From a virus: 47,948 nucleotides of DNA. The notes beneath the pieces are model-generated. The model made no database searches. It was given only the letters and a program-made list of their open reading frames with translations, and was not told the DNA's origin. Shown in pieces: positions 1-47,948 of the stretch. The translations under genes were made by a program, and so were the position numbers. Position 1 is the first letter of the stretch. Every line of letters begins with the position of its first letter. Where the stretch lies: positions 1-47,948 of the IMG/VR virus record IMGVR_UViG_3300022602_000155; one strand, written 5' to 3'.

Positions 1-123
1 TACAGCACAACCCATAGCCACATCAGCATCTAATGTACTACGCAAAAGAACAGCATCAAGATTCAATTTTGTGTCTTTGGCATAATCTGGTAAAGCGCCT
101 TTTACTGTTTCAATAAAACTCAT
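1..123 (-). CDS. ahpD: AhpD-like alkylhydroperoxidase, N-terminal fragment cut by window edge
   Basis: Translation from the ATG at 123 gives MSFIETVKGALPDYAKDTKL and continues in frame to the window edge, 41 residues in all. The LPDYAKDxKLNL stretch closely resembles the N-terminus of AhpD, the alkylhydroperoxidase / carboxymuconolactone decarboxylase-like protein that reduces AhpC through a CxxC disulfide. The catalytic CxxC would lie beyond the edge, so activity cannot be judged. The start overlaps the stop of the upstream acetyltransferase (ATGA), implying translational coupling. The gene lies two genes downstream of an AhpC of the AhpD-dependent type, which supports the name. Confidence 0.75.
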   Translation of the reverse strand, partial: MSFIETVKGALPDYAKDTKLNLDAVLLRSTLDADVAMGCAV

Positions 124-572
124 TTTATTTTCCTTATCATATATATTGCGTCATCTGAATAATCAGATACATCTAATTCAACCTTTTCAAACCCAAACTT
201 GTTCCAGTAACTTGTAGTCTGATTAACCGAAATAAGGCTCATTGTATCAAATGTGTTGTTTAATAACTCAAACAATTTTTCAACATTGTGTTGTCCTCTA
301 ACATCTGGCAACAAAACCACATCGTGTATGTAGTAAGTATCAGCACCCTCAATATTTGTAAGAAACAAATTTAATTTAGGTGGTTTCATTAAAAACCACG
401 GATGAGTAAATGCGTATCCGTTAACTTGATCTGTTTCAAAAACAAAACATCCTTGCGGATATAATGTTAATTTTTCTTCAAACACTTCCGGTGCTTCAAA
501 AAAATCTGGGTGTATGTGGTTGGCAATATCATTGACTCTAGATAAATCTGAGATTAACATACTGCGCCACAT
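120..572 (-). CDS. GNAT-family N-acetyltransferase
   Basis: A 150-residue protein with the length and pattern of GCN5-related acetyltransferases. A central beta strand (YYIHDVVLLPDVRGQ) is followed by a helix, as in the acetyl-CoA-binding motif A, although the usual Q/R-x-x-G-x-G/A loop is reduced to RGQHNVEKL. The C-terminal YWNKFGFEKVE is the common GNAT 'wxkxGFe' ending. The substrate is unknown. It sits between AhpC and AhpD and overlaps ahpD by four bases, so all three are probably one operon. A role in acetylating a small molecule or protein during infection is inference. Confidence 0.65.
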   Translation of the reverse strand: MWRSMLISDLSRVNDIANHIHPDFFEAPEVFEEKLTLYPQGCFVFETDQVNGYAFTHPWFLMKPPKLNLFLTNIEGADTYYIHDVVLLPDVRGQHNVEKLFELLNNTFDTMSLISVNQTTSYWNKFGFEKVELDVSDYSDDAIYMIRKIK

Positions 573-581
573 ACTTGGATA

Positions 582-1124
582 TTACCCTAATGTTGCGCCA
601 CCGACTGTACGGTTACATGCACAAAGTTCGCCAGTTTGTAATGCGTCTAAAATACGCAATGTTTCTTCTGGGCTACGACCCACATCCAAGTTGTTTACTG
701 TAACGTGTTGGATTGTGTTGTCTGGATCAACGATAAATGTAGCGCGAAGTGCGGCACCTGCTGGAGCATAAAATACGCCCAACTGTTCTGCCAAACTCAA
801 CTCACCACGTTGTGTATCAGCAAACTGATTGTGTGTGATCTTGATCAAGTCTTCGTGTGACTTTTGCCAGGCTAGTTTGCAGAACTCGTTATCTGTGCTA
901 CCTGTCAACAATACAGCATCACGATCAGTAAAGTCTTGATTCAACTTGTCATAGGCAACGATTTCAGTTGGGCAAACAAATGTAAAATCTTTTGGATAAA
1001 ACACGATTACCTTCCACTTACCTTCGAAACTAGTTTCATCAATATTGAAGAAAGCATCTTCTGGTTGTCCTGGCTTAACGCCTGTAACTACGAAATGTTC
1101 TAACTTATCACCGATTGTTTTCAT
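582..1124 (-). CDS. ahpC: AhpC-type peroxiredoxin
   Basis: A 180-residue thioredoxin-fold peroxidase that reduces hydrogen peroxide and organic hydroperoxides. The peroxidatic cysteine is C51 in FYPKDFTFVCPTE. The C-terminal GELCACN carries two further cysteines (C168, C170), the arrangement seen in three-cysteine AhpC proteins such as the mycobacterial one, which are recycled by AhpD. The start at 1124 is chosen over an upstream ATG at 1169 because AGGAG sits just before it and the known family begins MKTIGDK-like. With the AhpD fragment downstream it forms a matched peroxidase pair. Phage-borne copies are probably auxiliary metabolic genes against oxidative stress (inference). Confidence 0.9.
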   Translation of the reverse strand: MKTIGDKLEHFVVTGVKPGQPEDAFFNIDETSFEGKWKVIVFYPKDFTFVCPTEIVAYDKLNQDFTDRDAVLLTGSTDNEFCKLAWQKSHEDLIKITHNQFADTQRGELSLAEQLGVFYAPAGAALRATFIVDPDNTIQHVTVNNLDVGRSPEETLRILDALQTGELCACNRTVGGATLG

Positions 1125-1150
1125 TTTAATTCTCCTGTGTGTTAAATGAA

Positions 1151-1507
1151 TTATTTTTGCGATTTGCAATTAAAGCAGATTACTTCTAAATTTTCCTCTT
1201 TATTATTGTACGCATCACTATCCTTTTGTGTTACAGTAAGAGGAGCAGGGTTTCCCAACCACTCTGTAATACCGCACACTTCGCACTTGTGTCCACGTTC
1301 CTCTAAAAGATAATCTCGGATGTATTCTGGAACTTCTTTCCATACATACAGTCCACAACCTGACTTCCATTCTTCAATGCGTTTTTCTGCGAGTAGAGTA
1401 CGACGGTGCTGTTGTTGGCAAAAATTGTTACAATACTTGTTTGTATAGTTTGCGCCTTTAACAGGGTTTTCTCTACCACAGTTTAAGCATTTAAAAATAC
1501 TAGCCAT
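1151..1507 (-). CDS. HNH-like zinc-binding protein, possibly degenerate
   Basis: A 118-residue protein with two zinc-type cysteine clusters: CLNCGREN...KYCNNFC near the N-terminus and CEVCGITEWLGNPAPL...NLEVICFNCKSQ at the C-terminus. The second half follows the layout of small HNH nucleases (CxxCG, then N-x-x-x-N-L-x-x-x-C-x-x-C), but the position normally held by the catalytic H-H/D-G-D motif reads VTQKDSD, so nuclease activity is doubtful. A late-promoter box lies about 60 bases upstream. It could be a DNA-binding relative that has lost catalysis. Confidence 0.55.
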   Translation of the reverse strand: MASIFKCLNCGRENPVKGANYTNKYCNNFCQQQHRRTLLAEKRIEEWKSGCGLYVWKEVPEYIRDYLLEERGHKCEVCGITEWLGNPAPLTVTQKDSDAYNNKEENLEVICFNCKSQK

Positions 1508-1564
1508 TCTTATTATCCTTTAGAGCAATATATAGAGTACTTGTTTAGAGCAATCATATACTTT

Positions 1565-1572
1565 TATTTATG
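1565..1572 (-). promoter_or_regulatory. Late-promoter box CATAAATA
   Basis: The minus strand reads CATAAATA, matching the T4-like late-promoter core TATAAATA with one change at the first base. It lies 58 bases upstream of the ATG at 1507. The leader contains two copies of TTGCTCTAAA (plus-strand positions about 1519-1529 and 1543-1553), whose role is unknown. Confidence 0.55.
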
Positions 1573-1592
1573 CTCTAGCAATTATAATACAC

Positions 1593-1952
1593 TTAAATGT
1601 GGCTTAAATCAACCTCTTTTGGTGATATTGCTTTTAGACGTTGCTCAGCAGATTTTTCTTTGCTCTTAGCACGTAGTTCTAGCATAGATCTTGCTTCCTC
1701 ACGAAGTTTGTGCCATTGCCCAAATATTTTGTAATAGTCCATATCCCAACGTAGAGGTTTATCGTCAATCATAGGTTGTATATACTCCCACGATTTGCCT
1801 TGGTTTACTATAGAATAGGTTACCTTGCGCTGTTCGCCTTTATAAGCGTTTTTGGCATTTCGGATATCCACCGATAATTTTGCGTATGCGGCACGCCATT
1901 CTGCTCTCCATGCTAGATATGTTTCGCGATCTGTAAAGTTTAGTTCTTTCAT
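1593..1952 (-). CDS. Conserved-looking phage protein of unknown function
   Basis: A 119-residue, highly charged, mostly helical protein beginning MKELNFTDRETYLAWRAEWR. The aromatic-rich YLAWRAEWRAAYA segment is followed by Arg/Lys/Glu-rich helices and a short tail. No catalytic motif is visible. AAGGAG lies a few bases before the ATG (minus strand, positions about 1957-1966), supporting this start. It is the first gene after a strong terminator-like structure at 1992-2031, so it is probably transcribed from its own signal. Function unknown. Confidence 0.7.
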   Translation of the reverse strand: MKELNFTDRETYLAWRAEWRAAYAKLSVDIRNAKNAYKGEQRKVTYSIVNQGKSWEYIQPMIDDKPLRWDMDYYKIFGQWHKLREEARSMLELRAKSKEKSAEQRLKAISPKEVDLSHI

Positions 1953-1991
1953 TTTATTCTCCTTAGGTTAATGAAATTTTAGTCAAAAGAA

Positions 1992-2031
1992 AGCCCAAGC
2001 GTAACCACAGATGTGGCAAGAGGCTTGGGCT
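1992..2031 (-). terminator. Two-tier hairpin, probable terminator
   Basis: The perfect 9-bp stem AGCCCAAGC/GCTTGGGCT encloses a second stem CCACA/TGTGG. On the minus strand it is followed by TTTCTTTTGACT. The tier-on-tier layout and T-rich exit fit an intrinsic terminator for the gene ending at 2071. The same TTTTGAC sequence follows the terminators at 17273 and 38825. Confidence 0.65.
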
Positions 2032-2067
2032 GTGTTTTTAAATGTTTTTTAATCTACATCATAATTT

Positions 2068-2075
2068 TATTTATG
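2068..2075 (-). promoter_or_regulatory. Late-promoter box CATAAATA overlapping a stop codon
   Basis: The minus strand reads CATAAATA, with the TAA stop codon of the 2071-2907 gene inside it. The next gene starts 116 bases downstream, beyond the 1992-2031 hairpin. Transcription from here would either make a short RNA or read through the hairpin. Confidence 0.4.
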
Positions 2076-2907
2076 CGTATATTTCTAAAGCGGTGCCACA
2101 TTCGGTACAGAACTTAGCAGTTGCTTTGTTCAGTTTACCGCAGGTAACACATTTGGGTTTTGCCTTAACTGTAACTGGATTAACAACAGGTTTGTTGTTG
2201 CCCAGGTCACCTACTAGTTTCAAGATAATGCTATGTACTTCAGTTTCCATTCCGCCCATTGTAGTATGCGTAAAGGATTGAGTAGACTTGCTACCCGGAA
2301 CTGTGATGCCCACATCGCACCAATCCATTGTAGCAGATCCATCATGCACTTCAGTAGCCTGCGGTGCTACTTGATTAATAAAAGCCGCGGCACTTGCCTT
2401 AGTTGCTTCTCCAGCACTGAAGTCCACACCACGCATTGCACCGTTAACATTTGTAGAGTATGTTGCTCCGCTAGCTGTTATTGTAAACTTGTCAGTGACT
2501 CCCGGATATTGACTCCAAAGAGAAGTATTCCAAGGATTTGGACGAACTTGAATTGGCTTTTCAAATTGGAATTCAATACGTACTAAACCGTCTTCTAGTT
2601 TTACACCACGTGGACCATCTTCAATTGCCTGTGTACGTTCGATGAACTTGAACTTGTTACCTGCTTTGAGATTGCCGTTTTTAACGTAACGCTCTAGGTC
2701 AACTTCCTCACCAGCGTTAAGAACGATGCCGCCATCAATTACATTGTCGCCGTCAATATAGATTTTGACCAATGCTCGTGTTGTGTTGAGGTTTTTGATT
2801 AAGAAGCTATATTCGCTACCAAATGGAATATAAACTGTGTCCTTAAATTCTCTAAGGATTTTGCCGTTAGCTTTTAGACTCGCAACGAGTTTGTTATTAT
2901 ACATCAT
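2071..2907 (-). CDS. Phage protein with C-terminal zinc ribbon, possibly virion-associated
   Basis: A 278-residue protein. The N-terminal part (about 1-115) is beta-rich and contains VYIPFGSEYSFLIKNL, IYIDGDNVIDGG and NAGEEVDLERYV. The middle has a short low-complexity stretch rich in Ala/Thr. The C-terminus is a zinc ribbon (CVTCGKLNKATAKFCTECG, about 254-273). The combination of an immunoglobulin-like or jelly-roll-like body with a zinc ribbon recalls uncharacterised virion or surface proteins of large phages; this is recollection, not a search. It has an upstream late promoter (2985-2992), a structured leader and a downstream terminator, as expected for an abundant late product. Confidence 0.6.
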   Translation of the reverse strand: MMYNNKLVASLKANGKILREFKDTVYIPFGSEYSFLIKNLNTTRALVKIYIDGDNVIDGGIVLNAGEEVDLERYVKNGNLKAGNKFKFIERTQAIEDGPRGVKLEDGLVRIEFQFEKPIQVRPNPWNTSLWSQYPGVTDKFTITASGATYSTNVNGAMRGVDFSAGEATKASAAAFINQVAPQATEVHDGSATMDWCDVGITVPGSKSTQSFTHTTMGGMETEVHSIILKLVGDLGNNKPVVNPVTVKAKPKCVTCGKLNKATAKFCTECGTALEIYA

Positions 2908-2963
2908 TTTTCTTTCCTTTTACTGTGTACTGACTAAACACATATATTCTTAAAGTCAGTTGG

Positions 2964-2982
2964 TTTGCGGACCACCCGCAAA
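2964..2982 (-). promoter_or_regulatory. Leader hairpin downstream of a late promoter
   Basis: The stem TTTGCGG/CCGCAAA (7 bp, 5-base loop) begins right after the TATAAATA box in the transcribed direction, so it would form near the 5' end of the mRNA for the 2071-2907 gene. There is no T-run behind it, so it is more likely an mRNA-stabilising or translational element than a terminator. Confidence 0.4.
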
Positions 2983-2984
2983 TT

Positions 2985-2992
2985 TATTTATA
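2985..2992 (-). promoter_or_regulatory. Late promoter, exact TATAAATA
   Basis: An exact match to the T4 late-promoter core on the minus strand, 78 bases upstream of the ATG at 2907. The TAA stop of the upstream gene (2988-2990) is embedded in the box. It is the clearest late promoter in the window. Confidence 0.75.
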
Positions 2993-3209
2993 CCGGCACT
3001 TCTACCAGTTGAAAAATTCTCCAATCTCTACGATCGGCTCGTTTGTTTTTCTTATCTTGTTCTTGCACATACTTCAAGAAGTTTTGAGCTTGTTCCATAG
3101 TACCGTAGAAGTGTTCGTTGCCATAAGCATAGCAACCTACTGAGCCGCTTTCGCCTTCCCAGTAGTGTCCTACAGCATAGTTAAATTTTTTGGCTTGTTT
3201 CTTTGCCAT
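2988..3209 (-). CDS. Small protein of unknown function
   Basis: A 73-residue basic protein (MAKKQAKKFNYAVGHYWEGE...), rich in Tyr and Gly in the middle and Lys/Arg near the C-terminus. It looks like a compact alpha/beta fold, but no motif is recognised. It overlaps the end of the preceding 59-residue gene by 29 bases, so it is co-translated with the groES operon. The stop codon lies within the late promoter of the next gene. Confidence 0.6.
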   Translation of the reverse strand: MAKKQAKKFNYAVGHYWEGESGSVGCYAYGNEHFYGTMEQAQNFLKYVQEQDKKNKRADRRDWRIFQLVEVPV

Positions 3210-3360
3210 TTTTAATACTCTTTATTTCTTTTTTGATTATGCGTAACGCTTCTGCTTGCCTAATTTTGGTAAACTCGTAAGCAGGGCCAAAATCAATTTC
3301 TGGATCAGCAATAAGTTCTTCCAGGCTTTCTTTAAGTTTGATAGCTTCTTCTAGTGTCAT
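3181..3360 (-). CDS. Small helical protein, 59 residues
   Basis: An open frame from the ATG at 3360 to TAA at 3181 encodes 59 residues (MTLEEAIKLKESLEELIADP...). It is almost entirely charged helix, with no catalytic motif. The ATG overlaps the TGA of groES (ATGA) and its 3' end overlaps the next gene by 29 bases. This fills what would otherwise be a 150-base hole in a tight operon, and the tight coupling is the main support. Function unknown. Confidence 0.65.
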   Translation of the reverse strand: MTLEEAIKLKESLEELIADPEIDFGPAYEFTKIRQAEALRIIKKEIKSIKNGKETSQKI

Positions 3361-3641
3361 TCTTCTAATACTGCAAAAACGTCTTCTTCTTTAAGCATGA
3401 TCAGATCATCGCCGTTGATTTTAATCGGGATTCCTTTTTTAACATCATAAAGAACTACATCGCCCTCGTTGATATCCATAGGGATCGGTTCACCTGTTGT
3501 AGATTCACGACCTGGACCAACTCCAATTACTGTTCCTTTGTGAGTCTTTTCTTCGCCTGTGTGTGCAAAGATAATACCCCCAGACGACTTAGCGTCGACA
3601 ATAATTTGTTTAATTAATACTCTATCTGCTTTTACTTTCAT
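3357..3641 (-). CDS. groES: Co-chaperonin GroES (Cpn10)
   Basis: A 94-residue protein of normal GroES length. It starts MKVKADRVLIKQ, has a glycine-rich mobile loop (SSGGIIFAHTGEEKTHKGTVIGVGPG, about residues 19-44) that docks on GroEL, then the GDVVLYD and ILxxED-like strands of the family. It forms a heptameric lid for the host GroEL chamber; T4 uses gp31 in this role for capsid folding. Here it heads an operon directly after a tRNA. The loop replaces the usual IVL-type tripeptide with IIF, close to the bacterial form. Phage use for virion protein folding is inference. Confidence 0.92.
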   Translation of the reverse strand: MKVKADRVLIKQIIVDAKSSGGIIFAHTGEEKTHKGTVIGVGPGRESTTGEPIPMDINEGDVVLYDVKKGIPIKINGDDLIMLKEEDVFAVLEE

Positions 3642-3652
3642 AGTTTTCCTTT

Positions 3653-3727
3653 TGGTGCGTCTGACAGGAATCGAACCTGCTGTCTCGGGTTTTAGAAGCC
3701 CTTGCTATACCATTCAGCCTCAGACGC
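3653..3727 (-). tRNA. tRNA with anticodon CTA by position (possible amber suppressor)
   Basis: A 75-nt cloverleaf with encoded CCA. Acceptor GCGTCTG/CAGACGC is perfect; D stem GCTG/TAGC with a GG-containing loop; T stem GCAGG/CCTGT with loop TTCGATT; 5-nt variable loop. Counting from the fixed arms puts TTCTAAA in the anticodon loop, hence anticodon CTA, which reads UAG. The anticodon stem is weak: three G-C pairs flanked by an A-G and a C-A mismatch. A one-base shift would give TCT (Arg) but destroys the stem. It lies 12 bases upstream of groES and is probably processed from the same transcript. Confidence 0.85.
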
Positions 3728-3733
3728 AAATTC

Positions 3734-4174
3734 TTATTCGTCTGATACCCTACCCTTAAAAAACTCAAGTTCTTCAATCAAGTTTTGAACACCTAATTTA
3801 GTCATAGTAAGTGTAGTATAACCAATTGTGAAAGTTACACGATTGTCATCAGTAATACCAAACGTGTAGTAAGTTTTAGGTTCCTTTTTTGGCTCAGGTG
3901 GCGCAATATAAGGAACTGATTTAGGTTCCGGAAACGGAATTACTTTTTCGTCTTTTTTCATTTTCATCCAATCAAACATATGATTCTCTCTCAGGTTAAG
4001 CCAGCGAGCTAGCGGATTACAAAATAACGGTAATGACATTACAAATACCCATACCGCCTGTGTAAACCAAGTATACTGTCTATAGGGACTATTCGCAATC
4101 AATATGGCTGAAACAATATAAAAGACACTAGTCCAAAAGAGCCAATGTCCTCCAGTACGAGCAAACAGTTTCAT
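3734..4174 (-). CDS. Two-span membrane protein with cytoplasmic domain
   Basis: A 146-residue protein starting at the ATG at 4174, which overlaps the upstream TGA (ATGA); a longer in-frame start at 4210 would sit inside the upstream gene. Residues about 8-28 (HWLFWTSVFYIVSAILIANS) and 37-57 (FTQAVWVFVMSLPLFCNPLA) are membrane spans. A Pro/Lys-rich linker follows (IPFPEPKSVPYIAPPEPKKE), then a small alpha/beta domain. No known family is recognised. It probably sits in the inner membrane; role unknown. Confidence 0.6.
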   Translation of the reverse strand: MKLFARTGGHWLFWTSVFYIVSAILIANSPYRQYTWFTQAVWVFVMSLPLFCNPLARWLNLRENHMFDWMKMKKDEKVIPFPEPKSVPYIAPPEPKKEPKTYYTFGITDDNRVTFTIGYTTLTMTKLGVQNLIEELEFFKGRVSDE

Positions 4175-4569
4175 TTTACTTCTTTCACTATTTCTTTGTA
4201 ACCAGCCCAACTTGGGTGGATACCATCTGGTTGTAAACGAGTAATGGGTAATACAGTATCACCGTATTGTGCGGCTACCTTTTTAACTATTTCTTGAATG
4301 TCAGGTTTAATTGCCGGAAGAATCCAATAGACTCGTTCAGCTTTTGTAAGCTCTCGAATGTTACGAAGTTCTTCTCCAGTCTTCACGTACTTGTGATCGT
4401 TACTACCTAAACTAATAATAACAGTCTTGGCTACATAGGGAGCCTTGTCAATGTTCTTGTTGACCCATTGATAACTGTTGATACCACCTTTGGCGATCAT
4501 AGCACATTCCTGTTTGAAAGTTTGAGTCCCTACAGCAATGCTATCGCCCATAATTAAGCATTCTAACAT
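4171..4569 (-). CDS. SGNH/GDSL-type hydrolase
   Basis: A 132-residue alpha/beta hydrolase of the SGNH type. Block I is LIMGDSIAVGT with the nucleophile Ser, block III is SLGSND with the oxyanion Asn, and block V is DGIHPSWAGY with the catalytic Asp and His. It is short compared with typical family members (about 180-200), but all catalytic blocks are present. Members cleave esters, including acetyl groups on sugars and lipids. There is no signal peptide, so it is cytosolic or virion-borne. It overlaps both neighbours by a few bases. The substrate is unknown; deacetylation of surface glycans is one possibility. Confidence 0.8.
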   Translation of the reverse strand: MLECLIMGDSIAVGTQTFKQECAMIAKGGINSYQWVNKNIDKAPYVAKTVIISLGSNDHKYVKTGEELRNIRELTKAERVYWILPAIKPDIQEIVKKVAAQYGDTVLPITRLQPDGIHPSWAGYKEIVKEVK

Positions 4570-5099
4570 TATTTTGGCCTTATTTTTAATTTTGTGTACA
4601 CATTCTGTACACCTACTGCTTGACGAATTGCGTCCTGCAATGCATCGTGTTTACTGCCTTTTGGCATATCTGGATCAACACCTAGGTCAAACAAAGTACG
4701 TGTATCACGCAGTTGCCAAAAATTCCACGGCAACGGTTTGTTTAATTGTTTATAGATATTTTCCAAAATGACCAAGTCAAATGTAGCGCCATGACTCCAA
4801 AAAGCATCACAGCCCCACGCAAACTTATGGAACTTGTCCATAGCTTCTACTAAAGGGATCCGATCATCTGGACTAAATGCTTCTTCCATGATTTTCGGAT
4901 CCTGTTTGCTCCACCAATCGATGGTATTCGGATCTACTTCTCGGCCGAGTGCATCCTGGTCATCAATACTGACGCGAAAGTACAGTTTATCGCCATATCC
5001 GTTTCCGTAAGGGTTAAAGTGTACAGCGCCTAATGAAAGGACTACTGCGCTCGGGGAGACAGCCATCGTCTCCATATCCACCATCAAATGTTTTGCCAT
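4569..5099 (-). CDS. DEDD-type 3'-5' exonuclease (Rv2179c-like)
   Basis: A 176-residue RNase T/DnaQ-like nuclease. Motif I is MVDMETMA (D and E ligands), motif II is HGATFDLVILEN (D), and motif III is KHDALQDAIRQA (H and two D). The spacing and the N-terminal phrase AVVLSLGAVHF fit the Rv2179c-like 3'-5' exoribonuclease group common in phages. It probably trims RNA or short DNA. It lies two bases before the upstream gene's stop, within the operon led by the ParB-like gene. Confidence 0.8.
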   Translation of the reverse strand: MAKHLMVDMETMAVSPSAVVLSLGAVHFNPYGNGYGDKLYFRVSIDDQDALGREVDPNTIDWWSKQDPKIMEEAFSPDDRIPLVEAMDKFHKFAWGCDAFWSHGATFDLVILENIYKQLNKPLPWNFWQLRDTRTLFDLGVDPDMPKGSKHDALQDAIRQAVGVQNVYTKLKIRPK

Positions 5100-5100
5100 T

Positions 5101-5469
5101 CTAATTCCATTCTATATCGTCATTGGTTATAGGAAAAGTTGCATCAAGAATTTTAATATGAAATCTCCATCCTTGAATTTCTGATTCAACTACTTTAATA
5201 AGTTCTTCGATTGTGAGATCAGTTACCCACTCGCTCTCACCCATCTTATCACTAGCAATATCCCACTTGTATGTTTCTTTTAAAACCTTTTCAAGTTTTT
5301 CAATTGCTTTCGGTGCACCTTCCCAAACATAGTCAAAACATGCTTTGTGACTCTTGGCACTATATGAATTTTGATAATTGCTTAAACGTATCTTAGGATT
5401 GCCAGTGATGCCAATTTTAACATCACCGGAGCCCAACGGATCTTTAAACACGTAGAGCCACTTGGCCAT
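5101..5469 (-). CDS. GIY-YIG-like nuclease domain protein (T5orf172/MUG113 type)
   Basis: A 122-residue protein from the ATG at 5469; the longer reading begins with TTG, whereas GGAG lies 7 bases before this ATG. The start overlaps the upstream stop (TAATG). The N-terminal WLYVFKDPLGSGDVKIGITGNPKIRLSNYQ matches the pattern of the GIY-YIG-related T5orf172 family (Y-V, then KIGxT.npxxRl..y), and a Glu in the second half could be the metal ligand. It is probably a nuclease or DNA-binding protein. It ends in TAG, the codon the 3653-3727 tRNA would read. Confidence 0.65.
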   Translation of the reverse strand: MAKWLYVFKDPLGSGDVKIGITGNPKIRLSNYQNSYSAKSHKACFDYVWEGAPKAIEKLEKVLKETYKWDIASDKMGESEWVTDLTIEELIKVVESEIQGWRFHIKILDATFPITNDDIEWN

Positions 5470-6689
5470 TACACACTCCAAACATAGTCAGCTTGCGGAA
5501 TTACAGCAAGACGACCACAGTTTTGATTGTATAAATTAAGCAATCCGTTTGTAACAATTTCGCGATCGTTTTTAAGCAATCGGCCACGACCGAGATTGTT
5601 AACAACTGCCTGCTCGTAACTTTCCTTGATCATAGCATGTGCGCTTTCTGGATCACCGTATTTGTTAACGATGATATTCTCCATCTCTGTATCGAACTGT
5701 GAGTCGATTGTATAATTGCCCACATCAAACGCTTGATACATATAACTAAATGGACGGAAGATTTCCAACACCAGCGGTGCATTTGGCCATACTCGACGGT
5801 GAAACTCAAGAGCTCTGCGCCAAAAAATTCCTTTGCTTTCTTGACCGTTACCTAGCATCAAATCATAGCACTCTTCACCTGAATTGATCTGTGTCCATGA
5901 TCCAGGAATTTTAGCATTACGTTTTACAACACAACCTGTTCCTGTAATAATTCGATACATTGAAACAGACTTAGCATCGTTTGTCTCCAACAAGATCATA
6001 AAACGATCATAGTGTGACAATGGACGCTTGTTAGTTGCGTTGATACGGATCATGTTATGTCCGGCAATCCAGCAACCGTATTTTACTTTACCTGCTTCGT
6101 CTGGTGTAAATCCTGCAGACACAATAGCTGTCATTGGTACTGCATCGATGTCGATATACCAAATTGGATATTTTGTATAGTTCATCATACGTGCAGTTTG
6201 TAGAGTATGATGTCCATCCCAGATGCAGTAATAAACTTTACCCTTAATTGTAAACTTAATAGCACACGGAATCAGTACAGAAGTATGATCCCAATCGGAC
6301 TTTAATTTTTTGCAATGATTTGCCGCAACGTCACGCTGGAAGATGGAGAACAAATATAACTCGTCCCAATTTACATAAGAAAATTGAGGAGCAGTAGTTC
6401 CCATTGTAGCAAAAGGAAACAGCGGAATCCCTAATGATGGATCATAAGGTGGTTGGTTTGACGGATCATAATTCGGGCCCAGAATTGCCATCAATCCTTG
6501 ATGAATATCTTCTAGGGGAATAATATCGTTTGATGCTGTATAATTTTGTGCCATAGTACGAAGATCCATAGCATCTGCTTCCATTTCAAATTGAATATTA
6601 TAATTTGAAAGAAACTGTTTGATGGCCGTTTTTTGATTCCAGACCTGTTTTTGTTTTTTGGCAAGTAATGCCATTTTAAATTTACTCAT
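5469..6689 (-). CDS. ParB/sulfiredoxin-like domain protein
   Basis: A protein of 406 residues from the ATG at 6689 (MSKFKMALLAKK). This start is preferred over the ATG at 6749 because the latter lies almost on the expected transcription start of the sigma70 promoter at 6754-6782, while AAGGA precedes 6689. The central part reads like a ParB N-terminal fold: FQRDVAANHCKKLKSDWDHTSVLI followed by YYCIWDGHHTLQTARMM, where DGHH takes the place of the GxxR box. Such domains act as DNA-binding CTPases or nucleases. The large C-terminal part is not recognised. It heads an early operon. Confidence 0.55.
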   Translation of the reverse strand: MSKFKMALLAKKQKQVWNQKTAIKQFLSNYNIQFEMEADAMDLRTMAQNYTASNDIIPLEDIHQGLMAILGPNYDPSNQPPYDPSLGIPLFPFATMGTTAPQFSYVNWDELYLFSIFQRDVAANHCKKLKSDWDHTSVLIPCAIKFTIKGKVYYCIWDGHHTLQTARMMNYTKYPIWYIDIDAVPMTAIVSAGFTPDEAGKVKYGCWIAGHNMIRINATNKRPLSHYDRFMILLETNDAKSVSMYRIITGTGCVVKRNAKIPGSWTQINSGEECYDLMLGNGQESKGIFWRRALEFHRRVWPNAPLVLEIFRPFSYMYQAFDVGNYTIDSQFDTEMENIIVNKYGDPESAHAMIKESYEQAVVNNLGRGRLLKNDREIVTNGLLNLYNQNCGRLAVIPQADYVWSV

Positions 6690-6753
6690 ATTATCCTTGT
6701 TATCTATATTAACATTTTGTGCTATACCTACTTCTATTTCGGAGCACATTATT

Positions 6754-6782
6754 AGTATATTATTAAAAGAATATTATGTCAA
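6754..6782 (-). promoter_or_regulatory. Sigma70-type promoter (TTGACA-N17-TATACT)
   Basis: The minus strand has TTGACA (6777-6782), 17 bases, then TATACT (6754-6759), a near-perfect housekeeping promoter. It points at the 5469-6689 gene. It is likely an early promoter read by unmodified host polymerase, in contrast to the TATAAATA-type late boxes. Confidence 0.8.
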
Positions 6783-6796
6783 GTAAATTGGCAATA

Positions 6797-7033
6797 TTAG
6801 TATAATTTTTTAGGTAATTGTTGTTCGCGAAGCTTCTTGCGCCAACGTGCTTTGGCCGCACCTTTTTTACGCTTGCGTTCGGTAGTAGGCTTTTCGTAAA
6901 ACTGTTTAGATAATACATCTAATAATAGATTACTGTCATCTACTTTGCGTTTGAGTTTACGCAAGGCAACACTAACGTTGCCGTCTTTTACTTCAACTGA
7001 TAATCCCTTAGGGCCTTTATTTTGTCTTTGCAT
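6797..7033 (-). CDS. rpsU: Ribosomal protein S21 (bS21) homologue
   Basis: A 78-residue basic protein with the bS21 core: VALRKLKRKVDDSNLL, then FYEKPTTERKRKKGAAKARWRKKLREQQLPKKLY. The LPKKLY ending resembles betaproteobacterial S21. S21 sits near the Shine-Dalgarno/anti-SD helix of the 30S subunit and aids initiation, so a phage version could redirect ribosomes to phage mRNA (inference; phage S21 proteins are known from aquatic phages). The start overlaps the clpX stop by 17 bases. Confidence 0.93.
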   Translation of the reverse strand: MQRQNKGPKGLSVEVKDGNVSVALRKLKRKVDDSNLLLDVLSKQFYEKPTTERKRKKGAAKARWRKKLREQQLPKKLY

Positions 7034-8255
7034 TCTCTATCTTATCAAAAATTAAAGTGGCCGGTTTTCCTTCCACTGCTTCTTTACTTATCACAATTTT
7101 GGATAAACCGCGTACTTTTAAATCTACGGCATCAAATTGGTAAGGCAAGAGTATCTTTTCAATAACACTTTTAAGGCCACGAGCATTGGTTTCTAAATCT
7201 TTGGTCTTTTGGCTAATTGCTTCTAAGGCAGAATCTTCAAATTCTAATTCAATTCCATCTAGTTCAAACATATACTGGGACTGTTTAATAAGACTATTTT
7301 TAGGCTCTTTTAGCACTTGTACCAGTTGAGCAATGCTTAACGCTTCTACACTAACTATACTGCCAAAACGACCAACAAATTCCGGAATTAATCCGTAGCT
7401 GATAAGATCTTTTGTAGTAACTTCTTTATACAAGTCACCTTTTTGTCCTGAATCTTTTAATTGCGATCCAAAGCCAATAGAGCTTTTACTAGTTCTACGT
7501 TCTACAACCTTATCCAATCCTACAAATGCTCCGCCAACAATAAACAAGATATGACTTGTATCAATTTCGTTCATGTTGCCTTTTGGATGCTTACGCTTCT
7601 CTCCATTAGGAACAGTTACAACACTTCCCTCTACCATTTTAAGTAGAGCCTGTTGAACACCTTCGCCACTTACGTCACGAGTAATACTGACACTTTCACC
7701 CTTGCGAGCAATTTTGTCAATTTCGTCGATATAAACGATCCCCTTTTGAGCTCGTTCAATATCTCCGTCAGCCGCATTAATCAAACGTACTAGCACACTT
7801 TCAACGTCATCGCCGACATAGCCTGCTTCAGTAAGTCCGGTGGCATCGCAAATAGCAAATGGGATATCAAGATACTGTGCTAGTTTTTTAACCAGCATGG
7901 TTTTACCGCATCCAGTAGGACCCATCATTAGCACGTTGGTCTTTTCTAGCTCAATATCCTTGCGTGGATTATTGATACGTTTAAAGTGTTGGCATACTGC
8001 TACACTTAAATTGATCTTAGCTTCATCTTGTCCGATAACATACTCGTCGAGATATTCTTTGATTTTTACAGGATTAAATGCCTGTTTAAATTCTTCTCCT
8101 GGAAATCTTTTTACCTTGTCGTCTTTGAGTATATCAGCACATAGATCAACACAATCATTGCAAATAGCAATATCGTCCCCACCGACAATTAGTTTTTCAA
8201 CATCTTGTTTGCTTTTGCCGCAAAAATTACAGCATTGATCCTTTTGTTTGGTCAT
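7017..8255 (-). CDS. clpX: ClpX AAA+ unfoldase
   Basis: A 412-residue, apparently full-length ClpX. The zinc domain has CNFC (C9, C12) and CNDC (C32, C35). Walker A is GPTGCGKT (112-119), the pore loop is GYVGDD, Walker B is IVYIDEIDKI, and the ClpP-docking IGF loop is present (SSIGFGSQ). It unfolds tagged proteins, including those ending LAA, and feeds them to ClpP; no clpP is seen here, so host ClpP would be the partner. It overlaps the S21 gene downstream and the 136-residue gene upstream. The same genome encodes a tmRNA with an ALAA tag, a plausible substrate source. Confidence 0.97.
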   Translation of the reverse strand: MTKQKDQCCNFCGKSKQDVEKLIVGGDDIAICNDCVDLCADILKDDKVKRFPGEEFKQAFNPVKIKEYLDEYVIGQDEAKINLSVAVCQHFKRINNPRKDIELEKTNVLMMGPTGCGKTMLVKKLAQYLDIPFAICDATGLTEAGYVGDDVESVLVRLINAADGDIERAQKGIVYIDEIDKIARKGESVSITRDVSGEGVQQALLKMVEGSVVTVPNGEKRKHPKGNMNEIDTSHILFIVGGAFVGLDKVVERRTSKSSIGFGSQLKDSGQKGDLYKEVTTKDLISYGLIPEFVGRFGSIVSVEALSIAQLVQVLKEPKNSLIKQSQYMFELDGIELEFEDSALEAISQKTKDLETNARGLKSVIEKILLPYQFDAVDLKVRGLSKIVISKEAVEGKPATLIFDKIENAKTK

Positions 8256-8637
8256 GAAGTGCTTTCTCTAAAAATTCGGTGATAGAATCGACTGCATTAT
8301 TGTTAATGTGTTCAGCGATTGACTTGATGTGTGGGTTTGTGGTTTTATAGTATACATTCGGTTTACTTAAAATGTAAGACATCATTACAGTACTTACATC
8401 GGGTAAATTGTCCAAATTAAAGTATACATTATTACTTACCCCAACGGCATGTAATAGCCATTGTATTTCAGGTTCACCTAAAAAGTAATAGACATTTAGA
8501 TTAATATCTTTTAGATTTTCAGATAGCCAGTTGCTAGAGATATCTTGATCTTTATCACTAGGGTTCATGAACATTACTGATACATTAGAATTCTCAAATA
8601 TATCAGGAGGGGTTATTAGAGTTATCTTTGCTGTCAT
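8227..8637 (-). CDS. Phage protein of unknown function
   Basis: A 136-residue alpha/beta protein (MTAKITLITPPDIFENSNVS...). It alternates strands (ITLITPP, VSVMFM, VYYFLG) with helices, somewhat like a Rossmann-type layout, but has no nucleotide-binding glycine motif. The C-terminal helix ends EFLEKALHDQTK. It overlaps clpX by 29 bases and follows the membrane protein gene directly, so it belongs to the same operon. Function unknown. Confidence 0.6.
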   Translation of the reverse strand: MTAKITLITPPDIFENSNVSVMFMNPSDKDQDISSNWLSENLKDINLNVYYFLGEPEIQWLLHAVGVSNNVYFNLDNLPDVSTVMMSYILSKPNVYYKTTNPHIKSIAEHINNNAVDSITEFLEKALHDQTKGSML

Positions 8638-9980
8638 TATTTTCTTTGGTTTTCGTTCGCTTTGTTAAGATACTCTTCTTCACTAACGGTTTTAGCTTCG
8701 GTGATGCTTTGCCACTTTCCGCTTTCAGTTTGTTCTTCATTTTGAACATATACTACCTCCTTGGCAATGTCAGCACCTTTTGGCGCAACAGGAAAATCTT
8801 CCTCGTTAATGTCTTCGCCGAATTCGTACTGAAGGGTTGGTGGAGCATTATCTGCAACAGGTTCGACATAGGGCTTCATTGTGTGTTTAGCCCATAGATA
8901 AGGACCGGGCGGCGTTATACTAACAGGAGCAATGGCCGCAGTAGCTTCTTCGATCATTTTGTTCCATTGATCTAGAGGTGATAGTTCTGCTTCAGTAGCG
9001 GTACTTTCTACATCTATCCGCGGTTCTTCAACGTCTGCTTCTTCTACGTATTCTTTTGGTTGCGGAACAAAGTCGTCGATTGATTTCTTTTCTTCTTCTG
9101 TAGGAGGTTCGCCTACATCTCTATCTAGTTCTGCAATAGTAGGGACAACTCCGATAATAGTTCCATCATCAGATAGTACTACTTTACCTGCATCATCGTC
9201 TTCGTCACGCAGTCGTTGAAAGCTGTACTGACTAGCAAGTAGCAATACGATTGCCAATGGATCTAGCACAATAACGATTAGTATAGTAACCCATGTTACT
9301 GCACGTTCTAACAAATTATTATCTGGGTTATCGCCATATAGCAGTGCCGCAATATATTTTATTGGACCTACCTCTGCTTCAACTTTACGTACTTCTGCAC
9401 GAATAGGTGCGGCTTCGTCATTAAGACTAGCAATCTGCTTTTGGTTGGTTTCAATGTCTTTGGCCAAAACACTACGATCTCGTTGCTGATTTCTACGTAT
9501 AGCATTTGCCTTATCGGCGCCTTTTTCATCCGAGCTTCTTGACATGACCTGATCAACTGCCTCGTCCATTTGTTTAAGTTGCTTGCGGTCAGCTTCAATA
9601 TTTTCCCGTGCGGTTTTAATTTTCTCATCATATACACTTATTTTTGCCTGTATGTCACCACTTACTAGGTTTTGATCACTGTGTGCTTTGCTTAGAAAGC
9701 CAAATACACCGACACTGGTGATCAACATAATCATTGCTACAGCAGGAAAAATATAAGCCTTTAGGAAAAGAGGCGCAGTCTTCCAATTCTGTTTGAGCCA
9801 TAGTGTACCACTTAGTTTCCCGATTTCTAGGAACACTCCCATAATCACAATAGGAATGATACTAGCTGGATAGATAGCAGTAAGGCCCATTACTGAATAG
9901 TAAATGGCAACAACGGAAATACTCAATCCGCTGAATAATGTTAGGTACGATATTAGATAGTCATTAAATTTTGTTTTCAT
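8637..9980 (-). CDS. Large membrane protein with coiled coil
   Basis: A 447-residue protein. Three N-terminal spans (about 9-31, 38-58 and 73-95) are followed by a long charged coiled coil (about 100-205, with DIQAKISVYDEKIK and heptads), then a fourth span (TWVTILIVIVLDPLAIVLLLAS). The acidic, proline-containing C-terminal tail (about 255-447) is probably cytoplasmic. The architecture resembles uncharacterised membrane proteins of marine T4-like phages (recollection). A GATAAATA box precedes the ATG closely. It may remodel the inner membrane; unproven. Confidence 0.6.
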   Translation of the reverse strand: MKTKFNDYLISYLTLFSGLSISVVAIYYSVMGLTAIYPASIIPIVIMGVFLEIGKLSGTLWLKQNWKTAPLFLKAYIFPAVAMIMLITSVGVFGFLSKAHSDQNLVSGDIQAKISVYDEKIKTARENIEADRKQLKQMDEAVDQVMSRSSDEKGADKANAIRRNQQRDRSVLAKDIETNQKQIASLNDEAAPIRAEVRKVEAEVGPIKYIAALLYGDNPDNNLLERAVTWVTILIVIVLDPLAIVLLLASQYSFQRLRDEDDDAGKVVLSDDGTIIGVVPTIAELDRDVGEPPTEEEKKSIDDFVPQPKEYVEEADVEEPRIDVESTATEAELSPLDQWNKMIEEATAAIAPVSITPPGPYLWAKHTMKPYVEPVADNAPPTLQYEFGEDINEEDFPVAPKGADIAKEVVYVQNEEQTESGKWQSITEAKTVSEEEYLNKANENQRK

Positions 9981-9986
9981 AGGTTG

Positions 9987-9994
9987 TATTTATC
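9987..9994 (-). promoter_or_regulatory. Possible late box GATAAATA fused to a stop codon
   Basis: The minus strand reads GATAAATA, including the TAA stop (9990-9992) of the upstream gene. Only seven bases separate it from the ATG at 9980, which would leave almost no leader, so activity is uncertain. Confidence 0.3.
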
Positions 9995-10391
9995 TACGCA
10001 TTTTACTGATGTCAATTGCTTCCTCATCTGAGAAAACAGGGACGGCATTTGATTTGTGCATGGTTGCGATGCCCTTAACCTTTGTTCCTGTATAAACTTT
10101 GGCTGGTGCGAGTGTTGCATTTCCCATGCCTGTGTCTCTACTAGGGATGTGTGCGGTTGTGTTGCGACCTTCTGGAATGGCTAAACTATAACCTGTAGAA
10201 CTCAAACTTCCTGATTCCATCGCACGTTTACGCTTACGTTCTTCTTGTTCAATGCCTTGACGCTTAAGAAGTTCTTTCCAGCTTTCTTCTTGTTCACGTG
10301 CTTTACGGGCATGTTCGGCAGACGCAAATTTACGCTTGCCTTTTTTCTTTCCTGTGGTACTAAGCCATGGGCCTACAAGATGCATACTCAT
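9990..10391 (-). CDS. Basic phage protein of unknown function
   Basis: A 133-residue, strongly basic protein (MSMHLVGPWLSTTGKKKGKRK...). A Lys/Arg/Glu-rich helix (about 20-60, with AEHARKAREQEESWKELLKR) is followed by a low-complexity, probably disordered C-terminus ending DEEAIDISKMRR. The helix suggests nucleic-acid or protein binding. No named family is recognised; similar short proteins beginning HLVGPWLSTTG are, from memory, common in T4-like environmental phages. The second Met (residue 3) is an equally possible start. Confidence 0.6.
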   Translation of the reverse strand: MSMHLVGPWLSTTGKKKGKRKFASAEHARKAREQEESWKELLKRQGIEQEERKRKRAMESGSLSSTGYSLAIPEGRNTTAHIPSRDTGMGNATLAPAKVYTGTKVKGIATMHKSNAVPVFSDEEAIDISKMRR

Positions 10392-10400
10392 ATTAAATTC

Positions 10401-10487
10401 CTAATAGCAACAAATTAACAAGGCAAATAATACTGCCAACCAAAAGTGCCCTAACAAGAGCAAGAGTATTACAAATACCCAAGGCAT
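10401..10487 (-). CDS. Tiny hydrophobic membrane peptide (28 residues)
   Basis: The open frame from the ATG at 10487 to TAG at 10401 encodes MPWVFVILLLLLGHFWLAVL and eight further residues, a single membrane span with almost no polar residues. It fits exactly into the 97-base gap between two genes and begins right after the stop of the upstream gene (TAATATG). The ribosome binding site is weak. Phages often encode such one-span peptides, some of them inhibitors or lysis modulators. The call rests only on composition and position. Confidence 0.45.
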   Translation of the reverse strand: MPWVFVILLLLLGHFWLAVLFALLICCY

Positions 10488-10488
10488 A

Positions 10489-10830
10489 TTAAACAGCTTC
10501 TAATACTGTTGAACTTGCGTTAACTACACTTGCTGTAGCTATCAGCTGTCCCATGCTCTCGAATAATTTTTGTTGCTTTTTCGGCATGCCTGTAAAACGT
10601 TCAATAGTTCCGTCGGAAGCAATTTTGATACTGCCAGCAACTACCCAAATTTTACTACCATTAGCATCTGTGCCTGCTAGTTTACGTACCACACCGTTGA
10701 TTAAACCATTGGCAGTATCTCTACCTCGATTCCAATAATACTGTGTGCCTTTGTTTTCCCAAATCTGCTCATCGCCTGAATTGGCCTTGCAATACTTCTT
10801 AACTTCAATCAATGTCTGTTCTGAGTTCAT
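10489..10830 (-). CDS. Small protein of unknown function
   Basis: A 113-residue protein from the ATG at 10830, chosen over an upstream ATG at 10887 because AGGAGG lies seven bases before it and because the sigma70 promoter at 10859-10887 would otherwise lie inside the gene. It has an alpha/beta start (MNSEQTLIEVKKYCKANSGD), a beta-rich middle (KIWVVAGSIKIASDGTIERF) and an Ala/Ser/Val C-terminus. Function unknown. It probably begins an early operon running down toward 8637. Confidence 0.65.
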   Translation of the reverse strand: MNSEQTLIEVKKYCKANSGDEQIWENKGTQYYWNRGRDTANGLINGVVRKLAGTDANGSKIWVVAGSIKIASDGTIERFTGMPKKQQKLFESMGQLIATASVVNASSTVLEAV

Positions 10831-10858
10831 TTGAACCTCCTGTATGTGTTGATAATTA

Positions 10859-10887
10859 AGTATATTACAATTTTGGTAAAATTGCAA
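10859..10887 (-). promoter_or_regulatory. Sigma70-type promoter (TTGCAA-N17-TATACT)
   Basis: TTGCAA (10882-10887) and TATACT (10859-10864) on the minus strand are 17 bases apart, about 30 bases before the AGGAGG/ATG at 10830. It overlaps one arm of the hairpin at 10872-10906, so terminator or operator function may be combined with promoter function. Confidence 0.7.
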
Positions 10888-10906
10888 CCATTAATTTTAC
10901 CAAAGT
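10872..10906. terminator. 12-bp inverted repeat at end of the amidotransferase gene
   Basis: TTTGGTAAAATT and AATTTTACCAAA are separated by about nine bases. The repeat includes the stop codon of the 10897-11445 gene. Having no clear T-run on the minus strand, it could be a weak terminator for the upstream operon or a protein-binding operator for the overlapping promoter. Confidence 0.5.
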
Positions 10907-11445
10907 AAATCTTTTACATCTTTTGGAAGAATTGGATCTTTCATACGTTCTGGATGCCATACTACACCATAAATTGGTTTAGTAGAATGTTGAAACGCTT
11001 CTGGATTATTATCAGAATCAAACGCTGTAGGAATCATATCAGCGCCAAGTGTGGCTATATTTTGACTATGATAACTATTGACTAGATGTATACCGCCTTC
11101 CATACTAATAGCATGCGAGGTATTCGTATGGTCGTCAATATAACCATTTGTTCCACCTGTTAGATCATTAACTGCAAAGGCACCGTGACAAATACCAACA
11201 ATAGGTTTGCCTAGTTTATTTGCATGATGGAATAGTAGGTCCTCGGTTGTATGTCTTGCGATACTGTCCGGACCTCCTGATAGGACCAAACAATCGAAGT
11301 CGATAGTTTCATCTATGACTCCGATATTTGCTACAGGTAGTAGTTGATGTTTATGTAAAAATGCATACCAACTTCTTTCTAAACAATCAAACAAGAAGTT
11401 GTTTGGAGGAATGCGAACATCCCTCTGACTAATTAAAATCCGCAA
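10897..11445 (-). CDS. Stand-alone class I glutamine amidotransferase domain
   Basis: A 182-residue triad GATase. The nucleophile C86 lies in GICHG, the oxyanion strand is VLSGGPDSI, and the His/Glu pair lies in VVWHPERM (H164, E166). It hydrolyses glutamine and passes ammonia to a partner synthetase. The start codon is TTG, adjacent to the upstream stop. The two PP-loop asparagine-synthase-like proteins in this island lack their own glutaminase domain, so this may be their shared ammonia source (inference). The hairpin at its stop marks the end of the island. Confidence 0.85.
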   Translation of the reverse strand: MRILISQRDVRIPPNNFLFDCLERSWYAFLHKHQLLPVANIGVIDETIDFDCLVLSGGPDSIARHTTEDLLFHHANKLGKPIVGICHGAFAVNDLTGGTNGYIDDHTNTSHAISMEGGIHLVNSYHSQNIATLGADMIPTAFDSDNNPEAFQHSTKPIYGVVWHPERMKDPILPKDVKDLLW

Positions 11446-12210
11446 TTACGCCTCGGCTACTTCTTTTCCGTTGAACGCAACGCATAATGGACGATGTGGT
11501 TCACCATATGCTTCAAGCATGATTTTTTGTACTTCATCGCTTGCTGTTTTAAAGTCACCTAAACTTGTGCAAGAACACTCGAATAGATCCCAAATCATTT
11601 CGTTAACATAAGACAATGCTTCTTGTTGAGCTTCTTCTGTTACGCAAAGTTTTTCAAGCATCAAACGTCCGATGTTACTGTGAAATTTTTCATCACGAGC
11701 AACACGATCATATCTCTTCATAATGAATTCATCACCTGCACATTCGGCCATTGTTGACCAAACAGTACTAGCACGGCCTTCAGCAATGTATTGATACAAA
11801 TGCATCATAATAGGATTATTGTGTGCTTCATATTTTTGAATTAATGTAGCACCCATACGCACGTCAGTTTTGCCGTGAGTTTTCCAAATTTCTTTTAGGT
11901 TAGGAGTTTCGCCTGTTAAATGTTCAAGGATTTCATATACAATACGATAGTGTTCAGCTTCGTCCCATGCTTGTTTAGAAAGCAATCGGCATTCTTCTGG
12001 ATCTGTTAAAGGATCTAATTCTGCAACTTTTTTGGAAAGTTCAACCATATTCATTCGTTCATTACTCAAACGAATATGAAAAAAACTTTCTAATTCTTTT
12101 TTATCAGTACCGCGTTCAGCGAAAAATTGACGAGTTTGAATCTCTGCAACACGGTGCAAAGGCATAACTGATTCCCATAGATCATCTAAAAACTCTTTTA
12201 CTGGCTTCAT
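11446..12210 (-). CDS. Ferritin-like diiron protein, copy 1
   Basis: A 254-residue all-helical protein with the four-helix diiron ligand pattern: Glu in NERMNMVEL, ExxH in WDEAEHYRIV, Glu in YIAEGRAS, and ExxH in ARDEKFHSNIG. This is the E...ExxH...E...ExxH layout of ferritin-like oxygenases and oxidases, a group that includes aromatic and tRNA hydroxylases. A paralogue lies at 13832-14542 with the same ligands. The substrate is unknown; the neighbouring methyltransferase and oxygenases suggest a tailoring role. A late box is found 39 bases upstream. Confidence 0.75.
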   Translation of the reverse strand: MKPVKEFLDDLWESVMPLHRVAEIQTRQFFAERGTDKKELESFFHIRLSNERMNMVELSKKVAELDPLTDPEECRLLSKQAWDEAEHYRIVYEILEHLTGETPNLKEIWKTHGKTDVRMGATLIQKYEAHNNPIMMHLYQYIAEGRASTVWSTMAECAGDEFIMKRYDRVARDEKFHSNIGRLMLEKLCVTEEAQQEALSYVNEMIWDLFECSCTSLGDFKTASDEVQKIMLEAYGEPHRPLCVAFNGKEVAEA

Positions 12211-12247
12211 TTTGATATTTCCTTATGTAATAAAATTACCTATATTT

Positions 12248-13216
12248 TTATTTATTAATCTTTTCGAGAACAGAATCAACTAATGGTTTCCACTCGTTTT
12301 CACGATTAATAACATATTCTTGGTATTTTGTAGGTCCTTCAATCTTTGGGTATTCTAGCAAATTTGCTTCGTAAACTTTACGAACTGTGTTAGACTGTAC
12401 TGCTTTGGTAAATTCTCTTCGATACCACTCGATTACATCAGGCGGTGTTCCTTTAGGTAAAAGCAATCCCCATGTCCCAACAATATCAAATTTTGGTAAA
12501 ACTGAACTTATAGTAGGAACATTAGGAAATTGTTTAATTTTACCCTTGCTAGAAATAGCAATAATATTAACTTTATGATCTAAATACATGCCCTGGGCGA
12601 TTAGGGCAGGGATAATAGCGTAACGTACATTTCCGCTAATAACATCTGTTAAGGCATCAACCGGACCTTTATAGTCTACTCTGACTATTCCGGTCCTGCC
12701 CTCTACAAAATTTAATCTAGATCTTAATGTTTCATACACAATCCTTGCGCCGCCAGTAGCACCAACAGAAACCTTATCGTATTTTAAAGTTTCTAAAAAT
12801 TCTGCAGGGGTTTTAACTGGATCTTTAATGTTTGCAACAATAGCAAACGGACTTTGTGCGGCCAAAAACGGATATTCAAAACTATCTGTAGTATATGGTT
12901 TATTTGGCATAGCAATTTTGTCCATTGCTGTCAAGCCAGGAATAGATGCCATTGTTACAGAATACCCATCAGCAGGGCGTCTTTGTAATTCCATAGTACC
13001 AATTACTCCACCGACACCTGCGTGATTAGTAACTATAAATTTTGCACCTGTGTTTTTTTCTACTTCTAATGCTAATGCTCGAAATGCCAATTCATTAACA
13101 CTACCCGGAGTATGAGCCATTACTCCTTCTATCGGCTTTGTTGGTTCCCACGCAAATGCCAGCGCAGGAACTAATAATACAATACTAACTAAACGCTGGA
13201 AAAATGTCTGTGCCAT
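12248..13216 (-). CDS. Bug/TctC-type periplasmic binding protein
   Basis: A 322-residue protein with a Sec signal peptide (about 1-22, ending ALAFA). It follows the tripartite tricarboxylate transporter receptor (Bug) pattern: NHAGVGGVIG near residue 65, then DGY, and LLLPKGTPPDVIEWYR toward the C-terminus. These proteins bind carboxylates in the periplasm and are greatly expanded in Burkholderiales. No TctA/TctB membrane subunits are seen. A phage copy could feed a host transporter or act as a scavenger or decoy in the periplasm (inference). It lies between the two diiron paralogues. Confidence 0.88.
   Translation of the reverse strand: MAQTFFQRLVSIVLLVPALAFAWEPTKPIEGVMAHTPGSVNELAFRALALEVEKNTGAKFIVTNHAGVGGVIGTMELQRRPADGYSVTMASIPGLTAMDKIAMPNKPYTTDSFEYPFLAAQSPFAIVANIKDPVKTPAEFLETLKYDKVSVGATGGARIVYETLRSRLNFVEGRTGIVRVDYKGPVDALTDVISGNVRYAIIPALIAQGMYLDHKVNIIAISSKGKIKQFPNVPTISSVLPKFDIVGTWGLLLPKGTPPDVIEWYRREFTKAVQSNTVRKVYEANLLEYPKIEGPTKYQEYVINRENEWKPLVDSVLEKINK
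12249..12256 (-). promoter_or_regulatory. Late box AATAAATA overlapping the stop of the Bug gene
   Basis: The minus strand reads AATAAATA, overlapping the TAA stop (12248-12250). It is 39 bases upstream of the diiron gene starting at 12210, a reasonable late-promoter distance. Confidence 0.5.
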
Positions 13217-13301
13217 ATTCTTTATTCATCCTAATTATAAAATCTATATCGCTTTCATATTCGAAAAACAATATTCTTAAAAAATCTAATACTTTATCCA
13301 T
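13185..13301 (-). CDS. Candidate 38-residue peptide
   Basis: The ATG at 13301 overlaps the end of the methyltransferase gene and the frame runs to TAG at 13185, inside the signal-peptide region of the Bug gene. The product (MDKVLDFLRILFFEYESDID...) looks like an amphipathic helix. There is no clear ribosome binding site, and it overlaps both neighbours, so it may be chance; it does bridge the 69-base gap. Confidence 0.25.
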   Translation of the reverse strand: MDKVLDFLRILFFEYESDIDFIIRMNKEYGTDIFPAFS

Positions 13302-13822
13302 TTTGCATATATCCTATTATGTGTATCCCATTCTATTTCAGTTAATTTGAAATTAAATTTTTTGGACAATCGTTCGTGTTCTTCAAACGACCAAGGATAA
13401 AAGTTGATTTGCTTACAGTCATCATTTCTATGATCTTGCAAACCTGGATTACATCTCCAGTATACACTACCTACGTCTGTAAGTAAATCACTAATTATAC
13501 CAATCTGTCGTTCAATATTACTTGCATCACCGAAGTTAATTGATCCGAGGCAAAATGCCACGTCAAATTTTTCATGTGGGTGCTTAGAAACATAATCTTC
13601 TAAGGACAGTTGGTAATCCGCTTCGGGAAACGCAGGGTCAATTCCTACTAAATTCTTTATCAACCCCTTAAAAGGATTCGGACCGCATCCTATATCAATG
13701 ACACGGTCCGTTTCCAGTATTTGGTTTGTTAAACCTAGACCAGTATACTTAAATTCCTCTATGGAGTAATGATTCAATCTCCATACATTACCGAAGTAAT
13801 AATTTAATTGTTCCTGGTCCAC
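13286..13822 (-). CDS. Class I SAM-dependent methyltransferase
   Basis: A 178-residue Rossmann methyltransferase. Motif I is VIDIGCGPNPFKG, followed by the acidic strand end LVGIDPAF that binds the SAM ribose, and then FDVAFCLGSINFGD (motif IV-like). It is compact, with a short C-terminus (IYAKWIKY). The methyl acceptor is unknown. It lies between the diiron paralogues and ten bases from the upstream gene, so it is co-transcribed with them. It ends in TAG; read-through would add only two sense codons. Confidence 0.8.
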   Translation of the reverse strand: MDQEQLNYYFGNVWRLNHYSIEEFKYTGLGLTNQILETDRVIDIGCGPNPFKGLIKNLVGIDPAFPEADYQLSLEDYVSKHPHEKFDVAFCLGSINFGDASNIERQIGIISDLLTDVGSVYWRCNPGLQDHRNDDCKQINFYPWSFEEHERLSKKFNFKLTEIEWDTHNRIYAKWIKY

Positions 13823-13831
13823 TTCAGCCTA

Positions 13832-14542
13832 TTAATAACTAAATTCGTAGTTATACGCTTGTTCCATCATTTCACGAGCTTCTGGAACTGGTTTAGTATT
13901 GATACAAGAAATCTTGTACAACTCTTTACGCATTTCCATGGCTAATGCAGAAGCGTGATCTTGTGCTTCTTGCGTAGTGCATAGTTGTGCTAGTTTCCAC
14001 TTACCGATATTGCTGTGGAATCCTTCGTCACGGGCAACACGAGCATAACGAGTGCTGATAAAGTCGTCTTCAATAGTTTCTGCCATTTGATCCCAAACAG
14101 CTTCTGCACGACCTTCTGCGATGCATTGATACAATGCCATTGCAATTTCATCTTCGTGTGCATTGAACTTTTCAATTAGAGCGGCACCTTTACTAGTAAT
14201 ACGTGTTTCCCAACTATCAATGGCGGCTTGTAAATCTACATCCTTACCGGTGATATGTTCGATAACTTCTTTAACTAGATGATAGTGAATACTTTCATCC
14301 ATTGCTTGTTTAGCTAGCATCTGTAATTCTTCAACGCTAGTGTTACCTGGCATTTCAGCAATCTTCTTGCTAATTTCAACTAGATTCATACGTTCATTAA
14401 CCATACGGCCTGTGAAGTGATCAACTAGTTCTTCTTTACTTGGTTTGCTTTCAAAGTATGCTTTAACTTGCATAGCACTTGCTTTGAATAGAGTTTGGTT
14501 TTGTGCGACTAATTCGTCTACAAATTGTTTTGCTGGTTTCAT
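13832..14542 (-). CDS. Ferritin-like diiron protein, copy 2
   Basis: A 236-residue paralogue of the 11446-12210 protein. The diiron ligands are conserved: Glu in NERMNLVEI, ExxH in MDESIHYHLV, Glu in CIAEGRAE, and ExxH in ARDEGFHSNIG. The N-termini are also alike (MKPAKQFVDEL versus MKPVKEFLDDL). The pair probably arose by duplication within the phage lineage or was acquired as a unit. A late box lies about 66 bases upstream in a leader with a short direct repeat. Confidence 0.75.
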   Translation of the reverse strand: MKPAKQFVDELVAQNQTLFKASAMQVKAYFESKPSKEELVDHFTGRMVNERMNLVEISKKIAEMPGNTSVEELQMLAKQAMDESIHYHLVKEVIEHITGKDVDLQAAIDSWETRITSKGAALIEKFNAHEDEIAMALYQCIAEGRAEAVWDQMAETIEDDFISTRYARVARDEGFHSNIGKWKLAQLCTTQEAQDHASALAMEMRKELYKISCINTKPVPEAREMMEQAYNYEFSY

Positions 14543-14615
14543 TATTTTTGGTCCTTAAATTAAATTTAGGGCCGCTGGGGTAAGAATTACCGCTGGGGTG
14601 ATAAAACTATTTATC
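14543..14615 (-). promoter_or_regulatory. Leader with late box GATAAATA and direct repeat
   Basis: The minus strand carries GATAAATA at 14608-14615, then two copies of ACCCCAGCGG about 19 bases apart (plus-strand CCGCTGGGGT), then GGACC before the ATG. The box fits a late promoter for the second diiron gene. The repeat could be a protein-binding site or a leader structure; nothing else supports it. Confidence 0.5.
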
Positions 14616-14618
14616 ATG

Positions 14619-15224
14619 CTATATAATCATCACATTGATATCAGATTTTTTATAATCTTGGTAGTACTCTTCCGGCGGACTTGCTATTTGTAACATTTCT
14701 GCTAACTCTATATTATTTGCGGGAAGTTTCCCCGTGTGTGTATTCCAGGCAGATACAATGTCAGCGTTTTGTGCATCAATATGTTGAGCCATTTTTTCTA
14801 GACTTTCGTAGTACTGATAATTAGGATACCGTATATTAAAATGACCACAGCGTACCCACCATCCTAGGCAAGCATCATTCTCACGATGTACTAGAACAAC
14901 AGGACAATCAGGCCATGCTTTTTTTAGATAGTCGATATGGTGAGATAAGACATGGCTTTTAATAATGCGGATTCCAGATCCATTAAACGGCTTATTGAAC
15001 TCTAATTCGTTGTGTGTACGGCTAAATTGGTCAATGCGATCAAATTCCTTGCCAAACTCCATACCCGGATCAAAGTAAGCACCTATATGCATAACTCCTG
15101 CGTGATGTGCATATTTTCGATCTTCAGAATAATCCGAACGATCAATGTCCGGACTAAAGTAGATGTTTTTTACCACACTACTCCATTTACTGCCCGGAGC
15201 ACCTACTACAAAAATGTATTTCAT
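14619..15224 (-). CDS. Sulfotransferase-like protein
   Basis: A 201-residue protein. The N-terminal strand-loop FVVGAPGSKWSSVVKNIYFS resembles the 5'-phosphosulfate loop of PAPS-dependent sulfotransferases, and IIKSHVLSHHIDYLKKAWPD then VVLVHRENDACLGWW recall the 3'-phosphate-binding strand and helix. P-loop kinases are the main alternative, but the GKS/T signature is absent. It starts at TAATG overlapping the outer-membrane protein gene. It ends in TAG. The product to be sulfated is unknown. Confidence 0.55.
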   Translation of the reverse strand: MKYIFVVGAPGSKWSSVVKNIYFSPDIDRSDYSEDRKYAHHAGVMHIGAYFDPGMEFGKEFDRIDQFSRTHNELEFNKPFNGSGIRIIKSHVLSHHIDYLKKAWPDCPVVLVHRENDACLGWWVRCGHFNIRYPNYQYYESLEKMAQHIDAQNADIVSAWNTHTGKLPANNIELAEMLQIASPPEEYYQDYKKSDINVMII

Positions 15225-15676
15225 TAGAAAGAAACTTTAATGCCTGCCTGTGCAATGTTAGCATTATAAGTTGACATTACATGATCACTAGTGTATTGAT
15301 GTACCCAGTCTAGTGTTAATTTAGTATCCGGAGTAATTGCGTAGCTGGTTCCTAGGCCACTGATACTTGTCCATCCGTCTGCTGTACTGTTTTGTTTATT
15401 AATATAGGCCGCACCTGCTTTAACATTGAAAGCAAATTTGTCAATTTTATAAAAAGTATAGCTACCGGTAAATGAAGACTTATGTTGCCATATACCTTTA
15501 TTGTTTGTAGAATCGAAGAATCCGTATTGAATACCAAAGTCCCCAAACTTCTCTCCTAATGTAACACCTTGTCCAACCGTTGTTGTATTTGTGTTATATG
15601 TTGATACTAACCCTAATTCTACTGCGTTGGCAAGAGAAGAGATTGATAACAATGCCGCTAATAATAATTTTTTCAT
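15224..15676 (-). CDS. Small predicted outer-membrane beta-barrel protein
   Basis: A 150-residue protein. The start at 15676 overlaps the DUF2061 stop (ATGA). The Sec signal peptide is MKKLLLAALLSISSLANA. The mature part has alternating amphipathic strands (GIQYGFFDS, FTGSYTFYKI, FAFNVKAGAAYI, LTLDWVHQYTS) and ends AGIKVSF, with the C-terminal Phe typical of BAM substrates. The size fits an eight-strand barrel (OmpW/OmpX-like). A phage-encoded outer-membrane protein could mask receptors or change permeability (inference). Confidence 0.7.
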   Translation of the reverse strand: MKKLLLAALLSISSLANAVELGLVSTYNTNTTTVGQGVTLGEKFGDFGIQYGFFDSTNNKGIWQHKSSFTGSYTFYKIDKFAFNVKAGAAYINKQNSTADGWTSISGLGTSYAITPDTKLTLDWVHQYTSDHVMSTYNANIAQAGIKVSF

Positions 15677-15903
15677 TCTATCACCTTTCGTCCCCATTGG
15701 ACTAAATTCCACACTCTATCGTGGATAAAAAATGCTATTGTGTTGACTGTAAATTGACACACTAGCACTACGGTAGCAGTCTTTGCCGCATCGTAACCTA
15801 GGCTCGCTAGATAATAAACTATAAGAGCCGTAATAACTCCTCCTATGAATTTCCAGCAAACTCCTTTGACAAGACTTCTCATCTTAGTTTCATAAAACTT
15901 CAT
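15673..15903 (-). CDS. DUF2061 membrane protein, copy 1
   Basis: A 76-residue protein with two membrane spans. The family signature is visible: MRSLVKGVCWKFIGGVITAL at the N-terminus and FFIHDRVWNLVQWGRKVIE at the C-terminus (yHeRvWnki.WGr in the family). The function of DUF2061 is unknown; it occurs next to sulfur- and sulfate-related genes in some bacteria. It overlaps both neighbours by four bases. A second copy is at 22942-23166, in each case next to a PP-loop/FYDS gene set. Confidence 0.8.
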   Translation of the reverse strand: MKFYETKMRSLVKGVCWKFIGGVITALIVYYLASLGYDAAKTATVVLVCQFTVNTIAFFIHDRVWNLVQWGRKVIE

Positions 15904-16922
15904 TTAAAATCCCTCATGTATAAATTAGTACCGTCTTCTAATAACATAACCCATTGCTTATCTAAAATATGATAATGCGATGTTTGAATAATTTTATTCA
16001 TCGGATATGAATCCGACTTCATATAATTCTTTAAAAATAACTTTGTTGAATACTTATAAGTTTTAGGATCAGCATTTAAAAATTTAGGCTCATAGTTGCC
16101 CAAACTCCATTTTTGGAAATCAACATATCCATAAAAATTGATTATCCTACTTGCAACATCTTTATCAATGTTACGCATCCTATTAGTACGAGCCATTTGC
16201 CATTTACAGTTTAATTCTACAAAACTTAAAAAGTCCGGAACGGTATATAACTCAAAGCCCGGCCAATTAGGAAGTACTTGCTCAATCAATTCAACTTGTT
16301 TATTAGATATAAAATCTTGCCACGGCATTGAAAATTGATCAGGAGTTAAACTTTGATATCTACCATACAGTTGGTCACCTAGCATCCCAGTGACAATCAA
16401 TCCATCCCCGAACTTGGGACTGACGATCGGTGTTGTTAAACTATATTCTATATTGTTACCTTTTATATAGGTATCAAACAGAGAACCCGATTCTAAAATT
16501 GAATTATAATTACAAAATACTTTTAACTTCGACGGACCGGCAACTTCTAATAAAGAAAAGAATACAGCGGTACTATCTAATCCGCCACTCCAGGAAATAT
16601 TAATTGTTTTACCATCAGCAAGTTTAACAATATCTTCAGCAGTTTCTAAACAGATATCTTTAAATGTTTTATTAAATTTAGGATCAACTGTTGGGAGAGG
16701 TTCCCAGTCGCTCATTTTTAAATAATGCGGTATAGTTCTAGTTCTGTCTTGCCATGCACTCATGTTTCCTTGAGACATTTTAGTATCTTGAAACTTCCAC
16801 GGTTCTAGATCTAACTCTTGATAGATAGGCAACCATTTATCAAAATCCTCTGATTTAAATTTTTCTAAACTAGGACTATTGATAAGTTGATTTAATCTAT
16901 TAACTAGTAAATTTACTATCAT
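15900..16922 (-). CDS. Asparagine-synthase-like PP-loop enzyme, copy 1
   Basis: A 340-residue protein, starting at the ATG at 16922 that overlaps the upstream TGA (ATGA) rather than at 16934. The ATP-PPi loop SWSGGLDSTAVFF lies near residue 112, and GDQLYG near 175 is typical of AsnB synthetase domains. The N-terminal glutaminase domain of AsnB is missing and replaced by about 100 residues shared with the copy at 20690 (IPHYLKM). It probably activates a carboxylate by adenylation and forms an amide. Ammonia may come from the GATase at 10897. The product is unknown. Confidence 0.8.
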   Translation of the reverse strand: MIVNLLVNRLNQLINSPSLEKFKSEDFDKWLPIYQELDLEPWKFQDTKMSQGNMSAWQDRTRTIPHYLKMSDWEPLPTVDPKFNKTFKDICLETAEDIVKLADGKTINISWSGGLDSTAVFFSLLEVAGPSKLKVFCNYNSILESGSLFDTYIKGNNIEYSLTTPIVSPKFGDGLIVTGMLGDQLYGRYQSLTPDQFSMPWQDFISNKQVELIEQVLPNWPGFELYTVPDFLSFVELNCKWQMARTNRMRNIDKDVASRIINFYGYVDFQKWSLGNYEPKFLNADPKTYKYSTKLFLKNYMKSDSYPMNKIIQTSHYHILDKQWVMLLEDGTNLYMRDFK

Positions 16923-17251
16923 AACTGATTCCATGGTGTAAAAAAATCAATATTTTTTTCTGGATAAGGTCTTATTTTCCAAGAGCCTTTAAAATCAGTA
17001 GCAATGATAAATTCCTTATTTTTTATAATTCTATCTTTGTTATCGTGTACATACTGAATATCTGATGCACTACTTTGAATTAATGTTTCGGGAATTAAAA
17101 TTTCGTAACTTTCTGTAAAATTTACAAATGCTAGATCATCTGTTGAATCATACCAAAAGATTTCTTTTAATGTTAGTAAATTTAACTGCGTATACGAATA
17201 TGTAGGAGCATGGGGTATGTGCCATACCCAACCCTTGATTGTTGGTTCCAT
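16919..17251 (-). CDS. FYDS-type small protein, copy 1
   Basis: A 110-residue protein. The segment LLTLKEIFWYDSTDDLAFVN then ILIPETLIQ and, near the end, IIATDFKGSWKIRPY aligns by eye with the 92-residue protein at 22667-22945 (TIKDYFFYDS, LIVPASHV, IIDFRTKSETWRF). No known family is recognised. Each copy lies close to a PP-loop enzyme and a DUF2061 gene, so it may be a subunit or carrier of that system. It starts 22 bases beyond the tmRNA terminator. Confidence 0.6.
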   Translation of the reverse strand: MEPTIKGWVWHIPHAPTYSYTQLNLLTLKEIFWYDSTDDLAFVNFTESYEILIPETLIQSSASDIQYVHDNKDRIIKNKEFIIATDFKGSWKIRPYPEKNIDFFTPWNQL

Positions 17252-17272
17252 AGTACTATTATATAGTCAAAA

Positions 17273-17295
17273 CAAAAGGCCGTAAAGGCCTTTTG
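17273..17295 (-). terminator. Terminator hairpin after the tmRNA
   Basis: CAAAAGGCC/GGCCTTTTG, 9 bp with a 5-base loop. On the minus strand the stem ends in TTTTG and is followed by TTTTGACTATATAAT. It fits an intrinsic terminator closing the tmRNA transcript. Confidence 0.75.
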
Positions 17296-17600
17296 GTTAT
17301 TTTCTGTTACGAGGTATAACTACCCTAAGCGGTGTTTAGGCCGCTAATGCGAACATTTCGTCGTTTGCGTTTACGTTATTTGCTTGATTTAGAGTCATCG
17401 CCTACTCTGTTGCCTCTTTCGCTATCTCACCATGTCGAAACCTTGTCATCCCCATCAAAAGCATTCTGAGCCGAATCATGTGCGTCCACAATCTTGTTCA
17501 AAGTGTTTATACACTTACTACAGAGATGCTTTTGGTGGAGATGCCGGGAATCGAACCCGGGTCCACAATGCCTTCACTACAAAGGAATTACAACAATTAC
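17296..17600 (-). ncRNA. ssrA: Circularly permuted (two-piece) tmRNA precursor
   Basis: Read on the minus strand, the tRNA-like 3' half comes first: T arm and acceptor strand CATCTCC, then ACCA, ending at 17533. A spacer of about 79 nt (17454-17532) follows, then the tRNA-like 5' half GGGGATGACAAGGTTTCGAC (from 17453) and the tag frame. GGGGATG (17453-17447) pairs with CATCTCC (17543-17537) to make the acceptor stem, with one G-U. The spacer ends are complementary (AAAAGCAT / ATGCTTTT), so it can be cut out to leave two pieces. This order is known from alphaproteobacterial, cyanobacterial and some betaproteobacterial ssrA genes. The 5' boundary of the acceptor piece is approximate. Confidence 0.92.
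17336..17368 (-). other. tmRNA tag-peptide reading frame (ANDEMFALAA)
   Basis: GCA (17366-17368) to TAA (17336-17338) encodes ANDEMFALAA. The resume codon is preceded by UAAAC, with A at -4 as in well-studied tmRNAs. An upstream in-frame GCA (17381) would add ANNVN but has a poorer context. The ALAA end is the ClpXP degron, and ANDE-FALAA resembles betaproteobacterial tags. Confidence 0.88.
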
Positions 17601-17702
17601 TTACTTTCTTCTTTTAGCACCGCGACTAGCCATAGTCTTTAAACTCTTTGGCCTAGGCTTTTTAGGGCCTTTTAAAATTCTACTAATACGTCTTGCACCC
17701 AT
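17601..17702 (-). CDS. Very basic 33-residue peptide
   Basis: The ATG at 17702 has AAGGTGG at good spacing, and the frame runs to TAA at 17601, encoding MGARRISRILKGPKKPRPKS and 13 more residues. It has 14 Lys/Arg residues and no acidic ones, like an RNA- or DNA-binding tail. It ends exactly where the tmRNA acceptor region begins and follows a pseudoknot-capable leader. It might bind the adjacent RNAs or be a small structural DNA-binding peptide; no family is recognised. Confidence 0.6.
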   Translation of the reverse strand: MGARRISRILKGPKKPRPKSLKTMASRGAKRRK

Positions 17703-17723
17703 AATAACCACCTTTATGTTAAA

Positions 17724-17809
17724 GAGGGATCGCTGGTTACCCCAATGTCCCTCACATCACGATAGGCCTCTCACCTACCCAAAATACTACGTATCTTTGC
17801 TACCAGCGA
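17724..17809 (-). ncRNA. Pseudoknot-capable structured leader RNA
   Basis: On the minus strand TCGCTGGT (17802-17809) pairs with ACCAGCGA (17730-17737), and GAGGGA (17748-17753) pairs with TCCCTC (17724-17729). The order A-B-A'-B' is an H-type pseudoknot or two alternative folds. It ends about 20 bases before the start codon of the basic peptide, the position expected for a cis-regulatory RNA. It does not match a riboswitch I know by eye. Confidence 0.5.
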
Positions 17810-17817
17810 CTTACTAT

Positions 17818-18465
17818 TTAATTCAATGGTACAAAAATCTTTGTAGTTACACTATTATACACTTTTTCTGTAATGATGTCAAATGCTAGTGATACCCTAG
17901 GTTCAGTAGAACCGTTTACATCTGTCTTGTGCATAATATAAGACGGAAACATATACATGTCGCCGGGAGAATTATTAATACCTGCCGCCACTTGAATGTT
18001 AAATGGACTAGAATAATATGTTTTGGTATTTTCTGCCTGTATGCAAAGGTTGCCTGAAACATAGGCTGTATCGGCAGGAGCACCACAGTGCGCATCGGCA
18101 TGGTTGTGAGGACCAATTTTTTGACCAGGTTGTAATACGTTTACCCAACCGTGGATGTAACATTTTTCTACAGGATATCCTAATGTAGTAACATAATCTT
18201 CGTATTGTTTAGCAATGATCTTTTTTAAATCTACCAAAGCGGGATAATCAAACTCAAACATATTATAATCCCAAAGACGAGATGTAAGCATTGTTTGATC
18301 CCAATGAGGTGGACATGTTGTTGTTTCGAATATACGTTTCTCTTCTGCCAACGCCATGTCTTTTAATTTAGCAGTTAAATCTGAGCCAATATTAACCTTA
18401 TCCAGATGTACACAAAACTCCGGTAGGAATGGAGAACTTGATTTACATTTGATATCTATAATCAT
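17818..18465 (-). CDS. 2OG-Fe(II) oxygenase-like protein, copy A
   Basis: A 215-residue double-stranded beta-helix protein. The iron ligands are probably H122-x-D124 (in GPHNHADAHCG) and H179 (FPSYIMHKTDV), with R190 (EPRVSLAFDI) as the 2-oxoglutarate binder. The layout fits the 'putative 2OG-Fe(II) oxygenase' family often carried by T4-like cyanophages. It would hydroxylate an unknown substrate. The start overlaps the radical SAM stop by four bases, so the two enzymes are coupled. Confidence 0.8.
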   Translation of the reverse strand: MIIDIKCKSSSPFLPEFCVHLDKVNIGSDLTAKLKDMALAEEKRIFETTTCPPHWDQTMLTSRLWDYNMFEFDYPALVDLKKIIAKQYEDYVTTLGYPVEKCYIHGWVNVLQPGQKIGPHNHADAHCGAPADTAYVSGNLCIQAENTKTYYSSPFNIQVAAGINNSPGDMYMFPSYIMHKTDVNGSTEPRVSLAFDIITEKVYNSVTTKIFVPLN

Positions 18466-19808
18466 ACTGGAGTAATAGGAATTATTTTCTTTTCATCCTT
18501 AGGAATACCTTCGATAAGACCAAATACATCGAAACGATCCCTACGGTGAGGTCCTTCTATGTAGTAAGGAAGGAATCCTGTTAAAACTTCTATTGCACCT
18601 GCAAAGAATGGAATATTATCAGAAAACGCATTGTCACACCCGCTTTCCCACAACGGACCATCTAAGAACATGCAACTACCTTTACAAATTTGCAATACAG
18701 GACAGTTAGGACACTCTTCTCGCTGACTCCAATGTGTACTGGTCTTCATTGCAATGTTATCAAAGTCGCTAACATGACCGATCTTATGATTTTCGCCATT
18801 TGGACCTTTTGAGATAGCACTGACATTCTGGCAAGTAATTACGTTACCATTTAAATCAACAGCCATGTTATCTGAACGATCCATACTGCACTTTTGTCCT
18901 ACTGAACTTGCAGGACGAGCAGTAGCAATAGATTGAATAAAGTCACCAATTTTAGTTTGTACAATTTGGAATCTCATAGCTTTACCATTACGCAAATCTA
19001 CTAGAGATTTATTTCTGTATTCGTATTGATCAGCAACTGTTTGCAATGAACTTGCAACACCGCCTTCGTCATATGGGTCAATAAATGCACCTTCACCGAT
19101 GCTTACATTTTCACCAAATTCTTTAACTAAAAATTCTTCAACATCACCTCTGCTGGTGTTGTCTTTATGCATCATAGCATTAACAGTCATACGACCTTTT
19201 GGTCCTAGTCTATACCACAAATCAAGGATAGCCATTTTCTTTTCAGGATCGTTTAACGGATCTTGTCCTCGGGCATGATATCCCGGACCGTCATGTGATA
19301 GACCTACGTTAAATCCCATTGTTTCTAACCAACCGTTCTTTTCATCATCTAGTAAAGAACCGTTTGTGATAACACTAAACTGTGTATTAGGAAATTTTGC
19401 TCGTAATGCTTCTGCCAATGGCTTAAGGGTTTTCCAATATACAAGAGGCTCACCACCCCAAAACTCGATTACTTCAGGTTCTTCTTTAAGCCAGCCGTCT
19501 AGTGATTCTATGAATGGAGTAATATCGTTTAGGTTAGTGGAATCTGCGTGTGGAACAAATCGTTGATTGCAATATGTACATTCATAATTGCATTCAAGGC
19601 CTAACGAAATTTTAAGTCTTTTAATATCTTTCTTTTTGCCTGGAAGATCTTTTGATACAACTTCTGCATCAGTATAGGTAATCGTGTTTTCAACAGGAAT
19701 AACCGAATCCCCATTTTCGTTAACTAATGACGAAGTTTGATTATCGTAATAGAATACTGCTTTTTCGTCGGTTAGGGCATTTAACCCGTAAATTTTAAAT
19801 AAGGCCAT
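18462..19808 (-). CDS. Radical SAM enzyme with SPASM-type C-terminus
   Basis: A 448-residue protein. The radical SAM cluster is C73-x3-C77-x2-C80 (LECNYECTYCNQRF), followed by the GGEP motif (FWGGEPLVYW) that helps bind SAM. The C-terminal Cys-rich part (GQKCSMD, TCQNVSA, CPNCPVLQICKGSCMF, SGC) holds auxiliary clusters as in SPASM proteins. Relatives modify peptides (sactipeptide and PQQ maturases, anaerobic sulfatase maturases). Asn-Cys repeat proteins in the same island are candidate substrates (inference). It is coupled to a 2OG oxygenase downstream. Confidence 0.88.
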   Translation of the reverse strand: MALFKIYGLNALTDEKAVFYYDNQTSSLVNENGDSVIPVENTITYTDAEVVSKDLPGKKKDIKRLKISLGLECNYECTYCNQRFVPHADSTNLNDITPFIESLDGWLKEEPEVIEFWGGEPLVYWKTLKPLAEALRAKFPNTQFSVITNGSLLDDEKNGWLETMGFNVGLSHDGPGYHARGQDPLNDPEKKMAILDLWYRLGPKGRMTVNAMMHKDNTSRGDVEEFLVKEFGENVSIGEGAFIDPYDEGGVASSLQTVADQYEYRNKSLVDLRNGKAMRFQIVQTKIGDFIQSIATARPASSVGQKCSMDRSDNMAVDLNGNVITCQNVSAISKGPNGENHKIGHVSDFDNIAMKTSTHWSQREECPNCPVLQICKGSCMFLDGPLWESGCDNAFSDNIPFFAGAIEVLTGFLPYYIEGPHRRDRFDVFGLIEGIPKDEKKIIPITPV

Positions 19809-19859
19809 TTTTTCTCCGTAAGAGTTGTTACTATTATATATCCTTTTTCAGGATCGCGT

Positions 19860-20693
19860 CTATGGAGTTGTGAAATAAGTTACTGCTTTTCTTGTCCAGT
19901 ATTTGAACGCTGTTTTTACTTTACCAGTCATTCCGGACGGATATCCAGCAAGCGAAATATATATTGTCGCTGTTCCATTAACTAAAGGCACTTTATTTTG
20001 TAATAAGTTACCAACAGTTGTAGATACGTATACTGTTAGTGGTACAGTATTATCTATCGGATCTTGTCCAACTAAGCCTGCACCTGTTCCAAGTGTGCCG
20101 CCGCCATTTGTTGAAGTGCCTGCGGATAAAGGAATACTCAATAACTGAGTTGATGTGTTATACGAAGGAGCACCTAGAATTAATCGATGCATACCTTGTT
20201 GATAAGATGTCATCGAGTTTTGAGATAATTCAATATCCCCAGTTAAGGTGAGTTGACTACCGGTGCTAACAACGGCAAACATATAGTCAGTGCTTGTAGA
20301 AGCTACTGATGGAATTCCTATTCCAAATATAGTTGCATACCCTTCTTTTTCTGCGATTGTACCAGGTTGAGCTCTTGTAGGCAAAGTTTGTGCAAATATG
20401 TTTACCGGAGGATCTACAAATTGTTCATTTGCAATGTAAAAGATATATACAGTATTATCTGCAACATCAAGGCGAGTATGTAGATCTAATAAATCAGTCG
20501 ATGTTGAAATTGTGTGTATTCCTTGTACAGTATCATACACCGGTGACCCATCAGGAAGGGTTGCGGTTGTGAGGACACTAACTATACCTGTACATGTAAA
20601 CACCGCAGATATTACGGTACCCTGTTTATCTAAAGATAAATGGTAGGGATCTCCTATTTCTGGATCCGGAAAAGTTTTAGTATATAGCCTCAT
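19860..20693 (-). CDS. Beta-rich structural-like phage protein
   Basis: A 277-residue Thr/Ser/Gly-rich protein with repeated strand-like segments (VISAVFTCTGIVSVLTTATL, IYISLAGYPSGM) and a Gly-rich loop (TNGGGTLGTGAGLVGQ). The composition resembles phage fibre or baseplate accessory proteins. It overlaps the PP-loop gene upstream by four bases, which is unusual for a virion gene and ties it to the accessory island. It ends in TAG. Function unknown. Confidence 0.5.
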   Translation of the reverse strand: MRLYTKTFPDPEIGDPYHLSLDKQGTVISAVFTCTGIVSVLTTATLPDGSPVYDTVQGIHTISTSTDLLDLHTRLDVADNTVYIFYIANEQFVDPPVNIFAQTLPTRAQPGTIAEKEGYATIFGIGIPSVASTSTDYMFAVVSTGSQLTLTGDIELSQNSMTSYQQGMHRLILGAPSYNTSTQLLSIPLSAGTSTNGGGTLGTGAGLVGQDPIDNTVPLTVYVSTTVGNLLQNKVPLVNGTATIYISLAGYPSGMTGKVKTAFKYWTRKAVTYFTTP

Positions 20694-21721
20694 CTTGAAT
20701 ATAAGTTCTCGTAATTATCTAACAAACATAACCAGGTAGGATCAGTCGCCGAAAAACTTGAGATTTGCTTGGCCTTATGTTTAGCATAATGCGGCTCATC
20801 AAATAGTTCCGATAGCACACTTCTCATTTGCCATCTATGCGAGTTTGGATCCCCTTTAATCTTTGTAAACGGTTCTTTAGTATTTATAGCCCACTTTTGG
20901 AAGTCTACTGAATCAAAAAACCCGTGTATGTTATTTACCTGTTCCGGAAATAACTGTATTTTGTGCTCATATAATGCTGTATACCAATCTAAATTAAAGA
21001 TGCAATACCAACGTAGATCAGCAACCGTTTCTATAGGTCTAGGACTTGCTTTAATAACAGGATCTAAAAACTCTAGCAGTTCCGGATCTATATGCTTTTC
21101 GTAAGGTTCATATATTGTTTCAGGAGTACCTAGCGTATGATGAAACATAGCTCTATCTCCGGTGGCAAAGAAATTATCTGTAGGGCCAAACAACTGATTA
21201 CCGCACATTCCACTAACGTAAATTCCTGGTTGGTCACTATAATTTAAATGATTTATAGTGGCCACTTTAATACTATATTTGAAATCTTTCTTAATACGTC
21301 TATCAAACAAATCACCCGATTCTATAAGGGAATTATATGTTCCATAGACACGTATTTGATCAGGATCATTAGCAAAGTATCGTAAAACAAACAATACGTA
21401 TGTACTATCAATTCCACCACTCCACATGACATTAATAGGTTGATCTAATGCTAAGAGCTCTTTGGCACGTTGTTCGGTTATTTCCCAGAAACTACGATTG
21501 TAACTGTCCTCTCTTGAGGGCATTGGATGTATGTTTGGAGTTATTTTAAGATAGTGAGGCAATACACCTGTTCTATCATAGATCATATTATGTTTGTTTA
21601 AACCAAACTTTTCGTATTGATTGAACAGTGTATTATCTGCCTCTGTTACCAAATCCATTACTTGTGGACTACGGAGTTTTACATTGTGCGAAATTGCGTG
21701 TGTATTATAATAAAGGATCAT
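20690..21721 (-). CDS. Asparagine-synthase-like PP-loop enzyme, copy 2
   Basis: A 343-residue paralogue of the 15900 gene. The PP loop is MWSGGIDSTYVLF (SGGIDS at about 101-106), followed by SGMCGNQLFGPTDN. Both copies share PHYLK, NSLIESGDLFDRR/NSILESGSLFDTY and VDFQKW. It lacks a glutaminase domain. It may be an amide-forming or beta-lactam-synthetase-like adenylating enzyme. It has a DctP-like protein, an FYDS protein and DUF2061 just upstream, parallel to the set at 15673-17251. Confidence 0.8.
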   Translation of the reverse strand: MILYYNTHAISHNVKLRSPQVMDLVTEADNTLFNQYEKFGLNKHNMIYDRTGVLPHYLKITPNIHPMPSREDSYNRSFWEITEQRAKELLALDQPINVMWSGGIDSTYVLFVLRYFANDPDQIRVYGTYNSLIESGDLFDRRIKKDFKYSIKVATINHLNYSDQPGIYVSGMCGNQLFGPTDNFFATGDRAMFHHTLGTPETIYEPYEKHIDPELLEFLDPVIKASPRPIETVADLRWYCIFNLDWYTALYEHKIQLFPEQVNNIHGFFDSVDFQKWAINTKEPFTKIKGDPNSHRWQMRSVLSELFDEPHYAKHKAKQISSFSATDPTWLCLLDNYENLYSR

Positions 21722-21728
21722 CTAATCC

Positions 21729-22670
21729 TCAATTTAATTGAATCTTTTCCACAAGCCCCGGAGTAAAGTAATCGGCAAACGTAGTGTATAACACTTTGGT
21801 AGCATCAGCAAATCGAGCTTGTTCTTCTGCACTCATTTTATTGACTTCAATACCATCTGCTTCTGCACGAGCCTGAGTTGCTAATACATCGTCGATACTG
21901 ATACTGCGCTCATAACGTGCGGCTGTCTTAGCGGCTTCGCTGACTACGGTCTGTAGTTTTGGAGTAAGATTATCCCAGAAATTACTGCTGATTAGAATGC
22001 TTGTTAAAAATAAACTGTGTTCAGTATGATTAATAACTTTGCTAACTTTGTTGTGACCTAGAGCATAGACACGTGGATAAGTACTTTCTCCTACTGTGAC
22101 TGTTTCATCCTCTAAATTGTCAGTTAGTTCTTCTATCTCCATTGGGACTACATCGGCACCTAACACTTTGAAGGTTTCAATGGCTACTGGGCTGTAACTG
22201 GTACGAACACGAACATCACGTAAATCTTCGATACGTGATACTGTTTCGTTTCCTGGGATAATGCGGAATCCGCCTGAGTAAGTAAATGCCAATCCTTTGA
22301 TTTTTTTAGTTTGTTGTAAGCTGTCTAATAACTGTGCCCCAACTTCGCCTTCAAATACTCTGGTAGCATGATCATGATTTTTAAACAAGAATGGAAGATC
22401 TAATGCAAAGAAATCTTTATTAAGTTTTCCTAGTGTAATGGTGTACGTTTGACTCATTTCGATATTGCCGTTGTCTAGCAAATCAACTAGGCTGTGCTTG
22501 TTAGGCACGACACCGTTGTTATATTTTGCGCCATACTCGCTCATTGTCATAACTTCAATTTCTAATTCGCCAGGTGCGTTTGTATTAACTTCGTCCGCAA
22601 ATACCTTGGCCGCTCTTATGAACAGCTCAATTGGCTCGTGTGCTAATACCCATCTTACTTTCTTAGTCAT
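21729..22670 (-). CDS. DctP-like TRAP binding protein without signal peptide
   Basis: A 313-residue protein of the TRAP solute receptor fold: VRWVLAHEPIELFIRAAKVFADEVN at the N-terminus, IEMSQTYTITLGK, LDLPFLFKNHDHA, then SGGFRII and VRVRTSYSPVAIETFKVLGADVVPM, which holds the carboxylate-binding Arg region (RVR). Unlike family members it begins directly with the mature fold and has no Sec signal, so it should stay in the cytosol. No TRAP membrane subunits are present. It may be repurposed as a ligand carrier for the neighbouring synthetases (inference). Confidence 0.85.
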   Translation of the reverse strand: MTKKVRWVLAHEPIELFIRAAKVFADEVNTNAPGELEIEVMTMSEYGAKYNNGVVPNKHSLVDLLDNGNIEMSQTYTITLGKLNKDFFALDLPFLFKNHDHATRVFEGEVGAQLLDSLQQTKKIKGLAFTYSGGFRIIPGNETVSRIEDLRDVRVRTSYSPVAIETFKVLGADVVPMEIEELTDNLEDETVTVGESTYPRVYALGHNKVSKVINHTEHSLFLTSILISSNFWDNLTPKLQTVVSEAAKTAARYERSISIDDVLATQARAEADGIEVNKMSAEEQARFADATKVLYTTFADYFTPGLVEKIQLN

Positions 22671-22945
22671 TTTTTAAATCTCCATGTTTCTGATTTAGTT
22701 CTAAAATCAATTATACGTTCCATTACAGGAACTCTATTTTTAATAATCAGTTTAATAGTTTCTAAATCAGGTAATTCGTCAGTATTTACTACGTGTGATG
22801 CAGGCACAATTAAATTTCGTTGCCCGTATTCTTGTACATTTGAATCATAAAAGAAATAATCTTTAATTGTGTGAAGTTCATAGTGTTTTCCATATTTTGG
22901 AAACTCATTAACTTCAAACAAATATTCTTTTACAAACGATGTCAT
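22667..22945 (-). CDS. FYDS-type small protein, copy 2
   Basis: A 92-residue protein resembling the one at 16919-17251: LHTIKDYFFYDSN, LIVPASHVV, and IIDFRTKSETWRFKK at the C-terminus. It overlaps both the DUF2061 gene upstream and the DctP-like gene downstream by four bases, so it is a firm member of this unit. Its recurrence beside the same partners suggests an essential small subunit. Function unknown. Confidence 0.6.
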   Translation of the reverse strand: MTSFVKEYLFEVNEFPKYGKHYELHTIKDYFFYDSNVQEYGQRNLIVPASHVVNTDELPDLETIKLIIKNRVPVMERIIDFRTKSETWRFKK

Positions 22946-23166
22946 TCTATTACTTCTTTCCCTGCATCAATTTTATTCCAAACTCTTTCATGGAAATAAT
23001 AGATTATGCTGTTAACCACTAGAGCAAAACTAACAACACCTAAACCTACCCAAGGATTGCCGCTGGCCAGCCAACCGCCAAAAAAGTTTGTAATAGTTAC
23101 TAATATGCGCCAGGTAACCACTTTACCCAAACTGCGCATGGCCTTCTCATAAAATTTTGTTGTCAT
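22942..23166 (-). CDS. DUF2061 membrane protein, copy 2
   Basis: A 74-residue, two-span inner-membrane protein: KAMRSLGKVVTWRILVTITN, FALVVNSIIYYFHERVWNKI and a GKEVIE tail. It matches DUF2061 better than the copy at 15673 (intact HERVWNKI). The function of the family is unknown. It starts the second duplicated unit, immediately after the two Asn-Cys repeat genes. Confidence 0.82.
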   Translation of the reverse strand: MTTKFYEKAMRSLGKVVTWRILVTITNFFGGWLASGNPWVGLGVVSFALVVNSIIYYFHERVWNKIDAGKEVIE

Positions 23167-23175
23167 TAAATACCC

Positions 23176-23472
23176 TTAACAATTACAGTTACAATTACAG
23201 TTACAATTATAGCAATTACCATATCCTGCTTGAGCATATACAGTATATCCAGATTGATATGTGTTTACGGCATATCCATAACCAATATTACCACAGTTAC
23301 CACAGTTACCTTGTGTAGTGCCAATTCCGCCTGTACCAACTAGTATTTCGTTATTGGTAAATTGACTCAGGTAACTAGGGGCTCCGCTAACTTGACTCCA
23401 TGAGAATGAAGCACTGGTCTTACTTGTACCATCATTAAAAACTACGCTACTACCTGTGAAATAAACAGTCAT
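23176..23472 (-). CDS. Small protein with C-terminal Asn-Cys repeat, copy 1
   Basis: A 98-residue protein. The N-terminal half (VVFNDGTSKTSASFSWSQVS then PSYLSQFTNN) resembles short fibre-tip modules of T4-like phages. The middle has NCGNCGNIGYG and an NTYQSGYTV motif. The C-terminus is CYNCNCNCNCNC, alternating Asn and Cys up to the stop; eight Cys in total. The repeat is encoded by a 12-base tandem unit (ACAATTACAGTT on the plus strand). It may bind metal, form disulfide-linked tips, or be modified by the nearby radical SAM enzyme. Confidence 0.75.
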   Translation of the reverse strand: MTVYFTGSSVVFNDGTSKTSASFSWSQVSGAPSYLSQFTNNEILVGTGGIGTTQGNCGNCGNIGYGYAVNTYQSGYTVYAQAGYGNCYNCNCNCNCNC

Positions 23473-23481
23473 ATTCGTTCC

Positions 23482-23787
23482 TTAACAATTACAGTTACAA
23501 TTACAGTTACAGTTGTAACAGTTTTGATAAGTAGGTTGAGCTACAATATTATTACCCTGACGGTATGTATTAACAAACACGTTACCATAACCGACGTTAC
23601 CACAGTTGCCGAATGATTGTTGGCAGTTTCCCGGCCAACCACCTACACCTGTTAGATAGCCTACATTGTTACTAAACTGACTGAGGTAGCTAGGTTTTCC
23701 ACTAACTTGACTCCAAGGTAGGTACGCAGATGCTAAAGAGCTCCCGTCATTAAAATAAAATGCATTACCTGCTATATACGTGGTCAT
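23482..23787 (-). CDS. Small protein with C-terminal Asn-Cys repeat, copy 2
   Basis: A 101-residue paralogue of its downstream neighbour: FYFNDGSSLASAYLPWSQVS, PSYLSQFSNNVGYLT, then FGNCGNVGYG, VNTYRQGN and the terminal CYNCNCNCNCNC. The body has diverged but the terminal repeat is identical in pattern, suggesting selection or gene conversion on the tail. It is spaced nine bases from the next gene, so the copies are co-transcribed. Confidence 0.75.
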   Translation of the reverse strand: MTTYIAGNAFYFNDGSSLASAYLPWSQVSGKPSYLSQFSNNVGYLTGVGGWPGNCQQSFGNCGNVGYGNVFVNTYRQGNNIVAQPTYQNCYNCNCNCNCNC

Positions 23788-23790
23788 TTA

Positions 23791-24045
23791 TTAAGAACCT
23801 TGAGAGGCTTTCCATTTTACATAAGCTTCAACTACTGGCGGATTATCTTCGTCACTCATCTCTCCTGTTAGAATATATTGCAGTAACAAGAAACTACTTG
23901 GCGGTACAACTTGAGAAAAAACATCGATGTTATCAGTTAATAATTGAAATAATTTTCCCTGGTCATCGGCATTCATTTTTAAAACGTTCATACCAATCTG
24001 TATTCCGAAATTATCGGCAATAGTTATGCTTATAGGACTAGGCAT
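23791..24045 (-). CDS. Small acidic protein of unknown function
   Basis: An 84-residue protein (MPSPISITIADNFGIQIGMN...) with two N-terminal strands and a helical C-terminus. It has no Cys repeat. It lies between the Asn-Cys repeat genes, overlaps the upstream one by eight bases and is three bases from the next, so it should be made in step with them. It could be a chaperone or partner of the repeat proteins; no family is recognised. Confidence 0.6.
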   Translation of the reverse strand: MPSPISITIADNFGIQIGMNVLKMNADDQGKLFQLLTDNIDVFSQVVPPSSFLLLQYILTGEMSDEDNPPVVEAYVKWKASQGS

Positions 24046-24829
24046 ATTTAAACTCCTTAACTTTTTCTAATGTTCTTCCAAGTTCTACCACTGCCTTGAA
24101 CATAACAAACACAGCAACTAAGGATATACCTTTAATAAATCCTGCTGGCTTTTTGCTCGGTCCGAGATGACGTTGCCATAGGCCTACTAGTTTACATATA
24201 GGAAGACCTGCCGCGGTTAACATTTTACCAGTTAAACTGCCTGATTCCTTCTTGCCCATTAGATAAGCCATTTCTTCAGCCCACGGTGTGGCAATATCAT
24301 GCGCCCAATTAATAGCCCATGTTTGTAAAATTTTGTGAGCACGTTCTTTAGACAACCACGGTAGAATGTTAGGTCCTTTACCTTCCATCCAATCGACTAC
24401 AATTTCAGCCCATGCACGATATCCGTTATAGATATCAGGACGTTCTTTGATTAGTCTAGCACCAAATGCTTGATCTGCTTCAAATACAGATTTTTCTAAT
24501 AATCCTAGCTGATACAATTTAGTACAGATAATTTTACCGCAATTACAGTTACAATTACAGTTATAACAGTTGTAGTAAGTATACCACTGCATATAAACAT
24601 ATTGGCCAGACTGATACGTGTTAACACGCAATCCGTAGCCGATATTACCGCAGTTTCCGCCGCCTGTTTGTCCTGCACCAATTCCGCCTGGACCATTTAA
24701 GGCATTAATGTTATTAGAAAATGAACTTAGACCTGGTTGGCCGCTAATCTGACTCCAAGCAATGTTTGCTGTGGATAATGTTGAACCATCACTAAAATGT
24801 AAGTATGTACCATCATTATATACGGTCAT
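24038..24829 (-). CDS. Asn-Cys repeat domain fused to a KIICT-type C-terminal domain
   Basis: A 263-residue protein. Residues about 1-97 repeat the small-protein plan (LHFSDGSTLSTANIAWSQIS, GGGNCGNIGYG, NTYQSGQYV, CYNCNCNCNC). The repeat runs straight into GKIICTKLYQLGLLEKSVFE, the start of a helical domain with FEADQAFG, WAEIVVDWM and WINWAHDIATPWAEEMAYLM-like segments. From memory, KI-C-T domains occur at the ends of other phage fibre-type proteins. A late box lies 30 bases upstream. It is probably a virion or adhesion component. Confidence 0.65.
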   Translation of the reverse strand: MTVYNDGTYLHFSDGSTLSTANIAWSQISGQPGLSSFSNNINALNGPGGIGAGQTGGGNCGNIGYGLRVNTYQSGQYVYMQWYTYYNCYNCNCNCNCGKIICTKLYQLGLLEKSVFEADQAFGARLIKERPDIYNGYRAWAEIVVDWMEGKGPNILPWLSKERAHKILQTWAINWAHDIATPWAEEMAYLMGKKESGSLTGKMLTAAGLPICKLVGLWQRHLGPSKKPAGFIKGISLVAVFVMFKAVVELGRTLEKVKEFKYA

Positions 24830-24835
24830 AGCGAA

Positions 24836-25582
24836 TCAATCCTTTATATCTTTGTGCTTATTTATTAGTTCTTTAATTAGCTCAGTTGCGCCTGGATCTA
24901 CGCTTAAAAACAGCTGATAAACGTTGTTTGCTAGTGCTTGTGCATAATGAACTACACTAGTATCTATTAGATAAATGCGACCTGGCTCTAAATTCATTAC
25001 TCTTACAGAATATTGATCTTTGAGAAAACTATTCTTTGTGTTGAATTCGACCAATATGTCTGCGCTTAACGGAGACCATAAACGATACCAATAAGCAGGA
25101 ACAAAAGTATCAACATGCGGAGGGAATTCGGCACCTTTGCCCCACTTTAAAATACTAGATTTTGTCCAATATTTGTCAAACACACGTAATGCTTTTAGAG
25201 AATCTATCCCTAATATTTCTGTAGGAGTTCTAAAATCAGTATCAATTATAGGTTCATCTGGATGGTCTAGACACCACTTAGATAAAGAACCCATAGAACG
25301 ATCGATTCCTGTCAATTCCCCTGTCATATTGACCAACGGAATTCCGCCAAGTTCCACCGACGACTGTTTTTCCATTCCTCCCCAAGGGCGCAAGTATTGA
25401 TCGTAGGGCTCGATTTCTTCTAAAAAACTATCACAATCTATTTTTATATCTAGTGGAACTAGATAATCGGTATGTAGCTCACTATATGTTTCTTTAGAAA
25501 TCTCTGGAAGTTTTTTAACTTTTTCTACCAACTTAGGTATTTGCGATAATCCGTATTTGGCTTGATCGACTAAATTTACCAT
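24836..25582 (-). CDS. 2OG-Fe(II) oxygenase-like protein, copy B
   Basis: A 248-residue protein. Predicted iron ligands are H156-x-D158 (FPPHVDTFVP) and H212 (LIDTSVVHYA) after an MNLEPGRIYLID strand, the pattern of aspartyl/asparaginyl hydroxylase-like oxygenases. The usual downstream Arg is not obvious. The N-terminal 130 residues contain RPWGGMEKQSS and are otherwise unrecognised. It overlaps the PAAR-peptidase gene upstream and lies six bases from the Asn-Cys fusion gene; Asn in those repeats would be a plausible target. Confidence 0.65.
   Translation of the reverse strand: MVNLVDQAKYGLSQIPKLVEKVKKLPEISKETYSELHTDYLVPLDIKIDCDSFLEEIEPYDQYLRPWGGMEKQSSVELGGIPLVNMTGELTGIDRSMGSLSKWCLDHPDEPIIDTDFRTPTEILGIDSLKALRVFDKYWTKSSILKWGKGAEFPPHVDTFVPAYWYRLWSPLSADILVEFNTKNSFLKDQYSVRVMNLEPGRIYLIDTSVVHYAQALANNVYQLFLSVDPGATELIKELINKHKDIKD
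24859..24866 (-). promoter_or_regulatory. Late box AATAAATA for the Asn-Cys repeat operon
   Basis: The minus strand reads AATAAATA inside the 3' end of the oxygenase gene, 30 bases upstream of the ATG at 24829. It would drive the 24829-23176 gene set late in infection. Confidence 0.55.
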
Positions 25583-26439
25583 TGAGATCCCCCGCCATCG
25601 AACGGAGGAATTTGAGAAGGTCGAAATAATCCAATTAGAGTTCCATCACCTGGCGGATGATAACCGCCTGGCCAAGATTGTGATACACAACTATTTTGTG
25701 GATTATTACTTACACTCTTGCCATTTTGATTACCGCCACAGAATGTATACTTTCCATTAGACACAGTATAGACTAAGTTTACATGGTTATGTCCGCTGTA
25801 ATTCCACAAGGCAATATCACCCGGTTGTCCTTGGGTTAAATCTGTAATAGGAGTAGCGTTCCATCTACTAGGATTGTTTTTAATAGCAATCGCAGATGCT
25901 TCTGAGCACCACACATAACCATTTTGTTTTAACGCAAAGTTAACAAATCCCATACACCAGGCAGTTTGATCATTTCTGGAATAATTGGACAATCCAATTG
26001 CTGTCCATATTCCGGTAATATTTGTATTTCCCGGACTTACAGCAGGACCGCTACCTTGCGGAGGACTTTGTCTAGTCCACATACCTCGATTGCCTTCGTC
26101 TATTCGGGCCGCCATCCAACCTACAAAGTCAGTAGATACTGCGGTAGTAACGGCACCTGTCGAAGTTGTTACAGCATCTGTAGGAGTACCTTGATAACTA
26201 GATTCAATAGCATTGGCCGCCACTGCATTTGCAGGCATGGGTGCAGAAGTTAAAGAGGCCGCTTCTGATAATGCGTTAACATTTATGGAAATAGAAGGAA
26301 CATCAGTAACCGCTACATCACTAGCAAAAGCCACACTGGCTCCTGGAGGTTGCCATAGAGCCACAGGAACATTATTTGCATAAACGTTCGTAGAATGGTA
26401 AACATCTGATATTTTGCCGCCGCCTGGTATGTAGGGCAT
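25576..26439 (-). CDS. PAAR-like spike domain fused to a CHAP/TIGR02594-type peptidase
   Basis: A 287-residue protein. The N-terminus (PGGGKISDVYHSTNVYANNV, then PVALWQPP) looks like a PAAR-type spike-tip domain. A Ser/Thr/Ala linker follows (about 40-125). The C-terminal domain has TAWCMGFVNFALKQNG with the catalytic Cys, GDIALWNYSGHNHVNLVY with the His, and FCGGNQNGKSVS, a papain-fold cell-wall peptidase pattern. It probably tips the tail and cuts peptidoglycan during DNA entry. It is one of the clearest virion genes here. Confidence 0.75.
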   Translation of the reverse strand: MPYIPGGGKISDVYHSTNVYANNVPVALWQPPGASVAFASDVAVTDVPSISINVNALSEAASLTSAPMPANAVAANAIESSYQGTPTDAVTTSTGAVTTAVSTDFVGWMAARIDEGNRGMWTRQSPPQGSGPAVSPGNTNITGIWTAIGLSNYSRNDQTAWCMGFVNFALKQNGYVWCSEASAIAIKNNPSRWNATPITDLTQGQPGDIALWNYSGHNHVNLVYTVSNGKYTFCGGNQNGKSVSNNPQNSCVSQSWPGGYHPPGDGTLIGLFRPSQIPPFDGGGSQW

Positions 26440-26456
26440 TTTGCTCTCCTAAACTA

Positions 26457-26744
26457 TTATTTAAGCGCAATACCAGTAGTTCCTTGGATGTACTGATCAG
26501 CCGCATCTTTCTTGCTAGGAACAAAAAGGAACACATGTGATTTGTTTAAGGTAATTTCGTCTGCATCGCCTAAAAACACCCAAGGAATCATTCCTAGTCC
26601 AGTTTGTCCCATAGTAAGTGCCAATGGTCTGCTGATTGTAAGGGTATCCTTATCTTCTGATTCGTAACGTGCAATAATTTCATCACCGTTGATGATCTTA
26701 ATACTAATTACTGTTCCGTTTGTGATTGGTTTCTTTAATAACAT
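26457..26744 (-). CDS. Small beta-rich phage protein
   Basis: A 95-residue protein (MLLKKPITNGTVISIKIING...). The strand run TVISIKIINGDEIIARYESED, LTISRPLALTM, WVFLGDADEITLN and HVFLFVP is Sm-like in pattern. Such small phage proteins are common but uncharacterised; RNA binding is a guess. It lies one base from its upstream neighbour in the thyX operon. Confidence 0.6.
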   Translation of the reverse strand: MLLKKPITNGTVISIKIINGDEIIARYESEDKDTLTISRPLALTMGQTGLGMIPWVFLGDADEITLNKSHVFLFVPSKKDAADQYIQGTTGIALK

Positions 26745-26745
26745 T

Positions 26746-27135
26746 TTATATTTCTCCGCTTTGTGCCAATTTTAACATTAAACTATATTGTTCATATGCT
26801 TTCTTTACTGCTGGGTATTTTTCTTTCAAATACTTTTCTTGTTCTTTCTGTTCCATGAGAATTTCAAATACCGCATAGTGTCCTTTTTCTTTCATGTTAT
26901 TAAAAACCTGAGATTCAAATTCTGCAATTCTTTGTAATTCGCTTTCTGCAATTTCTACTGTATATAGAGTTTCAGTTTCGTATTTTATACCCTCATAAAC
27001 CATATTGTAATCATCAGGATTTCTAAAGTAGGCCATATTGATTCGGCTGTGTTTATAAGCACGTTTGTTATCATCAATTATTCTAATTGAATGATGTTCG
27101 CAAAATTTTCTAGTTGCTTCATTGGGGTTGGACAT
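26746..27135 (-). CDS. Phage protein of unknown function
   Basis: A 129-residue helical protein from the ATG at 27135 (MSNPNEATRKFCEHHSIRII), overlapping thyX by 17 bases; the longer start at 27183 lies deep inside thyX and is less likely. It contains YKHSRINMAYFRNPDDYNMV and a long charged helix to the C-terminus. No motif is known. Co-transcription with thyX suggests early/middle nucleotide-metabolism timing. Confidence 0.6.
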   Translation of the reverse strand: MSNPNEATRKFCEHHSIRIIDDNKRAYKHSRINMAYFRNPDDYNMVYEGIKYETETLYTVEIAESELQRIAEFESQVFNNMKEKGHYAVFEILMEQKEQEKYLKEKYPAVKKAYEQYSLMLKLAQSGEI

Positions 27136-27805
27136 ATTCTTCTGCCATTGGGAATATTTCAGCAATTGCCTTAGCACATGCACGAGCTACTTCCATGTGT
27201 TCTTTCTGTGTACCGTTTCCTGAACGTAGTTCAATGAAGTGTACCCAACTACGCAATGTGCCGTTCATGTACAATCTACTTTCGATTAATCCCTCTGGAA
27301 GAACTGCACGAGCTTGTTCTTTAGCAATACCATTTTCAATAGCCCACTGATAGGCCAGCCGTGCTTCTGTAATGACATTGTTTTGTCTAATTTCCCATAG
27401 TCGTTGCAGATCTTTCTCTTCATCGTTAGTTAGATCTAATGCTATACTGTTTTGTCTATTTTTGGTATCCTGCAATCGTGCGTCTCGTAATACAAAGTTA
27501 AGATCTTTTGTAGGATCTGCATATCGCTGACTGAACTCTTGAAAGCTAAAACTTCTGTGTCTAAGAATTTGTCTAGCAATATCTCGGGTTGTGGTAATTT
27601 CGAGACAGGCTGAGACCATTTCGAGAGGTGACCAGTGCTTGTGTTTGACAAGATATCGAATGAGTTTTTCTGATGTTTCGGTGTTGAGTTGATTGCTGGG
27701 ATTGGACACACGGGCACAGTAGGCAATGAGCTCTTGAGCATCATCGATTCCCATGCTTGCAAATTCTGGCGAGGCGCCGCTGTAACTAAGTAATCGAACA
27801 TTCAT
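27119..27805 (-). CDS. thyX: FAD-dependent thymidylate synthase ThyX
   Basis: A 228-residue protein with the ThyX signature RHRSFSFQEFSQRY (RHR at 82-84, S-x-R at 92-94), which binds FAD and dUMP. It makes dTMP from dUMP using methylene-tetrahydrofolate and NADPH. The C-terminal half has the expected RSWVHFIELR helix. It is of full family length. Together with nrdA/nrdB and glutaredoxin it supplies dNTPs for phage DNA synthesis. Confidence 0.95.
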   Translation of the reverse strand: MNVRLLSYSGASPEFASMGIDDAQELIAYCARVSNPSNQLNTETSEKLIRYLVKHKHWSPLEMVSACLEITTTRDIARQILRHRSFSFQEFSQRYADPTKDLNFVLRDARLQDTKNRQNSIALDLTNDEEKDLQRLWEIRQNNVITEARLAYQWAIENGIAKEQARAVLPEGLIESRLYMNGTLRSWVHFIELRSGNGTQKEHMEVARACAKAIAEIFPMAEEYVQPQ

Positions 27806-27808
27806 GTA

Positions 27809-27973
27809 TTAGCCTTTTCTATTAATTGCTGACGCTACTTGAGTCATTTCACTCTTGCGTCGATTGTTTTCGCGTTCTAAAAAATTAACTCGTTGATTTA
27901 ATTCATTGAGCTGTTGTTGGAGTTTTTGTAATTGGCTTTCTAGTGCTACTATCTTAGGATCAGGAGTTGTCAT
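27809..27973 (-). CDS. Short coiled-coil protein
   Basis: A 54-residue protein from the ATG at 27973 (MTTPDPKIVALESQLQKLQQ), which overlaps the upstream stop region. It has heptad Leu repeats through about residue 38, then a basic tail. It is probably an oligomerising accessory protein. Function unknown. Confidence 0.55.
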   Translation of the reverse strand: MTTPDPKIVALESQLQKLQQQLNELNQRVNFLERENNRRKSEMTQVASAINRKG

Positions 27974-28424
27974 CTGTTTTCTCTGGTATCTCACACATTG
28001 CTTCTAATGTCTTATAATGTTTATAAGCCTTTTTTAGTGCTTCAAAGTGTTCTAGTTTAGCAGGATCAGGAACTAGTATGGCCAATCGTTGATTTATTTT
28101 TTCTAATGTATCAACTATGCTTACACCCTTTACCTTTAGGTCTCCCGCTATATCAGCATCACCTGTAACTTGCAAAGAGCCGTTACCAGTTACTGCGCTA
28201 GTCCAGCTAGCTCCGGCGCCAGCATTGATCGTAACATTACCATACGCACCAGCACCTCCTAATCCACTACCAGCAACTGAATAATAATTACTAGAGGTAG
28301 TAGTCCATATAGACGGAGCAGACATTGATCCAGTAATCGACGACATATCTATAGTGCTTATGTCGATAGTATAAGCACCTGTGTCAGCCGCTATTGTTAC
28401 TTCTGCGTCATCATCTGGATTCAT
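27960..28424 (-). CDS. Structural-like phage protein with C-terminal helical tail
   Basis: A 154-residue protein. The N-terminal two-thirds is Ser/Thr/Gly/Ala-rich beta (YTIDISTIDMSSITG, NVTINAGAGASWTS, LQVTGDADIAGDLKVKG), as in phage fibre modules. The tail (SIVDTLEKINQRLAILVPDP, then a charged helix) matches, from memory, the end of small structural proteins in T4-like marine phages. It is probably a late virion or chaperone component despite its place next to the dNTP genes. Confidence 0.55.
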   Translation of the reverse strand: MNPDDDAEVTIAADTGAYTIDISTIDMSSITGSMSAPSIWTTTSSNYYSVAGSGLGGAGAYGNVTINAGAGASWTSAVTGNGSLQVTGDADIAGDLKVKGVSIVDTLEKINQRLAILVPDPAKLEHFEALKKAYKHYKTLEAMCEIPEKTDDNS

Positions 28425-28425
28425 A

Positions 28426-28650
28426 TTAGCCTAATAGTTTTTGTTTAAGCTCTGTAAATCCTCCCACAAGTTCTCCATCTAAGAAAATTTGTGGAACTGT
28501 ACGAGCATTTGGTACTGCTTCTAGTAGTTCTTCTTTTGTATATCCGTCTCCAATTTTCTTTTCTTCAAATTGGATACCTTTTGATTTCAACAATGCCTTT
28601 GCTTGATCGCAATAGGGGCAATGGTACTTACTCCAAATAACTGCTTTCAT
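28426..28650 (-). CDS. grx: Glutaredoxin
   Basis: A 74-residue protein from the ATG at 28650 (MKAVIWSKYHCPYCDQAKAL); longer starts run into nrdB. The active site is CPYC, with TVPQIF (cis-Pro) and GGFTEL for glutathione binding. It reduces ribonucleotide reductase in T4-like phages. It sits directly after nrdB, its functional partner. Confidence 0.93.
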   Translation of the reverse strand: MKAVIWSKYHCPYCDQAKALLKSKGIQFEEKKIGDGYTKEELLEAVPNARTVPQIFLDGELVGGFTELKQKLLG

Positions 28651-28660
28651 TTTTATTTCC

Positions 28661-29761
28661 TTATAGATCTGGAAGTTCGTCATAGCTAACATTATCAGAC
28701 ATAACTCCGATAACATAGTTTGTTGATTCGTTTTCCTGTAATGCTGTTTGTTTTTTATTAATATCCACATGTCTGTTAAACCATGGGATAGGACTAGACT
28801 TAGGATACTCGCCTTGATATTTGATACCAATATCTTTTAATCGAGTAAATGCTGTATAGTCGACAAAGTCTTTTAAGATTGTAGCGTTAAGTCCGATAAC
28901 AGGGCCTAACTTAAACAAATACTCGGCCCATGCCTTTTCTTCGGCAATGACATCCATGTACATGTTGTAGACTTCTTGTTCACATTCTTCTTTGGCCTTA
29001 ACAAATCGTTCATCATCTTTGATTACATTATTGATAATCCAAGCTGTCCACTCTGCATGTAACAGTTCGTCTTGTAGGATCAAACTGATGATGTTACCAT
29101 TGCCGATGTAGATTTTATTTTCTACCATGGCTAGACTTGTTGCAAAGCTAACCATAAAACGGAATGCTTCTAATGCGTAACTGGCATTTAATGCTAACCA
29201 GATTGCTTTAATGTGATCTTCTTCAGCAATGTATCCGTCTAGTTCTTTGGCACAATTCAAACGATGCAAATCATCATAATACTTGCCAATGTTTGAGGCC
29301 ATGTCTACAATTTCTTTAGTGTCGTGAATTTTATTAAATTCTTCCTTCGGTACTCCATAGACATTGCGAATGATATGACTATAAGACTTGCTATGAATAT
29401 TTGTTTCAAAGAATGACCAGTTACTTACTAGGGCTTCCAATTCTGGAATGCTGATAACAGGACTAAACACTTGATTAGGAGCACGACCTTGTATGCTGTC
29501 TAATGCTGTTTGTCTAAGCAGGTTGCTTGTGAAGATATGCTTAACAGCGTCAGTTGCTTCTTTATGATCAATCTTATCTTTGGTAAGACTAATTTCTTCT
29601 GGTACCCAAAAGAAACCACGTGCTAGTTCTTCAAACTTTTGAATCTTAGGATATTTTACTTCTTCAAAACGTTGAACCGTTACTGGACCTGCTTCATCCA
29701 AAAACATTTTACGCTTGAGGTAGTTAGTCTGACGACTGATGTCGTATTGTGCTTTACTCAT
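28661..29761 (-). CDS. nrdB: Ribonucleotide reductase class Ia, beta subunit
   Basis: A 366-residue ferritin-fold protein. NrdB features visible include the N-terminal GPVTVQRFEEVKYP, iron ligands in the helices with NWSFFETNIHSKSYSHIIRN and LILQDELLHAEWTAW, and a C-terminal acidic tail (VSYDELPDL) for docking on NrdA. It holds the diiron-tyrosyl radical. It lies 15 bases after nrdA and ten before glutaredoxin. Confidence 0.95.
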   Translation of the reverse strand: MSKAQYDISRQTNYLKRKMFLDEAGPVTVQRFEEVKYPKIQKFEELARGFFWVPEEISLTKDKIDHKEATDAVKHIFTSNLLRQTALDSIQGRAPNQVFSPVISIPELEALVSNWSFFETNIHSKSYSHIIRNVYGVPKEEFNKIHDTKEIVDMASNIGKYYDDLHRLNCAKELDGYIAEEDHIKAIWLALNASYALEAFRFMVSFATSLAMVENKIYIGNGNIISLILQDELLHAEWTAWIINNVIKDDERFVKAKEECEQEVYNMYMDVIAEEKAWAEYLFKLGPVIGLNATILKDFVDYTAFTRLKDIGIKYQGEYPKSSPIPWFNRHVDINKKQTALQENESTNYVIGVMSDNVSYDELPDL

Positions 29762-29776
29762 AAAACCTTTTTATTT

Positions 29777-32122
29777 TTATAATTTGCAGGCTTCGCAATC
29801 ATCATCTGCGTATATAGTTATCGGTGTTCCGTTAACTGGTGGCAGAGAATGATTTGTACCATTAACATGATTTGTAGCGGTGACATTAGCCTTTGCCCCA
29901 ACCTTGTTAATTAGACTATAGTATACAGTCTTTAGTCCCCATTTGTAAGCCAACATTAAGTTTTTGGCAATCAAAGTTCCCGGAACTTTACCGCCTTCAA
30001 AATGTGCAGGATTATAGAATGTATTGGTACTTAGACTTTGATCAACATAGGCCGCTAGCACTGCCGATGTTTTTAGATACGCATCGCAGTCCTTTTGATC
30101 CCACATTAATTGATACCTGTTTTTTAGACGTTTGTACTCTGGCACGACCTGTACAAACGATCCAGCTTTCGATTCCTTCACAGAAATCAATTCCATCGGC
30201 ATTTCAATTCCGTTAGTGGAGTTTAACACAACTGAGCTGGATTCGACCGGTGCCACAGCCATTAGTGTAGCATTACGAATACCGTACTGCTTCATACGTT
30301 CACGGAGTGGTTCCCAATCCATGCTAGGTGTAAAGTCAGTTAATTCATCTACACCTTTACTTCTGCGTTCCCAAGGAAATACTCCCTTACCATAATAAGT
30401 GTATTCACTACGTGTGCATGGGCCCTTCTCTTGGGCAAGCTCTACACTCATTTCAGTTAGGAAATATGCTTGGTGTTCCATCCAACGCTTAACTTCAGCA
30501 AGGGATTCTTTTTCACCATACTTAAGACTACGTTTAGCATGCCAGTAGGCCAAGTTGGTAATACCAACACCTAATGGTTCAAATTCCTTATTGGCCAATT
30601 CACTTTGGATACTTAAGAAATCTTGATAGCTTAACAAGTTGCTTAGGCTACGTACCAATACACGACAGGCTTTACGCATTTGTTGTGGATTAGTAAATGC
30701 ACCCCAATTTATACTGCCAAGGGTACATAGAGCAATACGTCCATTAGGATCTTCAATTCTTTGGAAAGGTCGAGTGGGCAATAAAATTTCTTGGCAAAGA
30801 TTTGATTGATATATAGGATCAACTGTTGTATCGAACGGACCTTGGTTGATAACGTTGTCGATGTTGACAAGGTAAATGCGGCCTGTGTCTGTACGCTCTT
30901 TAAGAATACCGTTCTTAAAGATTGATTCTGCAGATACGACTTTCTTTTTAATTGTCGGATGCTTTTCATAATTTAGGTATAGCGTTTCAAATTCTGTACT
31001 ATCTCGATAATATGCTTGATATAGGTCAGGAACTTCTGCAGGGTCAAACAATGTAATGCTTTGATTATTCTTATAACGATTCCAGAACATCTTGTTGACT
31101 ACGACAGAGTAATCCATTTGACGTACACGAACTTCTTCAGTGCCTTGATTGTTTTTTAATACAATAAGGTCTTCAAACTGGTAATGCCAAACGGGAAAAG
31201 TAACTGTACAACTAGCGTTGCGTATGCCGCCTTGCGAGCATGATCGTAAATCAGCAAACCATTTCTTCAAGAATGGTATCATACCCGTATGCTTGATTTC
31301 TCCGTTACGAATTGGGGCGCCTAATGGTCGAATTCTGCCAATTTCGAGGCCGATTCCGGCTCGTTTTGAGGCATATTTGGCCATCATTTCCCCCGCCGCG
31401 AAGATACTATCAAGAGTATCATCACTACTAATAAGCACACAGCTAGAAAACTGCTTAGTTGTAGTTCCCAAGCCAGCCAGAACAGGAGTAGCCAAAGTAA
31501 AATGGCCATCACTTGCACACTCATAATATTCCTTTACATACTTTAATCTTTTATCTTTAGGTTCATTATGAAATGCTGTTGCGGCCGCAATAGCGTAACG
31601 TACTTGTGGAGTTTCGTAGATTCGACCAGTAGCACGATTTTGTACAAGATACTTTTCTGCTAACTGTGCAATAGCCGCGTATGTATATTCTTCATCCTTA
31701 GCATGATCAATGAACAAGTCAATAATGTTCCACTCGTCTTCTGTGTACCACTCTAATAGTTCTGGAGTGTACATACCGGCTTCAACATTCTTTTTAACAA
31801 TGTCATAGATCTTAGGAGGATCGTATGTTCCATACACTTCCTTACGAAGCATAGAAACTTTTTGACGTCCTGCCACATATTGATAATTTACATTATTGAT
31901 TTCAGGATTTTCTGTTTCATCAATTAAGTCAACCATAGCCTTGAGCAAGAGCTCGTCTATAGTCTCTGTTGTCATTCCGTCATGGAGTTCTATTTGTGCT
32001 TTGATTTCGATCATCGAAGGACTGACTCCATCTATCCCTCTACAACCGTATGCTACTTGTCTCTGTATTTTGCTGATATCTAATGGGACTCGTTGCCCGC
32101 TACGTTTAACGACTGTAATCAT
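29777..32122 (-). CDS. nrdA: Ribonucleotide reductase class Ia, alpha subunit
   Basis: A 781-residue protein. The N-terminal ATP-cone (ITVVKRSGQRVPLDISKIQR) is for allosteric control. The catalytic barrel contains SSCVLISSDDTLDSI, SNLCQEILLP and PVESSSVVLNSTNGIEMP, and the C-terminus ends DDCEACKL with the redox CxxC for re-reduction. Length and order match E. coli-type NrdA (about 760). It converts NDPs to dNDPs. No intron or intein interrupts it. Confidence 0.97.
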   Translation of the reverse strand: MITVVKRSGQRVPLDISKIQRQVAYGCRGIDGVSPSMIEIKAQIELHDGMTTETIDELLLKAMVDLIDETENPEINNVNYQYVAGRQKVSMLRKEVYGTYDPPKIYDIVKKNVEAGMYTPELLEWYTEDEWNIIDLFIDHAKDEEYTYAAIAQLAEKYLVQNRATGRIYETPQVRYAIAAATAFHNEPKDKRLKYVKEYYECASDGHFTLATPVLAGLGTTTKQFSSCVLISSDDTLDSIFAAGEMMAKYASKRAGIGLEIGRIRPLGAPIRNGEIKHTGMIPFLKKWFADLRSCSQGGIRNASCTVTFPVWHYQFEDLIVLKNNQGTEEVRVRQMDYSVVVNKMFWNRYKNNQSITLFDPAEVPDLYQAYYRDSTEFETLYLNYEKHPTIKKKVVSAESIFKNGILKERTDTGRIYLVNIDNVINQGPFDTTVDPIYQSNLCQEILLPTRPFQRIEDPNGRIALCTLGSINWGAFTNPQQMRKACRVLVRSLSNLLSYQDFLSIQSELANKEFEPLGVGITNLAYWHAKRSLKYGEKESLAEVKRWMEHQAYFLTEMSVELAQEKGPCTRSEYTYYGKGVFPWERRSKGVDELTDFTPSMDWEPLRERMKQYGIRNATLMAVAPVESSSVVLNSTNGIEMPMELISVKESKAGSFVQVVPEYKRLKNRYQLMWDQKDCDAYLKTSAVLAAYVDQSLSTNTFYNPAHFEGGKVPGTLIAKNLMLAYKWGLKTVYYSLINKVGAKANVTATNHVNGTNHSLPPVNGTPITIYADDDCEACKL

Positions 32123-32156
32123 TTTTGACCTTATTATTTTTCTTCTAGGATGATAT

Positions 32157-32591
32157 TTACCTAGGGATTGGAACTTCGATTAGATTTTCATACCTAAATG
32201 ACTCAGGTAATTCGCTTATCGAAACAGCTCCCTCCTCCTTGTAATTAAGTACTAACGCATTGTCTATAAACACCAAGTTAAAAAGCTGATTCTTCTGTGT
32301 GTCTACTACTGTTTTTATCTCAATTTTCGAGTTAGTAAACTTAGTTGTTAATTTCAAAGTCCAAGCCATCATTAATGCTTTGGTAAAATCGTCATACTTA
32401 TTGTGTATAATGATTTCCCAAGGAGTAGGCCAACTACGTTGATGGTAGGGGTCTACATGCGTATTGAAAGGAATGAACGGAGAAGGAGCCCAAAACTTAG
32501 CAACCTCAGTTAGTAGGTCTGAAGATACTTCTAAGTCTTTACGAAACTGGCTCCAAGATGACAATCTGTCATCCGGAGATTGATTAAACAT
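32157..32591 (-). CDS. Phage protein of unknown function
   Basis: A 144-residue protein (MFNQSPDDRLSSWSQFRKDL...). The Trp- and Pro-rich middle (KFWAPSPFIPFNTHVDPYHQ) is followed by a beta-rich C-terminal half. It is spaced three bases from the fibre gene upstream, so it is probably a late gene. No family motif is recognised. Confidence 0.6.
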   Translation of the reverse strand: MFNQSPDDRLSSWSQFRKDLEVSSDLLTEVAKFWAPSPFIPFNTHVDPYHQRSWPTPWEIIIHNKYDDFTKALMMAWTLKLTTKFTNSKIEIKTVVDTQKNQLFNLVFIDNALVLNYKEEGAVSISELPESFRYENLIEVPIPR

Positions 32592-32594
32592 TAA

Positions 32595-34199
32595 TTACCA
32601 AATAGTTGAAAGAGTTGCGATACAAGTTCCAGTTGTTGTTGGATTATTATATTGTATTAGTAAACTATTATACACACCAGGATTTCCTGTGTCAACTAGC
32701 TTGGCGGAGAAAGTTAAATCACTTCCATTAACACCAACATAGTTAAACTCGTCATTGACTGTTGTACCTAATGCACTTCCCATAACAGTTAATGTTCCTC
32801 TACGTGTAGCGTTCAATCTTTCAATTACATAATTTACCGATATGTTTGTACCTGTTGTCCAAGGAACAACAAACATAGTTTGTGTGTTTGCAGAAATTGG
32901 TGTGTTGATTGTCTTAGCATATTTCAAATCAAGTTTTGAATCGCCAGCAACTAACGGCATTTGTTTTACTGTCAAACCAACTAACGGATTCTGATTGTAT
33001 TCGAAACGTTCAAACACGTCATCAACTGAACTATTACCTAATGAATTAAATGTGATAACAGGAGCGGTTGCTGTAGCAGTAGTAACACTTGAGCCACCGC
33101 CACTGTAACCAACGTTTAATTTAAATGTGTTGTTCATTGATTGAATAACAGTATATGTTGATGTGTTAGCACCTGCGTAGATAGCACCTTGAGAAATATT
33201 ATCAAATGTGTTATCGACAATGTTAACAAAGCGTGGCCCATATTGCTTAGGACTTACGCCTGTAATAGCATTGGCAAAGGTAATACCTTGATACAACATA
33301 TTAAATTTGTTGTCTTCGATATCGATGTTTGTTGAATCGTAATTACCAGTAATAGGATATGATAGGTTTTCAAATACAGAATTTGAAATCTTAAGATTTG
33401 TAGTTAATGGACCTTGAATGTCTATACCTGTATAGCTGATGAAATTACCAGTTGTATTACCAATGAACTTGCAGTTATCAATACCGCCATCAATCACGCT
33501 GTCTAAAATAACCAGCGGTGCTGTTTGTGATGCTAGTGTAGTAGATGTGTATTGGAAAGTGATTCCAGATATACGAACATTGGCAGGAGGATTGTTTGTA
33601 AATCCAGATCCCATGTTAGGACTAATTGTAGGGAAGCCATTTGAATATTCGCCCCCTGCTGTTTGGAAAATAGTTGAATAAGTTCCTGTGCCCATTGACA
33701 CAATGATAGTTTTATCAACACCATCGCCTATAATAGTAGCACCAGCTGGTACATAGACTGTGCTAGTAACATAATAAGTACCAGCAGGAATTCTTAAAGG
33801 ATAATTGTTTGCACCCGATTGTAGATACAATTGGTTCAATGCTGTTTGTAAACTAACTGTAGCGGTAGTACCTGCGTTTGCGCCAAAATCATAGCTGGTT
33901 ACAAAATCATTTAACTTGTCATTAACTGTACGTTGAATTGATTCGTTGATAGTTGTTTGATGGCCGTTGTAAGTATAAGGTGTAGATGTTGTTTGACTTA
34001 GTAAGTCAAAGAATCTACCATATGTAATAATTTCAGTATTGCCAACTGCTGGTGCACCTTCACTTACTGCACCATTACCAATGAATAATTGTTGTTGATC
34101 AATTGCCCAACCAATTTCGCCGCTGGCGAGTTGAGGCATCGCATCCTGGCCTATTTGACCTCTGCGAACTTGAATTCTTGAAATTTGAATTACGGCCAT
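32595..34199 (-). CDS. Tail fibre / tailspike-like beta-helix protein
   Basis: A 534-residue protein. The N-terminal module (ISRIQVRRGQIGQD, LASGEIGWAIDQQQLFIGNG) is the attachment-type domain seen in many T4-like fibre proteins. The body has a pectate-lyase-like start (NQLYLQSGANNYPLRIPAGT) and repeated right-handed beta-helix rungs (NISGI, NCKFIGNT, NSVFENLS, DNKFNMLY, DNTFDNIS). It probably recognises or degrades host surface glycan. A GATAAATA box is 22 bases upstream. Confidence 0.75.
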   Translation of the reverse strand: MAVIQISRIQVRRGQIGQDAMPQLASGEIGWAIDQQQLFIGNGAVSEGAPAVGNTEIITYGRFFDLLSQTTSTPYTYNGHQTTINESIQRTVNDKLNDFVTSYDFGANAGTTATVSLQTALNQLYLQSGANNYPLRIPAGTYYVTSTVYVPAGATIIGDGVDKTIIVSMGTGTYSTIFQTAGGEYSNGFPTISPNMGSGFTNNPPANVRISGITFQYTSTTLASQTAPLVILDSVIDGGIDNCKFIGNTTGNFISYTGIDIQGPLTTNLKISNSVFENLSYPITGNYDSTNIDIEDNKFNMLYQGITFANAITGVSPKQYGPRFVNIVDNTFDNISQGAIYAGANTSTYTVIQSMNNTFKLNVGYSGGGSSVTTATATAPVITFNSLGNSSVDDVFERFEYNQNPLVGLTVKQMPLVAGDSKLDLKYAKTINTPISANTQTMFVVPWTTGTNISVNYVIERLNATRRGTLTVMGSALGTTVNDEFNYVGVNGSDLTFSAKLVDTGNPGVYNSLLIQYNNPTTTGTCIATLSTIW

Positions 34200-34220
34200 A
34201 GAAATATCCCTGTTATGGGA

Positions 34221-34228
34221 TATTTATC
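34221..34228 (-). promoter_or_regulatory. Late box GATAAATA before the beta-helix fibre gene
   Basis: The minus strand reads GATAAATA immediately after the TAA stop of the nuclease gene and 22 bases before the ATG at 34199. The short leader includes CAGGGAT. Confidence 0.45.
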
Positions 34229-34954
34229 TTACTGCGTGAGTAGTTGCTTGTACCCTTGTAGCCCTGTAGTCCAGTATTCTTCTACTTTGTTTAGCCACTG
34301 TGCTTCCCAGTATGAATATTCGTCTGGCAAAAGGTCAAATTGTTGATATTGTAGGTCTCTACTACACATAAACACAACACCTCTGCGTATATTGGTTCCA
34401 TATACTTCATTATGTGCCATAATGTACGCAGTTAATTGAATCATATAGTCATCAACCCATTCTTTCTTTTTGGGTTTATTTGTTTGCTTGTAATCCATTA
34501 CAGCAGGTTCATTGTCGTACACACCCACTAGGTCAGTTGTGCCGGAGAATAAGCCCGGATAGTATAGACTTTGTTCCATTGCCCATACTTCGTTTACTTT
34601 GCTTAATCCGTTTTCAATGATAACGTCTGCCATCTTGTTTGCTTGTACATGAACAAGATTGTTTCCTGGCATTCGTTCTAGTCCGGCTATAAAACGTTCT
34701 AGGTTGCCGTGCATTGCTGTACCTATGCCTGCGGCTTCTGTTGTTATACGCTGTGCATTTTCAGCACCTACACGTTTCTTCCACTCATTAAGATGTGTCA
34801 TATCCTTTGTAGCACTTAGGATAGTTGTAACACTAGGAAGCATTTCTCCGTCTGGAGTTTGGTAAACACGTTTACGTGTAATTGGATCGTTTACTTGTTT
34901 ACAGTTTTTGTATTGGAATCTCTCCACAAAAGGAGGCGGTGTTATGATGGTCAT
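34229..34954 (-). CDS. PD-(D/E)XK-family exonuclease (Cas4/RecB-like)
   Basis: A 241-residue protein. Nuclease motifs are GIGTAMHGNLE (motif I His), FSGTTDLVGVYDNEPAVMDYKQ (motifs II/III, D...D-Y-K) and YMIQLTAYIMAH (motif IV). These match PD-(D/E)XK exonucleases common in T4-like cyanophages. No iron-sulfur cysteines are evident. It probably processes DNA ends in replication or host DNA breakdown. Confidence 0.82.
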   Translation of the reverse strand: MTIITPPPFVERFQYKNCKQVNDPITRKRVYQTPDGEMLPSVTTILSATKDMTHLNEWKKRVGAENAQRITTEAAGIGTAMHGNLERFIAGLERMPGNNLVHVQANKMADVIIENGLSKVNEVWAMEQSLYYPGLFSGTTDLVGVYDNEPAVMDYKQTNKPKKKEWVDDYMIQLTAYIMAHNEVYGTNIRRGVVFMCSRDLQYQQFDLLPDEYSYWEAQWLNKVEEYWTTGLQGYKQLLTQ

Positions 34955-34978
34955 AACACTAATTATACGCGGAGGAAA

Positions 34979-35341
34979 TTAAGAAGTCAAATCTTGAACA
35001 GCATTATGTGCCATTTGATCTACGCTTTTGCCTGCGTCAGAATCTGCACCTGTTACTGGGGCCGCTTCTGCTGGTTTGGCCGCTTTGGTTGCTAAGGTAA
35101 TACCACTTTCATTATAGTCAGCAATTAATCCGCCATCCGGTTGGAAGGCAGGATCACTCTGTGCTATTTTATCAAATTGGGCAAAGTTAATTTCACCATA
35201 GCCCATATTACTCAATAGATTAGAAATACTCTTGTAAGATAAAACAACCGGGGAGTCGGTATCATCGTTTCTCCCCAGGATGTTTCTCAATACTGTTGTA
35301 AGGTCTACTGAGAAATTATTTGATACTTCAAACAATCTCAT
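34979..35341 (-). CDS. Phage protein of unknown function
   Basis: A 120-residue protein (MRLFEVSNNFSVDLTTVLRN...). The helical N-terminal half has a small repeat-like helix pair, and the Ala/Pro-rich C-terminal half is probably disordered. It belongs to a run of genes here whose products begin M-(K/R)-x-x-E/L-like (MRLFE, MKIHQ, MRARE, MKITE). It overlaps the next gene by four bases. Confidence 0.6.
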   Translation of the reverse strand: MRLFEVSNNFSVDLTTVLRNILGRNDDTDSPVVLSYKSISNLLSNMGYGEINFAQFDKIAQSDPAFQPDGGLIADYNESGITLATKAAKPAEAAPVTGADSDAGKSVDQMAHNAVQDLTS

Positions 35342-36753
35342 TTAGAAAGACTTCTCATCAACATGTGACCTTCGCTTAACTTGCTAGCAAAGATTTGACG
35401 ACTTTCACGGCGCATACGACCTGCTGTTTCTGCACCACCTGCGGCCGCATCTGCCGCACCAAATTCGTCTGCATTCATTCCATCATCTGACGGAAGTTCT
35501 TCTGCACCTACATCACCGAACTCGTCCATACCTGGCTCAGCACCCATTGGCTCCAAAGCACTTTCTTCGCCTGCCAATACTGCAACTGCATGGCTGATTG
35601 TTTCACGGGCCATTGTCAAAGAACCTAATGCTTCTTCTAGAGCAGGAGCAACTGTTTGTTTAAATTGTTCACTAGCGGCTTGACCAAAGTTAGCACGAAT
35701 GTTATCTGCCAATTCAATCATAGACTTAGTTTGATATTGACCAACACGAGTCATCCATGATGTAAAGTCATTAACCATATCACCACCTGCGGTAACTGCT
35801 TTTGCTTTACCTTCTTCATCTTCTGCTAGGTAACGATTAAGAGCTTCAACGACTAGACGAACATTTTTTCTATGTAAGGACTCTTTAACTTTCTTTTGTT
35901 TTGGAGCTTCGTCTTCGCTACCGCCTGCCAATTGATCAGTCTTACGTGTGTAACGTGTAGCTGGATTCTTCTTACCGGATTTGTCAGTCCAAGAAGTTTC
36001 TTTCTTGTCAAACTTACCAGTATTTTCTTTAACTTTCTTTTCTTCCTTTTCTGCGGCCTTACCACTGTACTGATTGCCTGCTGTGTGTTTAACACCAGTA
36101 GCTGTCTTAGTGATTGTACCACCTGTTGAAGACTTCTTAGTAGAACCTACTTTCATTTCTTCCTTGAAAGGCTTACCAGCTTTAGCCGCGGCCTTAGCAC
36201 GTGAACCCCATACTTCGTCTTTTGGTGATTCAATCTTGCCGTCACCGTCATAATCTTTTTTAGCCTTCTTGGCTTCCATTGTTGTTTTATTCATTGTAGT
36301 TTCCTCTGTACTTTCTTTGGTTTTCTTATGTTTCATTGCATTGCTTAATTGCTTAGTACCGGTGTCGGCTTTATTAAATTCTTTTGCAACGCTTTGTTTA
36401 ATTCCAACTTTCTTAGCAAACTTAGGATCATGTGCGGCCGCGGCCATTGTACGTGCTTGTTTTTGACTTACACTCTTTTCAGATAGCAACTTGCTTTCTC
36501 CCAACATTTCCTTAATCTTTTGATTTAGTACTCCAACTACATACTTGTCTTTTTGATAGTTTTCATTAGCAAGTAGGTCATTAAAGTTAGCACCACTCTC
36601 TGTTGCGTGAATCTTTGTACGTAACAGGTTACGGTAGTTTTCTAGTTCTTCACGAGTATACTTGTCGAAATTGATGCGAACACCAAATTTTTTGTACATG
36701 CTTTCGTTTAGAGCGTGAGCACTAGGAGCGGAAGTTAGATCATTAGTTATCAT
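35338..36753 (-). CDS. Large charged assembly- or scaffold-like phage protein
   Basis: A 471-residue protein. The N-terminal helical part (MYKKFGVRINFDKYTREELE) is followed by a long low-complexity Lys/Thr/Ser-rich centre (about 120-290). A C-terminal helical domain (NDFTSWMTRVGQYQTKSMIE) ends in an acidic Gly/Ala region, and the last segment is basic (RRESRQIFASKLSEGHMLMR). The architecture suggests a scaffold or packaged internal protein, but no family is confirmed. A late box is 27 bases upstream. Confidence 0.5.
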   Translation of the reverse strand: MITNDLTSAPSAHALNESMYKKFGVRINFDKYTREELENYRNLLRTKIHATESGANFNDLLANENYQKDKYVVGVLNQKIKEMLGESKLLSEKSVSQKQARTMAAAAHDPKFAKKVGIKQSVAKEFNKADTGTKQLSNAMKHKKTKESTEETTMNKTTMEAKKAKKDYDGDGKIESPKDEVWGSRAKAAAKAGKPFKEEMKVGSTKKSSTGGTITKTATGVKHTAGNQYSGKAAEKEEKKVKENTGKFDKKETSWTDKSGKKNPATRYTRKTDQLAGGSEDEAPKQKKVKESLHRKNVRLVVEALNRYLAEDEEGKAKAVTAGGDMVNDFTSWMTRVGQYQTKSMIELADNIRANFGQAASEQFKQTVAPALEEALGSLTMARETISHAVAVLAGEESALEPMGAEPGMDEFGDVGAEELPSDDGMNADEFGAADAAAGGAETAGRMRRESRQIFASKLSEGHMLMRSLSK

Positions 36754-36779
36754 AAGGGTTTCCCAAAATATGTTATTTT

Positions 36780-36787
36780 TATTTATC
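36780..36787 (-). promoter_or_regulatory. Late box GATAAATA containing a stop codon
   Basis: The minus strand reads GATAAATA, with the TAA stop (36783-36785) of the preceding gene inside. It is 27 bases upstream of the ATG at 36753, a good late-promoter position. Confidence 0.6.
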
Positions 36788-37250
36788 TTAGCCTACAGAG
36801 TTTGTCAAATTGTGACTGTATCTGTTTCTTGTATTCTTTCTTTAAAGATTCAGCCATTTTACAACGTGTTTCGTAAAATATCGATAAATCTAAATCTTTG
36901 GATTTGTTACGTTCTGCCGCGTTCTTAAACACTTGATAATCAAACTCTTTGTAACCGTAGTTTGTATCTAATTCAATTAATTTACTATCTAAAAACTTAC
37001 CCAATGCTAGGTTGTTTGCTATAAGTGCGGCTGTTTGTGGGAGGTTGATCTGTTGTACTATTATTTCGTTATTACTATTCACTATAGAATAGAAACCTGT
37101 ATAGTCTTTCTTTACAGTATATCTTTCAAAAATATAACTGTTGTTAGGACCTCGTTGAGGTACAATATACCCTTTGTTTCTTAATTGTTGTCTAACAGAT
37201 TTTGCAACGTTCTCAATTTGAGTAAACAACTTTTCATTTAGTTTTGTCAT
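36783..37250 (-). CDS. Phage protein of unknown function
   Basis: A 155-residue, Lys/Asn-rich protein (MTKLNEKLFTQIENVAKSVR...). Helices flank a beta section (YIFERYTVKKDYTGFYSIVN); the C-terminal helix is basic (ESLKKEYKKQIQSQFDKL). It overlaps its upstream neighbour by 17 bases. No motif is recognised. Confidence 0.6.
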   Translation of the reverse strand: MTKLNEKLFTQIENVAKSVRQQLRNKGYIVPQRGPNNSYIFERYTVKKDYTGFYSIVNSNNEIIVQQINLPQTAALIANNLALGKFLDSKLIELDTNYGYKEFDYQVFKNAAERNKSKDLDLSIFYETRCKMAESLKKEYKKQIQSQFDKLCRLR

Positions 37251-37446
37251 GGGTCTTTCTAATTAAATGTTCGCTGTCTTTACTTACCTCGTAGATTCCT
37301 TTACGTACAAGGTTCTGAGCAATCACTGTTTCTCTATCATGCAATTCGTCCAAAGACACATTGTTATCATGCTTTTTAACAAAGGCATGCTCCTCATTGG
37401 TTAGAGGAATAATTGCGTCGAAGTCTAATAGTTGATGAATTTTCAT
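37234..37446 (-). CDS. Small phage protein of unknown function
   Basis: A 70-residue protein starting MKIHQLLDFDAIIPLTNEEH, all helical and charged. It overlaps both neighbours (17 bases and 4 bases), which indicates coupled translation. Reads as a DNA-binding-sized helical domain; function unknown. Confidence 0.6.
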   Translation of the reverse strand: MKIHQLLDFDAIIPLTNEEHAFVKKHDNNVSLDELHDRETVIAQNLVRKGIYEVSKDSEHLIRKTHDKTK

Positions 37447-38075
37447 TGTTGTGATATCGCTTTTGATAATTCTTTAGGATCTATAGTAATTTCTGGAACA
37501 CCTAATTCTTTCCCTAGTTTGCTCTTACTGATGTCAAACTTTTGTCCCTGTGGGCCTGATTGACCAACAGTTTTAATAGGGCCGCCGGCATCGGGGATGT
37601 TAAACTCTTCGCCTGGCTTGAGTTGTTGTTTTAGTTGTTGTGCTATTTGATTAGGATTCATCTTTGGTGGATTTTGATTTCCTAATGTAGCAGGTTGCTG
37701 ACCGGGAACTTGTTGTCCCGGAGCTTGTTGTTGTCCTGGAGGATTAACTCCCATCTGCTGTTGTTTTTGTTGTAGTGTTGCTGGAGGAACACCAGCTTGT
37801 CCATCTGGTACTTGTTGTGTACCCATCGTTTGTGTACCACCGGCTTTTGTTTGTGCAGAGCTAGCTTGTGTAGCTGGCATAGATCCTTGTGCAGGCTGTG
37901 CAAATGTTGGCTTCTGTGTAGCATTTACATTTTTCTGATCTGGTGTAGGATTGTTTGCAGGATCAGCTTGTTGCTGACCAGCTTGTGGTTTCACCTGTGC
38001 AGGATTAGCCTGTTTCATAATCAAACTGCTTAGACTACTTGGCGCGGCCTCACGAGTGAATTCTCTTGCTCTCAT
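37443..38075 (-). CDS. Gln/Pro/Gly-rich low-complexity protein
   Basis: A 210-residue protein. The N-terminus MRAREFTREAAPSSLSSLIM is followed by about 130 residues dominated by Gln, Pro, Gly and Ala (repeats such as PGQQ and QQAPGQQVPGQQP). A short ordered C-terminus has FNIPDAGGPIKTVGQ and LGVPEITIDPKELSKA. The centre is surely disordered. It may be a linker, capsid decoration or condensate-forming protein; unproven. Confidence 0.6.
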   Translation of the reverse strand: MRAREFTREAAPSSLSSLIMKQANPAQVKPQAGQQQADPANNPTPDQKNVNATQKPTFAQPAQGSMPATQASSAQTKAGGTQTMGTQQVPDGQAGVPPATLQQKQQQMGVNPPGQQQAPGQQVPGQQPATLGNQNPPKMNPNQIAQQLKQQLKPGEEFNIPDAGGPIKTVGQSGPQGQKFDISKSKLGKELGVPEITIDPKELSKAISQQ

Positions 38076-38076
38076 A

Positions 38077-38325
38077 TTATTTTATTAAATGTGGTAAGTT
38101 GGTAACGACTACGCCCAACAATGATAAGATGGCTACAATAATAGTACCTGCTGTACCAATTAAAATCTTAACCATGCTTAGGTGACTTTTCTCAACAGTA
38201 TCTTGAAGAGTAGTAATTTTACCTTCAACACTGGATAGTCTTATTTCTAAAGCATCATATCGTTGAGCACAAAGTTCAACGTGTGCTTCTAAGTTTTGTT
38301 TTTCAATATCTGTTGGGTTTGACAT
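38077..38325 (-). CDS. Coiled-coil protein with C-terminal membrane anchor
   Basis: An 82-residue protein. A charged coiled coil (about 8-50, LEAHVELCAQRYDALEIRLS then TTLQDTVEKSH) is followed by one membrane span (VKILIGTAGTIIVAILSLLG then VVVTNL). The layout resembles XhlA-like haemolysin/holin accessory proteins. It could be part of lysis, but no endolysin or holin lies beside it. Confidence 0.6.
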   Translation of the reverse strand: MSNPTDIEKQNLEAHVELCAQRYDALEIRLSSVEGKITTLQDTVEKSHLSMVKILIGTAGTIIVAILSLLGVVVTNLPHLIK

Positions 38326-38367
38326 CCCAGTTCTCCTGTTGTTTAATAACCTCTAACGGTGCCTTAA

Positions 38368-38790
38368 TTATGAGCCTGAGACGAGTTTAATAATAGTATT
38401 TTTAGTGGCGGAGTTGAAACAATCAAACACAGCCCTATCGATATTTATCGTTTCTGTTAGGTTTTTAATTATCGGAACCTCATGCATCACTTCAACAAGA
38501 AGGCCAACAGGATTATCATCGATAGCAAATGCTAGTTCTCTATCTGGATAAAAGTTCCAAGTCCACACTTTATGTTTGCCTTTGATTTCTGCACCAAACC
38601 CCATTCCTTTAACATCAACAATTTCACAGACAGGAGGATCAATGTATGTAAAGATACTTCGCATTTCCACACATTGACTAAGTGTTACCCAATTCTTGTG
38701 TTGATCATACTCCTGTTGAGTTCCCTGATTGGCTCGCTTAACATTTGTGTATGTTATATCTATTAGAGTTTTGACTTGAATGATTTCCAT
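38368..38790 (-). CDS. Phage protein of unknown function
   Basis: A 140-residue protein from the ATG at 38790 (MEIIQVKTLIDITYTNVKRA). The longer start at 38820 is rejected because the late box at 38808-38815 lies between the two. It contains QHKNWVTLSQCVEMRSIFTY and AEIKGKHKVWTWNFYPDREL, a mixed alpha/beta fold. Similar sequences are, from memory, present in other T4-like phages as 'hypothetical'. Confidence 0.65.
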   Translation of the reverse strand: MEIIQVKTLIDITYTNVKRANQGTQQEYDQHKNWVTLSQCVEMRSIFTYIDPPVCEIVDVKGMGFGAEIKGKHKVWTWNFYPDRELAFAIDDNPVGLLVEVMHEVPIIKNLTETINIDRAVFDCFNSATKNTIIKLVSGS

Positions 38791-38807
38791 AATATACCTA
38801 TATAATG

Positions 38808-38815
38808 TATTTATG
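38808..38815 (-). promoter_or_regulatory. Late box CATAAATA, decides the start at 38790
   Basis: The minus strand reads TTTTGACCATAAATACATTA, just after the terminator of the upstream gene. The ATG at 38790 is 18 bases further on. Confidence 0.6.
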
Positions 38816-38824
38816 GTCAAAAGA

Positions 38825-38848
38825 AAAGGGAGTTAAAAAACTCCCTTT
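38825..38848 (-). terminator. Intrinsic terminator after the 38875-39327 gene
   Basis: AAAGGGAGTT/AACTCCCTTT, 10 bp with a 4-base loop, followed on the minus strand by TCTTTTGAC. It lies 27 bases beyond the stop codon. Confidence 0.85.
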
Positions 38849-38874
38849 CATGTTGCTTACAGTCTAATTTAAAA

Positions 38875-39327
38875 TTAGATACCGTATACGCTGTTTGTTG
38901 TAGATACTGTAACAACACCGTAGTTAACTGTAGCTGTGCTTGCATTAACTGTTGTACCTAGTGCTGAAGTTGTTGTACCTAGTGCTTGAACAGCGGCTGT
39001 CATAGCGGCTTGTGTAGTAGCCCATGTACCATAACTAGTTTCTGCTGAACCTGTACCCAATGTGCTTGGGCTTAGTGCATCAAGACCTGTGTTCTCGATA
39101 GCAAAGTTAACAACTGTGAAACCGTTAACTAACTGTGGGTAACCAATCATACCGACTGTTGCAAAGTTATCCAATGCAATACGGAAGGCTTGATCAAAAA
39201 CACCGTTTGTTAGTGTAGATTCTGCTCTTACGTCACCTGCGATGCTTAGATTAAAAAAGCTAAGTGCTGATGGGCGTTGACTTGGTAGGGCGGCTGTGCC
39301 GTGTACTCTTGCGATTCCTGCTGACAT
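38875..39327 (-). CDS. Probable abundant late structural protein
   Basis: A 150-residue Ala/Thr/Ser-rich protein (MSAGIARVHGTAALPSQRPS...). The N-terminal part contains LSFFNLSIAGDVRAESTLTN and AFRIALDNFATVGMIGYPQL; the C-terminal part is a low-complexity Thr/Ala run ending TVSTTNSVYGI. It has its own late box, a leader hairpin and a strong terminator, and a good GGAG site, as expected for a highly made virion protein. Which one is not known. Confidence 0.6.
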   Translation of the reverse strand: MSAGIARVHGTAALPSQRPSALSFFNLSIAGDVRAESTLTNGVFDQAFRIALDNFATVGMIGYPQLVNGFTVVNFAIENTGLDALSPSTLGTGSAETSYGTWATTQAAMTAAVQALGTTTSALGTTVNASTATVNYGVVTVSTTNSVYGI

Positions 39328-39355
39328 AATATTTCTCCTTATTCTCGTATATGTC

Positions 39356-39373
39356 CACCTCTACTCTGAGGTG
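39356..39373 (-). promoter_or_regulatory. Leader hairpin
   Basis: CACCTC/GAGGTG, 6 bp with a 6-base loop, between the late box at 39384-39391 and the start at 39327. It would lie near the 5' end of the mRNA and may protect it. Confidence 0.4.
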
Positions 39374-39383
39374 TTCGTACAAA

Positions 39384-39391
39384 TATTTAGT
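39384..39391 (-). promoter_or_regulatory. Late box ACTAAATA
   Basis: The minus strand reads CGACTAAATATT, 57 bases upstream of the ATG at 39327. The same ACTAAATA core occurs before the genes starting at 39721 and, on the plus strand, 40324, so it is probably a true variant. Confidence 0.5.
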
Positions 39392-39424
39392 CGATTTTGG
39401 AAAAAAGCAGTGAAATGGGGGAAT

Positions 39425-39721
39425 TTAGTCGTCTTTTAAATCGCCCTCTAATAGGGTTAGATTTTTAGCAGTTTCTTTAGAATCACGTAGTTTACGTATG
39501 CCACGTGTAAATTTTGCAGGATCTGCGGCTTTGATACTGTTTAATAGTCTGCGTTCTAGCTCGTATGCGCTTTCTGGCTCAAAGTTTTCTTTGATTAACT
39601 GTATTAGGTTAATAGCACTATCAATAACGTGAGTGGCACGACTTTCTATAAGAGATTCGTGATCACGTTTAATGCTGATGTCATTTAATTCTTCGAGTAA
39701 GCTACGAGTTTTACGTTTCAC
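39425..39721 (-). CDS. Small helical phage protein
   Basis: A 98-residue, strongly charged helical protein (MKRKTRSLLEELNDISIKRD...). The alternating Lys/Arg and Glu/Asp pattern suggests a coiled coil; no motif is seen. An ACTAAATA late box lies 22 bases upstream. Function unknown. Confidence 0.6.
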   Translation of the reverse strand: MKRKTRSLLEELNDISIKRDHESLIESRATHVIDSAINLIQLIKENFEPESAYELERRLLNSIKAADPAKFTRGIRKLRDSKETAKNLTLLEGDLKDD

Positions 39722-39742
39722 AGTAACTCCTATGTAATGTGA

Positions 39743-39750
39743 TATTTAGT
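39743..39750 (-). promoter_or_regulatory. Late box ACTAAATA
   Basis: The minus strand reads ACTAAATATCAC, 22 bases before the ATG at 39721. Confidence 0.5.
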
Positions 39751-39797
39751 GTATGTTAAACAATACTGTAACAGAAGATCTGGCGAAATACAATATG

Positions 39798-40238
39798 CTA
39801 ACCAACAACAAAGGAGTTGGATTTCTTGGTATTTTCGTACTCTGTAAGGATTTGTAGGTTATTTTCAACGTGTAACCCGCACACCAATTGGTGGTTTGAT
39901 GGAATTATATGATCTACTTCGTGTTTAACGCCAGTTTCTATAGTTAGTTGACTAGCTTTAATGTATATGGCTTTAATAGCTTTTCTATCTGCCCAAGGTG
40001 GAATAGATTTATCTCTCTTTTTCCTACGTTCGACAATATAAGCCGACCATTCCGCTTTTCTTCTATCTTCTGGAGATAGTTCAGCTAATGGCACATCCTT
40101 ATATTTTAGTGGTGTTTCAGCAGGCCAACGAGGCATTAAAGCTATACGCTGTTTACGTGTTAATTTTGGGCCAACAAACAATCTTTTAAATTTGGCATAT
40201 TCTCTCGAATTAGACATAGCATTATTTATGGTTTTCAT
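39798..40238 (-). CDS. HNH endonuclease
   Basis: A 146-residue basic protein from the ATG at 40238 (MKTINNAMSNSREYAKFKRL); the longer 188-residue frame would cross the divergent promoter, and the ATG at 40217 is also possible. The HNH core is VKHEVDHIIPSNHQLVCGLH, followed by VENNLQILTEYENTKKSN (His, Asp-His, Asn, then N-x-x-K-x-x). Upstream basic helices (KRLFVGPKLTRKQRIALMPR) would grip DNA. It is probably a free-standing homing-type or DNA-processing nuclease. Confidence 0.82.
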   Translation of the reverse strand: MKTINNAMSNSREYAKFKRLFVGPKLTRKQRIALMPRWPAETPLKYKDVPLAELSPEDRRKAEWSAYIVERRKKRDKSIPPWADRKAIKAIYIKASQLTIETGVKHEVDHIIPSNHQLVCGLHVENNLQILTEYENTKKSNSFVVG

Positions 40239-40266
40239 ATATAATGGTTTATACTGAGTCTGTTCA

Positions 40267-40274
40267 ACTAAATA
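40267..40274 (+). promoter_or_regulatory. Plus-strand late box ACTAAATA
   Basis: The plus strand reads CAACTAAATAGAG, 50 bases upstream of the ATG at 40324. It opens the only plus-strand operon in the window. Confidence 0.5.
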
Positions 40275-40323
40275 GAGTTGTAGATAGAATCTACACACAT
40301 TATATACACAGAGGAAAAATAAA

Positions 40324-40506
40324 ATGTTAAAAATCATATCAAAATTGGCCAAAAGCCTAGACAATTTCAGTAAACCGCAGACTTACGGTAGCGGCCTAGA
40401 GTATTATATCGTATCTAACAAACCACAAAACGCCGCAGATGTGGATCGTTTAACCAAAGAATACGAAACTAATAAAGGTTCATTCTATTGGGCAAGGGGT
40501 CTTTAA
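40324..40506 (+). CDS. Small protein, DUF3563-like
   Basis: A 60-residue protein (MLKIISKLAKSLDNFSKPQT...). The C-terminal segment LEYYIVSNKPQNAADVDRLT then EYE resembles short proteobacterial proteins of the DUF3563 kind, where a helix with x-P-q-x-x-a-D-v-e-x-l is typical. GAGG precedes the ATG. It is possibly host-derived. Function unknown. Confidence 0.6.
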   Translation: MLKIISKLAKSLDNFSKPQTYGSGLEYYIVSNKPQNAADVDRLTKEYETNKGSFYWARGL

Positions 40507-40599
40507 ATGAAACAATTTTTTAAAGATCTATATGAAATTATCAAAGAAATACAATCTGCTCGGGCAGAAGCTGTACTTAAAGGTCAACACTGGATTTAA
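40507..40599 (+). CDS. 30-residue helical peptide
   Basis: The ATG at 40507 follows directly after the preceding stop (TAAATG), and the frame runs to TAA at 40597-40599, three bases before the GNAT gene. The product, MKQFFKDLYEIIKEIQSARA and ten more residues, looks like a single amphipathic helix. Similar tiny proteins exist in betaproteobacteria, from memory. The tight spacing supports it. Confidence 0.55.
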   Translation: MKQFFKDLYEIIKEIQSARAEAVLKGQHWI

Positions 40600-40602
40600 C
40601 CA

Positions 40603-41157
40603 ATGCTTACTACAGTTCGTCGTGTACTGCCACATGAATATGGTAAGTACCGTAAACACCTTAAAGCCCTGGACTTGGATTCTAAGGTACTCAGGTTTGC
40701 TAACCCACTCAGCGATGATGTTATCGACAAACTTTGCGATGGATTTGAAGCCCATCCTGATAAGCATATACTCTTTGCTATAGAAGATTCAAACCTAGAG
40801 TTTGTTGCCGTAGGGCATATAGCCTTAGACGGAGAGATGGAGTTGGCATTCTCTGTATTAAAAGAATATCAAGGACAAGGCATGGGTACAAAGCTAATGA
40901 AGCGTTGTATTCAATACTGCCGTACATATGGCATACTTAAAGGTTGCATGGTATGTTTGACTACTAATAGCGTTATCAAACATCTATGTGCCAAGTATGG
41001 CATTACTATGGAAAACGACCACGGGGAAACCCTTGCGGATATAGTGTTGCCTTCCGCAACACCTACAACCTATATAGAAGAAGTAGCAGACAGTAATCTA
41101 GCAGTGATGGACTACTGGAGCAAACGTTTCGCCAGACCACTTGCTATACTCAAATAA
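40603..41157 (+). CDS. GNAT-family N-acetyltransferase
   Basis: A 184-residue acetyltransferase. Acetyl-CoA-binding motif A is FSVLKEYQGQGMGTKLMKR (Q-x-x-G-x-G), preceded by the strand FVAVGHIALDGEMELA and followed by ILKGCMVCLTTNSVIKHLCA. The C-terminal IVLPSATPTTYIEEVADSNL continues into a helix unlike the standard fold. The substrate is unknown. It is the main enzyme of the plus-strand operon. Confidence 0.85.
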   Translation: MLTTVRRVLPHEYGKYRKHLKALDLDSKVLRFANPLSDDVIDKLCDGFEAHPDKHILFAIEDSNLEFVAVGHIALDGEMELAFSVLKEYQGQGMGTKLMKRCIQYCRTYGILKGCMVCLTTNSVIKHLCAKYGITMENDHGETLADIVLPSATPTTYIEEVADSNLAVMDYWSKRFARPLAILK

Positions 41158-41166
41158 CCTCTATAT

Positions 41167-41174
41167 AATAAATA
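41167..41174 (+). promoter_or_regulatory. Plus-strand late box AATAAATA
   Basis: The plus strand reads TATAATAAATAAGTAG, 54 bases upstream of the ATG at 41228, which has a strong AGGAG. It fits late expression of the phasin-like pair. Confidence 0.65.
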
Positions 41175-41227
41175 AGTAGACAGCATTAGTGCTGTACACA
41201 CAAACATTAACACACAGGAGAATTAAT

Positions 41228-41437
41228 ATGTTTAATCAAATTATCGATGCTATTCAAGATAGCAAAAAGACTTTCGTTACTACATTCATCAAGGACGAAA
41301 AATTCCAAGCAGATCTTATCAAACTAGTTGATGCACAAACTAAGTTTGCCAAAGGTTCAGTTCAATCTTCACTAGATATCGCTCAAGCATTCGTTAAGAA
41401 CGCTTCTGAAGTATTCTACGCAAAGAAAGGAGTCTAA
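41228..41437 (+). CDS. Phasin-like small amphipathic protein
   Basis: A 69-residue protein from the ATG at 41228 (AGGAG seven bases before); an upstream in-frame start at 41189 lacks a site and would lie near the promoter. The sequence FQADLIKLVDAQTKFAKGSV then QSSLDIAQAFVKNASEVFYA is a continuous amphipathic helix of the type found in phasins, which coat polyhydroxyalkanoate granules. The similarity is to pattern, not a verified hit. Betaproteobacterial hosts store such granules. Confidence 0.55.
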   Translation: MFNQIIDAIQDSKKTFVTTFIKDEKFQADLIKLVDAQTKFAKGSVQSSLDIAQAFVKNASEVFYAKKGV

Positions 41438-41438
41438 T

Positions 41439-41705
41439 ATGCCTTTCGATATTCCAAAAATGCCAGAAGTTAAATTTAATAAAAACGGCTACGAAATCCG
41501 TGCTGACATTCTAGCACTTGCTAAGGATGCTGTCCAAGGTGAGTATTCTGCTAAGTTTGCTGGATGGGAATTATCATCTAAGCGTGACGAAAAGACAGGA
41601 GAACTAGTTTCTAAAGTTGCTATGCCAGAAGTTCCAGGCCTAGACAAAATTATAGAAGCCGCTGAAAAGATGTATGCATTTGTCAATGCTGGCGCTAAGA
41701 AATAA
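41439..41705 (+). CDS. Small late protein of unknown function
   Basis: An 88-residue protein (MPFDIPKMPEVKFNKNGYEI...). AGGAG precedes the ATG, which is two bases after the preceding stop region. The middle is helix-rich (ADILALAKDAVQGEYSAKFA) and the C-terminus EVPGLDKIIEAAEKMYAFVN resembles phasin ends. It may partner the phasin-like protein. A strong terminator follows. Confidence 0.6.
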   Translation: MPFDIPKMPEVKFNKNGYEIRADILALAKDAVQGEYSAKFAGWELSSKRDEKTGELVSKVAMPEVPGLDKIIEAAEKMYAFVNAGAKK

Positions 41706-41729
41706 TACATTACAATATATGGCATAGCC

Positions 41730-41757
41730 AAAGCCCTGTTTATTCAGGGCTTTTTTT
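41730..41757 (+). terminator. Intrinsic terminator of the plus-strand operon
   Basis: AAAGCCCTG/CAGGGCTTT stem with a 6-base loop followed by a T-run, the classic rho-independent form, 25 bases after the stop at 41705. Confidence 0.92.
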
Positions 41758-41801
41758 ATGAACCAAAATTCTCTTTTTAATTATATCTATTACCTGCTCA
41801 T

Positions 41802-42281
41802 TTAACTATGATCTATTGCATCGTAGCTATACGGATGTTTTAAATCTTTTTCTAGATCTTCTATAGCACCTTCTTGTATATTAACAGCACTAGCATTGAA
41901 ATAGGCCGGATGAGACTTATCAAATTCTCTCATTATAATTCCGGCCATTTCGTGTGCTTGATTTTCAATATCACTACCTGTGTCTCCGCTATGCGGACCG
42001 AGTGTATGTTCAGTGCCTTGTTTGTAATGTACTAATTCGTGTGCAAGTGTGCGAAGTATGTCAAGTGGGTGTCTATCTTCTATGCCAAGATATATAGTAT
42101 TTTCGTCGTTAACATATTTGCCAAAAGTAGGTTGTTGGTCATGCGGCAAGTGTAACATTAATTGAAAATTAGGAAGATCAGTTAGTTCTAGTTCTTTTAT
42201 TGCAAAAGGCAAGAACTTTTGAATCATATTAATAAATTCAGGAGCCTTTGTAACGTGTTCAACTAGTTCAGTAATCTTCAT
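41802..42281 (-). CDS. Zinc metallopeptidase-like protein (HExxH)
   Basis: A 159-residue protein. LAHELVHYKQG at 79-89 carries the HExxH zinc site (H81, E82, H85), and ENQAHEMAG downstream could supply the third ligand. The N-terminus MKITELVEHVTKA matches the short leader-type start of other genes here. It is possibly a prohead or structural protease, or a processing enzyme. An ACTAAATA box (42289-42296) lies only seven bases before the ATG, with no clear ribosome site. Confidence 0.72.
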   Translation of the reverse strand: MKITELVEHVTKAPEFINMIQKFLPFAIKELELTDLPNFQLMLHLPHDQQPTFGKYVNDENTIYLGIEDRHPLDILRTLAHELVHYKQGTEHTLGPHSGDTGSDIENQAHEMAGIIMREFDKSHPAYFNASAVNIQEGAIEDLEKDLKHPYSYDAIDHS

Positions 42282-42504
42282 AATCTAATATTTAGTGGTC
42301 ACTTCTGAGTTTCATGGTAGCGAATCACTACTCCCCAAGCCAGCACCCGGCTCACATAACCTTAAGGTCCTAAGGTAGTATGTTCTTCATAGGCTATTCC
42401 TGCCAATCCACAGCCAAGCCTTGATAATCCGTTATACAGGGCTGTAAGGATTGCGAGGACGATCGTAACCGTCCTCTTCTGGAAAGACTGGATAGTCATT
42501 GGGA
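42282..42504 (-). other. Gene-poor interval with small ORF fragments
   Basis: No full gene is seen. On the minus strand there is an 18-residue GTG frame at 42299-42355 and the end of the frame at 42432-42515. GAGGACG/CGTCCTC forms a 7-bp stem near 42447-42468 but lies inside that small frame. GGTCCTAAGGTAG near 42366 matches a conserved 23S rRNA stretch of 13 bases, probably by chance. It could be decayed coding sequence from the neighbouring modular protein. Confidence 0.4.
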
Positions 42505-42515
42505 TTAGTCTCCAT
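42432..42515 (-). CDS. 27-residue acidic peptide or frameshifted tail
   Basis: The frame from the ATG at 42515 to TAA at 42432 encodes METNPNDYPVFPEEDGYDRP and seven more residues. It overlaps the last codons of the 42505-43284 gene. The frame stays open upstream to the last QGVAE repeat (VKEE before the ATG), so a one-base slip in the A-run there would fuse it to the larger protein. It is either a separate peptide or a frameshifted C-terminus. Confidence 0.4.
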   Translation of the reverse strand: METNPNDYPVFPEEDGYDRPRNPYSPV

Positions 42516-43284
42516 CTCTTCTTTTACCTTCCGCCACACCTTGCTCTTTAATGTTTAGTTGCTTTTTAGTGTATGCCACTGAGTTATCCAATGCGGCTAA
42601 ACCTTTTTCTTCTGAGTTCTTGCTCAACCCAGTATCATAAAGTTCATCACCGTTATAGATACGAACCTGCCAACCCATTCCAGTATTGACCAAATCGTGT
42701 CTGAAGTTTCCTACCTTGACTGATTTGACTACATTCTTTCCCGAGCCTTCCGCCACACCTTGTTCCTTCATTAAGGCACTACCACCGTGATGTTTTTCAA
42801 TGTCTTGTTCTTTACTACTAATAGAATAATCCATAACACCAATAATTTTATCCGCGGCCTGGGCAATTTCACTTTGAACCCAGTCTGGTAAATCTTCGCC
42901 ACTACCGATTGCATTATCCAAGTGTGTTATTACTCGTTTCATACTATGCAGTTGATTTTTAACAAAGTCGCCTTCGCCTTGACTATGATTAGCAGGATCT
43001 ACATTTTTTAATTCTGTATCTTTAACATTGCCTTTGTATTCCTCCGCCACACCTTCCTTCATTCTGCGACCATGTTGATCTAATACTATAAGTTTGCCGC
43101 CGAATTTTTTAATATGAGCCAATGCCAAGTCTCGTGATAGGAATGTTTTAACAAACTCATTTTTGCTATCAGGAAATACACCATACTCAGTTGGTTCAGG
43201 GGTATATGTAAGTTTACCTTTTGCTTCCGCCACACCTTGCTCGTTTGATTCTATTAAGTTGATGTAATCTCTAAGTGTTTTCAT
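42505..43284 (-). CDS. Modular phage protein with QGVAE linkers
   Basis: A 259-residue protein from the ATG at 43284 (MKTLRDYINLIESNEQGVAE), with AAGGA before it; the 43290 reading begins with TTG. Four QGVAE/EGVAE motifs separate three small domains: a beta-alpha part (EFVKTFLSRDLALAHIKKFG), a helical part (FVKNQLHSMKRVITHLDNAI) and a beta part (NFRHDLVNTGMGWQVRIYNG). The function is unknown. The DNA of the linkers is repeated almost exactly. Confidence 0.6.
   Translation of the reverse strand: MKTLRDYINLIESNEQGVAEAKGKLTYTPEPTEYGVFPDSKNEFVKTFLSRDLALAHIKKFGGKLIVLDQHGRRMKEGVAEEYKGNVKDTELKNVDPANHSQGEGDFVKNQLHSMKRVITHLDNAIGSGEDLPDWVQSEIAQAADKIIGVMDYSISSKEQDIEKHHGGSALMKEQGVAEGSGKNVVKSVKVGNFRHDLVNTGMGWQVRIYNGDELYDTGLSKNSEEKGLAALDNSVAYTKKQLNIKEQGVAEGKRRDGD
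42527..43239 (-). repeat. Dispersed linker repeat encoding QGVAE
   Basis: Four copies on the plus strand: CCTTCCGCCACACCTTG at 42527-42543 and 42746-42762, a shortened CCTCCGCCACACCTT at 43041-43055, and CTTCCGCCACACCTTG at 43224-43239. The domains between them do not resemble each other. Such near-identical DNA at domain borders could guide recombination that shuffles modules. Confidence 0.8.
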
Positions 43285-43312
43285 AAACAATCCTTTTTAC
43301 TATCCTGGATGG

Positions 43313-44146
43313 TCAATCGTCTGAAGCGTTTGCTCCACAACGGGCTTTTTTCGCCTTAGTCAAAGCCCCAAAGTCCACCGGCCATTCTTTACCTGGCTGT
43401 AGTTCTTGTGCATTAGTTGGGAACGCAAATTTAACACCTGTTTGTGCTTCAATTTGTGCAATAGGAGTACGATACTTGGTTAAGTCTGTACCTAGATTAG
43501 GATATGGTGCAACGTGTGGGAATAACCAACCTGCAATTTGTCCTGTTGTATTATCGATAACAATTTTGTATAGTGCATGTGGAACAACAACACCTTTACC
43601 AATTGTCTTGTCGCCTGGGCCATAAATGTTACCAGCATAGATTGTAAATGGATGTCCAACTTGAACTGCCCAACCACGTACACTAGTTTCTAATAGCTTC
43701 CATGTGCCACGATTCAAGCTAGGTGCTTGTGGGCTCATGTTAGTCATCAAGAATGATTCTAGTTCTGCTTGATTATCAAAACTCATATCACCATCTGGTG
43801 CGTTATGACCTTTGTCATATCCGCTGGCCGCATAGTCTTGTGGAGTAGGACCGCCTGAAACACTTGCGTCTGCCGCAAATGCGTTACTACGTGGAACACA
43901 ACCTAATGCGTTTGCTGGCTGTAGTGTATATGCTACCCAAACCGGGATCTTTGCTTGAGCATCAAACGCTGTTACATAGGCATGACGACAGATAGCAACA
44001 ACAGGTTTAGCTGTTTGTGCAAAGCCATATGGACTTTGTGCTTGACATGCGGCCACTGGCTGTGGTGCTACTTGATCCCAAGCATGAGCTTGTGTGCCTG
44101 CGAGGGCTGATAGTGCTACGAATAGCGTTAATAATAATTTTTTCAT
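43313..44146 (-). CDS. Secreted DNA/RNA non-specific endonuclease
   Basis: A 277-residue protein. A Sec signal peptide (MKKLLLTLFVALSALAGTQA-HA, 22 residues) is followed by a beta-beta-alpha-Me nuclease of the NucA family: catalytic SGYDKGHNAPDGDM (H114; DRGH in most relatives) and the metal-binding Asn region TNMSPQAPSLNRGTW. It would act in the periplasm or outside the cell, cutting incoming or released DNA. The signal peptide closely resembles that of the outer-membrane barrel at 15224. Confidence 0.88.
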   Translation of the reverse strand: MKKLLLTLFVALSALAGTQAHAWDQVAPQPVAACQAQSPYGFAQTAKPVVAICRHAYVTAFDAQAKIPVWVAYTLQPANALGCVPRSNAFAADASVSGGPTPQDYAASGYDKGHNAPDGDMSFDNQAELESFLMTNMSPQAPSLNRGTWKLLETSVRGWAVQVGHPFTIYAGNIYGPGDKTIGKGVVVPHALYKIVIDNTTGQIAGWLFPHVAPYPNLGTDLTKYRTPIAQIEAQTGVKFAFPTNAQELQPGKEWPVDFGALTKAKKARCGANASDD

Positions 44147-44156
44147 GTTATCCTCT

Positions 44157-45593
44157 TTAAGAATTATCTGTTACTTCTACTGTTTCGATTTTACCAGACC
44201 ATCGAATTGTTTTGCTTACAGCACCAGTTGCTTCGACAATCATACATCCTGTTACATTATCTATATCTAACGTTAATGTAACCGCAGAAGTTGTGTTAGT
44301 AATAGTAGTTATCGCCGGAGGTATGCCAGACGGAACAAAATCGGTAGTTGTTGAACCGATATCTTGTCTTAGCACACCCTGGAATGTCCAAGCCCAGATG
44401 TTAGCATTATGTGTAACATCTTCTTTGGCAATAACAGTGCCTTTGAAATAGGCTGTTGAACGATCACCTATACCAATTTGATTATTTGCAGAAGGTGTAG
44501 GGTTTCCATCAGTACTTAATCTTACTGGAGTGCTATTAGTTGTAACTGCTCCTATATTATAAATTGCACTTTGCATTACACCCGGAGTAGAAAATACACC
44601 TCCAGTAGCAAATCCTGGAAATACCACTGCACCAGTAATACCTCTTGTACTACCGCCGTTGCCGCCAACGATTGTGCTATAGTTAGCGTTTGCTAGATTG
44701 TTGTTACCACCGCCAATTGAACTATGTAATCCGCTGGCTTGATTAAAACTACCACCGCTGATAACGGCATAATCTCCGCTGGCTACTTGTGAACCGTTGC
44801 CAATTTGTTTTTGCCAATCAGTAGCATATTGACCGCGCTTGTTACCGTTTATATTACCTAAGTTAGCACCGGCGCCTTGTGGTTGAATAACTGCATCAAC
44901 ATTGGTTTGTGTGCTTGTAGCAATCAAACTTACTATAGCAGTTTGTGTACTGTTAATTACGCTAATACTTTCTTGCCAATGTAACAATCCTGGTTGTACG
45001 CTGATAGTACCGCTTGATGTTACACTGATACCCGAACCAATCTTTACCAATCCCAATGTTGCGGTTGTAGCAGTAGAAATCGATACTCCGCCTACTATTT
45101 GAGATGCAAATACTGGGGTGCTGGTATTCCATGCTGTAACCTGTACAGAATTATCCGGAAAGGTCATCGAACCATCAACATTAAGCGTGAATATAGCCCC
45201 GTTAGCATCCAAATAATAAGGGCCAGTAGTTTGTATTACACCCGAACCATTAGTAGCTATAGGTAAGTTTACTGTTCCGTCACTACCTAATACTAACGAA
45301 TACGCACCGTTAATCAGTGTTGAAGTAGTTTGTGGGATTGCATTAATTGTTACTGCGTTTTCGGCAGATGTAGCAATTAAAGTACCTGTAAAATTGAAGA
45401 CTGTTGCTGAAGTTGATATCACAGTACCTTCATTTAATACCGTAATAGGGCTTCCGCCGCCACCGCCCCCTCCACCACTGCCTCCTCCGCTAGATTCAGC
45501 CGCCCAGTATGATCCGTTCCAAACGTAAGAAACACCGTTTGGTGCAATATATATCTGTCCTATACTAGGGCTTAGTGGAAAACTTAGTGCCAT
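44157..45593 (-). CDS. Fibre protein with Gly-rich linker and YadA-like head repeats
   Basis: A 478-residue protein from the ATG at 45593, 21 bases after a late box. The N-terminal adaptor (MALSFPLSPSIGQIYIAPNG, VWNGSYWAAE) leads into a Gly/Ser linker (about 36-48). A phage fibre module (GSMTFPDNSVQVTAWNTST) is followed by collagen-free head repeats such as YAVISGGSFNQASGLHSSIG then GGNNNLANANYSTIVGGNGG, as in trimeric autotransporter adhesin heads. It is probably a trimeric receptor-binding fibre. Confidence 0.75.
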   Translation of the reverse strand: MALSFPLSPSIGQIYIAPNGVSYVWNGSYWAAESSGGGSGGGGGGGGSPITVLNEGTVISTSATVFNFTGTLIATSAENAVTINAIPQTTSTLINGAYSLVLGSDGTVNLPIATNGSGVIQTTGPYYLDANGAIFTLNVDGSMTFPDNSVQVTAWNTSTPVFASQIVGGVSISTATTATLGLVKIGSGISVTSSGTISVQPGLLHWQESISVINSTQTAIVSLIATSTQTNVDAVIQPQGAGANLGNINGNKRGQYATDWQKQIGNGSQVASGDYAVISGGSFNQASGLHSSIGGGNNNLANANYSTIVGGNGGSTRGITGAVVFPGFATGGVFSTPGVMQSAIYNIGAVTTNSTPVRLSTDGNPTPSANNQIGIGDRSTAYFKGTVIAKEDVTHNANIWAWTFQGVLRQDIGSTTTDFVPSGIPPAITTITNTTSAVTLTLDIDNVTGCMIVEATGAVSKTIRWSGKIETVEVTDNS

Positions 45594-45613
45594 ATTATTA
45601 TTGTCCTTTAGCG

Positions 45614-45621
45614 TATTTATT
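45614..45621 (-). promoter_or_regulatory. Late box AATAAATA overlapping a fibre stop codon
   Basis: The minus strand reads TAATAAATACGC; the first TAA is the stop of the 45620-47500 gene. It is 21 bases upstream of the ATG at 45593. Confidence 0.6.
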
Positions 45622-47500
45622 ATGGGCAAGCGTACCACTTGTTATCTGCTAAACGGTAGATATATTGGAACTTCGTGCCAGCGTTGAACGGACCCGATAT
45701 TGCCGGAACTAATGTTACTCCGGGGCTGATGAAAAACACACTAGTTTGTGTACTAGCATTAGTCCATTTACATACCTGTCCGTCTATAGGGTTAGGTGGC
45801 ATAGTCCAGGTGACATTTACAGACCCGGCAGTATAAAGTAATATGTTGATCGAAGTTAGTGTACTGGCAGTATATGTACCTGCCGAAGAGATAGTAACAT
45901 AGTTAGGCTGTTCGACATCTAAACCATTGTGTAAGAAGTTGCCATTGATTGTAAGACTTTTGCCAGTAGCAAGTACTGTATTACGGTTAAGTGTAATGTT
46001 GCCAGTGTCGCCTGTATAACCAATTTGTATGTTTGTGCTACTAGTTATTGATTCAATTGTGTTATCAATAAACTTTAACTGTCCAACCTGTAGTTGGTTA
46101 GCACCGTTGATGGTCAACACACCGTTGCTAACAGCCATAGTGGCTGTTGTGCCCAGCACAGTATCAATCAAGCCAAATGTCTTGCCAGGGGCTAATACTA
46201 CATTGCGATTCAGCACTAGGTTGGCTGTGGATGTTGTTAGTCCAATTTGAATGTCAATAGCACCAGTTGTACTTTCAATAGTGTTGTTGAAGAACTTTAA
46301 CTGTCCTACCTGTAGTTGGTAAGCACCGTTTACATACAGCACACCATTGTTAACAGTAAGTTCAGCATCTGTGCCCAATGAAATATCGTTGATCCAAACT
46401 GATCCTGTACCTACATAGATACCCTTCCAACGCAGTCCTGGACGACCCAGTAGATACTCAGCATCAATGCTGGGCATTAGGTCTACACTATAGGTAATGG
46501 TTGTGGCATTGGCCACTGAAATTATTGTAGGATTGTCTGTTGTGCCCAGGAAGGTTTTAATCTCTCCACTGACTTGATCTGTACCAATGGCCAAACTGCC
46601 GCCGGCTACATAAAGGTAGCCATCATTGGCACCGTTGATGATCCAACTACTGGTATTGTAAACACTAGAATTGATACCCATGTCAATAAAGCCAGTTGAG
46701 TCATTGCCTGTGTCGTTAGTGGCCACAATGTCTGCTGAAGCATTGGTACCAGTATTATGATTGATGATGGCTATTTGACTAAAATTATTCACATTGGAGT
46801 TAACCTGTATATATGCGTTGGCCAAGATTAGATCTTGATTTACATAGCCAAATACTGCTCCGTTGAGTACTTCTAGTGTGCCCAGTGTGCTAGTTGTGGC
46901 TTCTAGCGTTAGAGTTTTTATACCATCACTATCGGTGTCCCAATAGCCGCCACTATTCCAAAAGATTGAGTGTACACCTGTGGCAGTGGTACCCAACTGT
47001 ATGCCGCCGCCGTTGATTTGACTTAGGTTAGTGGCACTTGATGCTAGATATAATCTATATCCTTGAATTTCAATGGATGTAAGATTGGTATTGGTGCCTA
47101 GTATACTGATATTTTGTACTGTTAGATCACCGAACCGAACTGTAGCAGTGGTGTTTAGATTCTGAGGAGTACTCAATTGTATATTGCGGCCACCTAGATC
47201 AGTAACTATAACTTGATTGGCAGTTCCTGCTACTGAATTGACGCCTGTTTCGTTTTGTATATAATGTGCGTCATTGATGAATGTTGATATATTGGTAATA
47301 GTGAATATGCTATTGACAGTGGCCGTAGTTAAACCGTTAGAGCCACCACTGATAATGGTGCCGCCCGGAGTAACTTTGTCTAACTGTATGCGAAAGGTGT
47401 TTGAGTTTGAATCGTACCAGATACGATTTAATTCACCGATACGTGTGTTGCCATCTGCGTAGTTGTGAAAACTTGTGAATAGTTTTTCTAGAAAGGCCAC
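45620..47500 (-). CDS. Long tail fibre protein with tandem repeats
   Basis: A 626-residue Thr/Asn/Gly-rich beta protein. The N-terminal adaptor contains YADGNTRIGELNRIWYDSNS then FRIQLDKV. Two tandem repeats of about 75 residues in the C-terminal half share VLGTTATMAVSNGVLTINGA / SLGTDAELTVNNGVLYVNGA, then QLQVGQLKF-NNTIES. The C-terminal part (ISSAGTYTASTLTSINILLY, DGQVCKWTNASTQTSVFFIS) resembles a fibre end. It is probably the proximal or long fibre. Confidence 0.75.
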   Translation of the reverse strand: MAFLEKLFTSFHNYADGNTRIGELNRIWYDSNSNTFRIQLDKVTPGGTIISGGSNGLTTATVNSIFTITNISTFINDAHYIQNETGVNSVAGTANQVIVTDLGGRNIQLSTPQNLNTTATVRFGDLTVQNISILGTNTNLTSIEIQGYRLYLASSATNLSQINGGGIQLGTTATGVHSIFWNSGGYWDTDSDGIKTLTLEATTSTLGTLEVLNGAVFGYVNQDLILANAYIQVNSNVNNFSQIAIINHNTGTNASADIVATNDTGNDSTGFIDMGINSSVYNTSSWIINGANDGYLYVAGGSLAIGTDQVSGEIKTFLGTTDNPTIISVANATTITYSVDLMPSIDAEYLLGRPGLRWKGIYVGTGSVWINDISLGTDAELTVNNGVLYVNGAYQLQVGQLKFFNNTIESTTGAIDIQIGLTTSTANLVLNRNVVLAPGKTFGLIDTVLGTTATMAVSNGVLTINGANQLQVGQLKFIDNTIESITSSTNIQIGYTGDTGNITLNRNTVLATGKSLTINGNFLHNGLDVEQPNYVTISSAGTYTASTLTSINILLYTAGSVNVTWTMPPNPIDGQVCKWTNASTQTSVFFISPGVTLVPAISGPFNAGTKFQYIYRLADNKWYACP

Positions 47501-47511
47501 GGACTTACTCC

Positions 47512-47814
47512 TTAACCTTCAAACGGTTCGTCGTCAGCGGCTTCTTGCTGTGCTGGTTTTAATCCAGCCATACGTTTTACATCGCCCACTTCATCGTAGA
47601 CATTGTCCATGCCAACGGACTTCTTAAGTATTTCTAACTTAGCCTGCAATGGTGGAACAAATAATGGGCTTTCTGAATCATCAGAGTGATCAACATCAAC
47701 TGGCGCTAATTTAACATTGTCTACATTTTGTGGACCGTGCTCTAGAGACTGTTCACCCGCTTCAGCCGCGGAAACAACATCGGCTAGTTTTCTTAAAATT
47801 TCACTTGCTTTCAT
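47512..47814 (-). CDS. Small acidic phage protein
   Basis: A 100-residue acidic protein: MKASEILRKLADVVSAAEAG then a disordered Asp/Ser middle and a helical C-terminus (KLEILKKSVGMDNVYDEVGD). From memory, proteins starting MKASEILRKLAD occur next to fibre genes in T4-like environmental phages. Function unknown. Confidence 0.6.
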   Translation of the reverse strand: MKASEILRKLADVVSAAEAGEQSLEHGPQNVDNVKLAPVDVDHSDDSESPLFVPPLQAKLEILKKSVGMDNVYDEVGDVKRMAGLKPAQQEAADDEPFEG

Positions 47815-47824
47815 TATTCTTTCC

Positions 47825-47948
47825 TTACGCCACTGGTGTTATTGAAATTAATCCACCCGATCCAGCTTGTAATACGCTAATAGTAGCAGTAGTAATTGCG
47901 TATGTTGGTAGATAAAAAGTAGATGTAGTACCAGCTGTAGTAACTGTA
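47825..47948 (-). CDS. C-terminal end of a structural protein, cut by window edge
   Basis: The minus strand has an open frame from the window end to TAA at 47825-47827: TVTTAGTTSTFYLPTYAITT then ATISVLQAGSGGLISITPVA. The Thr-rich beta sequence fits the end of a fibre or baseplate protein. The start lies outside the window. Confidence 0.55.
   Translation of the reverse strand, partial: TVTTAGTTSTFYLPTYAITTATISVLQAGSGGLISITPVA

Follow-up and report, generated by a model that had tools for sequence, protein, structure and literature searches.

Studies have shown that genes of the tmRNA system are carried by phages. Huge phages carry tmRNA and SmpB (PMC7162821), AP-J-162 has been reported to have Clp proteins and one tmRNA (PMC11242549), and a two-piece tmRNA has been described in Melnitz, a phage of OM43, with ARAGORN assigning the two-piece form to 53 of 133 unique phage tmRNA structures (PMC9004378). 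The permuted ssrA gene of Melnitz has a reported RNA control element, a glutamine riboswitch (PMC9004378). The stretch analysed in this study, referred to as the window, is the 47,948 nucleotides of IMG/VR record IMGVR_UViG_3300022602_000155, and it likewise joins a phage-encoded permuted ssrA gene to an RNA element. However, the Melnitz gene had been grouped with alphaproteobacterial ssrA, whereas the window ssrA scored best with the betaproteobacterial model, and the RNA element upstream of it is of another type without an Rfam match. Pattern searches for permuted genes with two spacer ranges matched 98 and 42 viral stretches, respectively, and most of the first set were confirmed by ARAGORN. 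An earlier note on this DNA knew of no well-described phage example of the two-piece form. That view was wrong, and its claim of novelty falls because of the published two-piece phage tmRNAs and the more than 100 viral contigs with the permuted form. Permuted tmRNA is already known in aquatic phages, and the window gene adds another member; the novel leads are the association with ClpX(P) and the RNA element.

A permuted tmRNA was also found in two cultured phages, Stenotrophomonas Menderavirus (Bhz51) and Xanthomonas phage XacN1. Their tags, VAANDDSYTVRIAA and ANANTFDYALAA, respectively, differ from the ANDEMFALAA of the window, and neither record has a ClpX zinc finger, whereas the window has ClpX. 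In XacN1 (L299), a jumbo phage, the gene lies at 2973-3393 and is unannotated in the record. In 45 of 91 other permuted-tmRNA viral loci, a PDDEXK exonuclease of the phrog_298 type precedes ssrA on the same strand, mostly by no more than a few hundred bases; that of the window is at 34229-34954, away from ssrA.

The permuted ssrA gene and its precursor

ARAGORN called a permuted tmRNA with the tag ANDEMFALAA on the minus strand of the window (17245-17625), and the gene occupies approximately 17602-17296; the strand was absent from the earlier note. The features of the locus are as follows:

17854-17882, minus strand: sigma70-type promoter, TTGACA-17-TATAAT (12/12 consensus match; candidate by consensus alone)
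17720-17818, minus strand: structured RNA element with P1, two hairpins and a proposed pseudoknot (covariation)
17601-17702, minus strand: strongly basic ORF of 33 aa, MGARRISRILKGPKKPRPKSLKTMASRGAKRRK, whose end adjoins the tmRNA (translation)
17533-17602, minus strand: tmRNA acceptor piece with T-arm, acceptor 3' strand and encoded CCA (ARAGORN, Rfam, coordinate check; 5' end approximate)
17454-17532, minus strand: intervening spacer of 79 nt with self-complementary ends (folding, comparison, coordinates)
17296-17453, minus strand: tmRNA coding piece with acceptor 5' strand GGGGATG, tag and 3' domain (ARAGORN, Rfam, coordinates; 3' end approximate)
17336-17368, minus strand: tag reading frame ANDEMFALAA and stop (ARAGORN, coordinates)
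17273-17295, minus strand: terminator-like hairpin with T tail (sequence match)

The Rfam check that the earlier note had proposed gave scores above the cut-off for both models. The whole models were matched: beta_tmRNA (RF01850) at 170.3 bits and E 4.5e-53 against a gathering score of 84, and tmRNA_permuted (RF04321) at 150.9 bits against a gathering score of 47. Among related phage ssrA genes, the T-stem and the one free acceptor pair changed in a compensatory way, the constancy of the remaining acceptor positions being imposed by the search pattern used to collect these genes. The match is not due to chance, given both the model E-value and these compensatory changes.

The layout that had been read from the letters was borne out by ARAGORN and the coordinates. 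The acceptor piece precedes the spacer and the tag piece, the encoded CCA of the former ends at 17533, the latter begins with GGGGATG at 17453, and this strand closes the acceptor stem across the spacer by pairing with CATCTCC, which is followed by ACCA. The G3-U70 alanine identity pair and the CCA end are both present, and a G-U pair at 3-70 is recognised by alanyl-tRNA synthetase. The proposed tag also agreed with the ARAGORN call and is of the normal LAA type with a stop, and the terminator expected after the gene was found as the hairpin with a T tail. Peptides similar to the 33-aa basic ORF were observed in two other viral stretches (L106 and L225).

In known permuted tmRNAs, the intervening spacer is removed. 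The ends of the window spacer, AAAAGCAT and ATGCTTTT, pair as the note had claimed and extend the acceptor stem, with a folding z of -4.8 relative to shuffles. In the bacterial permuted genes the ends are self-complementary too, so those of the window are typical and not special, and the paired-end spacer is a normal precursor feature. The differences are that the bacterial spacers are shorter (24-42 nt in six examples, compared with 79 nt) and that the window gene is carried by a phage. The sequence very probably represents an intact ssrA gene in circularly permuted form that belongs to a phage lineage; it would serve ribosome rescue and tagging, perhaps in cooperation with ClpX.

Phage ClpX and its linkage with ssrA

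Two further genes of the window are needed here:

7017-8255, minus strand: full-length ClpX homologue of 412 aa (match to PDB 8e91 ClpX, domains, motifs)
8227-8637, minus strand: protein of 136 aa overlapping the clpX start (kept in 79/80 ClpX loci)

The ClpX homologue, encoded 9 kb downstream of the tmRNA, matched PDB 8e91 ClpX with an E of 9.6e-124 and contains the zf-C4_ClpX and AAA_2 domains. The zinc finger, Walker A/B, GYVG, RKH and [IV]GF motifs were kept across 81 sequences; those for ATP use, substrate grip (pore loop) and ClpP docking are retained, and unfoldase activity is predicted. ClpX is also encoded by the jumbo phages Atu_ph07, Phosso, AP-J-162 and phage G. Their ClpX was approximately 52% identical or less among the matches listed in the phage collection. 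In the lineage studied here, the ssrA-clpX order is conserved.

Relatives of this ClpX were found in 177 viral contigs. Among 50 long records, selected for length out of the 80 best of these 177 matches, a permuted tmRNA above the cut-off was present in 36. The tmRNA lay upstream of clpX on the same strand, at approximately 3.5-10 kb, in all 26 loci in which ARAGORN mapped both as well as in the window, and in two ClpX contigs (317 and 158 kb) the acceptor piece matched that of the window over a 54-nt pattern. ClpP was encoded in 10 of the 50, and every one of the six records longer than 200 kb was among these; the Ser and His catalytic motifs were present in the two ClpP sequences read. SmpB was found in none of the 50, neither ClpP nor SmpB was found in the window, which is a genome fragment, and the SspB adaptor (PF04386) had no match in the window or in 36 related records. 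There was no support for the 136-aa protein as an SspB-like adaptor, given this result and a predicted fold (pLDDT 89.7) that weakly resembles nucleoside deoxyribosyltransferase.

A general linkage of ClpX and tmRNA in all phages is ruled out. The ClpX zinc finger was found in 0 of 45 other records fetched for permuted tmRNA regardless of ClpX, in a scan that also took in three tmRNA-less relatives, so that the ssrA-clpX linkage belongs to a single lineage. Shared descent of this lineage may account for the co-occurrence equally well as function. Among relatives of the gene at 15900-16934, downstream of ssrA (L003-L011), no tmRNA was found in the stretches examined.

The tags of the ClpX lineage ended in [LIVM]AA in 21 of 22 distinct ARAGORN calls, and this is the kind of tag ending that ClpX recognises. 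Several members of the ssrA clade to which the window gene belongs carry unusually long tags, of 24-30 residues (L030, L091, L305, L095, L308, L310, L106 and L163; for example, AKANTGEVTVSGKNVKFSARTAQRQSLAV). Their long frame is conserved between phages, even though some of these tags do not end in AA.

By analogy with known permuted tmRNAs, host tRNA-processing enzymes would cut one precursor into two base-paired pieces, host AlaRS would charge the phage tmRNA, delivery to stalled ribosomes would fall to host SmpB, as no SmpB was found in the related phages, and ClpXP would receive the tagged products. With its own ClpX, and ClpP in larger relatives, the phage could let rescue and the clearance of truncated proteins persist during host takeover. 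We tentatively speculated, at somewhat less than an even chance, that a lineage of large aquatic phages has its own near-complete tag-and-destroy pathway, made up of permuted tmRNA and ClpX, with ClpP added in the large members and SmpB the one missing part, and that a new class of structured regulatory RNA, situated elsewhere before genes for small exported histidine-rich proteins, stands ahead of the tmRNA unit in some members, the window among them. The two-piece tmRNA is supported as an ordinary, maintained gene of aquatic phages instead of a curiosity. In this lineage, the tagging RNA is accompanied by the matching unfoldase, so that the reason for ribosome rescue by phages becomes directly testable, and both the RNA element and the link to ClpX(P) are worth following up.

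The RNA element upstream of ssrA

The element of approximately 98 nt (17818-17720) sits between the sigma70 consensus (17882-17854) and ssrA. In an alignment of five sequences, both-side changes were found in 10 of 28 pairs, which was reached in 0 of 500 shuffles, while the proposed pseudoknot helix showed one-sided changes only. A search with a model built on these five yielded 19 further distinct copies (E from approximately 1e-7 to 0.05). Each lay on the coding strand of a ClpX-lineage locus, and the 91 other permuted-tmRNA loci gave no copy. Across 24 distinct copies there were 153 compensated cells compared with 45 in shuffles, in an alignment fitted to the structure.

Four members gave no plausible Rfam match with E limits of 1 or 5; the sole match listed, at 11.7 bits, was with a lncRNA model and fell on the opposite strand. 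A known riboswitch, such as the glutamine type of Melnitz, was rejected for lack of an Rfam match. On present evidence, the sequences point to an undescribed family.

The consensus pattern was found in 57 stretches, 41 of them distinct. By eye, 18 of the 41 precede a small exported histidine-rich protein and the others precede other genes, and a tmRNA occurs further on in eight. The element often stands shortly before the start of the histidine-rich protein gene and, in a few cases, directly before ssrA; its positions include L254:1636-1733, L316:1736-1833 (minus strand), L317:10274-10371 and L219:3900-3999, among others. A promoter-like sequence separates the element from ssrA in L254, L316, L242 and L317, and the window is therefore the most plausible of the five loci for an element within the ssrA transcript.

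Phage origin and alternative explanations

The claim of the earlier note that the tmRNA is phage-encoded is supported by the record, an IMG/VR virus contig with genes for RNR (ribonucleotide reductase), ThyX, a CHAP endolysin, receptor-binding and virion-type proteins. The window gene fell inside a clade of phage-only ssrA genes with 99% support, apart from the bacterial permuted genes, in a quick tree with SH-aLRT support only and six permuted genes on the bacterial side. Because ssrA is a common integration site and its fragments occur in prophages (discussed in PMC9004378), the gene might be a host remnant, left by a prophage integrating at ssrA and functionless in the phage. We consider this very unlikely, since no part of the gene is missing, its stems covary, its tag is intact, it groups with phage genes and not with the sampled bacterial ones, and no integrase was found in the subset of window ORFs whose proteins were scanned. 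The form is also scarce in the sampled bacteria: among 200 Burkholderiales genomes, eight were above the permuted cut-off, of which seven were permuted by ARAGORN, and the other matches read with ARAGORN were nearly all standard one-piece genes. No exact bacterial source of the tag was identified, as ANDEMFALAA with the GCA resume codon had no match in the collection of genome contigs, and a looser search mostly matched one-piece tmRNAs.

The tag-less tmRNA of phage DS6A (PMC11915505) suggests another role, in which the RNA ties up host SmpB, AlaRS or ClpXP as a decoy or competitor instead of performing rescue. There is a small chance of this for the window, whose tmRNA retains the full tag frame, the resume-codon region and the LAA end, and [LIVM]AA ends are kept in most related phage tags. 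We give almost no credence to a misjoin of bacterial sequence to a phage contig, even though the contig is metagenomic and bacterial-type transporter binding proteins, TctC and DctP, are nearby, because many independent viral contigs, some of them longer than 300 kb, have this ssrA type, leader element and ClpX neighbourhood as well.

The two transporter solute-binding proteins, of the TctC and DctP families, are encoded at 12248-13216 and 21729-22670, both on the minus strand, and are possible auxiliary genes. TAG recoding by a tRNA with a CTA anticodon was unsupported, as TAG ends 7 of 69 window ORFs and the read-through is short. This tRNA, a possible amber suppressor, lies at 3653-3727 on the minus strand, and XacN1 has two.
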